NCBI GenBank assembly: GCA_016927595.1
Contig: JAFGMI010000026.1
Location: 62,001-126,000, forward strand
Length of the DNA: 64,000 nt
Direction of reading: 5' to 3'
Source of the DNA: Melioribacteraceae bacterium
Lineage (GTDB): Bacteria > Bacteroidota > Ignavibacteria > Ignavibacteriales > Melioribacteraceae
The translations under genes and the position numbers were made by a program. The notes beneath the pieces were generated by a model that made no database searches, was not told where the DNA came from, and was given only the letters and a program-made list of their open reading frames with translations. How positions within the stretch are numbered: the first letter of the stretch is position 1; every line of letters starts with the position of its first letter. Below, piece by piece: positions 1 to 64,000 of the stretch.

Positions 1-1120
1 CTTGTTTCCTGAGAACATCATCAGCATTCATCAGGTAGCCTTTTACTACGGGAATTTGACCCGCATCTATTGCTTCGTAATATTCTTTTTCATTTTTCAT
101 ATTCTGGGCATATGCGTTACCTATCTGACTTATGCTGGTAATTCCCATAGCATATAGGTCGGTACCGGCGTTGGTACTGTATCCCTGAAAATTCCTGTAA
201 AGCCTTTTCTCTTTCAAGGCTTTCGACAGATCATCCCCGGGTTTTGCAAAATGATCCATTCCTATAAAAGTATAACCTGCCGCTGTAAGTTTTGCAACGG
301 ACATTTTGAGTATCTCTAGTTTAACCTCCGGTACGGGTATATCATCGGGATTAATCAGCGACATATGTTTTTTCATCCAGGGGACATGTGCATAGTTGAA
401 AAGCGCAATTCGGTCGGGAGATATTTCAATTATCTTATCTACAGTTTTTTCGAATTCCTCAACAGTTTGAAAGGGAAGACCATAAATCAAGTCAAGATTA
501 ATACTGTCGAATCCAAGTTCTCTTACCCAGTCAACTACCTGTATTGTTAATTCTTCGGGTTGAATCCGGTTAACCGCTTTTTGAACTTTTTCATTAAAAT
601 CCTGTACACCCATACTGATTCTGTTGAAACCCGATTCCCTGAGTGCGACCAGATGTTCTTTGGATAGTTCGCGCGGATCTATTTCACAACCATTCTCGGA
701 AGCCCCCGAAAAAATAAACTTCTCAGAAATATATGAACTCAGTTCACGAATTTCTTCCGGTTTCAAATGGGTTGGTGTACCTCCTCCCCAATGCAGCTGG
801 GAAACTTTTCGTCCGGCTTTAATGAAACCGCTTATGAGGTCAATTTCTTTTTTAACATAGTCGATATATTTATGAATTCTTTCACGGTTGCGCGATATTA
901 TCATGTTGCAGCCGCAGAAATAACATAAAGTATCGCAGAAGGGGATATGAAAATAGAGCGATAAGTCGGGCGGATTTGCAGCATCGTTGGTTCTTTTGAT
1001 TTCGGAAATATAGTCAGCCCCGGTAAAATTATCGTGGAATTGCGGAGCTGTTGGGTAACTGGTATAACGCGGACCCGGTCTGTCGTATTTTTTAACTAAC
1101 TCTATATTAATATTAAACAT
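1..1120 (-). CDS. hemN: Oxygen-independent coproporphyrinogen III dehydrogenase (partial at window edge)
   Basis: This radical SAM enzyme oxidatively decarboxylates coproporphyrinogen III to protoporphyrinogen IX without oxygen, in the cytoplasm. The ATG lies at 1118-1120 on the complement, and the reading frame stays open to base 1, so the C-terminus is outside the window. The N-terminus carries YDRPGPRYTSYPTAPQF, typical of HemN. It is followed by the 4Fe-4S motif CDTLCYFCGC (C62, C66, C69, C71), a HWGGGTPT motif and GVQDFN. About 373 of the usual 450 residues are visible. It is the last visible gene of a minus-strand heme operon, 42 bp after hemE. An O2-independent enzyme suits an anaerobic or facultative lifestyle. 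Confidence 0.95.
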   Translation of the reverse strand, partial: MFNINIELVKKYDRPGPRYTSYPTAPQFHDNFTGADYISEIKRTNDAANPPDLSLYFHIPFCDTLCYFCGCNMIISRNRERIHKYIDYVKKEIDLISGFIKAGRKVSQLHWGGGTPTHLKPEEIRELSSYISEKFIFSGASENGCEIDPRELSKEHLVALRESGFNRISMGVQDFNEKVQKAVNRIQPEELTIQVVDWVRELGFDSINLDLIYGLPFQTVEEFEKTVDKIIEISPDRIALFNYAHVPWMKKHMSLINPDDIPVPEVKLEILKMSVAKLTAAGYTFIGMDHFAKPGDDLSKALKEKRLYRNFQGYSTNAGTDLYAMGITSISQIGNAYAQNMKNEKEYYEAIDAGQIPVVKGYLMNADDVLRKQ

Positions 1121-1162
1121 AACTTCCTCTTAACTGTCCTGTAATTTACGGACAAATGTTAG

Positions 1163-2212
1163 TTATTTATGAAACTCATAACTTGCTTCTTTAATGAAGT
1201 CAACTAAAAACTTTGCGTTTTCCGGGGGTACATCGGGCAGAATACCGTGACCCAGATTGAATATATGTCCGTTGCCCTGTCCGTACGACTGCATTATTTC
1301 GAGTGCCTTTTCAGCAATGACGTTTTTATGTGCGTAAAGAATTGTGGGATCGAGATTACCTTGTAACGCAACTTTATCGTTTACCCTTGTCCGCACACGA
1401 CCGATATCCATGGTCCAATCCAGTCCGAGCACATCGCAGCCGCATTTTATTTGTCTTTTGAATTTATAATAAACGCCCTTGGCAAATACAATTACGGGCT
1501 CATTTTTTCTTTTCAGGCCGGACACAATTTTAGTGATATACTCGTGTGAGAACTCGAAGAATTCATCCTGAGTAAGAATACCTCCCCAGGTGTCGAATAT
1601 TTGTATTGCGTCACAGCCGGCTTCAATTTTTGCGTTTAAATAATCCGTTACGGCATCTGCAATTTTATCGAGCAGAGAGTGGGCGAGTTCCGGATTGTTA
1701 TAAATCATTTTTTTTACTTCGCTGAAGTTCTTACTACCCTTGCCTTCAACCATATACGTAAGAAGCGTCCAAGGCGAACCGCTGAAACCGATAAGAGGAA
1801 CTCTGTTGTTAAGTTCCTGTTTTGTTAATCTGACAGCATCAAGTACATATTTCAGATCCTTTTCAACCTCGATTTTCTTCAAAGCTTTTGCATCACCGGA
1901 AGTTCTTATAGGTTTATGAAATACAGGACCTTTCGATTCAATCATTTCCAGATGCATTCCCATAGCCATCGGTATAACAAGTATATCTGAAAAAAGAATT
2001 GCTGCATCAACACCGATAAGATCAACAGGCTGTATTGTAACCTCGGCAGCAAGTTCTGGTGTTTTACACATTGTAATAAAATCAGATTTAGCTCTGACGG
2101 CTCTGTATTCGGGCAGATATCTTCCCGCCTGGCGCATCATCCAGACGGGTGTTCTTTCCACCTGTTCTTGTCTGCACGCTCTCAAAAAAAGATCATTCTT
2201 AAGGTTGCTCAA
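1163..2212 (-). CDS. hemE: Uroporphyrinogen decarboxylase
   Basis: HemE converts uroporphyrinogen III to coproporphyrinogen III by decarboxylating the four acetate side chains, in the cytosol. The 349-residue product is full length for the family. It has the N-terminal RTPVWMMRQAGRYLPEYR signature and the internal GFSGSPWTLLTYMVEG stretch. The start codon is TTG (complement of 2210-2212), supported by an AGGAG ribosome binding site 8 bases upstream and by alignment of the N-terminus with the family. The gene lies 10 bp after hemD and is followed by hemN. Confidence 0.96.
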   Translation of the reverse strand: MSNLKNDLFLRACRQEQVERTPVWMMRQAGRYLPEYRAVRAKSDFITMCKTPELAAEVTIQPVDLIGVDAAILFSDILVIPMAMGMHLEMIESKGPVFHKPIRTSGDAKALKKIEVEKDLKYVLDAVRLTKQELNNRVPLIGFSGSPWTLLTYMVEGKGSKNFSEVKKMIYNNPELAHSLLDKIADAVTDYLNAKIEAGCDAIQIFDTWGGILTQDEFFEFSHEYITKIVSGLKRKNEPVIVFAKGVYYKFKRQIKCGCDVLGLDWTMDIGRVRTRVNDKVALQGNLDPTILYAHKNVIAEKALEIMQSYGQGNGHIFNLGHGILPDVPPENAKFLVDFIKEASYEFHK

Positions 2213-2222
2213 ATATGTTCTC

Positions 2223-3008
2223 CTAATTCAATAAGTATTCTTTCTGGTAATATTTAATTAATTCCTTGACACAATTTTCAACCGTAAATGTTTCAGGTAC
2301 TAAAGCAACCCTGACGGATTTCTCCGAAATTGCATTTTCGGTAGTTCTGCCGATCGCTACTACTACTTTCCTGAAAAAGTATTCAGCAGTATTCTCGATT
2401 TTCATCAAGTCATTAAAAGCTGCGAATGATGAAGGACTTGTAAATATGAATGCATCCGGTTTGTTCGTTTTTATGAATTCTATCATTTCGGGTATTTCAT
2501 TGTTAACGGCTACTTCATATATGGGCAGCATAACAATATCGGCACCAAGAGAAATTAAACCCGAAGAAAGTTCGTCGCGTGCAATATTCGATGCAGGAAC
2601 GAGAAATTTTTGTCCTTGTAAATTCATGCTGCTGAAATATTTGATTATACTGGAAGCGCTGAATTCCTCAGGTACGATATCTGCATCGATGTTAAATTTT
2701 CTGCATGTCTCGGCTGTTTTATCCCCGGTACAAACAACTTTAACTGATCGGGGTATCACTTTACCGCCGGTTTCAAGAAAACCGTTGAAATGTTTTACGG
2801 CATTTGCCGATGTGAACACGATATAATTATAATTGCCCAGTTCGTTTAATGCGGCAGTTATATTACCGTCTTGTGTTTTAGGAAGAATCTTAATTGCGGG
2901 AAAGGCTATTACTTCAGCACCGGCATCTTCCAGCATAGATATTTCACCTGCAGACTGCTCGCGACTTCTTGTTAATAGTACGGTTTTATTTAGGAGCGGG
3001 GACATCAT
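2223..3008 (-). CDS. hemD: Uroporphyrinogen-III synthase
   Basis: HemD cyclises hydroxymethylbilane to uroporphyrinogen III with D-ring inversion. The 261-residue protein begins with a typical KTVLLTRSREQS segment and contains YIVFTSANAVKHF and DAFIFTSPSSFAAF, the two lobes of the HemD fold. Sequence conservation in this family is low, so the assignment also rests on its position between hemC and hemE. The start overlaps the hemC stop (ATGATG, either ATG possible), which indicates translational coupling. Confidence 0.93.
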   Translation of the reverse strand: MMSPLLNKTVLLTRSREQSAGEISMLEDAGAEVIAFPAIKILPKTQDGNITAALNELGNYNYIVFTSANAVKHFNGFLETGGKVIPRSVKVVCTGDKTAETCRKFNIDADIVPEEFSASSIIKYFSSMNLQGQKFLVPASNIARDELSSGLISLGADIVMLPIYEVAVNNEIPEMIEFIKTNKPDAFIFTSPSSFAAFNDLMKIENTAEYFFRKVVVAIGRTTENAISEKSVRVALVPETFTVENCVKELIKYYQKEYLLN

Positions 3009-3958
3009 CTTCCTGCTTTTGTATATATATCATTAAGTATTTTTGTGGCACCTGCTTTCTTAAGATCTTTTGCAAGTGCTCTTCCGATTTTTTCCGCATC
3101 CGCTTTTTTGCCCCGCATCTTTTTTCTGAATGTAACGGAACCATCAACCGCGCCGACAATTCCTTCGAGGTAAAGACCGTTCGATCGCACTTCGGCAAAT
3201 GCACCGATAGGAACCTGACAGCCTCCTTCAAGGGTCTTCAGCAATGCTCTTTCTGCAAGAACTGCAAGATAAGTGTTTTCGTGGTGCAGCAGTCTGACAG
3301 CTTGTTCGGCTTTTTTATTACCATCCTTTATTTCAATACCTAGCGCACCCTGTCCCACAGCAGGAAGAATAACCGACTTATCAATAATTGAAGAGATGTA
3401 TTTATTCATTTTTAATCTCTCAACACCTGCACGTGCAAGTATAATTGCATCCCAATCTGAATCGATAAACTTTTGAATTCTTGTAGGCACATTCCCTCTT
3501 AGTTCAACGATTTTTAAATCGGGACGCAGGTGCTGAAGCTGGCATCTTCTTCTCAGTGAACCAGTGGCAACTGTAGCGCCGTCAGGTAGTTTATCGATTG
3601 TGATTCCTTTCTTAAGTGCTATCAGCGCATCCTCAACATCATGACGCTTTGTTACGGCTGCAAGCTTCAGACCTTTTGGTATTTCTGTCTGTAAATCTTT
3701 GAGGCTGTGTACAGCAATGTCTATCTCATCGTTCATCAGAGCTAATTCCAGCTCCTTAGTAAATAATCCCTTATCGCCGATTTTCGATAAGGCAACGTCA
3801 AGAATTTTATCGCCTTTCGTTTTCACAAGCTTTAATTCGATCCTTGCATTCTTTAATTTTTTTTTCAGTTCTTTTTTAATATAATTTGCCTGCCAAAGCG
3901 CCAGATCACTCGACCTTGTTCCGATAATCAGCTTTAATTGAGCGTCAGAATTCATCAT
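3005..3958 (-). CDS. hemC: Porphobilinogen deaminase (hydroxymethylbilane synthase)
   Basis: HemC polymerises four porphobilinogen molecules into hydroxymethylbilane. The 317-residue product is normal length. It shows IIGTRSSDLALWQA at the N-terminus, HSLKDLQTEIP, the substrate-binding GSLRRRCQL region, and the LEGGCQVPIGA motif whose cysteine (about C247) carries the covalent dipyrromethane cofactor. It overlaps hemA by 4 bp (ATGA-type junction) and hemD by 4 bp, so hemA-hemC-hemD are tightly coupled. Confidence 0.97.
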   Translation of the reverse strand: MMNSDAQLKLIIGTRSSDLALWQANYIKKELKKKLKNARIELKLVKTKGDKILDVALSKIGDKGLFTKELELALMNDEIDIAVHSLKDLQTEIPKGLKLAAVTKRHDVEDALIALKKGITIDKLPDGATVATGSLRRRCQLQHLRPDLKIVELRGNVPTRIQKFIDSDWDAIILARAGVERLKMNKYISSIIDKSVILPAVGQGALGIEIKDGNKKAEQAVRLLHHENTYLAVLAERALLKTLEGGCQVPIGAFAEVRSNGLYLEGIVGAVDGSVTFRKKMRGKKADAEKIGRALAKDLKKAGATKILNDIYTKAGR

Positions 3959-5256
3959 AAATTTTTGTCATCTTTATTTTGTGAAGAATTAACATTTCCA
4001 TTTAAATTGAATAGTTCTTTGATCATCATTGATCTTAATGCAACCTCATCAGAATTTAATCCGCTTTCTGCAACCTCCCTGAGGTTCATTGTAGGATTAT
4101 GAAGCAGACGTCCCAGCAATCTTCTTGTCATATCCTCAATTTTAATATAATCTTCCCGGCTGACTTTGTGTTTGATTTTTTCGAGTTCATCGTTTCCCAT
4201 TGTTTCAAAAAACTCTCTTACAGCTTTTATTGTTGGTACCACATTAAGAGTATTATACCAGCTGTAAAATCCCACCATCTCTTCCATTATTATTTTATTC
4301 ACTAGCGGTATTTCCGCTTTTCTTTTTTTAATATTCTGATCAACAATAACACCCAGAGAATCAATATCGTTATAGAATACATTGTCCAGTTCTTTTACAG
4401 CAGGATTAATGTCTCTCGGTAACGCTATATCCATCATACACACAGGATTACCTTTTCTTTTTTTCATTGCTGATTTCACAGCATCTTTATCGATTATAAA
4501 CTTTTCAGAACTGGTTGCGGAAAAGATTATATCGAATTCATGGAGATGATCAATAATTTCCGTAAAATCGATCACCTCTGCCTGAAGATTTTGAGCAAGA
4601 ATCTCAGCCTTGCTTCTTGTCCTGTTAGCCAATGTTAATTTACCCACACCAAGATCAGTAAGATGCGTCGCGGCAAGTTTACCCGTTTCGCCCGTGCCTA
4701 TTACCAATGCCGATTTTTCCCTGGGATTTGCAAAAATCTTTTCGACTACCTGAACAGCAGCAAAACTAACGGTAACTGCACCTTCGCCAATTCTGGTTTC
4801 TTTGATTGAGCGCCTCCCGACTTTTACCGCCGTGTCGAACAGTCTTTTAAGAACCGAGTTTGTAAACTGTAAATCTTCAGCAAGCAGGAATGATTCTTTT
4901 ATCTGACCCAGTATTTGACTGTCGCCGATTAATAATGAATCAATTCCCGAAGCAACCTTAAAGATGTGTTTAACAGCACTACAGGAAAAGTACTTTTCAA
5001 AGTTCTGAGATGATAACTGTTTAATCTCTTTAAAATTAGTCAGATATTTAAACAATTTGTAGAATTCCGCTTTACCGTCTTTTTGTACTCCGAAAAGTTC
5101 AGTCCGGTTGCAAGTTGACAAAACAAATCCACCGGCAAGCAGATCTTCCTTAAGCCCCGAAATCAACTCAGTTATTTCAACATCCGAAAGATGCAGTGCT
5201 TCCCTCAGTTCGATGGGAGCAGTTCTATGATTAATTGAGATGCCGACTATGTTCAT
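3955..5256 (-). CDS. hemA: Glutamyl-tRNA reductase
   Basis: HemA reduces glutamyl-tRNA(Glu) to glutamate-1-semialdehyde, the first committed step of the C5 tetrapyrrole pathway. The 433-residue protein has the N-terminal GISINHRTAPIELRE signature, the catalytic cysteine in LSTCNRTELFG (C49), and an NADPH-binding domain with VIGTGETGKLAATHL. A helical dimerisation domain forms the C-terminus. It follows the CcsA/HemX-like gene by about 30 bp. HemL and HemB are not in the window. Confidence 0.97.
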   Translation of the reverse strand: MNIVGISINHRTAPIELREALHLSDVEITELISGLKEDLLAGGFVLSTCNRTELFGVQKDGKAEFYKLFKYLTNFKEIKQLSSQNFEKYFSCSAVKHIFKVASGIDSLLIGDSQILGQIKESFLLAEDLQFTNSVLKRLFDTAVKVGRRSIKETRIGEGAVTVSFAAVQVVEKIFANPREKSALVIGTGETGKLAATHLTDLGVGKLTLANRTRSKAEILAQNLQAEVIDFTEIIDHLHEFDIIFSATSSEKFIIDKDAVKSAMKKRKGNPVCMMDIALPRDINPAVKELDNVFYNDIDSLGVIVDQNIKKRKAEIPLVNKIIMEEMVGFYSWYNTLNVVPTIKAVREFFETMGNDELEKIKHKVSREDYIKIEDMTRRLLGRLLHNPTMNLREVAESGLNSDEVALRSMMIKELFNLNGNVNSSQNKDDKNL

Positions 5257-5287
5257 TTAAAACTTTCTTCTCTTCTCACATATTCAA

Positions 5288-6112
5288 TCAATAAAACACA
5301 TGGAAACTTTTTGCCAATATATTCGTAAAGATCATCGATAACATGGCCAGAATAAATCCGCTCAGATAGAGTTTTATTACACGTTTCCCGTACCAATTGC
5401 CAACGGATTTAGCGAGTATTCCCACTCCGAAGATAATCCAAACCAGTGTGGTCGAGATAATTTTAGGATCGAGATAACTGAAATTCGGAAAAGCCTCCGG
5501 CAGCCAGATTATACCGATAGCGATTGCAAAGGTTAACAGCACGAATCCTATTATAACCGAATAGTAAGTCATTTTTTCGAGTGTTTCCAGACTAGGCAGT
5601 CTTTCGAATATAAGTCCGAATTTATTAAGCTTGAGCTGCTTGTAAAGCGCAGCATATAACAATCCGTAAACAGCCGACATTGCAAAGCCCGAATAACCAA
5701 GCATCGCGCTTATTACATGCAAACTCAGAAGTCTGTTCAGCAAAACCTCTGGCACAACGGTCAGATCCTTTATGAATAAACTTGAAATGAACTGGAAGAC
5801 AAAAGGGATAATTATAATGAAAAGCCCTGTGCCTCTTACATCTGAGAGCAGTTCAAGAATAAAGTATGAGAAAGATATTGAGAATGCGATTAATGTAAAA
5901 ATCTCGAACTTATTTGTAATCGGGAAATGATTAAACTCTATTGTCCTTGCCGCAAGATACAAGAAATGCATACCAATGGTAATGAACAGGAAAATCCGTT
6001 TGGAATTATTCAGCAGACTCGTCTGCTTCCTGAAGTCCATTAAATATGCTGTAAGAGTAATAATATAAACAGCAGGCAGAACAATATTTAATGCATGAAT
6101 CAGTTGTATCAC
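5288..6112 (-). CDS. CcsA/HemX-family cytochrome c assembly protein
   Basis: This 274-residue integral membrane protein has about eight predicted helices and fits the CcsA/CcmC/HemX superfamily. Members either handle heme during c-type cytochrome maturation (CcsA, system II) or sit next to hemA as HemX. Family-like features are a histidine in the TM segment LLSLHVISAMLGYSGFAMSA and a conserved acidic/tryptophan loop reduced here to WLPEAFPNFSYLDPK. It is the first gene of the hem operon. No long ResB/Ccs1 partner is visible in the window. HemX and a true CcsA cannot be separated by eye, although the many multiheme cytochromes nearby make a maturation role attractive. Confidence 0.8.
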   Translation of the reverse strand: MIQLIHALNIVLPAVYIITLTAYLMDFRKQTSLLNNSKRIFLFITIGMHFLYLAARTIEFNHFPITNKFEIFTLIAFSISFSYFILELLSDVRGTGLFIIIIPFVFQFISSLFIKDLTVVPEVLLNRLLSLHVISAMLGYSGFAMSAVYGLLYAALYKQLKLNKFGLIFERLPSLETLEKMTYYSVIIGFVLLTFAIAIGIIWLPEAFPNFSYLDPKIISTTLVWIIFGVGILAKSVGNWYGKRVIKLYLSGFILAMLSMIFTNILAKSFHVFY

Positions 6113-6430
6113 GGAATTTTACAATCATAAAAGTTTTTGAAACAACAAAAATATTGATTTTTCACCAAAAATAAGAGTGTAAAATTAATTGTGTAAAATG
6201 ACAATATTTTTATTAAATCCTGATTACAAATTAGTCCGACATAATAAACTGCTATCACAGGTTCCTGATTTTGGAATTTCGAGAATAATATTTGTTTTGA
6301 TAATTTGTTCCAGCAACAATTATCCGGTATCAGTTTCATTTAATTAATTTGTGATAATCCAACTGAACGGGGAGCAGTAAAGAAGGCAGGTTCACTCCAG
6401 GGCATCAGTAATGATGCCCTGAGAAAAAGA
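6113..6430. other. Intergenic region upstream of the heme operon
   Basis: A 318-bp AT-rich stretch lies between the TPR gene and the ccsA/hemX-like gene. It must hold the promoter of the minus-strand hem operon. Two CAAAAATA sites (6146-6153 and 6166-6173) read as TATTTTTG on the minus strand and match the TAnnTTTG box, but neither has a TTG at the right distance, so no promoter is called. The only strong structure is the hairpin at 6398-6421. Confidence 0.5.
6398..6421 (-). repeat. Perfect 10-bp hairpin downstream of the TPR gene
   Basis: The arms cagggcatca and tgatgccctg are exactly complementary around a GTAA loop. The hairpin starts 10 bases after the stop codon of the minus-strand TPR gene, where a transcript 3' end is expected. 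Neither strand has a T-run after it, so it is not a classical intrinsic terminator. It may act as a 3'-end stabilising hairpin or a T-poor terminator. Confidence 0.6.
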
Positions 6431-6877
6431 CTATTTCTCGGCACTCTGCTTAATCTTTTCCGAGATAAGTGTAATAATTTCGGGGATCATCCCTTTCGAA
6501 TAGCCGAGGTTGTAAAGGTTTTTAAAATAATTTAATGAGTGATCAATATCGCAGTAGAGCCACATTATGCCCTGTCCTAAATTGTATGCATAAGGATCGT
6601 CCGGAGGAATAGTCAGATAATCGTTACCCAGAAGTTCGGCGCAGGGACAGTCGTCCAGAAGCGGATCAGCCGATAGAATGAAATCTATATCATCTTTAAT
6701 CAATCTGAAAAAAAGATTTAAAGCTTTATCAAGTTTGTTTGTCTGCACATAACAAATTATCAGTTTTCTCTTTATAATCTTCGGACTCGAAGATGTGGAT
6801 AAGGCATTTTCGAGTAATGATTCGGCATCGCTGAATTTTCGCGCCATAAAATATTGATTTGCCAGCATCTCACTCAT
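6431..6877 (-). CDS. Small TPR-like protein, function unknown
   Basis: The 148-residue protein has no signal peptide. Its first half looks like two to three tetratricopeptide-type helix pairs (ANQYFMARKFSDAESLLENA, then TNKLDKALNLFFRLI). The middle is acidic and contains DDCPCAELL, and the C-terminus is helical (DHSLNYFKNLYNLGYSKGM). The product is not recognised as a named family. It lies 60 bp beyond the rhodanese lipoprotein, separated by a hairpin at 6905-6923, so it may be a weakly expressed last gene of operon B. Confidence 0.6.
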   Translation of the reverse strand: MSEMLANQYFMARKFSDAESLLENALSTSSSPKIIKRKLIICYVQTNKLDKALNLFFRLIKDDIDFILSADPLLDDCPCAELLGNDYLTIPPDDPYAYNLGQGIMWLYCDIDHSLNYFKNLYNLGYSKGMIPEIITLISEKIKQSAEK

Positions 6878-6904
6878 TTTTAAAATTCCATTTGTTATTA
6901 AACA

Positions 6905-6923
6905 GCCTCACTCCCCGTGAGGC
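6905..6923 (-). terminator. Hairpin between the rhodanese and TPR genes
   Basis: The arms gcctcac and gtgaggc (7 bp, perfect) surround a 5-base loop, 14 bp past the rhodanese stop. On the minus strand the stem is followed by TGTTTAAT, a weak T-tract. It could partly terminate operon B or reduce expression of the TPR gene. Confidence 0.55.
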
Positions 6924-6937
6924 TTTTAATATAATTT

Positions 6938-7927
6938 TTATTGTACTAAATCGTAGCTGTGAATTTCAGTTGATGCATTAAATTTGCCGGCCGGCATGGT
7001 ATCGTACGACATACCGTTTACGCCGAACAACAAAGTTTTGCCGTCATAACCGAGTACTCTTAAGTATGCTGCAACATGTGCTGAAGTCTGACCGGTATAG
7101 CAATATACAACAACAGGCTTGTCGGTTGGCAGCGTTTTAAGCGATGTTGCATATGTTAATTCAGAAGGACTTGGCGTGTATTGTACAGCACCTGGTATAT
7201 GTCCCCAGTTATACTGATCGAGAGGCCAGTAGTTTACAATATAATAACCGCTTAAATTAGCAAACACAGTTGTTTTGTTTATCGTAGACGGTGTAAATCC
7301 TTCAGCCAGTACGGCTTCAACTCTTTCTCTAAGAATATCTGCGCCGTTTTCTTTACCGGTATCCAGTTCCGGTAAATCACCTGCAGGATTTTTAGCAGTA
7401 GCTGTTGTGGTAAACTGGGAAGCATAAGTATTACCGACATTGCTTGTGCTTGTCCATGATCCGGAAGTTGCCTGATTCCAGCTGCTCATACCCCATTTCA
7501 AATCTTTTACATTGGTAAAGCCCAGCATACGCAGCAAACCTGTTGCCCAGCCGGCAGTCTGACCTGAATAGCATGCAATAACAACTGTAGCTTTACCCGA
7601 GAGATTGTTTGTTTCGTAATATGTTAACAGATTGGCAGTAGCCACATTAACTGCTCCCGATATATGCCCGTTTGCGAAATCCGCAGCTGATCTGATATCG
7701 AGCACTGCAACTGTAGAAGGAGCTGTTAAAAGCAGAGTGTTAAGATCAGCAGCAGTTATCATAGCAGGAAATGTTGCTAAAACATTCTGATCGTCAAGGT
7801 ATTTCGCCAGTACTTCCGCCTCATTAACTTGTACGGGCTCGGTACCGCCGTCATCATCGCTACAGGAAGTGCTTAAAAACAGAAACGGAATGATAAGCAT
7901 CAGGTAAAACAATTTTCTTAATTGCAT
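6938..7927 (-). CDS. Double-rhodanese-domain lipoprotein
   Basis: A lipoprotein signal (LFLSTSC, lipidated C22) precedes two rhodanese-homology domains in 329 residues. Domain 1 spans about 35-150 with active-site loop ACYSGQTAGWA (C119). Domain 2 spans about 195-320 with YCYTGQTSAHVAAY (C276). Both keep the persulfide-forming cysteine, and both have the preceding HISGAVN or HIPGAVQ motif, so both could be active. The protein is probably anchored in the periplasmic face of a membrane or in the outer membrane. It lies 41 bp after an 11-heme-site lipoprotein, which suggests sulfane-sulfur handling (thiosulfate, polysulfide) linked to multiheme electron transfer. That link is inference from context. 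Confidence 0.9.
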   Translation of the reverse strand: MQLRKLFYLMLIIPFLFLSTSCSDDDGGTEPVQVNEAEVLAKYLDDQNVLATFPAMITAADLNTLLLTAPSTVAVLDIRSAADFANGHISGAVNVATANLLTYYETNNLSGKATVVIACYSGQTAGWATGLLRMLGFTNVKDLKWGMSSWNQATSGSWTSTSNVGNTYASQFTTTATAKNPAGDLPELDTGKENGADILRERVEAVLAEGFTPSTINKTTVFANLSGYYIVNYWPLDQYNWGHIPGAVQYTPSPSELTYATSLKTLPTDKPVVVYCYTGQTSAHVAAYLRVLGYDGKTLLFGVNGMSYDTMPAGKFNASTEIHSYDLVQ

Positions 7928-7968
7928 AGTGTTTCTCCTTTATTGGTTTGATTGTGTCCAGATTTATT

Positions 7969-9324
7969 CTAGTTTACTCCCCAACTTGCCGGGAGCTTTC
8001 CGTCAACACATAAGTGTTTTGTTGCGTTTATTTCAAAATCTTTGAGATCCGACTCGAACAGGTAATACTCCTTATTCCTGTATACATCTTCTTCTTTAAT
8101 TATATGACAAGCGTCGTAACAGGCTTTCCCTTCTTCCACCTGGGTTCTGACGGTCCATTTAATTATGTTGTGCGGAGTGGTGTACTTGTAAGTAGGGAAA
8201 GCATCAAAGTTTGCAAGGTTATCAACTCCGTATTCCTTCCAGCTGTCGGGGGCTGAAAGAGATTGTCTTAAAGTCGCCAGTTTGTAAGGTCTTAATTCAG
8301 GAATCGGATTGATCCCGATTTTAAATTTCTGATGTGCCGGTATTCTGGCACCCGCGCCGTGAATGTGACAGCTTCCGCAGTTATTGTAATCCTGTGAATG
8401 ACAGGCGTTACAATTGAATGTATTGATGTGCTGAACATGATAATCGTTAGACTCTTCAACATTCTGATGACAGTATTCACATTTGGGCAGGGTGGGCATG
8501 GCATATCGGGTTTCTTTAATCTCACCGGTCCCATGTATTTCATTTTTCGAATGACAGTCTATGCATACAAAGCCCGCTTTCGTTAAATGAACATCAGGTA
8601 CCGTTCCAACTGCCTGACCCAGATACGCATGACCGCCGCGGCTTACGTGGCAGGCTACGCAAACATTCAGCATATCGGGAGTTCTGTTAAAATTATGGCC
8701 ATTACTTAGTCCGCCGCCGCCTGCGCTGGGACGTACAACATGGCAATCGCCGCACGTACCGTGGCATTTACCACAGTTTACATCATAACCTTCTTTCATT
8801 TCTTCGGGCAGATTGTCAAAGTCAGTGGGATGTGTACCATATCCGCCTCTTATAACAACCATTCTTTTTTGACCCCAGCCCTGTTCGTGGAGACTGTTGG
8901 TGGTTCTTTGAACAATTTGTTCATGGCACCCGGCGCATTTTTCCTGCGATTGTTTCGAGGGATGTTTTATAAAGTCGCCTGAGTGAGCTAATTCCTTATC
9001 ATCGGTTCCGTCAACTCCATTATGGCATTTTACGCATTCCATTCTTCCATGCATTGTTACCTTGAAAGTTTCATATCCGGAACCACCCAGGTATACTCTG
9101 TCGTAGGGTTCATAATGTGGTGCATCACCTCCGCAACCGCCACCGCCGGTAGAAGGCGGGTCGGGAGTATAAACATCTTTCAGATGCTCGTAATTGGTAT
9201 GACACCCTTCACAGGAATTAACTTTTGCTACCGATTCGGATTCAATTGGAGCATCATCCGGATTATCTTCTTTACATGCGATAAATAGAAATGTAAGCAT
9301 TACAACCATCGATAGGTATTTCAT
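7969..9324 (-). CDS. Multiheme c-type cytochrome lipoprotein, 10 CXXCH plus one CX3CH
   Basis: The 451-residue protein has a lipoprotein signal (TFLFIAC). It contains ten CXXCH motifs: CEGCH, CVKCH, CAGCH, CGKCH, CGDCH, CVACH, CIDCH, CEYCH, CNACH and CGSCH. Near residue 404 an eleventh site reads CYDACH, that is CX3CH, confirmed in the DNA. A glycine-rich stretch (PPSTGGGGCGGDAPHY) follows the first heme. CGKCHGTCGDCH places two hemes very close together. It is likely an electron carrier on the periplasmic side of a membrane or on the cell surface. It is the first gene of operon B, 45 bp downstream of a -24/-12-like element and below a TGAAAC cluster. Substrate and exact family are not recognised. 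Confidence 0.9.
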   Translation of the reverse strand: MKYLSMVVMLTFLFIACKEDNPDDAPIESESVAKVNSCEGCHTNYEHLKDVYTPDPPSTGGGGCGGDAPHYEPYDRVYLGGSGYETFKVTMHGRMECVKCHNGVDGTDDKELAHSGDFIKHPSKQSQEKCAGCHEQIVQRTTNSLHEQGWGQKRMVVIRGGYGTHPTDFDNLPEEMKEGYDVNCGKCHGTCGDCHVVRPSAGGGGLSNGHNFNRTPDMLNVCVACHVSRGGHAYLGQAVGTVPDVHLTKAGFVCIDCHSKNEIHGTGEIKETRYAMPTLPKCEYCHQNVEESNDYHVQHINTFNCNACHSQDYNNCGSCHIHGAGARIPAHQKFKIGINPIPELRPYKLATLRQSLSAPDSWKEYGVDNLANFDAFPTYKYTTPHNIIKWTVRTQVEEGKACYDACHIIKEEDVYRNKEYYLFESDLKDFEINATKHLCVDGKLPASWGVN

Positions 9325-9364
9325 AGCATTTCCCGATTAATTAATTTTAGTTGATTATTGGATG

Positions 9365-9395
9365 CTTATGTCAATTTTAATGCCAATGACATAAG
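9365..9395. repeat. 9-bp inverted repeat over the operon B promoter
   Basis: The arms cttatgtca (9365-9373) and tgacataag (9387-9395) are perfect complements with a 13-bp spacer. The repeat overlaps the -24/-12-like element at 9368-9385 and would place a bound dimer directly on the promoter, so it may be an operator. The matching element before operon A keeps only the TTGACAT half. Confidence 0.6.
9368..9385 (-). promoter_or_regulatory. Sigma-54-like -24/-12 element, operon B
   Basis: On the minus strand the site reads TGGCATTAAAATTGACAT. The GG and GA doublets are exactly 10 bases apart, the spacing of sigma-54 promoters (GG-N10-GC), and the -24 half TGGCA is canonical. The -12 half is TTGAC instead of TTGC, one base off. 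The C lies 46 bp from the cytochrome ATG. The site matches the element before operon A at 15 of 18 positions, and the neighbouring gene encodes a sigma-54 activator. Confidence 0.55.
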
Positions 9396-9427
9396 ATTCA
9401 ATAAACTGGGTTTCTATGAGGAGACTA

Positions 9428-9545
9428 TGAAACGATATGTTTCGGGATAAAGAAAAATATGTTGGAATATACTTAGCAGCTTCGAAAAAGACCAATATTG
9501 TAACAATGAAACAATGAAACACCTATGAAACAGTTGAAACGTTTA
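9428..9545. promoter_or_regulatory. Cluster of TGAAAC hexamers (candidate upstream activator sites)
   Basis: TGAAAC occurs at 9428-9433, 9507-9512, 9515-9520, 9526-9531 and 9535-9540. The first is paired with GTTTC (9439-9443) and the last with GTTTA (9541-9545) as imperfect palindromes. The cluster lies about 45 to 155 bp upstream of the -24/-12-like element of operon B and directly behind the activator gene's stop codon, where enhancer sites for a sigma-54 activator would be expected. Two more copies precede the activator gene itself. Confidence 0.6.
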
Positions 9546-10883
9546 ACTATCGATTCCTAATTGCTTCATTTTTCGCCATAATGTAGTCCTGCCTATGCCG
9601 AGCTTTTTAGCAGCTTCGGTTTTATTCCAGTGATGTTCTTCAAGTACGGAAATAAGCTGCACTGCCTCGTGTCCGGGATTATTTTCTGAGGTATTGTCCT
9701 TAAAACTAAATGTTGCGGGACTTGCAGATTTATTCTCGTTAAAATTTGCTGGAAGTTTATTTGAGTCGATAATATTTGAATTGTTTGTCCTCACAAATGA
9801 ATATTCAATTACATTCTCTAGCTCCCTTACATTTCCAGGCCATCTGTAATTCAATAGCAAATCCAGCGCCCTGTCTTCAATATCGAGAATTTCTTTCTTA
9901 TACATTAAAGACAATTTCCTGAGAAAGTGTTGCACCAGAGGAATTATATCTTCCGTACGTTCTCTGAGCGGCGGTATATGTATAGGAATAACGCTCAATC
10001 GATAATACAGGTCTTCCCTTAAAATGCCTTTCTTCAGAGCATGTTGGATATTTACATTTGTTGCGGAAATAATCCTTACATCAATCTTTCTGGTTACTGA
10101 TTCACCAACACGTTCGAAGGAACCTTCCTGCAATACTCTCAGGAGCTGCAGCTGCATTTGAAGCGGCATTTCGGCTACTTCATCCAAAAAAATGGTTCCG
10201 TTATTTGCAATCTCAAATCTTCCCGGGCGATCCTTTATCGCATCCGTAAAAGCCCCTTTTACGTGACCGAACAATTCACTTGCAAGCAGGTTGGAAGGAA
10301 AAACAGAACAATTAACCTTTATATAAGGACTTCCTTTTCTTTCGCTTGTAATCTGAATTGCATTTGCAATCATCTCCTTGCCGGTTCCTGACTCGCCATG
10401 AATTAACACAGGTGCATCGGAAGTTGAAATTTCCCGTATTAGTTCGAATATTTCTTTCATCTGTTTGCTGTGCCCGATTATGCCGTGAAATCTCTGCTCT
10501 TTATCTATATCCTTTATCATTATGTAATCCGACATATCCCTGAAAGAAATAATTCCTCCCTGCGGTTCCCGCTCTTCATCGTATAATACGGAGGAATTAA
10601 GTTTAATAGGTTTTATTTCGCCCGACTTTGTCGATATGTTCGATTCAAAATCATAAATGGGTCTGCCCGATTTTAATGCAATGGCAATGGGACAGTCGGT
10701 ATAGCACAGCTTCGATCGGAATACATGCTTGCAGAATCTGCCTATTATATCTTCGCGTTTATAGCCGGTTATTTTTTCAGCTGCCTTGTTGAAAAAGTTT
10801 ATTCTGAAATTCTTATCCACGGTGAAAACACCTTCGCCGATGGAATCTAATATATGATCTTTTAGTTTGCTGTTCAGGTCCAT
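9543..10883 (-). CDS. Sigma-54-dependent activator with PAS sensor domain
   Basis: The 446-residue protein has three parts. An N-terminal PAS domain (about 8-120) is followed by a central AAA+ sigma-54 interaction domain with Walker A GESGTGKE (163-170), the L1 loop GAFTDA (210-215, canonical GAFTGA) and Walker B FLDE (232-235). A C-terminal Fis-type helix-turn-helix follows (about 405-446, EEHHWNKTEAAKKLGIGRTT). There is no receiver domain, so control is not by phosphotransfer. The PAS domain carries CKHVFRSKLCYTDCP (C51, C60, C64), a possible redox or metal site. The gene is transcribed alone between a terminator (10931-10958) and operon B, and probably controls the adjacent cytochrome operons. 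Confidence 0.93.
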   Translation of the reverse strand: MDLNSKLKDHILDSIGEGVFTVDKNFRINFFNKAAEKITGYKREDIIGRFCKHVFRSKLCYTDCPIAIALKSGRPIYDFESNISTKSGEIKPIKLNSSVLYDEEREPQGGIISFRDMSDYIMIKDIDKEQRFHGIIGHSKQMKEIFELIREISTSDAPVLIHGESGTGKEMIANAIQITSERKGSPYIKVNCSVFPSNLLASELFGHVKGAFTDAIKDRPGRFEIANNGTIFLDEVAEMPLQMQLQLLRVLQEGSFERVGESVTRKIDVRIISATNVNIQHALKKGILREDLYYRLSVIPIHIPPLRERTEDIIPLVQHFLRKLSLMYKKEILDIEDRALDLLLNYRWPGNVRELENVIEYSFVRTNNSNIIDSNKLPANFNENKSASPATFSFKDNTSENNPGHEAVQLISVLEEHHWNKTEAAKKLGIGRTTLWRKMKQLGIDS

Positions 10884-10916
10884 TTGTGAATCATTTTGTT
10901 TCTTGAAAAACGATTT

Positions 10917-10928
10917 GTTTCAGTTTCA
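10917..10928 (-). promoter_or_regulatory. Tandem TGAAAC sites upstream of the sigma-54 activator
   Basis: Two directly adjacent copies of TGAAAC (minus strand; GTTTCA at 10917-10922 and 10923-10928) lie 34-45 bp upstream of the activator start. A GTTTC variant begins at 10898. They match the hexamers in front of operon B and suggest autoregulation. Confidence 0.5.
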
Positions 10929-10930
10929 AA

Positions 10931-10958
10931 GATAAAAAAAGCCGCCTTCAAGCGGCTT
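10931..10958 (-). terminator. Rho-independent terminator of cytochrome operon A
   Basis: The arms aagccgc (10939-10945) and gcggctt (10952-10958) form a 7-bp GC-rich stem. Reading on the minus strand, it runs straight into a run of seven T. It lies just past the stop of the 29-heme-site protein and separates operon A from the activator gene. Confidence 0.9.
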
Positions 10959-10976
10959 GTATACAAAAATTTTTAC

Positions 10977-13601
10977 CTAGTTTCCTAATGCGTTTGCAAT
11001 GCCATTTATGTGTTTCATCTTGTCAATTATATTACCTTCATCATCAACAACACCCTGATGACACGTAGAACATTGATTCAGTTCCCATGTCCCCGAGTGA
11101 CCGTTAGGAAGAGCTGTAATAAGATTACCCGATTCATCTATCTTTCCGTGACAGGTACCGCAGGCAGCCTGGCTGCCGTCTACTATATTCCAAACAGGTG
11201 AATAATTATTCCCAGTCATTTCATCGGCGGTGAACATAACCGGCAGGCTTGATTCCGACTTCTTGAATACAAAATTTCCATGACAATATGTATTTGAACA
11301 TGTGTAATTGTTAAAGTCATACGATGCAGTCGCAGCAGTGTTTGTAAATTCACCGAATTGTATTGTCGCCGGCAGTGCATCAATATGTCCGGCTACGCTT
11401 TCGGGTTCCGGATGACATTCATAACACTGTATATTTTCGGATACCGACACATTGTATAAATGGGTTGCATGAGCACCAACACCCTTAAATGCTGTTGATG
11501 ATTCACCTGCCAGATCGTTTGGAGGCGCAACCATAGAACCATTATTAAAATCACCATGACATGTATTACATGCCTCGGGTCCGCTTGCAGCTGAATGACA
11601 CGTATTGCATGTAGATGCAACCAAACCTCCTGAATAACTAGCGCCATGACATGTACTACAGTTATCCATTTCCCAGTTCGTACTGATTAAATACTTGCCG
11701 TGGAAGTTCGGTGACCCGGCTGTTATTATGCCCTGCTGGTGAACTGCTATGGAACTATGACATGATTCGCATGTACTGGCTGACATTCCGCCGCTGAACG
11801 ATTCACCGTGACAGCTCGTGCATGATACCAGTTCAAAATTATTATCCGCCATAAATTTCCCGTGGAAATTATTCGAGCTGGGATTGGTTAATCCTGTCTG
11901 ATGTACATTTATTGAAGCATGACATGTTACACACGATGGTGAAGCAGTTCCTCCGGCGTATTCCGACCCGTGACATGCGGTACATTCATTTAATTTCTTA
12001 TCGTTTGCTTTGAAATATCTGCCGTGAAATTCTGCCGATTCGGATTTCATTATATCAGCCGTATGAACCCCAATTGTTCCGTGACATGTTACACAGGTTG
12101 GCGATGACTGTCCTCCGGCGTAATCCTCTCCGTGACAAGTAGCGCATGTTGTCATATTAACATTGTTAGCATCAACATATTTACCATGGAACGCATCTGA
12201 ATTCTGATCCAGAATGCCGTCTTTATGAACAGATATTGTCGCATGGCATGTTAAACAGGTGGGTGATGCCGTTCCGCCTTCAAAACCGCTGCCGTGACAT
12301 GTAGCGCAGGCATCAAGCTCAACACTATTCGCGCCCAGATATTTACCGTGAAAATTAGCAGATGTTTCATCTGTGTAACCTGTTTGATGAACACCTACAG
12401 AACTATGGCAGGTTACGCATCCGTAAGCTGCTAATCCTCCTGTGAATCCTGTTCCGTGACAGCTTGCGCATGCCGCTAATTCGACATTATTATTTGCAAT
12501 ATATTTACCATGGAATGATTCGGCAGTAGCATCCATTATCCCATCTTTGTGAATATTTATCGTACTGTGACATGTTGTACAGCCGGGAGATGCTATCCCT
12601 CCCGAAAAATCCTCTCCGTGACAGGAGGCGCATTGATTTAACGAAGCATTATTTTCACTGAAATACTTACCGTGAAAATAGGGCGATGCTTCATCCAACA
12701 ATCCTGTTTTGTGAACTGCTACTGAACTATGGCACGAGCTGCAGCCCGGAGCTGAATCGCCGCCTTCGAAATTAGTTCCATGGCAGCCTGAACAAGTGCT
12801 TATCTCAAGACCCTGATCGGCAATATACTGACCGTGTGTTTCCAACGTCATTGAACCGTGTACGTCAATCGAACCATGACATGTTATGCACGATGGCGCT
12901 ATTAAGCCGCCTTTATAGTCAGCACCGTGACAAGTAGAACAAGTTGATAAATCTATGTTATTGCTTCCGATATATTTACCGTGAAAGTTGGGTGAAGCCT
13001 GATCAAGCATTCCGGCTTGATGAACCGAAATTCCCCTGTGGCATTCGGCGCATGTAGGAGCTGCAAGACCTCCGGTAAATACCGCACCGTGACAGCTACC
13101 GCATGTTTCCATATCCACTCCCAGAGCCTGCATATATTTTCCGTGAAATGCACTTGATGCCGGATCGAGAATACCTGCTTTATGTACGCTGATTGTCGAA
13201 TGGCATGTTGAGCAGGTGGGTGATGATAAACCTCCTTGATAATTGGTTCCGTGACACATTGTACAAGCTGACATATCCTTATTTGCAGCAGCAAGATATT
13301 TTCCGTGAAAATCGGCTGACTGCTCGTCCAGAATGCCCGATTTATGAATGGCTATATCTGCATGACATTCCACACAGCTTTTATGAGATGAACCGCCTGA
13401 AAAATTTGTGGCGTGGCATTCTCGGCACACTTCAAGACCACTTTCATCCAATCTGCCATGAAATTCTGCTGATTCAGGTGTCAGCACTCCTTTACCGTGT
13501 ATAGAAACTGCTGCCGGAACAGTTATATCTTCCTTAACATCACTGCATGAAGAAAGTAAGGCAAGTACAATAATTGAGATTATATAATAATATTTAGTCA
13601 T
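10977..13601 (-). CDS. Giant repeat multiheme cytochrome lipoprotein with 29 potential heme sites
   Basis: The 874-residue protein has a lipoprotein signal (LALLSSC, lipidated about C19). From about residue 47 to 690 it consists of 12 tandem modules of about 54 residues. Each begins FHGKY and carries two CXXCH motifs, a GG pair and a VH or IH before the next module. The C-terminal part (about 690-874) has four more CXXCH (CNTCH, CYECH, CGTCH, CSTCH) and one CX4CH (CSNTYCH). This resembles the CxxxxCH/CXXCH domain described from Geobacter. The total is 28 CXXCH plus one CX4CH. The regular array suggests a long heme wire or an extracellular electron-transfer terminus. It is the last gene of operon A, 15 bp after the 14-heme gene. 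The function is inferred from context. Confidence 0.9.
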   Translation of the reverse strand: MTKYYYIISIIVLALLSSCSDVKEDITVPAAVSIHGKGVLTPESAEFHGRLDESGLEVCRECHATNFSGGSSHKSCVECHADIAIHKSGILDEQSADFHGKYLAAANKDMSACTMCHGTNYQGGLSSPTCSTCHSTISVHKAGILDPASSAFHGKYMQALGVDMETCGSCHGAVFTGGLAAPTCAECHRGISVHQAGMLDQASPNFHGKYIGSNNIDLSTCSTCHGADYKGGLIAPSCITCHGSIDVHGSMTLETHGQYIADQGLEISTCSGCHGTNFEGGDSAPGCSSCHSSVAVHKTGLLDEASPYFHGKYFSENNASLNQCASCHGEDFSGGIASPGCTTCHSTINIHKDGIMDATAESFHGKYIANNNVELAACASCHGTGFTGGLAAYGCVTCHSSVGVHQTGYTDETSANFHGKYLGANSVELDACATCHGSGFEGGTASPTCLTCHATISVHKDGILDQNSDAFHGKYVDANNVNMTTCATCHGEDYAGGQSSPTCVTCHGTIGVHTADIMKSESAEFHGRYFKANDKKLNECTACHGSEYAGGTASPSCVTCHASINVHQTGLTNPSSNNFHGKFMADNNFELVSCTSCHGESFSGGMSASTCESCHSSIAVHQQGIITAGSPNFHGKYLISTNWEMDNCSTCHGASYSGGLVASTCNTCHSAASGPEACNTCHGDFNNGSMVAPPNDLAGESSTAFKGVGAHATHLYNVSVSENIQCYECHPEPESVAGHIDALPATIQFGEFTNTAATASYDFNNYTCSNTYCHGNFVFKKSESSLPVMFTADEMTGNNYSPVWNIVDGSQAACGTCHGKIDESGNLITALPNGHSGTWELNQCSTCHQGVVDDEGNIIDKMKHINGIANALGN
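11595..13463 (-). repeat. Twelve tandem coding repeats of about 160 bp
   Basis: This is the DNA encoding the 12 diheme modules of the giant cytochrome. The unit is about 160 bp (54 codons), diverged at the nucleotide level but with fixed positions for the FHGKY, CXXCHG, GG, CXXCH and VH elements. Module 4 is a few residues shorter. It is a coding repeat produced by duplication, not a CRISPR or a mobile element. Confidence 0.9.
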
Positions 13602-13616
13602 TTTCCATTACCTGCT

Positions 13617-14819
13617 TTAATTGTGACAATAACCACAGAAGCCTTGTCCGGCTTGTTGATTCAAAGCAAACGGATCGGTATGGCAGTCGTAACAAACTGC
13701 GCCCGTATCGCCATGCCAATCGCCATTAATATTTTTCATGAAGCCGAGTTTGTGTGTTCTGGAATTGTTTCCTCTTATACCGTCGGGATCGGAATGACAC
13801 AGTATACAGCTTGGATCTGCGCCCTGCGTATCATGGCACGAAGCACATCTTTCGATATCTCTTCTTGCAAGTTCCGCATGAAGCCCTCCGCCCGAGCCAA
13901 CTCCGTAAGTAAAGAAATTCGGATTGCTGTGAGACTGCGGCATAATTCCACCCAATGCATAGTCGCCCGAGGATGGTGGATTATGACATTCGGCGCAGAA
14001 GATCTCCGTTTGATGACAGGTTGAACATTCAAAACTCTTTCCCTTAAGATCCATGCCGTGCGTAAATCTGTAATTTAAATCGTGCACACGTGTAATCTGC
14101 TGCTGTTTTGCACCGTCAATTATTCTGTGCGGTGAATACGGTGTATAAAAATCCAACGCAGTATTATTCACATCGAGAGCTGTCGTTGCAACATGGCAGT
14201 CCTCACAGAAAGAATTATCGTGGCACATCGCACATTCGGCATCGGGATGATTCGAGCTGAATTTATGATTCCTGAAGAAATTTGCTGTCTTGTGTGACTC
14301 GGGTGTTAAATCGGAAGTGGCAATATGACACGATTCACAAACATTTACCGCAACCGACTGATCATTATGGCATTGGTAACAAATCATCATCGAAGGATTG
14401 GCGCTTGTGAGATCGGTACTGTAATCAACTTCTTCCAAGCCTTTATGACATGCCTGGCATTCCATTTCACTCTCGGTTACGTGAAACTGGTGGCTGAAAA
14501 TAAGTTTTGAAGGTTCGCTTACAAATGGTTCGTAAGTATCTTCGTAATGGCATGTGTTGCATGATTCATCATCCTCAACGTCATGGCAGCCGGCACAAAT
14601 ATCTTTTTCGGGCAGAAGTCTGTCGGACAAGGCAGTGCTTTCAGGTACACCTGTATGGCAATCGGCACATCCCACCTCCAATTCGGTATGCAATTGGTGT
14701 GAGAACTTGATTATATTCTTGTTCGATTTTAGATCGTCCGCTATTGAATTTACTGAACCTGCAAACCACAAAGCCGTCAAAGCAGCAAAAAGAGATATAT
14801 AAAAAACTTTTGTTTTCAT
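13617..14819 (-). CDS. Periplasmic 14-heme c-type cytochrome
   Basis: The 400-residue protein has an N-terminal Sec signal (FYISLFAALTALWFAGSVNS) without a lipobox. It has 14 CXXCH motifs: CADCH, CAGCH, CNTCH, CQACH, CYQCH, CESCH, CAMCH, CEDCH, CSTCH, CAECH, CASCH, CILCH, CYDCH and CGYCH. FSHQLH and FSHQFH stretches supply likely distal histidine ligands, as in NapC/NrfH- and cytochrome c7-like modules. The last motif lies at the extreme C-terminus. It is 1 bp from the beta-barrel gene. In porin-cytochrome conduits the periplasmic cytochrome and the porin are encoded together, which fits here. The precise family is not recognised. Confidence 0.92.
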   Translation of the reverse strand: MKTKVFYISLFAALTALWFAGSVNSIADDLKSNKNIIKFSHQLHTELEVGCADCHTGVPESTALSDRLLPEKDICAGCHDVEDDESCNTCHYEDTYEPFVSEPSKLIFSHQFHVTESEMECQACHKGLEEVDYSTDLTSANPSMMICYQCHNDQSVAVNVCESCHIATSDLTPESHKTANFFRNHKFSSNHPDAECAMCHDNSFCEDCHVATTALDVNNTALDFYTPYSPHRIIDGAKQQQITRVHDLNYRFTHGMDLKGKSFECSTCHQTEIFCAECHNPPSSGDYALGGIMPQSHSNPNFFTYGVGSGGGLHAELARRDIERCASCHDTQGADPSCILCHSDPDGIRGNNSRTHKLGFMKNINGDWHGDTGAVCYDCHTDPFALNQQAGQGFCGYCHN

Positions 14820-14820
14820 A

Positions 14821-16089
14821 TCAAAGCACGTTTAAGTTAGTGTTAAACCAGTGATTGACCTTAAATAACAATCTAAGGTCGTTTTTATAAATCTTGTTAT
14901 CCATGTACTGACCTTGAATATCAAACGAAAGACTTCTGAAAGGTCTCACGTTTAATCCCAATAAAACACTTGCAAGGTTATTCTTTTCGGAATCAGGTGA
15001 AAGTTTATATGAGGTATAACTCAATCCCAGAGAAGGTGTTATAAGACCTTCCAGAAATGTTTTGGCAGTATAAAGCGAAACTGCATCCAGTTCGCCTGCA
15101 TAACCGAAAGTTTTCCTGTAGCTTACCGAACCTAAAAACGTATTCAATCCCAGTGAAAGCCTTTGTGCGTTGTCGTCTTCGTACTTAACATAACCGAATT
15201 TGCCGAATACTGTATATTCGTCGGATAATTTATAATCCAGACCGGCTTCAATTTCCTGGCTGTTGCCGTAATTAAATACCGAAAATATTGAATTGTATCT
15301 TATTCTCGGTTCTCTGTAATTATAATAAAAGTTTACACCCAGGTTTTCGATCTGGCTGTATCTGCCAGCAAATTCGATCTTGGAGGTTGTTTCTAAATTT
15401 ACATCGTACTCGTACGAAGAATTTAATTCCAGATCATCTTCAAGTATGTACGACACTTCACCCGAAATGTACTTGTATTGGTTCGAATTTCTCTGGATAA
15501 GTACGGTTATGGGGTTAAAGTTGTCGTCCAGCCTTATTGCCTCATAGGATTGAGGCTTAAAATTCTTATCAATAAAACCAACAGCGAATCTGAAATTCTC
15601 AACTGCTGTTGAAACGAGTTCACCGCCCAATACATAATCATTCGCAAAATCATCAGTAATTTCCAGCTTCTGATAAGCCGGAACATTTCCGCCGTAAAAA
15701 CCCGTTAATTCGAATCCTTTATATTTCAGCGACAGGTTCGCTCCATCGTAAACACCGCCGGCAACGGTATTAATCAATGACTGACGCCCGATTTTTATTG
15801 TTGCTATATCGAACAGGTTGCGACCTTCCAGATAAAGATTGTACATACGGAGTCTCGGATCGGTATCGAGAGAATTCATTACATCCGCTTCGAAATTTAT
15901 TCTGGTTCGTACAGAGAATTGTCCTTCATTGATGTTAAGTAGGAGTGATTGAAAAGTCCTCAGATAAGTTTCTGAGGACTCATTTAAATCATATCTTTCA
16001 AATGTATATGCTGAAGATGAAAACCTGCCATTAAAATTTTGTGCCGATAAAACAACGGGTATAATAAGTATTAACAAATACTTTTTCAT
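14821..16089 (-). CDS. Outer-membrane beta-barrel protein (candidate porin of an electron conduit)
   Basis: The 422-residue protein has a signal peptide (MKKYLLILIIPVVLSAQ). A long series of alternating hydrophobic and polar strands with aromatic girdles follows, for example FELTGFYGGNVPAY, YKYISGEVSYIL and VNFYYNYREPRI, consistent with a barrel of roughly 16 to 22 strands. It has no heme motif and no TonB plug. It sits between a tetraheme and a 14-heme cytochrome gene with 1- and 17-bp gaps. The most economical reading is the porin of a trans-outer-membrane porin-cytochrome complex, analogous in role to MtrB or the Geobacter Omb proteins. Homology to those was not visible by eye. Confidence 0.8.
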   Translation of the reverse strand: MKKYLLILIIPVVLSAQNFNGRFSSSAYTFERYDLNESSETYLRTFQSLLLNINEGQFSVRTRINFEADVMNSLDTDPRLRMYNLYLEGRNLFDIATIKIGRQSLINTVAGGVYDGANLSLKYKGFELTGFYGGNVPAYQKLEITDDFANDYVLGGELVSTAVENFRFAVGFIDKNFKPQSYEAIRLDDNFNPITVLIQRNSNQYKYISGEVSYILEDDLELNSSYEYDVNLETTSKIEFAGRYSQIENLGVNFYYNYREPRIRYNSIFSVFNYGNSQEIEAGLDYKLSDEYTVFGKFGYVKYEDDNAQRLSLGLNTFLGSVSYRKTFGYAGELDAVSLYTAKTFLEGLITPSLGLSYTSYKLSPDSEKNNLASVLLGLNVRPFRSLSFDIQGQYMDNKIYKNDLRLLFKVNHWFNTNLNVL

Positions 16090-16106
16090 TATATACCTTC
16101 TTCAGT

Positions 16107-16655
16107 TTATTTTGCAGGTTTGTTGTGCTCTATTTTCTTGTACATTGTTGCAAAATCCCATTTGGCTTCCGGATGTTTCGGATCGACCTTTTTCTTTGCA
16201 TCCATCGAATGACATGTCAGGCACATCTCTTCTATCTGTTTTTCATTTTCCCAGACAACAAGACCTGCTGCTACTGAAGCTGCCCTGTCTTTCATTACTT
16301 TCATAGATTTATACTCGGAACCGGCACCATGGCATGATTCGCACTGAACACCGTCTTCAATACTGAATTTTTTATCATTCAGACTTGCATCAGATCCGGC
16401 ACCTGTGGTATGACACTGCATACAATCATTATTTTTAAGTGCTTCGGGATTTAACTTGGCTATATTCTTGTACGCATTTGCATGCGCACTTTCTTGCCAA
16501 ATCTTCAACTGCGCACCGTCAGCCTCTTTTTTATGACACATACCGCATTTGGCAGCGCCGATGAATCCCGGTTTTTTGTCGTCACCGTTATTGTTCAATC
16601 CGTAGCTTGTAACTACGAAAGCAGACAACAACAGGAAAGCAAAAAGCTTTTTCAT
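16107..16655 (-). CDS. Tetraheme cytochrome, c554-like
   Basis: The 182-residue secreted protein has a signal peptide (LFAFLLLSAFVVTSYG) and four CXXCH motifs: CGMCHKK, CMQCHTT, CESCHGA and CLTCHSM. The spacing, the GAAKCGMCHK start, WQESAHANAY and GVQCESCHGAGSEY are typical of the cytochrome c554/cytochrome c family fold. It is the first gene of operon A and starts 37 bp downstream of a -24/-12-like element with an AAGGAG ribosome binding site. It is a likely soluble periplasmic electron shuttle feeding the porin-cytochrome partners. Confidence 0.92.
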   Translation of the reverse strand: MKKLFAFLLLSAFVVTSYGLNNNGDDKKPGFIGAAKCGMCHKKEADGAQLKIWQESAHANAYKNIAKLNPEALKNNDCMQCHTTGAGSDASLNDKKFSIEDGVQCESCHGAGSEYKSMKVMKDRAASVAAGLVVWENEKQIEEMCLTCHSMDAKKKVDPKHPEAKWDFATMYKKIEHNKPAK

Positions 16656-17032
16656 AATTGATCTCCTTTTATTATATGATAAGATACAAATGTCAATTTA
16701 TATACCACTAAAATAATAGATAAATAATAAAATAGTATCATTTTATCTTAATTTTTTTCCTTGAGTCTCAAAATTGCTAAAAACTTCTAGAAAATCAACA
16801 TTAATTCATCCATTATTTTTCTAACAATCGAAATTTTTTCCGTTTGATTGATACGTGAAAATTTTTACCCTTAATGATATTCAGTAATATATTTCATGAT
16901 CTGTCCGATAATTTCTACACCTGCTGTACTTTGCTGAATACTGTTATCAATGTTGGAATTTAAACTAATATCATATAATTTTTATCTGTATTTCTAATTA
17001 CTTAAATGCTAATCAGAAATTGTGAATCACTT
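16656..17032. other. Divergent intergenic region between cytochrome operon A and the PP2C phosphatase
   Basis: About 375 bp of AT-rich DNA lies between divergent genes. It holds the operon A promoter element at 16690-16707. No TGAAAC hexamer is seen here, unlike in front of operon B. No clear promoter for the plus-strand phosphatase and no stable hairpin were found. Confidence 0.5.
16690..16707 (-). promoter_or_regulatory. Sigma-54-like -24/-12 element, operon A
   Basis: On the minus strand the site reads TGGTATATAAATTGACAT. GG and GA are exactly 10 bases apart. It is identical at 15 of 18 positions to the element of operon B at 9368-9385, and it lies 37 bp before the start codon. A sigma-70 reading (TTGACA as -35) would leave only 14 bp to TATAAT and put the transcript start on the ribosome binding site. 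A -24/-12-type promoter fits better. Confidence 0.5.
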
Positions 17033-19495
17033 ATGAAAAAACCTGTCATTGTATTTTTAACATCTGTTATCATATCAATACCCGTTGTATATTTTATATT
17101 TCCGCTGGCTCATCCCTATTATGCTCTTAAAAACCTTATTACCGAACAGGAAATCTCCCTCCTGAGCGATAGTCTGATGAGTGAGCTGAACATTAATACG
17201 GAAGACCTCAATAAGTATATTAATTTATATTCAAACAGCGATCTGCTTAGACAGACACAGATTGAGTCAGGGATCGAAAACAGCAACAAACAAATTCAGG
17301 AAGGTATGTGGGGCTATACCTGGCGTGTAAGATACGGCGACATGGAAAGCAGAATTATAATTGAAGGACAGGATACCAGTAAATCGATTCCGGATTTTCT
17401 TGATGAGCTTAGAGTGGATTTTGACCAGGATGGAAAGCTTATTTATATAAATTTAACACTAAAAGATGATGCTCAAATTAAATTTGTGAGGGGATTCGAA
17501 GCTAAAAAAATAGCAGAGGATTTCGTAAGGAAACATCTTAATTATTACAATATAGAGTTCGATTCAATAGGTATTGGTTCGGAAAACAATCCTGAGGCAG
17601 GCAGAGTGAATATATCTTCCGGCGATGCTGGTACTCAGCAGGATAATAATAGAAGTATGGGCAGGAATAATACCGATTACAAATTTAACTTCGAAGGTGT
17701 AAACAGCTTTACAGGAAATACAGTTAAAATTTCGGTCTCTGTAAAAGGAGATATAATTAATGAACTCAGCATAGATGAAAAAATACCGGATCAATTTAAA
17801 GGCAGATCATACTTCCCGCCTATCATTGAACTGATTATCTCAGCCGTATTCATAATAATGATTATTGTTTCCGCCTACAAAAGACTGAGGGCTTATGAAA
17901 TAGGATTTAGAAATGCTATAGTAATCGGAATACTTGCATCACTGGGACTAATGATAGAAATACTGGTTGAAACTCAGGGTATTTTCAGGTGGGAGCTGAT
18001 ATTCGGTCTTGTGCTGGGACCGCTGTTCCTGGGCTTCGCAATAATCATAATCTGGGCTATCAGCGAGGCTAACGGCAGGGAGGTGTGGAATATAAAATTT
18101 ATCGAGTTCGATCTGCTGGCTAATGGTTATATAAATCATTCCAGAATCGGTTCGTCTATATTTTACGGGGTATCTTTCGGGCTGTTCCTTCTTGCAGGTT
18201 GGCTTTTATGTACAGCTCTTCTGGACACATTTATGGGTATAAGCATAAACTTTTCCGGTAATGACAATAACGACAGCATTCTTATCGGATCGTTCGATCC
18301 GTTCTTTCAGCTTGGCAGGGATCTTTATAGAACCGTATTTAAAACTGCGTTACTGCTTGGATTTGCTTTCAGCTATCTGAAGATGAGAATTTCGGGACAG
18401 AAAACAGTAATAATTCTAACCGCATTACTCTGGGCTCTGGTAAACCAGGGTTATTATAATCCTTACTGGCTAAGCGTGATAGTAGAATTCTTCTTCGGAC
18501 TTGCTTTTATATACATCTTCATTAATTATGGCTTGTTTACCTCGCTGATTTCCATTTTTTCGTTTTCGTATCTAATAGTTGCAGTATCTTACTTTTTTAT
18601 CGGAAATCCCGATTATGATACTGCACAGATTTATTTTCTTTTAATCGGTGCCGCTGTTTTGTCTTTTGCAGCTGTATCAATGTATACAAAGGACAGACTG
18701 CAAGATTATTATTCCATTACGCCCGTTTTCGCAAAGAATATAACCGAACGACAACGGCTCCAGGGAGAGATTCAGGCAGCAAAAAAAATTCAGGAATCGT
18801 TTCTGCCTTTGAGCAACCCGGATATTCAGGGACTGGATATTGCTGCCAAATGTCTGCCGGCGCTTGAAGTCGGCGGTGACTATTATGATTTCATTAAACA
18901 TGACGATACTCATCTCAGCGTGATTATCGGCGATGTTGCAGGCAAGGGTACCAAAGCCGCATTCTTTATGACTCTTACCAAAGGTTTCTTCAAAGCGCTC
19001 GCCAGAAAAATTTCATCTCCGGCGAAAATACTGTGTGATATTAATGAGCTGTTTTATGAAAATGTAGGAAGAGGTTCTTTTATATCCATGATATACGGGC
19101 AGTTTAATCTTGCCGACAGAACTTTTACTTATGCACGTGCCGGACATAATCCGGTTATTCACGTTAAAGACAAGGGAAAATCCGTGAATTTTCTACAACC
19201 GGACGGCATAGCCCTTGGGATGGAGAAAGGCATTTTGTTTGCCCGCACCATAAAGGAAGAAAAAATGCCGATATTCAGCGGCGACCTGTTTGTATTTTAT
19301 ACGGACGGGTTTACCGAAGCGATGAACTCGAGAAAAGAGCAGTACGGCGAAGAAAATATTATGAAGATTGTTGAAAATAATTATTCTAAATCATCATCCG
19401 AACTGATGAGTGAAATCTTTTCGACAGTACTGAAATTCATTGGTAAAGAAAAACAGTACGACGATATGACGATTGTGATTGTTAAGATTGAGTAA
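17033..19495 (+). CDS. Membrane-bound PP2C/SpoIIE-type serine phosphatase (RsbU-like)
   Basis: The C-terminal part (from about residue 590, counting from 17006) is a SpoIIE/RsbU phosphatase domain with ALEVGGDYYDF, GDVAGKGTKAAFFM and FYTDGFTEAMN, which carry metal-binding aspartates. It is preceded by a short coiled-coil linker (ERQRLQGEIQAAKKIQESF). The N-terminal half has one TM segment, a periplasmic domain of about 220 residues and about 8 to 10 further TM segments. It probably dephosphorylates an anti-sigma-factor antagonist in a partner-switching pathway in response to a membrane signal, although no antagonist gene lies nearby. The start is taken at MKKPVIVF (17033) because a TM segment follows at once. 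An in-frame ATG at 17006 would add nine residues. Confidence 0.88.
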   Translation: MKKPVIVFLTSVIISIPVVYFIFPLAHPYYALKNLITEQEISLLSDSLMSELNINTEDLNKYINLYSNSDLLRQTQIESGIENSNKQIQEGMWGYTWRVRYGDMESRIIIEGQDTSKSIPDFLDELRVDFDQDGKLIYINLTLKDDAQIKFVRGFEAKKIAEDFVRKHLNYYNIEFDSIGIGSENNPEAGRVNISSGDAGTQQDNNRSMGRNNTDYKFNFEGVNSFTGNTVKISVSVKGDIINELSIDEKIPDQFKGRSYFPPIIELIISAVFIIMIIVSAYKRLRAYEIGFRNAIVIGILASLGLMIEILVETQGIFRWELIFGLVLGPLFLGFAIIIIWAISEANGREVWNIKFIEFDLLANGYINHSRIGSSIFYGVSFGLFLLAGWLLCTALLDTFMGISINFSGNDNNDSILIGSFDPFFQLGRDLYRTVFKTALLLGFAFSYLKMRISGQKTVIILTALLWALVNQGYYNPYWLSVIVEFFFGLAFIYIFINYGLFTSLISIFSFSYLIVAVSYFFIGNPDYDTAQIYFLLIGAAVLSFAAVSMYTKDRLQDYYSITPVFAKNITERQRLQGEIQAAKKIQESFLPLSNPDIQGLDIAAKCLPALEVGGDYYDFIKHDDTHLSVIIGDVAGKGTKAAFFMTLTKGFFKALARKISSPAKILCDINELFYENVGRGSFISMIYGQFNLADRTFTYARAGHNPVIHVKDKGKSVNFLQPDGIALGMEKGILFARTIKEEKMPIFSGDLFVFYTDGFTEAMNSRKEQYGEENIMKIVENNYSKSSSELMSEIFSTVLKFIGKEKQYDDMTIVIVKIE

Positions 19496-19859
19496 GGTAA
19501 AGATGACATCTTTTCAAGATGTGCTGGCATAACTTTGAGCCATTCATTCAAGAAGCAATGATTATGGATTTGAATAATTAATAAGTTCCTGAAGACTTTT
19601 CAGAATCACAAAATTAATTTTTAAGTCCGTTTCTGGAATGAATATGAGATGTACCTGTTATTCTGAAAACCGACTTTTGACTCAACTCCATTTAGATAAA
19701 AAGATACATAAATATTTTTTTTGAATTTCACTATCATTTCATTTATCTTGATACGCATAATTAAACCGAGATATAAACTTTAATGTTTTTCAAATCCTTG
19801 CCAATACAAACTCACATCAAAATAATAAAGCTAATAAAATATATAACAGGAGGAATTTA
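19496..19859 (+). other. Intergenic region before sdhCAB
   Basis: A 364-bp non-coding, AT-rich stretch. A 7-bp hairpin (ACATCTT at 19506-19512, AAGATGT at 19516-19522) just after the phosphatase stop lacks a T-run. The strong ribosome binding site aggagg lies 7 bases before sdhC. The sdh promoter must be here, but no convincing TTG/TAnnTTTG pair was found. Confidence 0.5.
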
Positions 19860-20549
19860 ATGGGCTGGCTTTGGGAAAGCTTGAACTCATCTATCGGCAA
19901 AAAAATTGTAATGGCTGTAACGGGGATTTTTCTGATAATATTCCTGATCGTTCATTTGATTGGAAATATAACCCTGTTTTTCGGTCCGGATGCTTTTAAC
20001 GGGTATGTTTCTACTCTGGATGTCGTAAAACCTCTTATTCGTGTTATTGAAGTTGTCCTGCTGGCTGTTTTTATTTTTCATATTTTTAACGGGCTGCGAT
20101 TATGGCTTGAGAATAAGAAAACACAAGGCGGTAAATTCTTCGGTAAGTACAGAGTAAATGCTTCATCCGAGAACAGCTCGTTTTCATCGAGAACAATGAT
20201 AATATCGGGATCCATAGTTTTTATTTTTCTTGTTCTTCACCTTGGAACATTTTTCTGGAGGTTTAATGTACACGATCCGCAGGGCTATGCAGATACTCAC
20301 CAGTATTTTTTCATTGTAAGTGAGCTGTTCGGGATTTGGTGGTATTCGGCACTTTATGTAATTGCAGTGCTGCTTTTAGGTTTTCATCTCAATCACGGAT
20401 TCCAAAGCGCATTCCAGACATTCGGATGGAATAATAAGAAGTATTTCCCTCTTATTCAGAAATTCGGAACCGTGTATGCAATAATTATGGCTTTGGGATT
20501 TGCATCCATGCCAGTTTACTTTTTCTTTTTTTACGGAGGTAACTTATGA
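19860..20549 (+). CDS. sdhC: Succinate dehydrogenase/fumarate reductase cytochrome b subunit
   Basis: The 229-residue integral membrane protein has five hydrophobic helices, the layout of the single-anchor, di-heme b558 type (Bacillus, Bacteroidetes, Chlorobi). It has histidines in the helices, as in [29 protein letters not shown] and [10 protein letters not shown], that could serve as axial ligands for two b hemes. It anchors SdhAB and exchanges electrons with quinone. It is preceded by a perfect aggagg ribosome binding site and overlaps sdhA by 4 bp. Confidence 0.95.
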
Positions 20550-22456
20550 TAAAGCTTGATCCGAAGATTCCGGCTGGTCATATTTCCGAAAAATGGACAA
20601 ACCATAAATTTAATATGAAGCTCGTTAATCCCGCCAACAAACGTAAATTTGATGTTATTGTTGTCGGAACGGGATTGGCAGGTGCCGGTGCAGCAGCAAC
20701 CCTGGGTGAATTGGGATATAAAGTAAAAGCTTTTACATATCACGATTCGAGCCGCCGGGCTCACTCAATAGGCGCGCAAGGCGGCATTAACGCTGCTAAA
20801 AATTATCAGAACGACGGCGATTCAATCTACAGATTGTTCTATGATACAATAAAGGGCGGCGATTTCAGGTCCCGTGAGGCTAATACTTACCGCCTTGCAG
20901 AAGTCAGTAATAATATTATAGATCAATGCGTTGCCCAGGGTGTGCCTTTTGCAAGGGAATACGGCGGCACTTTGGCAAACCGCTCTTTCGGCGGTGCCCA
21001 GGTTTCCAGGACTTTTTATGCACGCGGCGAAACGGGACAGCAATTGCTGCTCGGAGCTTACAGCTCACTCAACAGACAAATTAAGCTGGGCAATGTTCAG
21101 ATGTTTCACCGCAGGGAAATGCTCGATGTTGTTTTAGTTGATGGTGTAGCCAAAGGAATAACGGTCAGGAACCTGTTAACGGGTGAAATTGAAAGTTACG
21201 GTGCACAGGCTGTTATACTAGCAACAGGCGGTTATTCGAATGTTTATTTCTTATCAACGAGCGCAATGTTATGTAATGCCACCGCCGTTTGGCGTGCACA
21301 TAAACGTGGAGCTTTGTTTGCCAATCCGTGTTTTACTCAAATACATCCGACATGTCTTCCCGTCCACGGCGAAGGTCAATCCAAATTAGTTTTAATGAGC
21401 GAAAGTCTGCGAAACGACGGAAGAATCTGGGTGCCTAAAAAGGCAGGGGATAACAGACCGCCGAATGAAATACCTGAAGATGAACGTGATTATTACCTTG
21501 AACGAAGGTATCCTTCTTTCGGAAATTTAGCTCCGAGGGATGTTTCATCCAGAAGTGCAAAATATGTCTGTGACGAAGGTCGCGGTGTTAACGGCGGCAA
21601 AGCCGTTTACCTTGACTTTGCCGATGCGATTAAACGATTGGGCGAACAGACAGTTAAAGAAAAATACGGCAACCTGTTTGACATGTATCAGAATATTATG
21701 GATGAAAATCCTTACAAGGTTCCTATGAAAATTTATCCTGCACCGCATTATACTATGGGCGGTTTATGGGTGGATTATAATCTGATGAGTAATGTACCGG
21801 GACTATTTGTTGCAGGCGAAGCCAATTATTCGGATCATGGTGCAAACAGACTCGGTGCAAGTGCGCTGATGCAGGGTTTGGCAGACGGCTATTTTATTAT
21901 TCCTTATACTATAGGGAATTATTTCGGGAGTGAAAAACCGGCTAAACCCGACGTGAATTCTCATGAATTTAAGGAATCGAAAGACGAAGTACTCGAAAAT
22001 GTGAATAAACTTTTATCTATAAATGGTAAACAAACCGTAGATGAAATTCACAAAAAATTAGGACATCTGCTTATCGATAAAGTAGGCATGTCCAGGGATG
22101 AACCCGGACTCAAACAAGTAATAAAAGACATTACCGAATTGCGCGATGAATTCTGGCAGGATGTAAAAGTTGTTGGAAAAGGAGAGGATCTAAATCAAAA
22201 CCTGGAAAGAGCCGGAAGAGTTGCTGATTTTCTGGAACTTGGCGAACTAATGGCTGTGGATGCTCTTAACAGGGATGAATCCTGCGGTGCACACTTCAGG
22301 GTTGGTCATGAAACCAAGGATGGCGAGGCAATAAGGAACGATGAGGAGTTTGCATATGTTGCCGCATGGGAATTTGAAAAAGTCGGTAAATGGAATCTTC
22401 ACAAGGAAAATCTTGAATTCGAGTTTGTGGAATTAGCTACAAGGAGTTATAAATAA
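20546..22456 (+). CDS. sdhA: Succinate dehydrogenase/fumarate reductase flavoprotein subunit
   Basis: The 636-residue catalytic subunit contains the FAD-binding [19 protein letters not shown] and the covalent FAD histidine in [10 protein letters not shown] (H73). It also has the active-site regions [10 protein letters not shown] and [11 protein letters not shown], and the C-terminal [15 protein letters not shown]. It oxidises succinate to fumarate or does the reverse. The length fits the B. subtilis/Bacteroidetes type. It overlaps sdhC by 4 bp and sdhB by 1 bp. Direction of catalysis in vivo cannot be read from the sequence. Confidence 0.97.
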
Positions 22457-23220
22457 TGGGCAATAATAATATAAATTTGACGCTGAATATTTGGCGGCAG
22501 GAATCTGCCGAAGCAAAAGGCGATTTTGAAAAGTTCAAAGTATCAGTTTCGCCCGATGCCTCAATCCTTGAAATGCTTGACGAATTGAACAACAAACTGG
22601 AAAAAGAAGGGAAAATTCCAATTGCATTTGAAAGCGACTGCAGGGAAGGTATTTGCGGAACCTGCGGTCTGGTTGTTAACGGGCACCCCCACGGTGCGCT
22701 TCCTAAAATTGCCACCTGCCAGTTACATATGCGTAATTTTAAAGATGGTGAGACGTTATACATCGAACCGTTCAGAGCTACTGCATTTAAAATTATAAAA
22801 GATTTGATTGTTGACCGCTCAGGTTTTGATGAGATTCAACAAGCCGGCGGATATATTTCTTTTAATACCGGCAGCGCCCCGGATGCAAATGCTGTACCCA
22901 TTCCCAAAGAGATCGCTTCCCTGGCGCTGGATGCTGCCGAATGCATCGGCTGCGGCGCCTGTGTTGCTGCCTGTAAAAATTCTTCCGCGATGCTCTTTGT
23001 AGCAGCAAAAGTATCGCAATTTGCTCTGTTGCCGCAAGGTCAGCCGGAGCGTTATGAACGTGTTCAGGCTATGATTGCGAAAATGGATGAACTCGGATTC
23101 GGAAGCTGCTCAAATACATATGCCTGTGAAGCTGAGTGCCCTAAAGGAATCTCAGTAAAGAATATTGCAAGGATGAATCGTGATTATATCGTTTCGAAGG
23201 TTACAAAGGAAACTGTTTAG
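22456..23220 (+). CDS. sdhB: Succinate dehydrogenase/fumarate reductase iron-sulfur subunit
   Basis: The 254-residue protein carries electrons from FAD to quinone. It shows the 2Fe-2S ligands in SDCREGICGTCGLVVNG and the 4Fe-4S ligands in CIGCGACVAACKNS. A further cysteine group is CSNTYACEAECPKGIS, which supplies the 3Fe-4S ligands. It is the last gene of sdhCAB, and a strong terminator follows. Confidence 0.97.
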   Translation: MGNNNINLTLNIWRQESAEAKGDFEKFKVSVSPDASILEMLDELNNKLEKEGKIPIAFESDCREGICGTCGLVVNGHPHGALPKIATCQLHMRNFKDGETLYIEPFRATAFKIIKDLIVDRSGFDEIQQAGGYISFNTGSAPDANAVPIPKEIASLALDAAECIGCGACVAACKNSSAMLFVAAKVSQFALLPQGQPERYERVQAMIAKMDELGFGSCSNTYACEAECPKGISVKNIARMNRDYIVSKVTKETV

Positions 23221-23247
23221 GAATTAAATAAGATATATTTCAAAAAG

Positions 23248-23284
23248 AAGCTGACGATCAGGTGTCTGATCGCCAGCTTTTTTA
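23248..23284 (+). terminator. Rho-independent terminator after sdhCAB
   Basis: Nearly perfect stem AAGCTG-A-CGATCAG / CTGATCG-C-CAGCTT around a GTGT loop, followed by a T-run to 23283. On the opposite strand the stem is followed by TTCTTTTTG, so it may also end the convergent TonB-receptor pseudogene transcript. Confidence 0.93.
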
Positions 23285-25276
23285 TTATAACTCAACGCTT
23301 AAGTTATATACTATTCTTCTTCCGAAACCGTTTGATATTGCGTTGATGGTTTTTCTCCTGCTGAATTCCGGAACAAGAACAAGTTCGTCGGTCAGATTTT
23401 TTGCATAAACTGAGTGAACCAGTTTAATACCCTCAGCTTCGTGTGAATAATTAACACTTGCATCGAATGTAGTACTGGCATTGATAACTTCATTGGGACC
23501 TTCAGTTTCGCCAATGTAACTCAATTTCAACGAAATACCTACAGCACCGAAGTTTCTGGAAATCCCGAAATTCATGTTATGTTTCGGAACATACTTGAAG
23601 TTATAGTTACCGTCGTTATTCATTTCGTCGCCGTTGTCGCCGTCAATATACCTGTATGTAAACAATGCATTTACAAGCTTTGCGTTTCTGTATTTTACTT
23701 CCAGCTCAACTCCTTTCGCACCGAATGTTTCGCCGTTCCAGTAAATGGTTTAGCTTGGCAGAACCGTTCCATCTTCGAGAGTTACATCACGAATTGCCCG
23801 GAATATTTTATTATCGTAGTCAGATTGATAAGCAAGCACCTGCACAAAGAAATTACTGAATGATGTTAGGTACGCCAGTTCTATTGAATTACTTTGTTCA
23901 GGTTTTAAATCCTTATTGCCGAAAACGGTGAAACTGGGGGTAGAGAAATAAAGTTCGAACAGCTACGGAGCGCGGTACGAAGTTCCGTAAATAAATTTGA
24001 AGCTGTTTTTATCGGTAAGTTTGTATACTATGGTCCCTCTTGACGAGATATTGCTCCCGAAAAATTCGTTGCTTGTATATCTCATACCGCCGGTAACTAT
24101 AAAAGAACCGTGCGAATAAGTTGCCTGCCCGAGTAATGAGAACTCAGAAACCGATTTGTCTTTAAGCCCGTTATTAACCAGTTCTTCACCGGTCAGAGAA
24201 TTATAATTGCTGTACTGCTCGCTGACGCGTGTTTCATAGTCGCCGCCGACTTCAAGATGCAGATCTTCAAGTGGATTTAAAAGCAGCTTTAGAGCAGCCG
24301 TCCATCTGTATCCTTCTACTTCTGCTCTGGTTACATCATCGGCAGTTCTTGAAATATCTCTTCTGTTATAATCGTAAGAGGCTTTGCCCCTGATTTCAAG
24401 AATATCCGAAATTTTATTCGCATAACCGTATTTTAAAATGTAGCCGTTTACTTCGGTGTTTTTTCCGGCACCGGCTAAGAAAGTCGGGGTAACACCCAAA
24501 TAACTTTCATCAACGTCGTATATATTAAATAAGACCGAATGATTCATGCTATTTAAGGATAAATTGAAATTCCGGCTTCTGAGATATTCTTTTACATTGC
24601 TAATCCCACCCTTTTCATCCGTAAATTCATAATCATGACCGCGTTCACTGGTATTATTCGCCGAAAGGAAAAGCGAATAATCTTCATTATTAAAAGAATA
24701 ATTTCCGCCTGCGGACAAGAAGCCTCTTTCACCGACCCCGAAATGCATCGAAGGATTTGTTTTATCTTTTAGCACTATATTAATGGCTCCCGAAAAAGCA
24801 TTGGTGCCGTATAACACTGATGCGGGTCCTCTCAATACTTCTATTCTTTCTACGTCATTTATATCAACTCTGTCCAGATTAGCTTCGCCTGTACCTGCGT
24901 GCCATGTGGGATTTCCATTAATCATTACGAGAACCTTACTTGCATAATGATCCTGCAGAATGCCTCTGGCGGTAGGGACATTGCGCTTTAGATACGTTCG
25001 AGAATTGTTGAATCCGGGAATAAGATCTATTGCCTCAGATATTGAGGTGATATTAAATTCCCTGATCATCTCCTGATTAATACCTGAAACTGAAGAAGGG
25101 GTGCTGAATATATCCGATGCATTTGTCGATGCAACGTTCAGCTCAATATTTAAGAGTTCCTCCAGTGATAAATCCTGGAAGCTTTCGTTCCCCTGACTAT
25201 AGATTAATGTTGCATTTGTTAAAACAAGAGTAACTATTAGTATCCCGATACTCCTGGAACAAATTTTACAATGCAC
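23285..25276 (-). pseudogene. TonB-dependent receptor disrupted by two in-frame stops
   Basis: From the start at 25276 to the final stop at 23285 the frame is continuous (664 codons) and encodes a complete TonB-dependent outer-membrane receptor. It has a signal peptide and a plug domain with RVDINDVERIEVLRGP and VLYGTNAFSGAINI. Barrel strands follow and the end is RRIVYNLSVEL. Two codons are stops: TAG at 23963-23965, inside GTSYRAP-stop-LFELYF where receptors usually read S or L, and TAA at 23750-23752, inside TVLPS-stop-TIYWNGETFG. There is no frameshift. Recent pseudogenisation or assembly errors are the simplest explanations. The substrate is unknown (siderophore, vitamin B12 or other). 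Confidence 0.88.
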
Positions 25277-25463
25277 TTTACCTCCATTTGTTTGTTTTTA
25301 GATCCGATTAATAATTAACCGAAGACTTATAAAAAGACGTTCATTAGTATCGGATTGTACCCTTAAGAGTCTAGCGGTAAATATTTAAATTCTTTGTCCC
25401 GGATTTAATTAAGCTATATCATGTTATAAGAAAGTGATAGCACCGGTTTTCAATTATGTTCAA

Positions 25464-25485
25464 TCAATTATATCATTTTAATTGA
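25464..25485. repeat. AT-rich 7-bp inverted repeat in a divergent intergenic region
   Basis: Arms tcaatta and taattga with an 8-bp spacer lie between the divergent TonB-receptor pseudogene and the acidic hypothetical gene. It is a possible operator, but AT-rich repeats like this arise by chance. Confidence 0.3.
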
Positions 25486-25569
25486 GATTTTTTAACATCA
25501 TTTTGCTATTATTATTCATCAATTCGCGGGATTTGATTATTTTTAACTTGCAACATCAGAAAAAAGAAT

Positions 25570-27504
25570 ATGTTTGAACGGGAAATTCAATTCATTTATG
25601 ATTTTAATCAGAACAAGATTAAAAAATTAGGTGCTTTTATAACCTTCGGACAGCTGCAGCATTGCGATCTTCATCCTGCTATACTTAAATATATTTCCGG
25701 TGAAATAGATTTTCTTATATATGAAGACAGGCAAAAACTTCTGAAGGATTCGCTTTTTGATTATTCGGGTGAAACAATAACGAATTATTTTTCGCTTATC
25801 AGTGAAGAGATCAAAAAGACAAAAAGATTTTCGATCAACTACATCGAAAAACTGATTCTTCATGCTTCGTCATTTACTGTGAACTATATTTCGCGACCCA
25901 AGTGGTCTCTGCTTAAATTTATTTTTGATGAGGAAAAGAGCAAATCGGCATTGGAAGTCAAACAGATTTTCAACTACTTCTATTTTTATCCCACTTTGAA
26001 GAAAATTATAACTTCATATCTCGATAAGAAAAAAATCAATACAATATCGTTTGATGAATTTAAAGCATTGCTGGAAAAGATAGAGAAAATAGAACTGGAA
26101 ACTAATCACGTTAAAGTGATAAATGAAGCACTCGATACAATGGCTGAATTTTTTAATGTAGGCATATCTAAACGAAAACATATACCGATCAAGGCAGTCC
26201 AGTATTTTATGGCAGAAAAAAATCTTGATCCCTATCTTGAGATGCTTAAGGATAAAACGGAGAATCCGGAAATTACAAGATTTGACCTGAATGATTATAA
26301 GAACTGGTTTAACAATGTGATTTATATACCTCAGGAGGAGATTGAGGAAGCCGCAGCTCAGGATTCATTTGAATATCAGCATGAGTCGGCTGAGGAGGAA
26401 ACGGATGTTCAGCATGTGGATACATTCGGCGGAGATTATGATATAGAAAAATCCGCATCTGTTCAAGAATATGCAGAACCAGCTTCGGAAGAATCTGAAA
26501 CAGGTAATGACCAGGACGACCAACAGAGAATTATGCAGGAATCATTTGCGGAATACAGCGAAGCAGAACCCGATGAAGAGGTTGAAAACCTGGATGATGA
26601 AGAACCACTTGCAGAATTAAGTAACGAGAATGAGCCGCATCCCGGACAGCTTAAAATAGATGATAAAATTGTGGATATTGAAGAGGATCTGAGAGCGGAG
26701 TCGGGAACCGTTGATGATATTTATGAGCTGGCTAAAGAAGAAAAGGAAAATGAAGAAATAAAGGGAGAAATAAGTTCTGCTGAAATTGAAGCTTCTGTTC
26801 CGATCGAAGCTGAATTGGAAGATGAGGAAGATGAAGGTTTTGATACCCTGTTCGATAGTCCGGATACTTCTGTAAGTATGGAAGAGGAAAATATGGTTGC
26901 GGTAAATAAGGATGAAAGTCCGGAAACATTGGAAATCGAGAGTTCTGAATCGGAAGAATATGAAACTTCATTCTCAGATGATGAGATTGTTGAGGAGGAA
27001 GAAGCATCCGTAGAAGAGGAAACTATTATCGATCTTGAAAATAAAAAAACTACTTATGATGACGAGGAGCTATTTACTACCGATCATGAATATAGTAAAC
27101 GAGACTCTGCGGAAGACGAGGCTTCCGAAGAGGAGGAAGAACCAGAGTTATTTAATATGGAAACTCTTTCCCGAAACGAAGAGGATATGTCAGAAAAATT
27201 GGAAAGCAGCGGTCAATCTTTTGATGAACCCGATGAAGATGAAAAACCGGAAACGGGTGTGTCACCACAGATAGACGTTGTTGAGCTGCTGGAGAATAAG
27301 AAGATGAACAAAATTATTGATCTGGTTTTTGATTATGACATGGAAGAATTCGCAAGTGCTATTGAAAAAATTGCTGATGCAGTGAATGAGCAGGATGCTT
27401 TAAGAATTGTGGACGATATTTGTACTACCGCACAGGTAAATCCAACCTCTAAAGAAGCCAAGCTGTTTAAATCCATTATTTCCGAATACTACAATAAAAG
27501 CTGA
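25570..27504 (+). CDS. Conserved-looking acidic hypothetical protein
   Basis: The 644-residue product has no signal peptide. Residues 1-260 are a helical, K/E-rich globular domain (FERE-QFIYDFNQNKIKKLG, later PKWSLLKFIFDEEKSKS). Residues about 260-570 are a low-complexity, strongly acidic stretch of E, D and S, probably disordered. Residues about 575-644 form a second helical domain (MEEFASAIEKIADAVNEQD). It is not recognised as a named family. It ends 3 bp before obgE and is probably co-transcribed with it. Scaffold or chaperone-like roles are conceivable but unsupported. Confidence 0.8.
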   Translation: MFEREIQFIYDFNQNKIKKLGAFITFGQLQHCDLHPAILKYISGEIDFLIYEDRQKLLKDSLFDYSGETITNYFSLISEEIKKTKRFSINYIEKLILHASSFTVNYISRPKWSLLKFIFDEEKSKSALEVKQIFNYFYFYPTLKKIITSYLDKKKINTISFDEFKALLEKIEKIELETNHVKVINEALDTMAEFFNVGISKRKHIPIKAVQYFMAEKNLDPYLEMLKDKTENPEITRFDLNDYKNWFNNVIYIPQEEIEEAAAQDSFEYQHESAEEETDVQHVDTFGGDYDIEKSASVQEYAEPASEESETGNDQDDQQRIMQESFAEYSEAEPDEEVENLDDEEPLAELSNENEPHPGQLKIDDKIVDIEEDLRAESGTVDDIYELAKEEKENEEIKGEISSAEIEASVPIEAELEDEEDEGFDTLFDSPDTSVSMEEENMVAVNKDESPETLEIESSESEEYETSFSDDEIVEEEEASVEEETIIDLENKKTTYDDEELFTTDHEYSKRDSAEDEASEEEEEPELFNMETLSRNEEDMSEKLESSGQSFDEPDEDEKPETGVSPQIDVVELLENKKMNKIIDLVFDYDMEEFASAIEKIADAVNEQDALRIVDDICTTAQVNPTSKEAKLFKSIISEYYNKS

Positions 27505-27507
27505 CCG

Positions 27508-28494
27508 ATGTTTATTGATGAATCAAAAATTTTCGTTCGTTCCGGTGACGGTGGAGACGGTGCAGTTGCTTTCCGGAGGGAAAAATATGTGCCTAAAGGC
27601 GGTCCGGCAGGCGGTAATGGTGGTAAAGGCGGTAATGTGGTTTTCATAGCCGACAGGAATATCAATACATTGATCAACTTTAAATACAAAAGGAAATTTG
27701 CAGCAGGCAACGGACAGAAAGGAGCAAATTTCTTGAAGGACGGCAAAGATGGTAAAGATGTTGTAATAAAAGTACCTGTGGGAACTATAATCAGAGACTT
27801 GTCATCAAATGAAATTCTTGCGGATCTTGACGAAGATGGATCGGAAGTCATACTGCTTAAAGGCGGTAAGGGGGGAAAAGGCAACAGCAATTTCGCTACG
27901 TCAACTAATCAGACACCCAGATTTGCTGAAAATGGCAAGCCGGGAGTTGAAAAGGAGATAATACTTGAGCTTAAACTTATAGCTGATGTCGGTCTTGTTG
28001 GGTTCCCGAATGCCGGGAAATCGACGTTTATTTCGGCGGTTTCTGCAGCAAGACCGAAAATTGCAGATTATCCCTTTACAACGCTCGAGCCGAATCTGGG
28101 AATCGTAAAATATTCGGATTTCAGCAGCTTTGTTATCGCCGATATACCAGGAATAATTGAAGGCGCTCATAAAGGGAAAGGTCTTGGAATAAGATTTCTG
28201 AAGCATATCGAAAGAACCAGGATTCTCTTAATACTCATTGATGTAACTGATGAAAATTATAGGGAAACTTATAAAATAATACTGAATGAATTAAGTAAGT
28301 TCAGTGCTGAGGTTGCTTCGAAAAAAAAGGTTCTTGCTTTTACCAAAATGGACATGCTTGATAGTGATGCCTCAAAAAAAACTGGTAAAAGGAGTTTAAA
28401 GGGATTTCCGGAAAGTACGTTTTTTATTTCTTCAGTTAGCGGATTTAATATTAAATCGCTGTTGGATAGTCTATGGCATTCATTAAACGATTGA
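27508..28494 (+). CDS. obgE: GTPase Obg/CgtA
   Basis: The 328-residue essential GTPase is involved in 50S ribosome maturation and stress control. The glycine-rich N-terminal Obg domain (1-158) contains VRSGDGGDGAVAFRREK and GGKGGKGNSNF. The G domain follows with G1 GFPNAGKST, G3 DIPGIIEGAHKGKGLG and G4 FTKMD. The C-terminal OCT extension of some homologues is missing, which is common. Its last 22 bp overlap the start of the permease gene. Confidence 0.96.
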   Translation: MFIDESKIFVRSGDGGDGAVAFRREKYVPKGGPAGGNGGKGGNVVFIADRNINTLINFKYKRKFAAGNGQKGANFLKDGKDGKDVVIKVPVGTIIRDLSSNEILADLDEDGSEVILLKGGKGGKGNSNFATSTNQTPRFAENGKPGVEKEIILELKLIADVGLVGFPNAGKSTFISAVSAARPKIADYPFTTLEPNLGIVKYSDFSSFVIADIPGIIEGAHKGKGLGIRFLKHIERTRILLILIDVTDENYRETYKIILNELSKFSAEVASKKKVLAFTKMDMLDSDASKKTGKRSLKGFPESTFFISSVSGFNIKSLLDSLWHSLND

Positions 28495-29483
28495 CCGTCT
28501 TTAATCTTGTTAGTATAAGTTTTTTTCTTTTAACAGCTTTAGTATGTACTGTATTTATTGCCCTTTCAATAGGTTCTGTGAATATTCCGATTCCCGAGAT
28601 ATTCAATTCAATATTTGGAAATGAAGCTAATGAAGTTAATCATCGCATAATAACCGAACTCAGACTTCCCAGGATAATACTTGCTGTGGCAGTGGGAGGG
28701 GGATTATCGGTTGCCGGCGTTGTATTTCAATCAATTCTGCTGAATCCGCTTGCCGAGCCGTATATTCTGGGAGTTTCCAGCGGAGGTACTTTCGGAGCAG
28801 TTTTTGCTTTGTTCCTGGGATTAACTTTCTGGGGTCAGCAGTTATTTGCGTTTACAGGTGCCTTGATGGTTATAATGATCGTGTATTCATTAGGACGCAG
28901 AGGCGGAACTGTAAATCCGAACACGCTGCTGCTTTCGGGAGTAATGACAGGTGCTTTCTTCTCTGCGCTTATATTGTTCTTCATTACTTTCGTCGACGGT
29001 TCGTTCCGGTCTGCATTGTTCTGGCTGCTGGGGAATCTTTCACTGGCTCAGTCGTACGAAATCTGGATTGTTTTTCCGATTGTAATAATCCTATCCGCAA
29101 TACTTTTTCTGTTTTCCAACAGGCTGAATCTTCTTTCATTGGGGGACGAAACAGCGGATCATCTCGGTATAAACAGTAAAAGCACCAGAAAACTGGTATA
29201 TTTATTCTCTAGCCTGCTTGTAGGAGCAGTTGTATCAATCAGCGGAATAGTCGGTTTCGTCGGCTTGCTCGTACCGCATTCATGCAGAATAATTTTCGGA
29301 ACAGATAACAGGCTATTAATTCCGGCTTCGTTTTTTGTCGGTTCCATATTCCTGATATTTTCTGATCTTCTGGCAAGAACTCTTATTTCCCCATCTGAAT
29401 TACCGGTTGGAGTAATAACAGCTGTAGTTGGCGCCCCGGTTTTTATTTATTTGCTTAAATCGCAAAGGTCTTTTCCCGTATAA
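28473..29483 (+). CDS. FecCD-family ABC transporter permease
   Basis: The 336-residue protein has about 9 to 10 TM helices. It carries family motifs ELRLPRIILAVAVGGGLSVAG, QSILLNPLAEPYILGVSSGG and GFVGLLVPHSCRIIFGTDNR (split at the usual sites). It belongs to the BtuC/FhuB/FecCD importers for iron-siderophore, heme or cobalamin. It overlaps obgE by 22 bp and is followed by a tRNA, so no ATPase or binding protein is adjacent. Partners must be encoded elsewhere, or the operon has been broken up. A substrate cannot be assigned. Confidence 0.93.
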   Translation: MAFIKRLTVFNLVSISFFLLTALVCTVFIALSIGSVNIPIPEIFNSIFGNEANEVNHRIITELRLPRIILAVAVGGGLSVAGVVFQSILLNPLAEPYILGVSSGGTFGAVFALFLGLTFWGQQLFAFTGALMVIMIVYSLGRRGGTVNPNTLLLSGVMTGAFFSALILFFITFVDGSFRSALFWLLGNLSLAQSYEIWIVFPIVIILSAILFLFSNRLNLLSLGDETADHLGINSKSTRKLVYLFSSLLVGAVVSISGIVGFVGLLVPHSCRIIFGTDNRLLIPASFFVGSIFLIFSDLLARTLISPSELPVGVITAVVGAPVFIYLLKSQRSFPV

Positions 29484-29520
29484 AATGTAATTTATTAATA
29501 ATTTTACACCAACTTGATAT

Positions 29521-29551
29521 TTGAACTTATCTGATCAATGTCCTATATTTA
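29521..29551 (+). promoter_or_regulatory. Bacteroidetes-type promoter for tRNA-Met
   Basis: TTG at 29521-29523, 20 bases, then TATATTTA at 29544-29551 (consensus TAnnTTTG, last base differs). The predicted start is about 15 bases before the tRNA. Confidence 0.5.
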
Positions 29552-29572
29552 ATGTTCTGTTTTTTAAGTATT

Positions 29573-29646
29573 GGCGAGGTAGCTCAGTCGGTTAGAGCAG
29601 TGGAATCATAATCCACGTGTCGGGGGTTCGAATCCCTCCCTCGCTA
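29573..29646 (+). tRNA. tRNA-Met (CAU anticodon)
   Basis: A complete cloverleaf can be folded. The acceptor is GGCGAGG/CCTCGCT (first pair G-U), the D arm is GCTC/GAGC, and the anticodon stem GTGGA/TCCAC encloses loop ATCATAA with CAT in positions 34-36. The variable loop is GTGTC, and the T arm GGGGG/CCCTC encloses TTCGAAT. The discriminator is A, and CCA is not encoded. The AATCATAATC context is that of elongator tRNA-Met; the initiator and the tRNA-Ile2 read by TilS are less likely. secG starts 20 bp downstream. Confidence 0.93.
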
Positions 29647-29666
29647 CAAAAACCGGAGAGTAAAAT

Positions 29667-30035
29667 ATGTATACTTTATTAACTATAATTGCTATTATTG
29701 CTTCTGTTCTTTTAGTAGTAGTTGTTTTATTACAATCGAGTAAGGGCGGCGGTCTTGCCGGAATTACTGGTGATACTGGTAACTTCGGGCAGATGTTCGG
29801 AACTCGCAGAACTGCGGATTTTCTCTCAAAATTTACATGGTGGCTGGGCGGCATAATCGTCGGTCTTTCACTTGTAATAAACTTATTCTTTTTACCCGGT
29901 CAATCTACTACTGAACAACGGGAAAGTATTATTCAGGGGACTCAGACTCCAACTGTACCCGCAACACCTGCATTACCCGAACAAACGCAGTCGGATAACC
30001 AGGATCAGGGAACAACCGATACAGAACAAAAATAA
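29667..30035 (+). CDS. secG: Preprotein translocase subunit SecG
   Basis: The 122-residue membrane protein has two TM helices (LLTIIAIIASVLLVVVVLLQ and the region around WWLGGIIVGLSLVINLFF). The cytoplasmic loop SSKGGGLAGITGDTG with FGTRRTADFLSK is diagnostic for SecG, the auxiliary subunit of SecYEG. A Pro/Thr/Gln-rich tail of about 40 residues extends the C-terminus, as in other Bacteroidetes-type SecG. It lies close behind the tRNA gene and is followed by a strong terminator. Confidence 0.95.
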   Translation: MYTLLTIIAIIASVLLVVVVLLQSSKGGGLAGITGDTGNFGQMFGTRRTADFLSKFTWWLGGIIVGLSLVINLFFLPGQSTTEQRESIIQGTQTPTVPATPALPEQTQSDNQDQGTTDTEQK

Positions 30036-30053
30036 GTCTAATTATTTCGATTA

Positions 30054-30088
30054 AAGCCTGTTCCTATAAAGAGGGACGGGCTTTTTTT
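30054..30088 (+). terminator. Rho-independent terminator after secG
   Basis: A 12-bp stem with a few G-U pairs (aagcctgttcct with agggacgggctt) around a short loop, followed by seven or more T. Confidence 0.92.
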
Positions 30089-30114
30089 GTTTATCCTAAT
30101 TCTAAAGGTGAATT

Positions 30115-30954
30115 ATGCCGAATAAAATTAAAAAACCGGTTAAAGCGTATAAAAATTTGGATTTTTTGAGTTCTACCGATGCAAGGACTATAAGAATTTT
30201 ATCAGAATTTTATGAGCCGATGTCGAGGTTCAGTAGAAAAAAAATACAGGACACCGTTGTGTTTTTCGGCTCGGCAAGAATTACTTCTGAAAAAGAAGCA
30301 AAGCAAAAGCTGAATCAGCTCCGTAAAAAAGCAAAAAACAGCAGTAAAAATTATTCTTCAGAAATCAGGCATGCGGAGCGAATGCTCGAAATGTCTCGTT
30401 ATTATGAAGATGCAGTAGAGTTGTCTAAACTTCTTTCTGAATGGTCGAATAAAATATCCGATGATAAAAAGAGGTTTATAGTTTGCAGCGGCGGGGGACC
30501 GGGTATTATGGAAGCAGCCAGCAAAGGAGCAAAACTCGCAGGCGGAATGTCCGTAGGGCTGAATATAAGTATACCATTCGAACAGTTTGTTAATAAATAT
30601 GTTGATCCCGATCTGGCATTCGAATTCCATTACTTCTTCATGAGGAAATTCTGGCTTGTATATATGGCAAAGGCTTTAATAGTGTTTCCTGGAGGATTCG
30701 GAACCCTGGATGAACTGATGGAAGTTATTACACTGATGCAGACAGGTAAGATTAAGAAACAAATGAAGGTAATTATTTACGATTCGAAGTTCTGGAAGAA
30801 TGCAATAAATTTTAATCATCTTATCGAACAGGGCACAATCAGCAAAAGTGATTTGAAACTGTTTCAATTTTGTGATACCGTTGATGAAGCTTTTCAGGCA
30901 ATCACAAAACACTTCACAAAAAACTATTTAAACAAAAAAAGGCTGAGTATCTGA
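30115..30954 (+). CDS. LOG-family nucleotide phosphoribohydrolase
   Basis: The 279-residue protein has the Rossmann-like LOG fold: VVFFGSARI, CSGGGPGIMEAASKGAKLAGG, and the catalytic signature PGGFGTLDELMEV. Family members hydrolyse the N-glycosidic bond of nucleoside 5'-monophosphates (cytokinin riboside 5'-phosphate in LOG; pyrimidine/purine nucleotides in PpnN). Older annotations as lysine decarboxylase are wrong for this family. Compared with short LOG proteins it has a helical insert around residues 60-100. It is a stand-alone gene between two terminators. Confidence 0.88.
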   Translation: MPNKIKKPVKAYKNLDFLSSTDARTIRILSEFYEPMSRFSRKKIQDTVVFFGSARITSEKEAKQKLNQLRKKAKNSSKNYSSEIRHAERMLEMSRYYEDAVELSKLLSEWSNKISDDKKRFIVCSGGGPGIMEAASKGAKLAGGMSVGLNISIPFEQFVNKYVDPDLAFEFHYFFMRKFWLVYMAKALIVFPGGFGTLDELMEVITLMQTGKIKKQMKVIIYDSKFWKNAINFNHLIEQGTISKSDLKLFQFCDTVDEAFQAITKHFTKNYLNKKRLSI

Positions 30955-30968
30955 ACCCAGCCTTTTTT
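30935..30968. terminator. Bidirectional terminator between the LOG gene and rpsU
   Basis: Stem aaaaaaggctg / cagcctttttt with a 12-base loop. T-runs lie on both strands, so it can end the plus-strand LOG gene (overlapping its stop codon) and the minus-strand rpsU. Confidence 0.88.
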
Positions 30969-30989
30969 ATTAAAAGTACCAGTGAAATT

Positions 30990-31187
30990 TTATCTGCTGT
31001 CTCTCTGAGAATCCTTAACTGCTCGTCTCTTAGCTTTAATCTTTTCCATTCGTTTCTCGATCGACGGTTTTACGAAAAAGGTTCTCTTTTTGAATTCTTT
31101 TAAAACACCTGATCTTTCGTATTTCTTTTTGAATCTTTTAAGAGCCCTGTCGATGTTTTCGTTTTCCGATAAAATTATGCCTACCAA
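30990..31187 (-). CDS. rpsU: 30S ribosomal protein S21
   Basis: The 65-residue, very basic protein has the S21 signature SENENIDRALKRFKKKYE followed by VLKEFKKRTFFVKPS. The start codon is TTG (complement of 31185-31187), with an AGGTGA ribosome binding site 5 bases upstream. The next in-frame candidates would truncate the conserved N-terminus, so TTG is preferred. Confidence 0.95.
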   Translation of the reverse strand: MVGIILSENENIDRALKRFKKKYERSGVLKEFKKRTFFVKPSIEKRMEKIKAKRRAVKDSQRDSR

Positions 31188-31228
31188 AGTATATCACCTG
31201 CCTTTAAATGTTTAAAAAAATATGTCAA

Positions 31229-31260
31229 CAAAGATATTCTGAATAAACTAAATACGCAAA
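31229..31260 (-). promoter_or_regulatory. Bacteroidetes-type promoter for rpsU
   Basis: On the minus strand TTG (31259-31257) is followed after exactly 20 bases by TATCTTTG (31236-31229), a perfect TAnnTTTG box. The predicted start at about 31222 leaves a leader of some 35 bases. Confidence 0.75.
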
Positions 31261-31279
31261 TTTAAAATAATGATTCGGG

Positions 31280-32107
31280 CTAATTTTGTCGGAAACATTC
31301 GGATATGAAATACTTTTCAACTTTTTGAGGATTATCGTTGGTTACAAGTGTAATAATATTATCATCATATCTGAAAATAAAAGTAGAGTGATTTTTATAT
31401 TCGAGTTTTATAAAATCGCCTTTATAACACGCACTGCTGATTTCATCAGGTAGTTCGAGTACACGATTGTTTTCCAGGAAAAAACGATTGACCTGATATA
31501 GGTAAATTAAATGTCCTGAATCGTCCGAATAAATATGATGGGCAAGTTTGGTGCCGGCTTCATCCGAAACCACTGCACCAGTAATTTTCCACGGTACCAT
31601 TTTCGGAACGAAAGCAGCATAATTTACACCTGATTCACTGAAGAAACTTTTTACTTCTTCTGGTGTGCCGCATAATTTCTGCGGTTTTAATTTTCCGTTC
31701 ATTAAACTGACGAAATTAGCCTCAGCCTGTTTATACATGTTTCTTGGTGATGTTTTGCCTGAATCATTTAATAATATGAAAATAAATGAAGTAATAGCAA
31801 AAACTGCTGCGGCAAAAGCTGTCTTTTTGTTTAGAAATAAATTTATATATGAGTTGTTTTTTCTTGTTTTAGTCCGGGCTTTTCCTGTGGTACTTTCTAT
31901 TATTCTGGATTGCAATTTATGGGGCGCATTTAAACGCAGAACCCTATTTGAGACAACAGATTTAACAGTGGTTTGAATTTTATATTCTATTTCACAATCC
32001 CTGTTGTTTCTAATAATTTCCTTTAAATAACTAATTCTTTCCGGATCTTTAATCTCGCAGTCAGCCAGGGCTGTCAATTCTTCATACAAGTAAATCCTTC
32101 TTTCCAT
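31280..32107 (-). CDS. Putative anti-sigma factor
   Basis: The 275-residue protein has one TM helix (about residues 93-112, TAFAAAVFAITSFIFILLN). A cytoplasmic N-terminal domain contains ALADCEIKDPERISYLKE, and the periplasmic C-terminal domain is about 160 residues. This layout, and a start 12 bp after the ECF sigma gene, are typical of membrane anti-sigma factors. The classical HxxxCxxC zinc motif is absent; C17 and the later RDCEIEY cysteine are the only N-terminal cysteines. The sensed signal is unknown. Confidence 0.75.
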   Translation of the reverse strand: MERRIYLYEELTALADCEIKDPERISYLKEIIRNNRDCEIEYKIQTTVKSVVSNRVLRLNAPHKLQSRIIESTTGKARTKTRKNNSYINLFLNKKTAFAAAVFAITSFIFILLNDSGKTSPRNMYKQAEANFVSLMNGKLKPQKLCGTPEEVKSFFSESGVNYAAFVPKMVPWKITGAVVSDEAGTKLAHHIYSDDSGHLIYLYQVNRFFLENNRVLELPDEISSACYKGDFIKLEYKNHSTFIFRYDDNIITLVTNDNPQKVEKYFISECFRQN

Positions 32108-32119
32108 AAATAATTTTTA

Positions 32120-32674
32120 TTATTCTTTAATAAATCCGTTTTCTTTTGCGTAATCAAATAGTTTTGTATACAACATTTTTCTAGCTCTGTGGAGGCGCGA
32201 TCGGACAGTCCCGACCGGGCAGTCGATAAATTCTGCTATTTCCTCGTATGTGAAACCTTCCACATCACTGAGTATGATTACAGTTCTGAAATCTTCCGGC
32301 ATCGAATCAAGTGCTTTGCTGACATCGTCATCCATCAAATTTGCATAAACATCTGCCTCCAGATGTTCGGTCTTGACATCACTTGCCTTAATATTCTCGT
32401 AAAAATTCTGCACATCATCGTAATCAACTTTGCCGGGTTGTTTTGTATTTTTTCTATAATCGTTAATAAATGAATTCTTCATTATTCTAAACAACCAAGC
32501 CTTGCAATTAGTGCCTTTTTCAAACTTATCGAAGAACCGGAACGCTTTTAGAAATGTTTCCTGAACCAGATCGTCGGCATCGTCGGAATCGCCGGTCATT
32601 TTATAGGCAAAGTTATAGAGTGCATCAACATGTGGAAGGGCTTCGCGTTCAAATTCTTTATAGAGGTCATTCAT
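32120..32674 (-). CDS. ECF (RpoE-type) RNA polymerase sigma factor
   Basis: The 184-residue protein has sigma region 2 (DALYNFAYKMTGDSDDADDLVQETFLKAF type motif, about residues 15-85) and region 4 (EDFRTVIILSDVEGFTYEEI with GTVRSRLHRARKML, about 125-175). It directs RNA polymerase to stress- or envelope-related promoters. It is co-transcribed with the putative anti-sigma gene and follows the carboxypeptidase gene by 31 bp. Confidence 0.95.
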   Translation of the reverse strand: MNDLYKEFEREALPHVDALYNFAYKMTGDSDDADDLVQETFLKAFRFFDKFEKGTNCKAWLFRIMKNSFINDYRKNTKQPGKVDYDDVQNFYENIKASDVKTEHLEADVYANLMDDDVSKALDSMPEDFRTVIILSDVEGFTYEEIAEFIDCPVGTVRSRLHRARKMLYTKLFDYAKENGFIKE

Positions 32675-32705
32675 AGTTTTTAGTATTCAGTTACAACAGC
32701 TTATT

Positions 32706-34202
32706 TTACTTTAGAATAATACCATTTAAAATATTATTTCTTTTCGACCTGTTGTCAAAAACAAATCCATTTACAATTGTATAGCGCACCTTGTTATTCT
32801 CCAGAATTACTAGATTTGCAGGTATATCCAATTTTACTTTATTCTGTATTTTCCCGGTGTTCTTCTTCATAATAGTAATTGGAAAATCGATATGGTTAAT
32901 TTCCGGATCGATGCTGTTTAACTCAACTGTTGTATAGCCTTCTGAAAGCAGGGAATCGAAATCCAATTTTTTCAACTCGCTGATATTCTCAAAGGTACAG
33001 GGATAAATCCTGCCGTTTTCAACCGTCATTCCGGTACAGTCATATTCATCATATCCGTAGAAGGTTGAAAGATCACCCAAATCTTCTATAATCCCTTCGT
33101 AATAATCATCACGATTTCCGTTCTTTCCTTTTTCATTAAAATTAATTCCAATATCCAACGTAAAATAATCCGAATTGTACTTTTGTTTGAGGTTTTTTAA
33201 AAGCAGATCAAAAAGACGCTTTTTATTTTCCGGTATCTTAAAGTATTCAGTTGTTTCGATTTTCTTAAAATCACCGGTCGCCATGGAATTAAGAGCAATC
33301 AATATTGATATAAAATTCAGCTTCCGCAGAAATTGTTTTTCATAATTATTTTTCCAGCCGCCTGATTCGATTAATATTGTTCCGGTACCCCACTTTACGA
33401 AATTATCGCCGAACGCTCTCGGCTCAAATTCATCGTCGTACCTTGCAATATGTCCGGGTATGTATTTATCCAGTTCGTCTTTCATTTTGACGATAATCTT
33501 CATCGCGTCGGACCGGATTTCGTTGATGTCCTTCTGATAATTGTACGCCGGTGCGAGAAAAGAAAGAGTAGCGGCTTTATATGTATTTCCGGCAGTATAT
33601 CTTTGATCCTGATCGTGAAGGTTGAACCCGTATCTAGGTTTAATAGAATCCTGGATATTTCTCAGAGCCTGTGATTCGGGATACTGAAGTCGTAATGCGT
33701 CTCTGTTCAGGTCGATATCCAGTGCATTACGGCGCGTAAATCTTTCAGCGCCGTCTGGATTAAGCATCGGAATGAAATGAATTGTAAGTTTTTCCTGAAA
33801 CCTTTTTCTTATATCATTGTATTTATCATCTTCACTCAAAAAATTGAAAATATCTATCAATGCCATTGTTGCGGTTGGTTCGTCTCCATGCATTTGAGAC
33901 CAGGCCAGGACATGTGTTTTGCCCGATCCGTAACTGATCATTCGTATATTCCGTTTCTCAAGTGATGAACCGATAACTTTCTGTCTGAATAAATCGGATT
34001 GGATCGCTTCGTCTATATAATTGTTCATTTCGTCATAGTTAAATCTTTTGTTGACAACTCTCGTTTCTTTGTAGGTGTCATAATCATTATAAAGGTCTTC
34101 AGAGAAGAGCATTTGAGCCTCGATTGATTGTATCTGAATTAAAAAAAATAAAAGCAAAAATAAAGACTGATGGATATAAATATTACGCAAAAGATTTCTC
34201 AC
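32706..34202 (-). CDS. Secreted M14-family zinc carboxypeptidase
   Basis: The 498-residue exported protein has a signal sequence (HQSLFLLLFFLIQIQSIEAQ). Its M14 peptidase domain has the zinc motif SQMHGDEPTAT (H105, E108), a downstream ligand region GFNLHDQDQRYTAG, the substrate-binding RNALDIDLNRDALRL, and a catalytic glutamate in TILIESGGW. The roughly 150-residue C-terminal part is predicted to be mostly beta. It probably removes C-terminal residues from peptides in the periplasm or outside. The start is GTG. It may be the first gene of an operon with the sigma/anti-sigma pair. Confidence 0.88.
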   Translation of the reverse strand: MRNLLRNIYIHQSLFLLLFFLIQIQSIEAQMLFSEDLYNDYDTYKETRVVNKRFNYDEMNNYIDEAIQSDLFRQKVIGSSLEKRNIRMISYGSGKTHVLAWSQMHGDEPTATMALIDIFNFLSEDDKYNDIRKRFQEKLTIHFIPMLNPDGAERFTRRNALDIDLNRDALRLQYPESQALRNIQDSIKPRYGFNLHDQDQRYTAGNTYKAATLSFLAPAYNYQKDINEIRSDAMKIIVKMKDELDKYIPGHIARYDDEFEPRAFGDNFVKWGTGTILIESGGWKNNYEKQFLRKLNFISILIALNSMATGDFKKIETTEYFKIPENKKRLFDLLLKNLKQKYNSDYFTLDIGINFNEKGKNGNRDDYYEGIIEDLGDLSTFYGYDEYDCTGMTVENGRIYPCTFENISELKKLDFDSLLSEGYTTVELNSIDPEINHIDFPITIMKKNTGKIQNKVKLDIPANLVILENNKVRYTIVNGFVFDNRSKRNNILNGIILK

Positions 34203-34279
34203 TAGTTTTTTCTAATACTTAACATAAAATATGAATTTTAAATGAGATATATGATGTGTAATTCTAAATTGATAACACC

Positions 34280-34302
34280 ATGCCGGCAGTAAGCGCCGGC
34301 AT
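34280..34302 (-). repeat. GC-rich hairpin downstream of the OMP gene
   Basis: Arms atgccggc and gccggcat (8 bp, perfect) with a 7-base loop AGTAAGC, 24 bp after the stop of the minus-strand outer-membrane protein. No T-run lies on either side. It resembles the hairpin at 6398-6421, also just behind a minus-strand stop and with a GTAA-containing loop. Confidence 0.55.
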
Positions 34303-34326
34303 TTAAAATCAACAGAGGGGAGTTAT

Positions 34327-34965
34327 TTAATACATTATTCCCAGATTAAGTGTCACATAGAATGAAGTTATTTTATTTCTGAATCTATCTGTAAGGTTTT
34401 CGACACCTTCACCAAAAATGTATGCGGCATAATATCTGAAATTCAGTCCCACAAGATTAGATTTACTGATTCCGAAATTTGCACCCATACCGATATATCC
34501 GCCAACTGCGTATTTGAGTCTGGCGTCACCGAATGAGCTGAAGAATTCTTTTCTGTATGGCGTTGTAACAAGAAGAGTAGGACCGGCTCCTGCAGTAACA
34601 TAAGGTCGGAGATTGGATGTTAAAGTTTTCTCGAACAGCCTGTACTGTACACCGGCATTTAACGGCAGAAAAAACACCCGGTTTTCCTTGCCAAGTACAA
34701 CAGATCTTCCGAAAATATCTATGTATTCAAATTCTCTATCGTCTTTTGATTCGGATATTGAGAAGTCAATAAATCCGGTTACGGTAGAATTAAAAGCATG
34801 CCTGAAAAATGTTCCGAGTCCGAATCCGCCGTCGCCAATTAATATATCCATTCCCCAGGAATTAGGCGGAAACTCCTCCGGCGGCTTTTCAGGAGCCAGT
34901 TCCCCAATGTTCTGTGCACTAATAAACAGCGGCAGAAAAAGTAAAATCGCAAATACTCTTCTCAT
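34327..34965 (-). CDS. Outer-membrane beta-barrel protein, function unknown
   Basis: The 212-residue protein has a signal peptide (VFAILLFLPLFISAQ). Amphipathic strands with GFGLGTFFRHAFN, RPYVTAGAGPTLLV and AVGGYIGMGANFG follow, and the end is FYVTLNLGIMY. This is the pattern of OmpW/OmpA-like eight-strand barrels (outer membrane protein beta-barrel family). It is a single gene with its own upstream region. No more specific function can be inferred. Confidence 0.82.
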   Translation of the reverse strand: MRRVFAILLFLPLFISAQNIGELAPEKPPEEFPPNSWGMDILIGDGGFGLGTFFRHAFNSTVTGFIDFSISESKDDREFEYIDIFGRSVVLGKENRVFFLPLNAGVQYRLFEKTLTSNLRPYVTAGAGPTLLVTTPYRKEFFSSFGDARLKYAVGGYIGMGANFGISKSNLVGLNFRYYAAYIFGEGVENLTDRFRNKITSFYVTLNLGIMY

Positions 34966-35214
34966 CTTAAAACCTTTTTAATAAGCTTTGGATTGAAAAA
35001 TAAATATAATATATTAAAAGTCAATACGAATATTCGGATGTATAAATTAAGCCTCAGATCGTTTCAGCTTAATCTTTACTTGTTGATAAAAATTGGAATA
35101 TTCATGGTTATTAAACATCCCGAATCTTATTTTTGTTCAATAAATTGATGACAAAATTTTATCACTCCCCTTGAAGGGCAAATAATTAACCGTAATGAAA
35201 AAAAGGTATTACTT

Positions 35215-35718
35215 ATGGCGAGAAATCTTGAGCTTAAAATTGAAGTCGATTCATTCGAGCATATCATCGAAACATTAAAACAAAAAGGTATATTCCAATC
35301 AAGGCTGCTCGTCCAGAAAGATACGTACTATAAATGGTATAAGGGATTACTGAAACTCAGAACTGTTAACGGTATGTACGAACTTATTAAGTACAAGAGG
35401 GATGAAAAAAATGAGGACAGGTGGAGCGACTATTTTGTGATAAATATTGAAGGTTACGACCCCGAACTGTTTTTATCGGATATTTTTGAAACCGAAGTTA
35501 TTGTAGAAAAGAGGAGAGAATTAATTTTATACAAGAATACAAGAATCCATCTGGACGAGGTTGATAAATTAGGCAATTTTATAGAACTGGAAACGGTTGT
35601 TTCAAACGGCGATTTGGTATCGGCAAAAAGGGAGTTCAACGAAGTCGTTACACTGCTGAAACTTGATTTGAAAAAGCAGATAAAGAAATCATACCGAAAC
35701 TTACTGATTGAAAAATGA
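35215..35718 (+). CDS. CYTH-domain protein (class IV adenylate cyclase/thiamine triphosphatase-like)
   Basis: The 167-residue protein begins MARNLELKIEV, the charged EXK-type start of CYTH tunnels. It contains basic strands (LLKLRTVNGMYELIKYKR) and the typical HLDEVDKLGNFIELETVV. CYTH enzymes bind triphosphorylated substrates and two metals in a beta tunnel. Activity could be adenylate cyclase, inorganic triphosphatase or thiamine triphosphatase, and sequence alone does not decide. It overlaps the AddB-like gene by 4 bp. Confidence 0.88.
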   Translation: MARNLELKIEVDSFEHIIETLKQKGIFQSRLLVQKDTYYKWYKGLLKLRTVNGMYELIKYKRDEKNEDRWSDYFVINIEGYDPELFLSDIFETEVIVEKRRELILYKNTRIHLDEVDKLGNFIELETVVSNGDLVSAKREFNEVVTLLKLDLKKQIKKSYRNLLIEK

Positions 35719-38700
35719 TACTAACCAATACATCGGATAAGTCGGTAAATATCGACAATAAGATTGACGATTTAATTCTTCATAAAAATATAGATAAAAT
35801 GCTGCTTATTGTTCCGACTAACAGGAGAATAAGGGGTCTTAAAAAAAGAATAATCGATAATACACCTGATAAATGCATATCTAAAATTTATCTGCATACT
35901 TTAACAACATTTTCATCGGCAATTTTGAACAGGCAGTTCAATTTTGGGGAGATGAGCGAATCGACCGCGGCAATATTACTTAAAAAATGTTCCGAGGAAA
36001 TTGAAATGAAATATTTCCGCAATTATGAAAAGGGATTTCCTGCCGGGACATTAAACAGAATACATAACGTTATAATGAAGTATAAAGAGAACGGCATTAC
36101 TCCGGAAAAATTGTTTGAAGAAAGCAGAAATATTGAAGGGAGTGAAAAACTCAAGGCTGAAGATATTGCAGCAGTTTATTTAAAGTATCAGTCGCTCGTT
36201 AAATTAACTGCCGAAAGAGAGCTTGGCGATATATATTCGGAAATTAATTCAATGACCAGGGGTGAATTTGCCGAAAACTTTATTAAGCTTTTCCCTGAGG
36301 TTAAATTTATAATACTTATTGGGTTTCATCAATTCACTATTCTGGAAGTAGAGATAGTAAAGATGCTTTCAAATCTTGCAGGTATTTCATTTTATATCGG
36401 ATTGGATTATTTCAATTATAATCAGCAGGTGTTTGCATCGGTAAGGAAAACTGTCGAAGAGCTAAAGAGGGTCGGATTGAATGAAGCATACGATCTGTCA
36501 ATCGATACTCACAGCCCGTTTATTAATTATGTCAGGCAGAATTTGTTCAGAATTAAACCTGAAGTTACTCCTCCGGAATTCGGTATGAACCTTAATATTA
36601 TAAGGGCATTTGACCGGGGAAAAGAGGTAGAATTAATTGCAAAAGAAATTAAGAAAACACTGATAAGCGAAAAAGTACAACCCAGCCAAATTTGCGTGCT
36701 CTTTAATCTAATTGAGAACTATAGTGATCTTATAAGATATGTTTTTAATAAATATGGTCTTCCGTTCAACTTAACCGACAGGTATAAATTAAGCGACTCA
36801 TACCCGGTTTCTGCTATAATTAATTTTCTTGAAATAGCCGAGAATGATTTTTATTACAAGAACATTGCCCGTGCCATGCAAAACAACTTCGTTAATAAAT
36901 ATGATATTGACGTTAATAATCTTATCAGAATGGGCTCTTTGATTAAAGTTGTTAAAGGATATTCAAATTGGATTGACGGATTGGATAAAGCTATTAAATT
37001 TATAGATGACTCCGATACAGAAGTTCTGAACAAAACTGATAAAAACAGAATAGAAAAAGCAAAAAGCGATATTACTAAGATCTATAAACTGATAGCTCCC
37101 TTTAATAAAAAAATGACTATAGACGAGTTCCTGAGTCATTTACAAAAACTTATTATAAGACTTGATACACCGAGTATACTGATAAACAATCCATCTATGC
37201 ATGATGAGAAAAATATTAAAGCATTTTCCGTTTTTATCGAAACAACAGAAGAAATATTTGCACTTCTGAAAATGCATTACGGGAATGATGTAAAATACAG
37301 CCTCGGATTTTTTCTTGACAATATCAGAACTGCATGCAGATCAGGCAGGTTTAATATAAAAGAAAAAACAGATTATGGAATACTTGTAACAACTCCCGCT
37401 GAAATAAGAGGACTAAGATTCAAGTACGTCTTTCTCGGCGGTATGATTGACGGAGATTTCCCTACTAAATTTGCACCGGAAATATTTTTTACTGAAAATT
37501 ATTCCAAAAAGGAAACTGAACATATAAATGAGGAAAGATATCTTTTCTATCAGAGTCTTAATTCGGGAATTGATGGAATATGGTTTTCATTACCCGCTGC
37601 AGCTGATTCAAAAGAATTTACAGAATCATCGTTTTTAAGAGATCTCAGGAAATTAATAAACATTCCCGAATCCGATGAAAATGATTATAAGGAATACATG
37701 TTTGCAGCATCCGAACTGCAGAAGAATTTTTTTAATACGGATAAAAATTCACTGCCGGATTTAAATGATAGTCTGCTGAGTAAAAGAGAACTGGAGAGAA
37801 GGATAAAAATTGATTTAATAAGGAGAGAAAAACCTTCTGAAGAATCGCAATATAACGGATTTATTTTTGACTGTACTGATAAAGACATGCGTGCTGAAGC
37901 ACTTGATTTCGGGAGGAGGTTAAAAAATAAGGAGTTCAGCGCATCTGAACTTGAACTTTATGCAAAATGTCCATTCAGGTATTTTATTGAAAGAGTCCTG
38001 AGAATTGAAGTATCGGAAGAACCAAGTGAAGAAATTGAGGCGATTGAGACTGGTAGTATTTTGCATTCCATACTATACGAGTTCTATTCCGAGGTACGCA
38101 ATAATGGAATTGTGCTTTACAACTGTGATGAACAAACCTTCAGAAAATATACAGAAATGATATTCAGTATAGCTGAAAAACATCTTTCTCAATCATTCAT
38201 TAAATCCCCGGTCACTTTTTATGATATTGAAAAGCTGCTGGGATTAACAGGTGATAAACGCCAATCGATTTTATTTAAATTCGTTGAGTACGAAAGAAAT
38301 TTTGAAACAAGTTTTCTACCTGAATTTTTTGAAGTGTCGTTCGGGAAAATTTATCAGAAACATGTTGACAGTAAACTGCACCAGCGCGAACCGGTTGAAG
38401 TAGGCAGCATCAAACTCAAAGGCAAAATAGACAGAATTGAAATTGATGAAGCATCCCGAAAATTTAATATTACAGATTACAAGCTGGGATACACTGTGCC
38501 TGCTGCATCCGAACTGGAGCGGGGAGTGTCGCTTCAGCTTCCGCTTTATCTGATGTGCGCTGAAAAACTACTCGGAATACATTTGAAGAATAATTACAAA
38601 CCCAATCTGATGTACATTTTCAGTCTGAAATATCAGCATGATAAATTCGGGAAATTCAATATTAAAAAAGGCAGAAGCAGCAGTTTTGATCCGGAAAAAT

Positions 38701-38861
38701 TCAACAATGAATTAATAGAAATTGTAAAAGAGCATCTGAATTCTTATGCAAGCAGGATTGCCGGCGGAAAATTTCATTTATCCTCACATGACGACAGAGA
38801 AAAACTGATCTGCAGATACTGCGATTTCAGAGCATTATGCAGGATAAACGATACTTTGTAA
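35715..38861 (+). CDS. AddB-like PD-(D/E)XK nuclease/helicase-fold protein
   Basis: The 1048-residue protein has a degenerate helicase N-terminus (LLIVPTNRRIRGLKKRI, where a Walker A is absent, as in many AddB homologues). Its C-terminal RecB-type nuclease domain has EFSASELELYAKCPFRYFI and IETGSILHSILYEFY. The catalytic IKLKGKIDRIEI and NITDYKLG strands follow. The CRYCDFRALC cluster with the earlier cysteine near residue 751 provides the four ligands of the AddB 4Fe-4S staple. The family resects double-strand breaks with an AddA partner, which is not in the window. Confidence 0.88.
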   Translation: MILTNTSDKSVNIDNKIDDLILHKNIDKMLLIVPTNRRIRGLKKRIIDNTPDKCISKIYLHTLTTFSSAILNRQFNFGEMSESTAAILLKKCSEEIEMKYFRNYEKGFPAGTLNRIHNVIMKYKENGITPEKLFEESRNIEGSEKLKAEDIAAVYLKYQSLVKLTAERELGDIYSEINSMTRGEFAENFIKLFPEVKFIILIGFHQFTILEVEIVKMLSNLAGISFYIGLDYFNYNQQVFASVRKTVEELKRVGLNEAYDLSIDTHSPFINYVRQNLFRIKPEVTPPEFGMNLNIIRAFDRGKEVELIAKEIKKTLISEKVQPSQICVLFNLIENYSDLIRYVFNKYGLPFNLTDRYKLSDSYPVSAIINFLEIAENDFYYKNIARAMQNNFVNKYDIDVNNLIRMGSLIKVVKGYSNWIDGLDKAIKFIDDSDTEVLNKTDKNRIEKAKSDITKIYKLIAPFNKKMTIDEFLSHLQKLIIRLDTPSILINNPSMHDEKNIKAFSVFIETTEEIFALLKMHYGNDVKYSLGFFLDNIRTACRSGRFNIKEKTDYGILVTTPAEIRGLRFKYVFLGGMIDGDFPTKFAPEIFFTENYSKKETEHINEERYLFYQSLNSGIDGIWFSLPAAADSKEFTESSFLRDLRKLINIPESDENDYKEYMFAASELQKNFFNTDKNSLPDLNDSLLSKRELERRIKIDLIRREKPSEESQYNGFIFDCTDKDMRAEALDFGRRLKNKEFSASELELYAKCPFRYFIERVLRIEVSEEPSEEIEAIETGSILHSILYEFYSEVRNNGIVLYNCDEQTFRKYTEMIFSIAEKHLSQSFIKSPVTFYDIEKLLGLTGDKRQSILFKFVEYERNFETSFLPEFFEVSFGKIYQKHVDSKLHQREPVEVGSIKLKGKIDRIEIDEASRKFNITDYKLGYTVPAASELERGVSLQLPLYLMCAEKLLGIHLKNNYKPNLMYIFSLKYQHDKFGKFNIKKGRSSSFDPEKFNNELIEIVKEHLNSYASRIAGGKFHLSSHDDREKLICRYCDFRALCRINDTL

Positions 38862-38880
38862 TTCTCTGATTATATATATC

Positions 38881-38911
38881 TTGAATTGATAACCTTTTTT
38901 TTATAGTTTTG
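38881..38911 (+). promoter_or_regulatory. Bacteroidetes-type promoter upstream of greA
   Basis: TTG (38881-38883), 20 bases, TAGTTTTG (38904-38911): a perfect match to TTG-N20-TAnnTTTG. Transcription would begin at about 38915-38919, right at the hairpin described next. Confidence 0.65.
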
Positions 38912-38914
38912 GGG

Positions 38915-38944
38915 TGCCACTGCGGAAGCAGTGGTATTTTTTTT
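38915..38944 (+). terminator. Terminator or greA leader attenuator
   Basis: Perfect stem CCACTGC/GCAGTGG with loop GGAA (38917-38934), then TATTTTTTTT. It ends 28 bp before the greA start. It can terminate the CYTH-addB transcript, but it also lies just behind a consensus promoter, so it would form the 5' end of a greA transcript. Confidence 0.85.
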
Positions 38945-38971
38945 GGGTAAATCAAGTTAGGAGATAGTACT

Positions 38972-39442
38972 GTGTCAAATTTCGTTTATTTGTCTAAAAC
39001 CAGGATGAAAGAAATAGAAGACGAGTTGAAACAATTAAAAACTGAAGGCAGAAAAAAAATGGCTGAGAGAATAGCCGAAGCCAGGGCTCATGGTGACCTT
39101 TCGGAAAACGCTGAATACGATGCAGCCAAAGAAGAACAGGGTTTACTTGAATTGAAAATAAGCAAGCTGGAAGAACTTCTTACAAGAGCAAGATTAATAG
39201 ATGCAAATTCATTTCCCAAAGATAAAGTTCATATCCTTTCGACTGTAAAAGTGAAAAATCTTAATAACTCAAAAGTCTTTGAATATACACTCGTTTCACC
39301 CGAGGAAGCAGATCTCGAGAAAGGCAAAATCGCTATGACCTCACCGGTTGGCAGCGCTCTTATGGGTCAGCAGGTGGGAAACAAAGTACAGGCGAAAGTA
39401 CCTGCAGGTGTTATCAATTTCGAAATTCTTGAAATAAACTGA
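38972..39442 (+). CDS. greA: Transcription elongation factor GreA
   Basis: The 156-residue protein rescues backtracked RNA polymerase by stimulating transcript cleavage. The N-terminal coiled coil contains the catalytic acidic tip in AHGDLSENAEYDAAKEEQ. The C-terminal FKBP-like domain has SPVGSALMGQQVGN. The start is GTG at 38972 with AGGAG 8 bases upstream. Confidence 0.97.
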   Translation: MSNFVYLSKTRMKEIEDELKQLKTEGRKKMAERIAEARAHGDLSENAEYDAAKEEQGLLELKISKLEELLTRARLIDANSFPKDKVHILSTVKVKNLNNSKVFEYTLVSPEEADLEKGKIAMTSPVGSALMGQQVGNKVQAKVPAGVINFEILEIN

Positions 39443-39501
39443 TTGTCATTTGTTTAGATAAAAGATCATTTTTAAACATCCGGCGAGTAATAATATCTGA
39501 A

Positions 39502-40863
39502 ATGACCCGGCTCGAAAAACAAATCTTCGATATTATCCTCAGTGAAAAACTTATTTCAAAGAATGATAATATTTTATTGGCACTCAGTGGCGGTCCGGAC
39601 TCAGTATTCGCGTTTCACTTTCTGTTAAAATTCATGAAAAAATTTGAATTCACCTTTTCTGCAGTCCATGTCAATCATCTTTTGAGAGGAAAAGAATCCG
39701 ATGAGGACGAGAAATTCTGTATTAATTTATGCAAGAGTAGTAGTATTAAATTACATAAAAGAAGTGCCGATATCCGTTCTTTAAAAAAATCTTCCCGCAA
39801 TTCACTCGAGGAAGTAGCAAGAAAAATACGGTATAATATTTTTGATGACATCTCGGAAAAATATGGTTATACAAAGATATTAACCGCGCATAATCTCAGC
39901 GATAATACAGAGACAGTAATTCTTAATCTCATAAAAGGAACGGGCGTTTCAGGAATTTCAGGTATTCCATTAAAAAGGGGAAATATAATAAGACCCTTCC
40001 TTTCAATAACCAAGCAGGAAATTCTTGATTATCTTAAAAAGAACAAAATTCCTTTCAGAACAGATGCATCCAATTCAAAACTGGATTTCGACAGAAACCT
40101 AATCAGGAACAAGATTATTCCATTGATCAGTAAAAACCTAAACCCCAAATTGGATGATTCCGTTTTTAGGATGACAAGAATAATCAGATCGATGTATAAT
40201 ACTTTTAACGATCAGATTAGTTTAGTGATGAAAAAATATGTGAGGGTTTTGCATGATGATTATATACTGGACCTGGATATGTTTAAGAAAACAGACGAAT
40301 TCATCCTTTCGGAAGTGATTAAGGAATTTATAAAAAATGAATTGAATATTGAGTTCAACTGGAAATTGTATTCATCGATATTAAAACTTGCAGGGAATCA
40401 GACCGGAAGAAGTATAAGATTAGCGAAGGGCTGGAGAGCGCTGAGAGAGAGAAAACATCTGCATGTATATCTTGAAAAAAAATCCGGTGATCTTGTATAC
40501 AATTTTTCAATCGGGGGTTCAATAATTACAGAAAAATTCAATATCAGCACCCGGTTACTCGAAGCAAAAGACTTGAAGAAATTAAGAACGGGAAGATCTG
40601 AAATAATTTCAGCAGATAATCTGGAAGATGTTTTTAATTTAAGGAAATGGGTCCCGGGAGATAAGTTCATTCCCCTGGGAATGAAAGGTCAGAAAAAGAT
40701 ATCTGACTTTTTAACGGATTTGAAGATCCCGAATAAAGATAAAAAAAATGTGTATGTTTTGACGAACAGGAACAAAATCGTGTATGTTCTTGGTTTAAGA
40801 ATAAGTGAAGAATTTAAAGTTACATCATCATCAAAAAAAATATGTGAAATATGTCTGAACTAG
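39502..40863 (+). CDS. tilS: tRNA(Ile)-lysidine synthase
   Basis: TilS converts the wobble cytidine of the CAU-anticodon tRNA-Ile2 to lysidine. The PP-loop SGGPDS is at residues 29-34. VHVNHLLRGKESDEDE, TAHNLSDNTETVILNLIKGTG and RPFLSITKQEILDYLK are conserved family elements. The C-terminal TilS substrate-binding domain ends with RKWVPGDKFIPLGMKGQKKI. The 453-residue length is normal. It overlaps hpt by 13 bp. Confidence 0.96.
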   Translation: MTRLEKQIFDIILSEKLISKNDNILLALSGGPDSVFAFHFLLKFMKKFEFTFSAVHVNHLLRGKESDEDEKFCINLCKSSSIKLHKRSADIRSLKKSSRNSLEEVARKIRYNIFDDISEKYGYTKILTAHNLSDNTETVILNLIKGTGVSGISGIPLKRGNIIRPFLSITKQEILDYLKKNKIPFRTDASNSKLDFDRNLIRNKIIPLISKNLNPKLDDSVFRMTRIIRSMYNTFNDQISLVMKKYVRVLHDDYILDLDMFKKTDEFILSEVIKEFIKNELNIEFNWKLYSSILKLAGNQTGRSIRLAKGWRALRERKHLHVYLEKKSGDLVYNFSIGGSIITEKFNISTRLLEAKDLKKLRTGRSEIISADNLEDVFNLRKWVPGDKFIPLGMKGQKKISDFLTDLKIPNKDKKNVYVLTNRNKIVYVLGLRISEEFKVTSSSKKICEICLN

Positions 40864-41417
40864 AGAACTCTGTTAATGAAGATTTTATAATTGTTGGAAA
40901 CGAGAAATTCGTTCCCTATTTGTCTGAAGATAAAATCCAGAACCGGATTAAGGAACTTGGTAATCAGATAAGTGAGGACTATAAGAACAAGCTTCCGATT
41001 TTTATCGGAATACTTAATGGCTCTTTTATGTTTCTCTCTGACCTGCTTAAGAATGTAAATATTCATTGTGAAATGGATTTCTTTAAATTATCAAGTTACG
41101 GCGATGCTAAAATTTCTGCGGGTAACGTAAAACTGTTAAAAGAATTGAATGCGGATATTACGGAGAGACACGTAATTGTCGTAGAGGATATAGTCGATTC
41201 TGGTCTTTCAATCAGCTACATACGCCAGCTTTTGGAACAATTTAACCCGGCAAGCATCAAATACGCATCGCTTCTGGTTAAACCCGCAAGTGTTAAATAT
41301 GACGTTAGAATTGATTATATTGGATTCGAGATAAAAAATGAATTCGTAATCGGTTACGGGCTTGATTACGCGCAAAAATACAGAAATTTACGGTCAATTT
41401 ACGTATTAAGTGAATAA
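40851..41417 (+). CDS. hpt: Hypoxanthine phosphoribosyltransferase
   Basis: The 188-residue purine salvage enzyme makes IMP or GMP from hypoxanthine or guanine and PRPP. The PRPP-binding signature is VIVVEDIVDSGLSI. The N-terminal LPIFIGILNGSFMFLSDLLK and the C-terminal YIGFEIKNEFVIGYGLDYAQ match the family. The tilS-hpt-ftsH order is common in many bacteria. Confidence 0.95.
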   Translation: MSELENSVNEDFIIVGNEKFVPYLSEDKIQNRIKELGNQISEDYKNKLPIFIGILNGSFMFLSDLLKNVNIHCEMDFFKLSSYGDAKISAGNVKLLKELNADITERHVIVVEDIVDSGLSISYIRQLLEQFNPASIKYASLLVKPASVKYDVRIDYIGFEIKNEFVIGYGLDYAQKYRNLRSIYVLSE

Positions 41418-41426
41418 AGGAATTTT

Positions 41427-43514
41427 ATGAACAATAAATTAAATATGTCTGATAAATCAAATTTCAACAATTCGCATCAGGATAAAAAAGGATTTAAAGG
41501 CGGACCCCAGAAACCGGACGGTGACTTTGACTGGTCGAAGATAATCAGAACCGTATTAAGCTGGGGTGCAATAATCGTTGCGGCTGTAATTATTATGCAG
41601 GTAAGCCGCGAAAGTTCTTCGGGTGCTGTTGAGGTTACCTTTGATATTTATGAAGAGCTGCTGAATGCCGATAAAGTTGAAGAAGCAAGGATCATTAAAA
41701 GCGATATAAATGATTTTATTTTTGAAGGTAAATTAAAACAAAAAGAATTTATTGATAATGTCAAAACCGACAAATTTACGGTCGTACTCGTCGAATCGAT
41801 GATACAGGATCAGGTGGATATCTGGAAGCAGAAAGGAATTAAGTTTACTTTCGTAAAAGAATCAAACGAATGGCTTACGGTTCTCATAAGTATAATTCCA
41901 TGGGTGCTTATTATTGCCGTCTGGATACTTTTTATGCGAAGGATGCAGGCTGGCGCCGGCGGTTCGAGAGGTATATTCAATTTTGGTAAGAGCAAAGCAA
42001 AACTCATTTCTGAATCCGCGATAAAAGTAACTTTTAAAGATGTTGCAGGAGCAGATGAAGCCAAGCAGGAACTCGAAGAGATAATCGAATTTCTTAAAGA
42101 GCCGAGCAAATTTCAAAAATTAGGTGGAAAAATTCCGAGAGGCGTGCTTTTATTAGGACCTCCGGGAACAGGTAAAACGCTCCTGGCGCGGGCAGTCGCA
42201 GGTGAAGCGGGAGTGCCGTTCTTTTCAATAAGCGGTGCCGATTTCGTTGAAATGTTCGTAGGTGTCGGTGCCAGCAGGGTCAGGGATTTGTTCGAACAGG
42301 GCAAAAAAAATGCTCCTTGTATAGTTTTTATAGATGAGATTGATGCAGTAGGCAGACATAGAGGTGCCGGCTTAGGGGGCGGACATGACGAGCGTGAACA
42401 GACACTTAATGCTTTACTGGTTGAAATGGACGGTTTTGAACAAAACAGCGGCGTAATAATAATTGCTGCTACCAACAGACCAGATGTGCTCGATCCGGCA
42501 TTATTAAGACCGGGAAGATTCGACAGGCAGGTCGTGGTTGATCGTCCCGATGTAAAAGGCAGGGAAGGGATATTAAAAGTACATACCAGAAATATTCCGT
42601 TGGACAGCAGTGTAAACCTTAAGACTTTAGCCAAAGGTACACCGGGACTTGCCGGAGCGGAATTGGCAAATATGGTTAATGAGGCAGCTCTTCTGGCGGC
42701 AAGAAAAGATAAGAAGAAAGTCGACATGACTGATTTTGAGGAAGCTAAGGATAAAGTCATGATGGGTATGGAACGCAAAAGTATGATAATAAGTGAAGAG
42801 GAGAAGAAGATTACGGCATATCACGAAATAGGTCATGTGCTCGTTGCAAAGATGATTCCCGAAGCTGATCCGGTCCATAAGGTTACAATTATTCCGAGAG
42901 GTCGTGCTCTTGGTGTTACTACTTATCTTCCGGTAGATGAGAAGCACACGTACTCCAAAGAATATCTTGAAGCTACAATTACATATGCTATGGGAGGCAG
43001 AGCAGCTGAAAAAATTGTCTTTAACAGGTATACTACCGGCGCTGGCAATGATATTGAAAGATCAACCAATCTTGCACGCAAAATGGTTTGTGAATGGGGC
43101 ATGAGTGAGAAGCTTGGGCCACTTGCCTATGGTAAAAATGAAGAGGAAATTTTTCTCGGTCGGGAAATTACCAGGCAAACCGATTATAGCGAAAACACTG
43201 CACAGGAGATTGATTCCGAAATTAAACTGATAGTTTCCGGAGCGATGGAACGTGCTGTGAAAATTTTAAAGGAAAATGTTGAAATGCTCCATAAATTATC
43301 CAAAGAACTTCTTGAAAGAGAAATTCTTGATTCGGAAGAAATTGAAAAAATAATGAACGGCGAAGAACTTCCTCCGCTCAGAAGAAATGATTCAGAATCT
43401 GGTGACGGCAGTGATGAAGCTGAGCTGCCCGAGCATGTCCAAAAACTTATAGCTGAGAAAGAAAAACGCAAAGAAGATAAGAATTCTGAAAATACGGATA
43501 AAAATGATCGATAA
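41427..43514 (+). CDS. ftsH: ATP-dependent zinc metalloprotease FtsH
   Basis: The 695-residue inner-membrane AAA+ protease has two TM helices (about residues 36-53 and 145-166). The AAA domain has GPPGTGKT, the pore-loop [32 protein letters not shown] and the SRH region [19 protein letters not shown]. The zinc site is HEIGH (canonical HEAGH, E catalytic). A charged tail closes the protein. It degrades damaged membrane proteins and regulatory proteins. It overlaps the next gene by 11 bp. Confidence 0.97.
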
Positions 43515-44166
43515 CGGAACTATTGACTACAAAACAGAGGTCTTACGAAAATTAATTCATCTTTGTTCTCTTTCAATTTCCATAATTTATTACTTTATCA
43601 CCAAAGAACTTGCACTTTCCATTCTGATACCAATGACTTTACTGTCATTGGTATTGGATGTACTAAGGTATTTCTCATCCCGATTTGCAAAATTTTTCTA
43701 TCTCGTTTTCGGATTTATGTTGAGAGAACATGAAAAGGATTTGAAAAAAAAGAATTTAAATGGTGCAACATATGTACTTATCTCTGCAACACTTGTAATT
43801 CTTCTCTTTCCAAAAGTCTTTGTGATTCCGGCAATAGCGGTTTTGATTGTCGGGGATATTGCGGCTGCCCTGGTCGGAAGAAAATTTGGGAGGCATCGCT
43901 TTTTATTTAAAAGTCTCGAAGGAACATTTGCATTTTTCGTAGCTGGAAGTATAGTGATATTTCTTACACCCAAGCTCACCGGAAGCGCCACAGAATATTT
44001 AATCGGCTTCATTGCTGTTGCTGTGGGAGCATTAGCAGAAAATGTTTCGTACGGCTGGGCAGATGATAATCTTTCAATCCCACTAGCGATCTGTATTACT
44101 ATGGCTATTCTTTACACGACTTTAATGCCTGGAGTAGAATTGATTTTACCAAATGTGCCCGTATAA
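43504..44166 (+). CDS. Polyprenol/phytol/diacylglycerol kinase-family membrane protein
   Basis: The 220-residue protein has about six TM helices and resembles the SEC59/DGK1/VTE5 (dolichol/phytol kinase) and CTP-transferase-like superfamily. Family-like motifs are EVLRKLIHL near the start, [16 protein letters not shown] and [13 protein letters not shown], then [19 protein letters not shown]. The substrate is probably a lipid alcohol. Its overlap with ftsH suggests a shared transcript. Confidence 0.82.
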
Positions 44167-44223
44167 TTTTAGGAAACTAGTTTTGATTGTATTTGTATAA
44201 ATGCATTATTAGTCAAAAAATAG

Positions 44224-45321
44224 ATGAAGATAATGAAAAGATATTTCTTCCTTCCTGTCATTTTTATACTAAGTATTTTAATTGCCGCCTGCAGTGGAAA
44301 ACGCAATGCCATCGGTAACGAGGATGAAATAATTGTAGTTGCTGATTCCAGCGAATATTTAATGCTCGAACCTGTTCTTTACGAGACATTCAGCAAGGTA
44401 ATTTACACACCTCAGCCGGAAAACCTGTTTAATTTAATCAGAAAACCTTATGAGGAACTCCCAGCTGTAAAGCGAAAAAAGAATGTAATTATTGTAGCAC
44501 CCTTGAACAGCGGTGGATATACCTCGGATTATATCAAAAGTATTCTGGATTCTTCAGTTACGGACTTAGTAAGGAATAACAAAGAATTTGTGTTTAATAA
44601 ATACGATCTATGGGCTAATGATCAGTTGGTAATGATACTTACCGCCCCTACAATTGAAGACCTCGAAAAGAAAATCGTTTCGAATAAAGACAATTTGCTG
44701 CACTACTTTAGAAAAATCTCCGATAAGCGTCTTTTTAACAGCCTTTATAATGCCAGGTATGAAAGAAAGGACATCGAAGCCAAACTGCTTAATAATTACG
44801 GATGGATAATTTATGTGCAGGCTGACTTTCAGCTGGCAACCGATGCGCCGGAGGATAATTTTGTTTGGCTGCGACGTGCAGTTAATACTGATATGGAAAG
44901 GTGGATTTTCGTTCATTGGATTGATAATGTTACACCTGAATGGCTTAACAAGGATTCCATTACTGCAATAAGAGACGGTCTGACAGAAAAATATTACAAA
45001 ACTACCGATAACAAGAATCATGTTGTGATTGCACAGGATCAGCTCACTACATTTACAGAAGTAAACTTTCTGGATAAATACGCTATTATGGCAAACGGAT
45101 TCTGGCGTTTTACCGATAAAAGCGGCGGCGGACCATTTATAAGCTATACATTCTACGATGAAAAAACCAATCGTATTTATATGCTTGACGGCTCAATCTA
45201 TGCTCCGAAATATTACAAGAAAAAATTGATTCAGCAGGTTGATGTTACACTTCAATCGTTCCTTACAAAACAACAACTTAGTGAGGATAAAATAGAGGAT
45301 TTGCTGGAGGAGCTGGAGTAG
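44224..45321 (+). CDS. DUF4837-family lipoprotein
   Basis: The 365-residue protein has a lipoprotein signal (ILIAACSGK). It has the start NEDEIIVVADSSEY, the central IVAPLNSGG and the C-terminal GGGPFISYTFYDEKTNRIYMLDG-like segment typical of DUF4837, found mainly in Bacteroidetes. The function is unknown. It is convergent with the next gene, with only 3 bp between the stop codons. Confidence 0.82.
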   Translation: MKIMKRYFFLPVIFILSILIAACSGKRNAIGNEDEIIVVADSSEYLMLEPVLYETFSKVIYTPQPENLFNLIRKPYEELPAVKRKKNVIIVAPLNSGGYTSDYIKSILDSSVTDLVRNNKEFVFNKYDLWANDQLVMILTAPTIEDLEKKIVSNKDNLLHYFRKISDKRLFNSLYNARYERKDIEAKLLNNYGWIIYVQADFQLATDAPEDNFVWLRRAVNTDMERWIFVHWIDNVTPEWLNKDSITAIRDGLTEKYYKTTDNKNHVVIAQDQLTTFTEVNFLDKYAIMANGFWRFTDKSGGGPFISYTFYDEKTNRIYMLDGSIYAPKYYKKKLIQQVDVTLQSFLTKQQLSEDKIEDLLEELE

Positions 45322-45324
45322 TTA

Positions 45325-46041
45325 TCACTTTACGTCGTCTGAATGAAAAACCAGTCCCATTCTAAGGACATCGCTGGTTATTTTGTCAATTACCAGCTCA
45401 TTCCGCAGAATACCTTCAACTTTGAACCCCAGTTCCTCGTTCAATTTGATATTTCTTATGTTTGTATCCACCGTGTAAAGGTAAATTTTCCTCAGTTTCA
45501 AAAAATTTCTGCCATAACTAATCCATATTTTTGTTGCTTCTTTCCCGAGACCTTTTCCTCTTAACTGCGGTTCGCCAATCAATTTTCTCAGCTCAGCTTT
45601 TTTCTGTTGTTTATCGTAATTCAGAAAGGCCATAACTCCTATTGGAATGTTATCGGTCTTTGTTATGATTCCTACTATATTACGGGAATCGTTCAGTAAA
45701 TCCTCGAGTGTTAATCTGTTCGAGGTTATAAGCGAGTGCATAAAATATCTGCCGTATTCATCTTTCAGCCACTTCTCAAGTAAACCGAAATCCTCTTTTG
45801 CATTATACTCTCTGATGATGGTGTTCCTGCCCTGAATGGGCAGTTCATGATTCATGCTGGCATCCGTCACAACAATCGATTCGGGTTTTATTTCAATTTT
45901 TCCGTTTTTTTCAAGTGCAAGATCCAGCAGTGTGTTCACAAATTTCAGGTAATGCTCGTATCTGAAACCGTATGAAGCCGCCTCTTTATAAAAATTTCTC
46001 GTTAGCGCTTCTATTGTTTCATCCGTTATGTCTTTAATCAT
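45325..46041 (-). CDS. GNAT-family N-acetyltransferase
   Basis: The 238-residue protein has a GNAT domain from about residue 75 to 230. The acetyl-CoA loop is EPQLRGKGLGKEATKIW and is followed by LRKIYLYTVDTNIRNIKLNEELGFKVEG, as in RimJ/RimL-like members. An N-terminal extension of about 70 residues (EAASYGFRYEHYLKFVNTLLD) is unassigned. The substrate is unknown. Confidence 0.87.
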   Translation of the reverse strand: MIKDITDETIEALTRNFYKEAASYGFRYEHYLKFVNTLLDLALEKNGKIEIKPESIVVTDASMNHELPIQGRNTIIREYNAKEDFGLLEKWLKDEYGRYFMHSLITSNRLTLEDLLNDSRNIVGIITKTDNIPIGVMAFLNYDKQQKKAELRKLIGEPQLRGKGLGKEATKIWISYGRNFLKLRKIYLYTVDTNIRNIKLNEELGFKVEGILRNELVIDKITSDVLRMGLVFHSDDVK

Positions 46042-46102
46042 TTTATCTGTCCGATTTTTTAACTTGATTAAACTTATTATTCTAAAAGTAATTAAATGCT
46101 GA

Positions 46103-48013
46103 TTATAATAATAGCCTTTTCTTTAATTCTGCAGGCAGCCTGAAACCAGGTACTGAGGAGATAATTTTTCCGGCAAGCAACCTTGCCTGCTCAACTTTAT
46201 TGAATTCCAATTCGTAAAGAATTCTGTATACTGCCATTTTAGATATAATATTAACAATAAACTTATGATATTTATCCTGTTGTTCAGGGATACGGATTTG
46301 AAGATCATTATCTTTTAAAGGTATATAGCGTGAATGATTAACGACCTTAAATAAAAATAATTCAGGCACTATTGAAAATCCGGAAGGCAATTTAAAAGTG
46401 CCGTTCCTCATTTCATTATCTACAAGCTCCGGTGCAAGATAAACTGTTTTTTTATTTGAATTATGGTAAACCATACTTGTCATAATTTTCTGATAAAAGT
46501 TTTCGAGTTTTGCCGGATCAAAATTCTGTCCACCTTCAAATGGTTTAACTGCTTCTAAAAAGGATTTTACATCATCCTCATATCCGTCGAATATACCGGG
46601 ATAAATATTTTCAAGTTGTTTATAGTACCACGATCTTCTTAAAAGTTCCTTGTCTACAACAGCTACATCATTTCTAAAATCTTCAACCAATTGGAAATAA
46701 TATGAAGCAGATATGAAATAATCCCATTGATAACTTAAAATTAAAGATTGATTTTCGGTGCTGTTTATCAGTGATTTTGTATAATCTTCAAATATATATA
46801 CTCCGCTTCTGTCTGCTTTATTGTAATTATAGGAGATGTGAACCGCCAATAAAATCACTGTTGCTGCAATACAGAGATGCCGAGATTTTAGCTGTTTCAG
46901 TAGAAGAGTATAAAGATTTGCAAATCCGAACGAAATGAAAAAAGCAATCGATATATTCGCCAGCAGATAGTAGGGCTCAATGTCCTTGATATCGTAATTG
47001 CTGCTGTAGATTACAGTGAAAATAAACGACGTAAGAAAAAACCAGAATAAATTTTTCGAAAATTTGTAAAGTTGTATGATCCCAATAAGTGAAATGAATA
47101 GTAACGGATATCCGAATTCACCGGGCAGGTTTAAAAAGTAATTTGTCAGCTGCGATTTAGCATTTACAAACGATGTAAACATCCAGACCTGATATTGTTT
47201 CCCGGCGACGTGTCTCAGAATATTTTGCAGATTCGAAGGATCACCCCAATTTAATTGCGGTTCGGTTAATGCACGCAAATATAAGTAAGAGTATACGATT
47301 ATTATTGTTCCCAGGAATATTACCGCAATTTTGGGTAATATTCTGATAAACGTCTTACCTTTTTCTTTTTGTAAAAACAGTATCAGTATTGTTGAAGGAA
47401 CGAGCAGTAGTGTAGTCATGTGATTCCCGAAAGCAAGTGCATATAGCAGGGCTATCAAGTACCACCCGCGGTCAAAACTAGCATTCTCAAATAAATTATT
47501 TTTAATAATGAGATAGATCAGAATTGAAATAAGCATCACATGAAGAGAATAGACTTCCGCCGATGTACTTTGAAGCCAGAATGATTTACTGAATGCAAGC
47601 GAGAAACCTCCGGTTAAAGCAGATATGGCAGGAGTTAATTTATTCGAGAAAATATTTCCATTATGCTTAATTCTCCTTTCAATAATTACTTTTGTTTCGT
47701 GAAGATCAGAAAGTACCATGAACAATGATTTGGTAAAGAAATAAAAAGAGACAGTGCAATAAAGAGCTGCCAACAGGTTCATTTGTGTTATTTCCCTCAA
47801 AGGGAACGGTAGTAATGAGAAAAGAAAGCCTGCAATAGTATAAACAGGATATCCCGTTGGATGTGCTATTCCTAGAGTTATCTGAACTGCGGCAAGTTCA
47901 CCTGAATCTATCTCCACTACAGAAGGCGCTAGTGTTAATAAATATATTATAAAAACAAAAATTGCTGAGAGGTAGAGCCAGTACTTTGTCAGAATATCAC
48001 TTAATTTACTCAT
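46103..48013 (-). CDS. DUF2723 multi-pass membrane protein (glycosyltransferase-like)
   Basis: The 636-residue protein has about ten TM helices. The N-terminal loop LAPSVVEIDSGELAAVQITLGIAHPTGYP is the hallmark of DUF2723 (PMT/ArnT-like GT-C fold), with an acidic DSGE after TM1. The region after about residue 430 (FVEDFRNDVAVVDKELLRRSWYYKQL) is the soluble C-terminal domain usual in the family. Related proteins are thought to add sugars to exported proteins. It overlaps glnE by 8 bp. Confidence 0.88.
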   Translation of the reverse strand: MSKLSDILTKYWLYLSAIFVFIIYLLTLAPSVVEIDSGELAAVQITLGIAHPTGYPVYTIAGFLFSLLPFPLREITQMNLLAALYCTVSFYFFTKSLFMVLSDLHETKVIIERRIKHNGNIFSNKLTPAISALTGGFSLAFSKSFWLQSTSAEVYSLHVMLISILIYLIIKNNLFENASFDRGWYLIALLYALAFGNHMTTLLLVPSTILILFLQKEKGKTFIRILPKIAVIFLGTIIIVYSYLYLRALTEPQLNWGDPSNLQNILRHVAGKQYQVWMFTSFVNAKSQLTNYFLNLPGEFGYPLLFISLIGIIQLYKFSKNLFWFFLTSFIFTVIYSSNYDIKDIEPYYLLANISIAFFISFGFANLYTLLLKQLKSRHLCIAATVILLAVHISYNYNKADRSGVYIFEDYTKSLINSTENQSLILSYQWDYFISASYYFQLVEDFRNDVAVVDKELLRRSWYYKQLENIYPGIFDGYEDDVKSFLEAVKPFEGGQNFDPAKLENFYQKIMTSMVYHNSNKKTVYLAPELVDNEMRNGTFKLPSGFSIVPELFLFKVVNHSRYIPLKDNDLQIRIPEQQDKYHKFIVNIISKMAVYRILYELEFNKVEQARLLAGKIISSVPGFRLPAELKKRLLL

Positions 48014-50831
48014 CTAAAATCTTCGCAAATAATTTCATATTATTTTTTAATATAGAATTTATTTCATTCACAGAAAGCAATCCATCTCTTTTCTGATTCC
48101 TGTTTAATTCTTTCCCCTGCAGGGTTTCTATAGCGGATGATTTGTTGGAATCAAACATAGTCTGCCCCCTCAGCAAATTATACTTCAGCATTTTATAATT
48201 TTCAATGAGTTCATCTGACTCTTTCCCTTTTCCAATTACATCCTTAAGAATTATCAGTTTGGATTTTTCAGTATCAATTTTTTGCTTTTTCTTTATTCTT
48301 TTTAAAAGCAGGTAAGTGTACAAATAATCTATAGTAATTAATCCTCCGGGATTTGTTTTTAAGTTTAGTGTGGGTTTACCAAGCAGAAATTTTATCTGTG
48401 TAACCTTTGAGTGCATTTCCTTAATACTATCTTTAATTGCAGATGAAGGTATTTCAGACAGACGGCCGACAATAGTATCCTGGAATTTTTTAAAAAGTTT
48501 CTTATTCCCGGAAATAAAATCGGACTTGATTAATGACTGGTATTCCCAGACGCCGGCTCTTTTACTCAGGTAGTTTTTATAATTTATAAGATCCCAGACT
48601 ATTGGTGAACTTTTACCTTCGGGTCGTAGTCTCACATCAATATCGATTGGTTTTATCACTTCCTTAATCTGGAGAAGCAGATTAGTGTAAATTTCCTGCA
48701 CATATTTTTTTGTCATTACATTATCGGTTACGACAATAATATCGGCATCTGATTTAAGCGTCATATCACTGACTGCAAAACTTCCCAGACCGGCAATAAA
48801 TGTATCGTTAAAGAAATCCGTGTTCCTGTGAAGGTTTAGAATTTTCTTTCTTATAAAAATTCCAAGTACGCTTGATAGTTTCTCGGAATCTATCAAACCG
48901 AGGGTAAATTGTACGGAAAGCATGAGAAGCAATTTTTCCGTATTGTAATTGTCAATCAGTTCTTGAAAATTTTTTGAAAATAGTTTTCTGTTGATTATTT
49001 CTTCGATGTAGTCGGGCTTATTTATTAAAAGGTTAACAGCATACTGTCCCTCTTCACAAATTTGCAGTATAGTTCCAAAAAACTTTTCACTCCTCAACTC
49101 CTTGTACAGAATTGATGTGTACTTATATGAAGAAACAAGTTTTGCAAAATTGTTTAGTGTTCTGTCCGGATTAAAAGCATTCCGTAAAAAATCAAGCAGG
49201 GTATTTTTAATTTCATGGAAAAGCTGTGTTGTTTTTGAATCGAAATTCTTTTGAGCAATTAAACCGGTGCCGAACTCAAGGAACTCGAAATTTTTGCGTG
49301 CTCTCCGCTCATCACTGAAAGAAACTTCAATTGACTTAAGGCTTGGATCCGTTTTCTTTTCTGTAACAGGATTTATTATAGAATTATATATCCCTCTTAC
49401 TTTTTTTCGTCTGCTGCTCAAATCCTTTTCAAAAGCATTGAAGTTGTTAAAGCCTGTAATTCTTGATATTTGTTCTCTGACATCGGGATTTGAAGGAATT
49501 GAGTGCGTCTGCAGATTGTTCATTAACTGTAGAAAATGTTCAATCCGCCTGAAGTGGATGTAAGAATTTTTTAGTACATCATACTCCTCATCATTTAATA
49601 GATTGACCTGGCAAAGTAATCTCAAAGCATCAAGTGTGTTGCCGGTTCGGATTATTTTTTGCCCGGAACCGAAAAGGAGCTGAAGCGCCTGCACACAGAA
49701 TTCAATATCCCTTATTCCGCCTTCACCTGTTTTTACATTACGGCTGTCCGGGTATAATTTCTCAATATTTAATTTCATCCCTCGTATTTTTTCAATCGGT
49801 GAGGAAAGATTCTGATTTGAATATATATAACCTGTGACAAATGAACTGAATTTATCAAACAGTCTGGAATCGCCGCCAACGAAATTTATTTTTATTAACA
49901 TCTGCCTTTCCCATTGCTCTCCTCTCGATTCGTAGTAATTCATTGTATCAAGCAGGGTTCTGGCAATCGGCGCTGTGCTTCCGTCCGGTCTTAATCTGAA
50001 GTCAACTCTGTAAAGATTTCCGAGATCGCTGAATTGCGTTGATTGTTTTACGAATAAATTTGTTGTTTCATTTAATAGTGAGTAGTAGTCAAATTCCCGG
50101 TACTCATTCGATTCCGGCAGATTGTAAATTATCATTAAATCAATATCCGAACTGTAATTCAACTCAGCACCGCCGAGTTTACCGAGAGAAATAAGACAGT
50201 AAAATTCAGGCAGGTCAGGTAATTTATGAGAGGTTGTTATTTCTTTATAACACAGACTGAAAAGTGCTTCATTAATCTTAATCGCAACCGACGATATTGA
50301 TTCTACAACCTCTTCGAAATTATAATGACCAAGAATATCATTAACGCCGATCTTGAGAAGCATTCTTCTTTTATATGCTTTTAAATATCTGACCTTTGCA
50401 TCCAGGGATTTAAATGTTTTCAGATTTCTGTCAAATTCGTTCTGTAGATTTATTGTTTTTACCGGAGTTTTAAGATAATCGGGACTGAAAACCTGGTATA
50501 AATATTCCGGGTTTCTAACGATAATATCAGTCAGATAATTACTATTGGCCGAGATTGCCGCTATAATTTCCGAATGGTGAGGATACTTAAGAGCATCTCT
50601 CAAAAATGAAACCTTATCAATAACTGCCGAAATAATTCTGATTAAATTGGATTCAACCTCACGTGTTACATGATATTTAGACAACTCACTTTCAATCAGA
50701 GAAATCAGTGTGTTAAATTTTTCAGATGACAAAAATCCTGAAGACCACTTTACAAAATGTTCTACCAGTTCATCTGTGATTTGATATTTATTTTTCCCGG
50801 ACAATATTCCAACGGTCTTTAATGATATCAC
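48006..50831 (-). CDS. glnE: Bifunctional glutamine-synthetase adenylyltransferase/deadenylylase
   Basis: The 941-residue protein has the two-nucleotidyltransferase layout of GlnE. The first site is KLGGAELNYSSDIDLMIIY (about residues 213-231), and NVKTGEGGIRDIEFCVQAL follows. The second site is degenerate but recognisable, GSFAVSDMTLKSDADIIVV. GlnE adenylylates and deadenylylates glutamine synthetase in response to PII and glutamine. A PII gene lies about 3.3 kb away. The start is GTG, divergent from secA. Confidence 0.93.
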   Translation of the reverse strand: MISLKTVGILSGKNKYQITDELVEHFVKWSSGFLSSEKFNTLISLIESELSKYHVTREVESNLIRIISAVIDKVSFLRDALKYPHHSEIIAAISANSNYLTDIIVRNPEYLYQVFSPDYLKTPVKTINLQNEFDRNLKTFKSLDAKVRYLKAYKRRMLLKIGVNDILGHYNFEEVVESISSVAIKINEALFSLCYKEITTSHKLPDLPEFYCLISLGKLGGAELNYSSDIDLMIIYNLPESNEYREFDYYSLLNETTNLFVKQSTQFSDLGNLYRVDFRLRPDGSTAPIARTLLDTMNYYESRGEQWERQMLIKINFVGGDSRLFDKFSSFVTGYIYSNQNLSSPIEKIRGMKLNIEKLYPDSRNVKTGEGGIRDIEFCVQALQLLFGSGQKIIRTGNTLDALRLLCQVNLLNDEEYDVLKNSYIHFRRIEHFLQLMNNLQTHSIPSNPDVREQISRITGFNNFNAFEKDLSSRRKKVRGIYNSIINPVTEKKTDPSLKSIEVSFSDERRARKNFEFLEFGTGLIAQKNFDSKTTQLFHEIKNTLLDFLRNAFNPDRTLNNFAKLVSSYKYTSILYKELRSEKFFGTILQICEEGQYAVNLLINKPDYIEEIINRKLFSKNFQELIDNYNTEKLLLMLSVQFTLGLIDSEKLSSVLGIFIRKKILNLHRNTDFFNDTFIAGLGSFAVSDMTLKSDADIIVVTDNVMTKKYVQEIYTNLLLQIKEVIKPIDIDVRLRPEGKSSPIVWDLINYKNYLSKRAGVWEYQSLIKSDFISGNKKLFKKFQDTIVGRLSEIPSSAIKDSIKEMHSKVTQIKFLLGKPTLNLKTNPGGLITIDYLYTYLLLKRIKKKQKIDTEKSKLIILKDVIGKGKESDELIENYKMLKYNLLRGQTMFDSNKSSAIETLQGKELNRNQKRDGLLSVNEINSILKNNMKLFAKILDE

Positions 50832-50920
50832 TAAAATTACAAATAATTGATTTTGCAGAGTAATTTAAACACAGCTATTGGGTGCAAAACAATTGAACTT
50901 TATTTCTTAAAATTATCGAG

Positions 50921-50928
50921 TAATTTTG
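50921..50928 (+). promoter_or_regulatory. Candidate -7 box for secA
   Basis: TAATTTTG matches TAnnTTTG. The nearest upstream TTG is 25 bases away rather than about 20, so the match is partial. A start near 50935 would exclude the ATG at 50930 and support translation from 51038. Confidence 0.4.
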
Positions 50929-51037
50929 TGTGTTAATATGTCATAAACGAGCACTTATTTATTCTGAAAACCTTTGTTTTTTGCATTTCAGAAGCCCTTT
51001 ATATAACTTTAAAGCTCGTAAAAATTTGGAGATACTA

Positions 51038-54447
<3,410 letters not shown>

Positions 54448-54464
54448 AATCATACGGGATTTAA

Positions 54465-56630
54465 GTGAGTAGAATTAAATATTATATATCATTTACTGCT
54501 TTATTTATTTTTCTGCAGAGCTGCGGACTCTGGGAAAATTTCACAACTTATTTTAACAGATATTATAATGCAAAATTGAGTCTGGAAGAAGCAGAAGAAA
54601 TAATAAAAAACGATACCAAGAGGGAACTGTTCGATTTCAAGGAGCCGAACGTGCCGAGTTCCGCAAATAATGCTCTGGAAAAAGTGATTGAAGGTTGTTC
54701 GAAAATTTTGCAGTTTAATAAAGAATCCGATTACTTCGATGCAGCACTCTTCATGATAGGTAAGGCATATTATTATCAGGGTAATTATACGAAAGCCTTA
54801 CGAAAGTTCAACGAACTTCAGACGATTCCCGAATCCGAACTCCGGCTCGATAATATGTTATGGGTGGCAAAATCCGAGCTCCAGATGCGGCGGTTTGAAG
54901 AGGGTAACCAGTTATTGGAAGAGGTAAAACAGAGGGCTGAAAGTGAGGAAAGAGAAGATATATTATTTGATGTTTACCTTACTCAGATAAGATACCTTAC
55001 TTACAGGGAGAACTATCCCGATGCTATTAATGTGGTCAGTAAACTTCTGGAGTTTTCGGCATCGGATGAAACGAGCGCTGAGCTTTCATATCAGTTGGGC
55101 AAGCTTTATTTAAAACTCGATGACTATGAAAAAGCTGCAGAAGCGTTTTCAATGGTAAATGAATTTACTCCAACATTTGATATTGAATTCGAAAGCAAGC
55201 TAGAAGAGGCACGTGTTAATAAACAACTTGGACAACTTGACCAAAGTATTGAAATTCTGGATGATCTTGCATCGGAAGATAAGTTTAACGATAAAATTGA
55301 TCAGATAGAATTAGAAAAAGCCGATGTGCTTTACCAGATGAATGAAATACAGGAAGCTTTTGATCTCTATACAGAAGTTGACACTTCATACGCGACCAGG
55401 GAAACTTCCGGAATTGCCGCGTTTAAACGTGCCGAAATTATTGAGAAAGACCTTGGAGATCTTGATAGTGCCGAAGTCCTTTACGCAAATGTTTTAAAAA
55501 GCAGAGCGCCACTTGAGTATAAGGACTTGGCTCGCAAGAAATCCCAGATATTTAAAGATCTTAAAACGGGACTTCAGAATATAGCTGACTTCAGCAGACA
55601 GCGCTCCTATCATCTTGATTCGACTCTATTCGTAAGGGATTCGATTAGATTTGCCGATTATTATACCAGAAAGGACTCGCTTGATTCATTAGTAATTGAG
55701 ATGAAAGAACTGCAGGGAAGGGATTTTGATTCGACTAAATTCGCGATGAACGAAAAACCTCCATTTAAAAAACAGCCAATGAAACCTGTTATTCCCGTTG
55801 ATACTCTGGTTAACCGAATTGTTAAAAATAAATATGAAGTAGGAAACCTTTTCCTGGGAGAACTAGAACTTCCCGACTCTGCTTACAAGTACTACAAAGG
55901 AATTATTGAGGAATTTCCTTATACGCGTTATCAACCTAAAGTTCTTTACGCGCTTGGGACATACTATCTGACTAAAGGTGATAAGCAATCAGCCGATAGT
56001 CTGTTCAATATTGTTTACGATAATTACAAAGAAGATAAAATAGTTAATGCCGCTGCTGAAAAACTGGGGAAAAACAAAGTTGACCTGGATAAAGATCCGG
56101 CAGAAGATCTGTTTATGGAAGCGGAAGAAATGTACGACTCAAGCGATTTCGACGATGCGATTGCACAACTCTACAGGGTAACCGAAACTTATCCGGAGTC
56201 TCCCTTTTCAGCCAAATCATATTTCACGATCGGATATATACTGGAAAATAAACTTTACATGATCGATTCGGCAGCTGTTGTTTATGATACTCTTTTAAAC
56301 AAATACCAGCAGTCGATATATGCTAACGATGTAAGAAGCAAACTTACTTTTTATAACAATGAAAAACAGAAGCTATTAGATTCACTGGCATTGGCTGATG
56401 CAAGGGAGAGCAAGGAATCATCGTCAGTTTCAGATCAAGTTCTTAACGAAGATACAACCGCTGCAAAGTTGCCGGATACAAACGATGTAGCAGAAAAAAG
56501 GCTGCCTGTTGATGGTGAATTGCCGGGACGAGACTTAAATGATGCAGAGATTATGGGGACTATAACCGACACAGTCAAAACACAGGACCAAAAATTCAAG
56601 AGACCAGGCAGACCCAGAGCAAGAAAATAA
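54465..56630 (+). CDS. TPR-repeat lipoprotein
   Basis: The 721-residue protein has a lipoprotein signal (FIFLQSCGLW). It contains about 9 to 12 tetratricopeptide-like helix pairs (for example FMIGKAYYYQGNYTKALRKF, SYQLGKLYLKLDDYEKAAEAF and YALGTYYLTKGDKQSADSLF). The C-terminal tail is charged and ends PGRPRARK. It is probably a periplasmic or outer-membrane scaffold, in the style of the YfiO/BamD or gliding-associated TPR lipoproteins, but no specific match is recognised. The start is GTG at 54465. Confidence 0.83.
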   Translation: MSRIKYYISFTALFIFLQSCGLWENFTTYFNRYYNAKLSLEEAEEIIKNDTKRELFDFKEPNVPSSANNALEKVIEGCSKILQFNKESDYFDAALFMIGKAYYYQGNYTKALRKFNELQTIPESELRLDNMLWVAKSELQMRRFEEGNQLLEEVKQRAESEEREDILFDVYLTQIRYLTYRENYPDAINVVSKLLEFSASDETSAELSYQLGKLYLKLDDYEKAAEAFSMVNEFTPTFDIEFESKLEEARVNKQLGQLDQSIEILDDLASEDKFNDKIDQIELEKADVLYQMNEIQEAFDLYTEVDTSYATRETSGIAAFKRAEIIEKDLGDLDSAEVLYANVLKSRAPLEYKDLARKKSQIFKDLKTGLQNIADFSRQRSYHLDSTLFVRDSIRFADYYTRKDSLDSLVIEMKELQGRDFDSTKFAMNEKPPFKKQPMKPVIPVDTLVNRIVKNKYEVGNLFLGELELPDSAYKYYKGIIEEFPYTRYQPKVLYALGTYYLTKGDKQSADSLFNIVYDNYKEDKIVNAAAEKLGKNKVDLDKDPAEDLFMEAEEMYDSSDFDDAIAQLYRVTETYPESPFSAKSYFTIGYILENKLYMIDSAAVVYDTLLNKYQQSIYANDVRSKLTFYNNEKQKLLDSLALADARESKESSSVSDQVLNEDTTAAKLPDTNDVAEKRLPVDGELPGRDLNDAEIMGTITDTVKTQDQKFKRPGRPRARK

Positions 56631-56652
56631 TACTTCAAAAGAAAAATGCAAT

Positions 56653-57309
56653 ATGAATGCTTCATTTCTCCTAAAATTAATCGAAGGCGGAGAGAATTTA
56701 AAGGTAGAATTCAAGCAGCGGTTCACGGATTATGAAAAAATGGCAAAAGAAATGATAGCCTTTGCCAATTCCCGGGGAGGATATATAATAATAGGCATTG
56801 ATGATAACGGTTCGGTTTATGGAGTAAGAAGTGAAAAGGAAGAAGCTGAATTACTTAAGTTAACCGCAGAAACTTATTGTGAACCGCCACTCAATTACAA
56901 GTTACATTTTATTGAATTATTTGATAAGGAGCTGGTAGTTTGCGAGATACCGCAGTCGGATCATAAACCTCATCGCATACAGGATTATTTAAATGAAATA
57001 AATCTGAACACAGCCCAGGTGTTCGTAAGAGTTAATGATAAAAGCGTACCTGCAAGCAAGGAAATGATCAAGATTCTTCAGGCACGCAGCTCAGAAGCCC
57101 CTCTTAAACACTATGAAGTCGGTAAGAATGAAAAGATAGTTTTCGAAATTTTAAGAGAAAAAGAATTTATAACAGTAAAAGAACTTTCGGGGATTGCAAA
57201 TATTTCATACAGACGTGCATCAAGGACTCTAATTAAAATGGTGAGGGCTGAAATATTGAATATTCATACCAGGGACAATGGGGAAGATTATTATACAAGT
57301 GCAGTATAA
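56653..57309 (+). CDS. AlbA_2/Schlafen-like domain protein with C-terminal winged helix
   Basis: The 218-residue protein has an N-terminal AlbA_2 (PF04326-type) domain with GENLKVEFKQ and MIAFANSRGGYIIIGIDDNG. The C-terminal winged helix is FILREKEFITVKELSGIANI-like and ends RASRTLIKMVRAEIL. Such proteins are usually putative transcription regulators or nucleic-acid binders. It lies 22 bp after the TPR gene and probably shares its transcript. Confidence 0.86.
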   Translation: MNASFLLKLIEGGENLKVEFKQRFTDYEKMAKEMIAFANSRGGYIIIGIDDNGSVYGVRSEKEEAELLKLTAETYCEPPLNYKLHFIELFDKELVVCEIPQSDHKPHRIQDYLNEINLNTAQVFVRVNDKSVPASKEMIKILQARSSEAPLKHYEVGKNEKIVFEILREKEFITVKELSGIANISYRRASRTLIKMVRAEILNIHTRDNGEDYYTSAV

Positions 57310-57314
57310 AACTG

Positions 57315-57869
57315 TCAATCATTTTTAAAGTCCCGCGATATATCAAATACCTTCCTCAATTCGAACACCGCAATTCCGTAAGCAACTGCAACATTCAAAG
57401 ATTGTTTAATTCCATACTGTGGAATTTCTAAAGAAAAGTCGCATAATTCTATTAAGTCCTGGTTTACACCTGAAATTTCATTGCCTATTATCAGACATAT
57501 CGGAAAAGATTCATTAGTAATTGAATAATAAGGTATGCTTTTATCGGTTAATTCCAGTGCGCAAATCTTCACTCCTTCGGATTTTAACTGAAGTATAATA
57601 TCCCTAGCATCGTTAATATATTCCCAGGCTACACTTTCAGTTGAACCAAGAGCAGTTTTAAGGATTTCCCTTTTTGGGGGGTACGGCGTATAACCGCAGA
57701 GATATAATTTCTTTATCATTGCGCCATCGGATGTGCGGAAAATTGAACCGACGTTATAAGAACTTCTTATGCTGTTCAAAACAACATAGACTGGAAGTTT
57801 TTCTACTTCATGCAGCGTTTCAAGTGTACTTCTGTTATTCGAGATTTCAGCGTGGGATAGTTTCTTCAT
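57315..57869 (-). CDS. TrmH/SpoU-family RNA 2'-O-methyltransferase
   Basis: The 184-residue SPOUT methyltransferase has motif 1 LNSIRSSYNVGSIFRTSDGA, motif 2 CLIIGNEISGVNQDLIELCD and motif 3 EIPQYGIKQSLNVAVAYGIA. It methylates ribose in tRNA or rRNA, and the target cannot be named. It overlaps the SMR gene by 4 bp. Confidence 0.92.
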   Translation of the reverse strand: MKKLSHAEISNNRSTLETLHEVEKLPVYVVLNSIRSSYNVGSIFRTSDGAMIKKLYLCGYTPYPPKREILKTALGSTESVAWEYINDARDIILQLKSEGVKICALELTDKSIPYYSITNESFPICLIIGNEISGVNQDLIELCDFSLEIPQYGIKQSLNVAVAYGIAVFELRKVFDISRDFKND

Positions 57870-58186
57870 GTTTTTGACGTCAATCTTAATCCAATAATTC
57901 CAATTACGATTAAAAAGATAAAAAATATTCGAATCAGTTCCCGCGGTTCGTTAAAAAACAACATTCCGTAAATAGCTGTTCCCAATGCTCCTATCCCTGT
58001 CCAGACTGCGTAAGCAGTACCGATGGGTAATTCCTTTACACCTATTGCAAGAAACACATAACTGAGTATCATCGTTATAACGGTGAATACGCTGGCTTTA
58101 ATCTGCGTAAATCCGTCGCTGTACTTTAATCCCACTGCCCAGCTGATTTCGAAAACAGAAGCAATTAAGATATAAACCCATGCCAT
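57866..58186 (-). CDS. SMR-family exporter, Gdx (SugE)-like
   Basis: The 106-residue protein has four TM helices. MAWVYILIASVFEISWAVGLK contains the proton-coupling glutamate (E13) and W16, and KELPIGTAYAVWTGIGALGT is the SugE/Gdx signature. This subgroup exports guanidinium rather than bulky drugs. Only 52 bp separate it from rlmN, too little for a guanidine riboswitch. Confidence 0.9.
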   Translation of the reverse strand: MAWVYILIASVFEISWAVGLKYSDGFTQIKASVFTVITMILSYVFLAIGVKELPIGTAYAVWTGIGALGTAIYGMLFFNEPRELIRIFFIFLIVIGIIGLRLTSKT

Positions 58187-58238
58187 AAAATCAATTTATT
58201 ATAATGGATAAAATCGATTGTTCGTTTAATAATTACAT

Positions 58239-59306
58239 TCATGCAATACTCTTAACAGCGAGCTGCCCGCAGGCTGCAGATATGTCGTCGCCCTGAGTAT
58301 CACGGATCATTACAGTTACATTTTCAGTTCTTAATTTATCAACAAACTCCAGAATTCTGCTCATGCCCGTCGGTTCAAGTTCAGCTGATATACCTTCGGG
58401 GTTCATATGTTTTATGCTGTTGAAAGGGATAACGTTTACCTTCGAGGGCATTTGCCTGCTGAGTCTTATAAGCGCTTCCACATCCTCCTGGCGGTCATTT
58501 ATATTTTTTAGCATAGTATATTCAAAAGTAATTCTCGTTTTGGTTTTATGCGAATAATACTTACATGCTTCAAAAACATCTTTCAAAGGATATTTTTTAT
58601 TAATCGGCATAATAATGTCTCTTCTTTCATCGAAGCAGGAGTGAAGGGAAAGCGCAAGCTTGACACGCAAACCGCTGTCGGCAAGCATCCGGATTTTATC
58701 AGGGATACCTGCAGTTGATACTGTTATTCTGTTTCTGCTGAGACCTTTGTTAAGCTCATCGGTAAAGATTTTAAGAGACTCAATAGTATTTTCAAAATTA
58801 ATCAAAGGTTCTCCCATACCCATATATACAATATTGGTGATGTTTTCCTTTCCATATTCTTTTGCAGCGAGAAGGTACTGATCAACAATTTCGCCCGTTG
58901 TTAAGTTTCTCTTGTAACCCATAACACCGGTTGCACAGAATTTGCAGTCGAGCGGGCAGCCAACCTGAGTGGATATACAGAGAGTCTTTCTGTTCTTTTC
59001 AGGTATAACAACCGACTCAATTTTCCTATTGTCGGATGTATTGAACAGATATTTTTTCGTCCCGGTTGATAAGGAATTCTGCGTTGTTTCCAGTTTCAAT
59101 GAATTCAGTTGCGAATAAATATTTAGTTTTTCCCTTAGTGATTTAGGAAGGTTAAGCATCCGGTCGAAATCGAATTCAAGATGGTTGTAGATCCAGTTGA
59201 AAACCTGATCGCCCCTGAATGGTTTTTCGTCTATAGAACTGAAGAACTCCCGCATTCTTTCCCGGGTTAGTCCTTTTAGTTCGATTATTTTACTGCTGCT
59301 GTTCAT
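58239..59306 (-). CDS. rlmN: 23S rRNA (adenine-2503)/tRNA (adenine-37) C2-methyltransferase
   Basis: This radical SAM methyltransferase acts on A2503 of 23S rRNA and A37 of tRNA. The 4Fe-4S motif is CPLDCKFC (about C117, C121, C124 from the ATG). MGMGEPLINFENT and RITVSTAGIPDKIR are conserved, and the resolving cysteine lies near the C-terminus in SAACGQL. ATG at 59306 is taken as the start; a TTG at 59315 would add three residues. A TATCTTTG box lies 6 bp upstream of the ATG, see findings. Confidence 0.96.
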   Translation of the reverse strand: MNSSSKIIELKGLTRERMREFFSSIDEKPFRGDQVFNWIYNHLEFDFDRMLNLPKSLREKLNIYSQLNSLKLETTQNSLSTGTKKYLFNTSDNRKIESVVIPEKNRKTLCISTQVGCPLDCKFCATGVMGYKRNLTTGEIVDQYLLAAKEYGKENITNIVYMGMGEPLINFENTIESLKIFTDELNKGLSRNRITVSTAGIPDKIRMLADSGLRVKLALSLHSCFDERRDIIMPINKKYPLKDVFEACKYYSHKTKTRITFEYTMLKNINDRQEDVEALIRLSRQMPSKVNVIPFNSIKHMNPEGISAELEPTGMSRILEFVDKLRTENVTVMIRDTQGDDISAACGQLAVKSIA

Positions 59307-59438
59307 GGCTTGCAAAGATACAAAAAACCTGAATAACTGTATCTATTGAAACTGGTGAAGGTTAAACCTTACTTATTTTAGTTCAATTTTAACTTTCTAA
59401 GTTATATTTTAATAAAAAAAGCTGAGGATTTTTACATA

Positions 59439-60146
59439 ATGAAAAATCAAATACTTGAAATTCTTTCCCGTGATCCGATGCGTAATATTAATATCATAAA
59501 CTTTATTGAAGGATATTCGTTAAGAGAAGGATTAATTTCCGGTAATTCTGTTTTAATAAGAGCTAAAAGCGACAGGAACTGGGTAATGTTCAGCAGTAAT
59601 CTGAAATCCGAGTTTAATCTTCTCCGAAGCAAATTGTTTGCCGAAGATAAGTGTTTTGCATTTCTTGAGGACTGGATGGTTCCTATAATCTGCGAGAATC
59701 AGAAAGTAAAATGGCAGCTCACTACTATGCAGTATTATTTACCTAAAGATCATACGGTACCGGAAAAAGATCATGAAACAGCTTCGCTGTCTGTTAACGA
59801 TGCAGGTTTTGTGGTTGAAAATTCAGATTACGCAGAATATTTGTCTGTCGGTTACGTGGCGGACAGAATAAAACGTGCGCCGAGTTCCGGGATTTACATT
59901 AATAAAAAACTTGCCGCCTGGATTCTTACACATGATGATCTTGCGATTGGTTCACTGCATGTGCTGCCTGATTACCGCAGGCAGGGATTCGGTGCATCGC
60001 TTACGATAGATATGATAAATAAAATGAGAATGCTTGGGAAGCTCCCTTTTACCTACATAGAACCGGTTAATATGAAATCAAACAATCTTGTAGTAAAGTT
60101 AGGTTTTGTAAAGCATAAATTAATAACATGGCTTGAATTGGAATGA
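59439..60146 (+). CDS. GNAT-family acetyltransferase
   Basis: The 235-residue protein has a C-terminal FR47/GNAT domain (about residues 125-235). AAWILTHDDLAIGSLHVLPDYRRQGFGASL is the acetyl-CoA-binding signature, and SNNLVVKLGFVKHK closes it. The N-terminal half resembles the GNAT-related lobe of glycine-N-acyltransferase-like proteins. The substrate is unknown. It is a single gene. Confidence 0.87.
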   Translation: MKNQILEILSRDPMRNINIINFIEGYSLREGLISGNSVLIRAKSDRNWVMFSSNLKSEFNLLRSKLFAEDKCFAFLEDWMVPIICENQKVKWQLTTMQYYLPKDHTVPEKDHETASLSVNDAGFVVENSDYAEYLSVGYVADRIKRAPSSGIYINKKLAAWILTHDDLAIGSLHVLPDYRRQGFGASLTIDMINKMRMLGKLPFTYIEPVNMKSNNLVVKLGFVKHKLITWLELE

Positions 60147-60233
60147 TTAGCGTTGATTCAGGCACCGATCGGGAGTATATAATTCCGCCAGACCCGAGTT
60201 TATCAAGTCTGGAGCCGGAATTAAATACGAAAT

Positions 60234-61181
60234 TTAAACTGCCTGCAGCTGTGTCTTAAAATAATGTATATATTCAGCAGCGTTAAGCGCCGCTATTGTG
60301 CCGTCGGAAACTGCAGTTGTTATTTGTCTGAATCTTTTCTGAATTGAATCACCGGCGGCGAACACACCTTCAATGTTGGTTCTCATATTCGCATCGGTTA
60401 TTATTTCACCGGCTGAATTAAGGTCGATTAAATCTCTCAGTTTAGCCGTGTTGGGTACATAGCCGATTAAAATAAAAACACCGTCTACATCTTTCTCTGT
60501 AATTTCTTTTGTTGACTGGTTCTCGATTCTGACTTTCCGAAGCTTCTCATCACCGACAAATTCTGCTATTCTGGATTCCATTATAAAACTTATTTTCGGG
60601 TTTTCTTCAGCTTCTTTTACAGCATGTTCAAAAGCCTGGAAATGATCGAACTGATGGACGATGGTAACTTCACTGGCATATTTCGTTAACGATACAGCTT
60701 CTTCAAGTGCCGAGTTTCCGCCGCCGACTACTATTACTTTTTTATCTCTGAAAAAATCACCATCGCACGTTGCACAGTAAGATACTCCAAGCCCCTTGAA
60801 CTCCTCCTCGCCGGGTACATTAAGAGTTCTCGATTTACCGCCCGTAGCAATAATAACTGCATTGGCAGAGTAGATTTCCTTATCATTTACCTCAACGGTT
60901 TTTATTTCACCGTCCAGCTTCATTCCGGTGACTCTAATATTGCTCCTGATTTCGGTACCGAAACTGACTGCCTGCTTTTTCATAGTGCCTGCAAGTTTGT
61001 AACCGCTTATGTTCTCAACGCCGGGATAATTTGCGATTTCGTGAGTAAGAACCATTTGTCCGCCAGCAGTACCTTCATTCAAGACTATTGTGTTTACTCT
61101 GGCACGCGAAAGATATATGGCGGCGGTTAAACCTGCAGCCCCGCCACCAATAATTATTACGTCGAAATTATAATTTCTCAT
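60234..61181 (-). CDS. trxB: Thioredoxin reductase
   Basis: The 315-residue NADPH-dependent flavoprotein has FAD motif IIGGGAAGLTAAIYLSRA, the redox-active CATCDGDFF, the NADPH motif VVGGGNSALEEAV and the C-terminal GVFAAGDSIQKRFRQITTA. The length and domain order are those of bacterial low-Mr TrxB. It sits 28 bp after an atypical thioredoxin and is probably co-transcribed with it. Confidence 0.96.
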   Translation of the reverse strand: MRNYNFDVIIIGGGAAGLTAAIYLSRARVNTIVLNEGTAGGQMVLTHEIANYPGVENISGYKLAGTMKKQAVSFGTEIRSNIRVTGMKLDGEIKTVEVNDKEIYSANAVIIATGGKSRTLNVPGEEEFKGLGVSYCATCDGDFFRDKKVIVVGGGNSALEEAVSLTKYASEVTIVHQFDHFQAFEHAVKEAEENPKISFIMESRIAEFVGDEKLRKVRIENQSTKEITEKDVDGVFILIGYVPNTAKLRDLIDLNSAGEIITDANMRTNIEGVFAAGDSIQKRFRQITTAVSDGTIAALNAAEYIHYFKTQLQAV

Positions 61182-61209
61182 TTCTGTTGCTCAAAAATGT
61201 TAACAAATA

Positions 61210-61563
61210 TTAGGCTTCAACCTTAGTGAATTCAGCATCCAGTATTTCAATTATCTGATCCATTGACTGTATACTGCTGGTCGCTTTTACAACTTTACCG
61301 TCTTTAAAATACACGGTGAACGGAAGCCCCTGAAAGGCTCTGCATTCAGGCAAATTTCTGATTAAATGTGCATGCGGACTGTCAAAAGCCATATCTGCAA
61401 ATTTTACATTGGTATATTCATTTTCCAGCTCTTCCATGATACCATAAACAGGCACACACATTGGTCCCATACGTCCGCAGCAGATCATTACATTTTCATT
61501 TTCGTTAAGAATTTTTGAAAATTCTTCTTCTGAGTTTACATGAGTTAAGTTTGTATCCAGCAT
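61210..61563 (-). CDS. Atypical thioredoxin-like protein without a CXXC
   Basis: The 117-residue protein has a thioredoxin fold with the typical cis-proline strand (GLPFTVYFKDGKVV). The usual WCGPC is replaced by CCGRMGPMCVP (C28, C29, C36), in which GP is flanked by M32 and M35. The N-terminal active-site cysteine position is therefore Met, and possible disulfides are C28-C36 or C29-C36. C29 to C36 gives a CX6C arrangement. An AAGGAG ribosome binding site lies 7 bases before the ATG. It is followed by trxB, the likely partner. The reductase pairing is inference. Confidence 0.82.
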   Translation of the reverse strand: MLDTNLTHVNSEEEFSKILNENENVMICCGRMGPMCVPVYGIMEELENEYTNVKFADMAFDSPHAHLIRNLPECRAFQGLPFTVYFKDGKVVKATSSIQSMDQIIEILDAEFTKVEA

Positions 61564-61857
61564 ATTATTGCTCCTTTTATTATGAATTTTAAAAACATTG
61601 TTTTATAAGATGTAGAACATCCGAAAATGATTCAGGAAGAAATAAGAGAATTCGATGACCGATAAATCATATGATTTTGCTCCTTAATTCTACCGGATAT
61701 TGGGATTGATTTAAAAACAGCCGTTTGATAATTTTCAGATGATTATTTTGGCTTCATCACTAAATAGTGATTCCCCTGCGATTATTAACGGGCATTCAAT
61801 ATAAATTTCAAATCCGGATCGTTTTTTTTTATAGCAACCAGCATTCACGGGGGAACA

Positions 61858-62307
61858 ATGACCAGATATCACAATCACATATTTATGACTGTTGCAGTAT
61901 TGATGATATTTGCTTTAAGCTGCAGCGAAGTTTTGGAACCGGTATACAGTACTCAGGTGAAAATTGCTCAAATCGGTGGCTGCGTCTCTGCTGCAAATAC
62001 CAGAAATTCTTCAATGGGAGATTCATCTTTTTTCTACGAGTTCAAGGATATGCTAAAAGTAGAATTCTGGCTTAGCGGTAATTGCTGTCCCGATTCGGAT
62101 AGATTTGCATCGGATTACCGGATATCAAACGATACGATATTTGTAACTATGGCTGATACTGCAGCAAATTTATGCAGGTGTATTTGCAATTACAATATTG
62201 TGGCAGAGTTTAGTAATCTTGCATTCGACAGATACTTATTCCAGGTGCGAAGAGAAGATTGGATCAGTAGGTACATCTTTTATTCTGAATATGTTTTCAG
62301 GAAATAA
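61858..62307 (+). CDS. Small cysteine-rich lipoprotein, unknown function
   Basis: The 149-residue protein has a signal with lipobox FALSCSE. Predicted beta strands and a cluster of cysteines (GNCCPDSDRF and LCRCICNYN) suggest a compact extracytoplasmic domain. Similar CxCxC-Y segments occur in small Bacteroidetes lipoproteins, but no named family is recognised. It stands alone, with 294 bp of featureless sequence upstream. Confidence 0.7.
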   Translation: MTRYHNHIFMTVAVLMIFALSCSEVLEPVYSTQVKIAQIGGCVSAANTRNSSMGDSSFFYEFKDMLKVEFWLSGNCCPDSDRFASDYRISNDTIFVTMADTAANLCRCICNYNIVAEFSNLAFDRYLFQVRREDWISRYIFYSEYVFRK

Positions 62308-62516
62308 AGGATCGGTCTGAAAGGTAAAATCCGGATTCGTTTTTATCGTGTTGATATCTCCTGCATGAAGAAATTTAACATACAGGCATTCTAATGTTAA
62401 TTAAATTTGCAATCATAGTACATAACATCGATTAATCAATACACCCCCTAAAAATTTGCATCTGTATATAATATGTTGTACTATTAATCAATTTACGAGC
62501 AAATCGGGAGGATGCA

Positions 62517-64000
62517 TTGGAAGCCAAAACAACATCCCGCAAAACAAAATCGGTACCGGGAAACGGAAAAACCACTGCTCAAAACTTCAAATTCATCGGC
62601 ACGAGAATTCTTGATGATGTGTTTACGGATGAAGTTAGTTTGTTCAAACCCCAGTTTGAAATTAATTATGAAGTTTACCTGCAGAGGCTATGGAATTCGA
62701 ATCCTGATATTTATGAATTACTCAAAAAGAATAGAAATATTGAAAAAGCGCGTGACGCTCTATACAACTACCTCGAAAAAGCAGAAAGAAAAGTATTTGA
62801 GGTTGATAATGATTTACACATACTCGAAAAATCCACAGTTAGGGAGTCTATAAGAGTTTTCAGAAGTGTTATCGGACCTATAAATGAATTCAGAACTCAA
62901 TTCTCGGCGGTCGAGGCTTTATGGAAGCTTGCACGTGGTAAATCCAAGAGTCTGAAACATAAAATTTCAGTGGGATTTATTCTTGAGTTCATCAATCTTT
63001 TCAGAGGCGTTACGGGTAAATCGAACATCTATCTTGAAGATATGCAGATTAAAAAAGGCATTCCCGAATTCCTTAAAAAGGAAGGACGGGAAGCTGCGCA
63101 GACAAGAATGCAGATACTGGATGAATTCGGTTCGAATATGCAGAAATATTTTAAAAAATATCCTTCAGGTCTTGACGAGGAAGTAATAAGCTGGAGAAAA
63201 GATAATAAACAAAAAATTCTGAGGCATCTTGAAGGAGGCGAAGAAGACTGGAACAACTACAAATGGCATCTCAGAAATGTGATAAAAACTCTTAAACCGC
63301 TCTCCGAACTAATTGAACTTACAAGCGATCAGAAAGATGCGGTTGATATAGCTGTGAAAAATAAAATTGCCTTTGGTATAACACCATATTATCTGAGTCT
63401 TATGGATACAAAATTATCGATTGGTTATGATCATGCAATCCGTGCCCAGGTAATACCACCGAAGGAATATGTTGATAAAATGGTTGAACATAATACAGAC
63501 AGGGATGTGTCTTTCGATTTTATGGGTGAACATGATACTTCGCCGATCGATCTCGTGACACGAAGATACCCGATGATCTCTATAGTAAAACCTTTTAATA
63601 CCTGTGCTCAGATATGCGTTTACTGTCAGCGTAACTGGGAAATCGAACGGGTACTTGATCCGAACGCAATGGCTACACTTGAAAAAGTAGATGAGGCTCT
63701 TGCCTGGTTTGATGATCATAAATCGATCGGCGACATACTTATTACAGGTGGTGATCCGCTCGTGATGAACGATCATCAGATAGAAAGAATGCTGGAAGTA
63801 CTAGCTGCGAAAAAACAGATATACAGAATACGGCTTGGAACCCGGACGCCTGTAGTGATGCCGATGAGAATTACAGATCAATTCGTCGACATGATATCAC
63901 GGTTTCATAATCCGCCCTCACTCGAAATATGCATCGTAACTCATTTTGAACACTCCTATGAAATTACACCCGAAGCGATGAATGCAGTTCAGAAATTGAA
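62517..64000 (+). CDS. KamA-family radical SAM protein with long N-terminal extension (partial)
   Basis: The frame is open from a TTG at 62517 to the window end, with gggagg 5 bases before the TTG and no in-frame ATG close by. About 360 residues of helical, charged sequence precede the radical SAM motif CAQICVYC (C363, C367, C370). After it come WEIERV, ILITGGDPLVMNDHQ and IRLGTRTPVVMP, as in lysine 2,3-aminomutase relatives. The extension (FKFIGTRILDDVFTDEVSLF onward) is much longer than in clostridial KamA. It may be a KamA-like mutase or a different radical enzyme. The C-terminus is not visible. Confidence 0.88.
   Translation, partial: MEAKTTSRKTKSVPGNGKTTAQNFKFIGTRILDDVFTDEVSLFKPQFEINYEVYLQRLWNSNPDIYELLKKNRNIEKARDALYNYLEKAERKVFEVDNDLHILEKSTVRESIRVFRSVIGPINEFRTQFSAVEALWKLARGKSKSLKHKISVGFILEFINLFRGVTGKSNIYLEDMQIKKGIPEFLKKEGREAAQTRMQILDEFGSNMQKYFKKYPSGLDEEVISWRKDNKQKILRHLEGGEEDWNNYKWHLRNVIKTLKPLSELIELTSDQKDAVDIAVKNKIAFGITPYYLSLMDTKLSIGYDHAIRAQVIPPKEYVDKMVEHNTDRDVSFDFMGEHDTSPIDLVTRRYPMISIVKPFNTCAQICVYCQRNWEIERVLDPNAMATLEKVDEALAWFDDHKSIGDILITGGDPLVMNDHQIERMLEVLAAKKQIYRIRLGTRTPVVMPMRITDQFVDMISRFHNPPSLEICIVTHFEHSYEITPEAMNAVQKL

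Follow-up and report, generated by a model that had tools for sequence, protein, structure and literature searches.

Four closely spaced genes in the window (the whole 64,000-nucleotide stretch of Melioribacteraceae DNA analyzed here) raise the question of whether a small cytochrome, a beta-barrel, a 14-heme cytochrome and a very large multiheme lipoprotein work together as an outer-membrane electron conduit and, if so, what the size of the lipoprotein would add to it.

Layout of the locus and its surroundings

All four operon genes lie on the minus strand with intergenic gaps of 17, 1 and 15 bp and carry 47 potential heme sites in total (4+14+29); this part of the sequence-only reading was reproduced, since the open reading frames were found where it had placed them. 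The features in window coordinates are as follows:

16107-16655, minus strand: tetraheme c-type cytochrome of the cytochrome c554 family (182 aa, 4 CXXCH)
14821-16089, minus strand: outer-membrane beta-barrel (422 aa, 0 Cys)
13617-14819, minus strand: 14-heme c-type cytochrome with an N-terminal signal sequence (400 aa, 14 CXXCH)
10977-13601, minus strand: multiheme lipoprotein (874 aa; 28 CXXCH and one CX4CH at residue 768, 29 sites)
11706-13463, minus strand: array of 11 two-heme modules of ~54 aa in the lipoprotein (residues 47-632; module HMM matches)
10977-11705, minus strand: conserved 7-heme C-terminal core of the lipoprotein, including CSNTYCH (CX4CH) and a 12th module match at the core start
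10939-10958, minus strand: terminator-like hairpin at the operon end (8 pairs, 5 of them G-C, T-rich tail; TTTTTATCTT)
9543-10883, minus strand: PAS/sigma-54 activator/Fis-HTH regulator, the next gene downstream (PF00158 at 226.6 bits, PF13426, PF02954)
7969-9324, minus strand: second multiheme lipoprotein-like cytochrome (451 aa; 10 CXXCH and one CX3CH; PF14522 at 37.5 bits)
1163-6112, minus strand: CcsA-like cytochrome c assembly protein with hemA, hemC, hemD and hemE (PF01578 at 80.2 bits, over the cut-off)

Among open stretches longer than 60 codons in all six frames, just four bear CXXCH, namely the three operon cytochromes and the 451-aa neighbor; therefore, the heme-motif density of the operon is far above chance. 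The hairpin at the operon end had been called a strong terminator, and it does lie on the right strand, which makes the label plausible, but it is statistically unremarkable, with three such hairpins in the region against a shuffle mean of 5.5. A sigma-54 promoter ahead of the operon was rejected, as no match falls within positions 16656-17005 and the window total (34 matches) is below the 37.9 expected.

Relatives were compared in 50 loci, 80 loci on named contigs and 20 loci from more distant members of the class, sets that share species and whose neighbor counts were taken from gene lists. The PAS/sigma-54 regulator follows the cluster in 13 of the 50 loci, the second multiheme cytochrome (a possible accessory component) together with a rhodanese neighbor in 10, and ccsA with hemA downstream of the conduit in 7 (15 of the 80 contig loci), the window being included in each of the counts out of 50. 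The CcsB model scored the CcsA-like protein at 101.6 bits, under its cut-off of 187.6.

The barrel and its neighboring cytochromes

The AF2 model of the barrel (pLDDT 85, pTM 0.75) has 24 strand segments and lacks a plug domain, suggesting a wide barrel of about 22-24 strands with room for a cytochrome inside. Its best VIA matches were TonB-dependent receptors (PirA at Z 19.6, 4.2 A over 341 residues, with many ties), FimD/PapC ushers scored Z of about 17-18, and the 50 Foldseek matches listed, generic porins included, all had query TM-scores of 0.55 or less. Neither NCBIfam nor Pfam placed the barrel in a family above cut-off (LptD reached 18.6 bits, cut-off 22.4). A profile check against MtrB-type porins, which the sequence-only reading had proposed, was carried out and found no such relative: PF11854 (MtrB/PioB) had no match for the barrel at E ≤ 0.1 and none across its own genome, and none of the PDB sequences that the barrel profile reached at E ≤ 10 was an MtrB. 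MtrB homology was rejected on these searches; the absence of MtrB from the 50 VIA matches listed carries no weight as an exclusion. OmbB-like porins have been reported for Ignavibacteria in two papers (PMC4245776, PMC7399161).

The 14-heme cytochrome is strongly constrained, with 13 motifs and 12 additional His residues invariant across an alignment of 65 sequences and the 14th motif kept in at least 90%. Its profile matched PDB entry 3ov0_A best (1.4e-22, with the best stretch covering profile positions 32-167 only); this 318-aa "cytochrome c family protein," the nearest PDB sequence relative, is one that we take to be a Geobacter GSU1996-type dodecaheme with 12 hemes. The 14-heme protein is a relative of a c7-type protein. 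The 43 PDB matches at E ≤ 0.01 include MtrC chains and no chain named MtrA. The AF2 model is poor (pLDDT 62, pTM 0.43) and of no use for judging insertion into the barrel; in VIA, where six chains were compared, the three listed were Alternative Complex III subunits matching within residues 1-165 (Z 5.6-6.5), and that MtrA is not among these three excludes nothing. The signal sequence points to a periplasmic location, and the protein presumably fills the barrel.

The smallest protein of the operon matched PF13435 at 58.2 bits (cut-off 20.8), with cytochrome c554 as its nearest PDB sequence (5.6e-7), and is a probable periplasmic electron feeder. Gene lists show an open reading frame with 3-4 motifs ahead of the barrel in 45 of the 50 loci, and the tetraheme gene is missing or replaced in part of the 20 class-level loci.

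What had been set beforehand as the test was whether the barrel is an unrelated porin or the cytochromes are not conserved with it. With a presence threshold of E ≤ 1e-30 for the 14-heme protein, both proteins occur in the same 49 of 58 genomes and share the same 9 absences (58/58 concordant, own genome included), and the barrel has a single match in its own genome; the conduit reading was thus not refuted by this test. The proposed check of gene order likewise found it widely kept. The open reading frame after the barrel encodes a 10-14-motif cytochrome in 48 of 50 loci, the two exceptions being a 14-heme N-terminus at a contig end (L044) and a locus that stops inside the barrel (L050); barrel and 14-heme genes keep their order with short gaps or overlaps in this set, the 80 contig loci show the same layout, and a 12-14-motif open reading frame follows the barrel in 18 of the 20 distant ones.

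A lipoprotein that varies by two-heme modules

The lipoprotein is built from a lipobox, the 11 modules and the 7-heme core. Each module comprises an HG.. His, two CXXCH motifs and a VH/IH His (module 5 starts THGQY), and every one of the 11 holds at least four His, two of them heme His and two candidate distal ligands. Because the modules share only 45% mean amino-acid identity (25-61%) and Tandem Repeats Finder detected a single short array at the DNA level (period 13, 2 copies) and none of module length, a simple assembly artifact is an unlikely source of the repeat.

Counts across relatives place the window's protein at one end of a series. The lipoprotein was recovered by script in 127 of 150 loci (the other 23 are contig ends or pattern misses, e.g., L060, L107 and L187), giving 105 distinct proteins by their last 150 residues, all 105 matched by the window core at 5e-19 or better, and 95 with a recognized C-terminus. 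Left out of the 95 were L022, L065, L091, L109, L122, L131 and L133 (contig ends), L139 (split over two open reading frames), and L196 and L200 (ends off the pattern, 7 sites each). In 91 of these 95 distinct intact proteins, the number of heme sites is 7+2n, mostly 7 or 9; the four that depart are L067 (cut by a contig end), L085 (unreadable residues at a would-be site), L198 (one motif is CFCH) and L054 (core duplicated, 12 sites). Natural versions with 7, 9, 11, 17 and 29 sites exist, corresponding to 0 to 11 extra modules with the core always kept, and the window's protein has eleven where its two congeners have none. What is unusual at this locus is the enlargement of the lipoprotein from the usual 7 or 9 sites to 29 by two-heme blocks, which agrees with the earlier comment that a repeat of 29 sites makes an uncommon partner for a porin.

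Lipoproteins with 29 sites also occur in a genus of another family (L205, L206). Between L205 and L206, position-matched middle modules are 83.3% identical against 58.4% for unmatched ones, a value reached in 0 of 5,000 shuffles. The window's middle modules give 47.2% versus 47.7% against L205 (3,404 of 5,000 shuffles reach it) and 48.0% versus 47.6% against L206 (1,613 of 5,000), and common ancestry of the two arrays was rejected for want of this positional match. They may alternatively descend from a very old common array that was later shuffled, as the window's middle modules resemble one another (48.7%) hardly more than they resemble those of L205 (47.6%). Our tentative view, held with somewhat less than even confidence, is that the lipoprotein is a length-adjustable heme wire, in which two-heme cassettes are added between the anchor and the fixed 7-heme core so that reach or capacity steps by two hemes while the barrel and 14-heme plug stay constant, and that at least two lineages separately reached 11-cassette, 29-heme forms.

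The anchor signal reads LSSC followed by SDVKED. Of 94 lipoproteins, 86 have S at +2 and 78% have D/E at +3. The serine and acidic residues resemble the Bacteroidetes surface signals SDDDD and SDDFE, although +4 is hydrophobic here, and would be consistent with surface display.

A probable electron conduit and its alternatives

Given the 58/58 concordance, the kept gene order and the wide plug-less barrel model, it is highly probable that this operon specifies a porin-cytochrome (Pcc) type conduit for electrons in the outer membrane, as the sequence-only reading had suggested. In this scheme, electrons would leave a membrane-bound quinol oxidase of the multiheme/cytochrome b kind, whose genes lie elsewhere in the genome, and reach periplasmic cytochromes, the tetraheme protein among them. 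From these they would enter the 14-heme cytochrome, seated in and plugging the barrel, and would cross the outer membrane through it to a surface-located lipoprotein. There, the eleven modules, each with its own candidate ligands, may lengthen the heme chain and so provide reach or store charge.

That an ordinary substrate porin has come to lie between cytochrome genes by chance is hardly credible for the barrel and was rejected on its co-occurrence with the 14-heme gene; it belongs to no family above cut-off and generic porins appear among its Foldseek matches, but the short gaps or overlaps of a kept gene order, the one own-genome match and the wide strand count also speak against this. It is rather improbable that the lipoprotein array serves chiefly to store charge (as a heme capacitor) or faces the periplasm instead of acting as a surface wire. 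Diverged modules, their number of 0 to 11 beside a retained core and the partial export-signal match would suit such a role, whereas the fourth gene holds the position of the outer-membrane cytochrome in described Pcc clusters and S with acidic residues follows the lipid Cys.

The same conduit could also serve electron uptake, or exchange with partner cells or with soluble or organic acceptors, in place of solid metal oxides, which we regard as unlikely, though worth serious consideration. Ignavibacterium album has the architecture, but its growth on oxides of Fe(III) or Mn is cited as having failed; Shi et al. conclude alike (PMC4245776); such pathways are described as possibly bidirectional (PMC8258643). 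Against this, outward electron flow fits both the quinol-oxidase-like cytochromes encoded close to the cluster or elsewhere in the genome and the presence of the cluster in Melioribacter roseus (L069), which reduces Fe(III). Sixteen of the 50 loci have, no more than four genes upstream, a protein of more than 760 aa with at least 14 motifs, read as a 16-18-heme protein plus cytochrome b in the loci inspected, the "cytochrome b" label in this count being based on length and motif number only; 28 of the 50, some of which begin near a contig end, have no large cytochrome in that interval. An 11-motif open reading frame lies near the cluster in 9 of the 20 class loci, with cytochrome b adjoining in both loci inspected (L187, L190). 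The window's own genome encodes, on contig C50, a cluster of 23-heme, b561-like and 16-heme+b561 proteins, along with a 9-heme protein that bears a type IX secretion tail.

Relation to described systems and significance

The locus had been put forward as possibly not well described in this phylum, a claim that is not supported: Shi et al. (2014) report IALB_1840-1839-1838-1837 of I. album as a pcc cluster with the window's architecture, likened here by description, namely an associated periplasmic cytochrome, a porin, a 400-aa 14-motif cytochrome and an outer-membrane cytochrome with an atypical heme motif, IALB_1837, the counterpart of the window's 29-site fourth protein (PMC4245776). The core conduit machine is thus already predicted from a relative, and Pcc porins in M. 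roseus and other Ignavibacteria are mentioned in later papers (PMC7399161, PMC6137239). Geobacter OmbB-OmaB-OmcB, to which the window is again likened by description, also combines a porin, a periplasmic (8-heme OmaB) and an outer-membrane cytochrome (12-heme OmcB) in one cluster, and IALB_1839/1838 are described as distant relatives of the Geobacter counterparts (PMC4245776). Shewanella MtrCAB likewise joins a barrel to periplasmic and surface multiheme cytochromes, but the window has neither an MtrB/PioB barrel (PF11854) nor a decaheme MtrA-type cytochrome, its periplasmic protein bearing 14 motifs against 10 hemes. A seven-gene cluster in a Bacteroidetes MAG from an electrode biofilm, with six cytochromes (five with a signal peptide, three with TM helices) and one barrel, has its best matches in Bacteroidetes and Ignavibacteriae and by description resembles the seven-gene layout of L075, although all six are called multiheme in that report (PMC8258643) and L075 has one b-type protein among its six.

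With the lipoprotein core in 134 of 164 genomes at E ≤ 1e-15, this probable electron-export machine is near-standard in an order that is found on electrodes and in iron-reducing sediments and from which our literature search met no experimentally characterized conduit. Since it is chiefly the number of lipoprotein modules that changes, the 7-, 9-, 11-, 17- and 29-site forms offer a natural series for relating heme number to reach, rate and storage.

The conserved operon

The sequence-only reading had proposed a porin-cytochrome conduit encoded by four closely spaced genes, and the ORF and motif check bore out all four ORFs with their coordinates, their gaps of 17, 1, and 15 bp, and their motif counts:

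16107-16655, minus strand: tetraheme cytochrome
14821-16089, minus strand: outer-membrane barrel
13617-14819, minus strand: 14-heme cytochrome
10977-13601, minus strand: lipoprotein with 29 potential heme sites

The 29 lipoprotein sites were recovered as 28 CXXCH motifs plus one CX4CH (CSNTYCH), and the operon total of 47 potential heme sites, a count of motifs rather than of measured hemes, was reproduced. A hairpin scan placed a terminator-like hairpin directly behind the operon. As predicted from its genes, the conduit is very probably real.

The barrel was present in 49 of 58 genomes, including the own genome (3.85 Mb, 59 contigs) and congener G002, with one match per genome except in G042 (two contig pieces) and G043 (an extra weak match). 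At phylum scale, it was found in 57/394 genomes, all within the host's class. The 14-heme protein (E<=1e-30) occurred in the identical 49 genomes, sharing all nine absences. Neighbors were counted from gene lists at 50 loci from these 49 genomes, window included. The ORF behind the barrel was a 10-14-motif cytochrome in 48 loci, the remaining two being interrupted by contig ends (L044, where the 14-heme N-terminus could be read, and L050). A 3-4-motif ORF lay upstream of the barrel in 45 loci (absent from L032, L039, L040, L044, and L049), and a 4-28-motif lipoprotein came next in 45 (not L038, L044, L046, L050, or L063). The layout was the same on 80 named contigs. Farther out in the class, 18 of 20 loci had a 12-14-motif ORF behind the barrel (exceptions L195 and L201), and the tetraheme gene was frequently absent or substituted there.

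OmbB-like porin-cytochrome conduits have been described in two Ignavibacteria (Arbour et al. 2020, PMC7399161), and an electrode-biofilm cluster of seven genes (PMC8258643) resembles, when compared by description, the relative's locus L075. In Ignavibacterium album, Shi et al. 2014 (PMC4245776) describe a pcc cluster, IALB_1840-1837, with this four-gene architecture and a 400-aa 14-heme cytochrome; this species reportedly cannot use either Fe(III) or Mn oxides. Melioribacter roseus (G010) has Fe(III) among its electron acceptors (Kadnikov et al. 2013, PMC3534657). It shares the host's family, which places the host with Melioribacteraceae/Ignavibacteriales. The accessible text of two recent multiheme-cytochrome papers (PMC11475568, PMC12977616) contains no mention of Ignavibacteri-.

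Barrel and predicted periplasmic cytochromes

The AF2 model of the barrel (68 sequences; pLDDT 85, pTM 0.75) has 24 strand segments between residues 17 and 417 and no plug. Among the matches listed, the top VIA chains were TonB-dependent receptors and pilus ushers, namely PirA (Z 19.6, rmsd 4.2 over 341 residues), BtuB (18.6), and FimD (17.7); FimD was also the top Foldseek match among those listed (query TM 0.55). We read the model as a wide barrel of about 22-24 strands packed into only ~400 residues. Because so wide a pore would leak if empty, a cytochrome plug would fit.

In the 14-heme protein, 13 CXXCH motifs and 12 further His are invariant (n = 65 sequences); its profile matches c7-type proteins, with 3ov0_A as the top PDB chain, and its AF2 model was unreliable. 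Across 96 sequences of the tetraheme gene (16107-16655), the only invariant non-motif His are 58 and 177, with Met121 conserved at 99%; a His distal ligand may therefore be missing from at least one heme. Cytochrome c554 likewise has a heme lacking one.

Neighboring genes and possible electron supply

Two groups of genes follow the conduit:

Downstream of the conduit, same strand: PAS/sigma-54 regulator, 10-11-site cytochrome, double rhodanese, TPR protein
1163-6112, downstream of the conduit, same strand: CcsA-like protein, hemA, hemC, hemD, hemE

Downstream ccsA and hemA were found at 7/50 loci and 15/80 contig loci; in L025, L027, L031, L056, and L058, ccsA/hem genes come directly after the lipoprotein. 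The 10-11-site cytochrome and double-rhodanese protein (6938-9324) are retained jointly in 10/50 loci. The Geobacter ext cluster with ExtI also includes a rhodanese (PMC5877670).

A single protein matching the multiheme+cytochrome b type in size and motif number lay at most four genes upstream in 16/50 loci. On contig C50 of the own genome (L207, 6317-15053), a cluster encodes a 23-heme protein, a b561-like protein (328 aa; 28.3 bits versus a cut-off of 30.1), and a 16-heme protein with a b561 domain (60.6 bits). It is adjoined by a divergent gene for a 909-aa 9-heme protein with a Por (type IX) secretion tail; tailed 9-heme proteins adjoin the conduit, by motif, in 3/50 and 10/80 loci, with L123 confirmed by Pfam. 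In 9/20 distant class loci (L186-L193, L197), a gene for an 11-motif protein is found upstream of the barrel. L187 and L190 have cytochrome b sequence next to that gene, and several loci have Rieske-sized ORFs. This set may be read as another quinol module serving the same outer-membrane core.

The modular lipoprotein and its expansion

In the lipoprotein family the C-terminal core is fixed at seven sites (six CXXCH and one CX4CH), and two-heme modules are inserted between it and the lipobox ahead of it; surface-export signals for lipoproteins have been published (Lauber et al. 2016, PMC5080379). Among 95 distinct lipoproteins with a recognized C-terminus, site counts (number of proteins) were 7 (56), 9 (25), 11 (5), 13 (1), 15 (1), 17 (2), and 29 (1), so that 7+2n holds for 91/95; the four misfits, with 5 (1), 6 (2), and 12 (1) sites, are each individually explained. 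In L054/L074, 12 sites arise from a duplicated core, not a duplicated module. No description of the series was met in the literature searched, largely without subscription papers. Arbour et al. 2020 (PMC7399161) report multiheme cytochromes with up to 40 motifs and, for Chloroflexi, comment that gain or loss of motifs may occur in pairs or multiples. Since all eleven window modules carry two CXXCH and at least two other His, each could be self-sufficient in distal ligands.

A tree was built of 125 modules taken from 43 proteins; low identities make it weak. In it, 39/43 first modules were nearest to the first module of a different protein, and 9/10 middle modules of the window protein had their nearest neighbor within it. 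This clustering, in so weak a tree, points to expansion of the window array by internal duplication. The congeners G001 (L052) and G002 (L051) have 7-site lipoproteins. The core occurs in 134/164 genomes of the order (E<=1e-15), and only three matches, order-wide, fall in open frames longer than 600 aa, namely the window's and those of G477 and G478, one genus (g209; L205, L206) of another family. The latter lipoproteins also have 29 sites, with 12 module hits apiece, in the gene order barrel, 14-heme, lipoprotein, tetraheme, so that the tetraheme gene comes after rather than before.

Modules of G477/G478 are more alike at even than at odd spacing (67-69% versus 56% identity), which marks duplication in two-module units. 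The window modules have no such difference (48.3 versus 47.7%), and no positional match between window and G477/G478 modules was found. Separate expansion of the two arrays is the simpler reading, and the shared stop at 29 sites may be coincidence. The conduit is of an ordinary kind, kept across the order and already predicted before; its lipid-anchored cytochrome in the window is unusual, modular, and strongly expanded.
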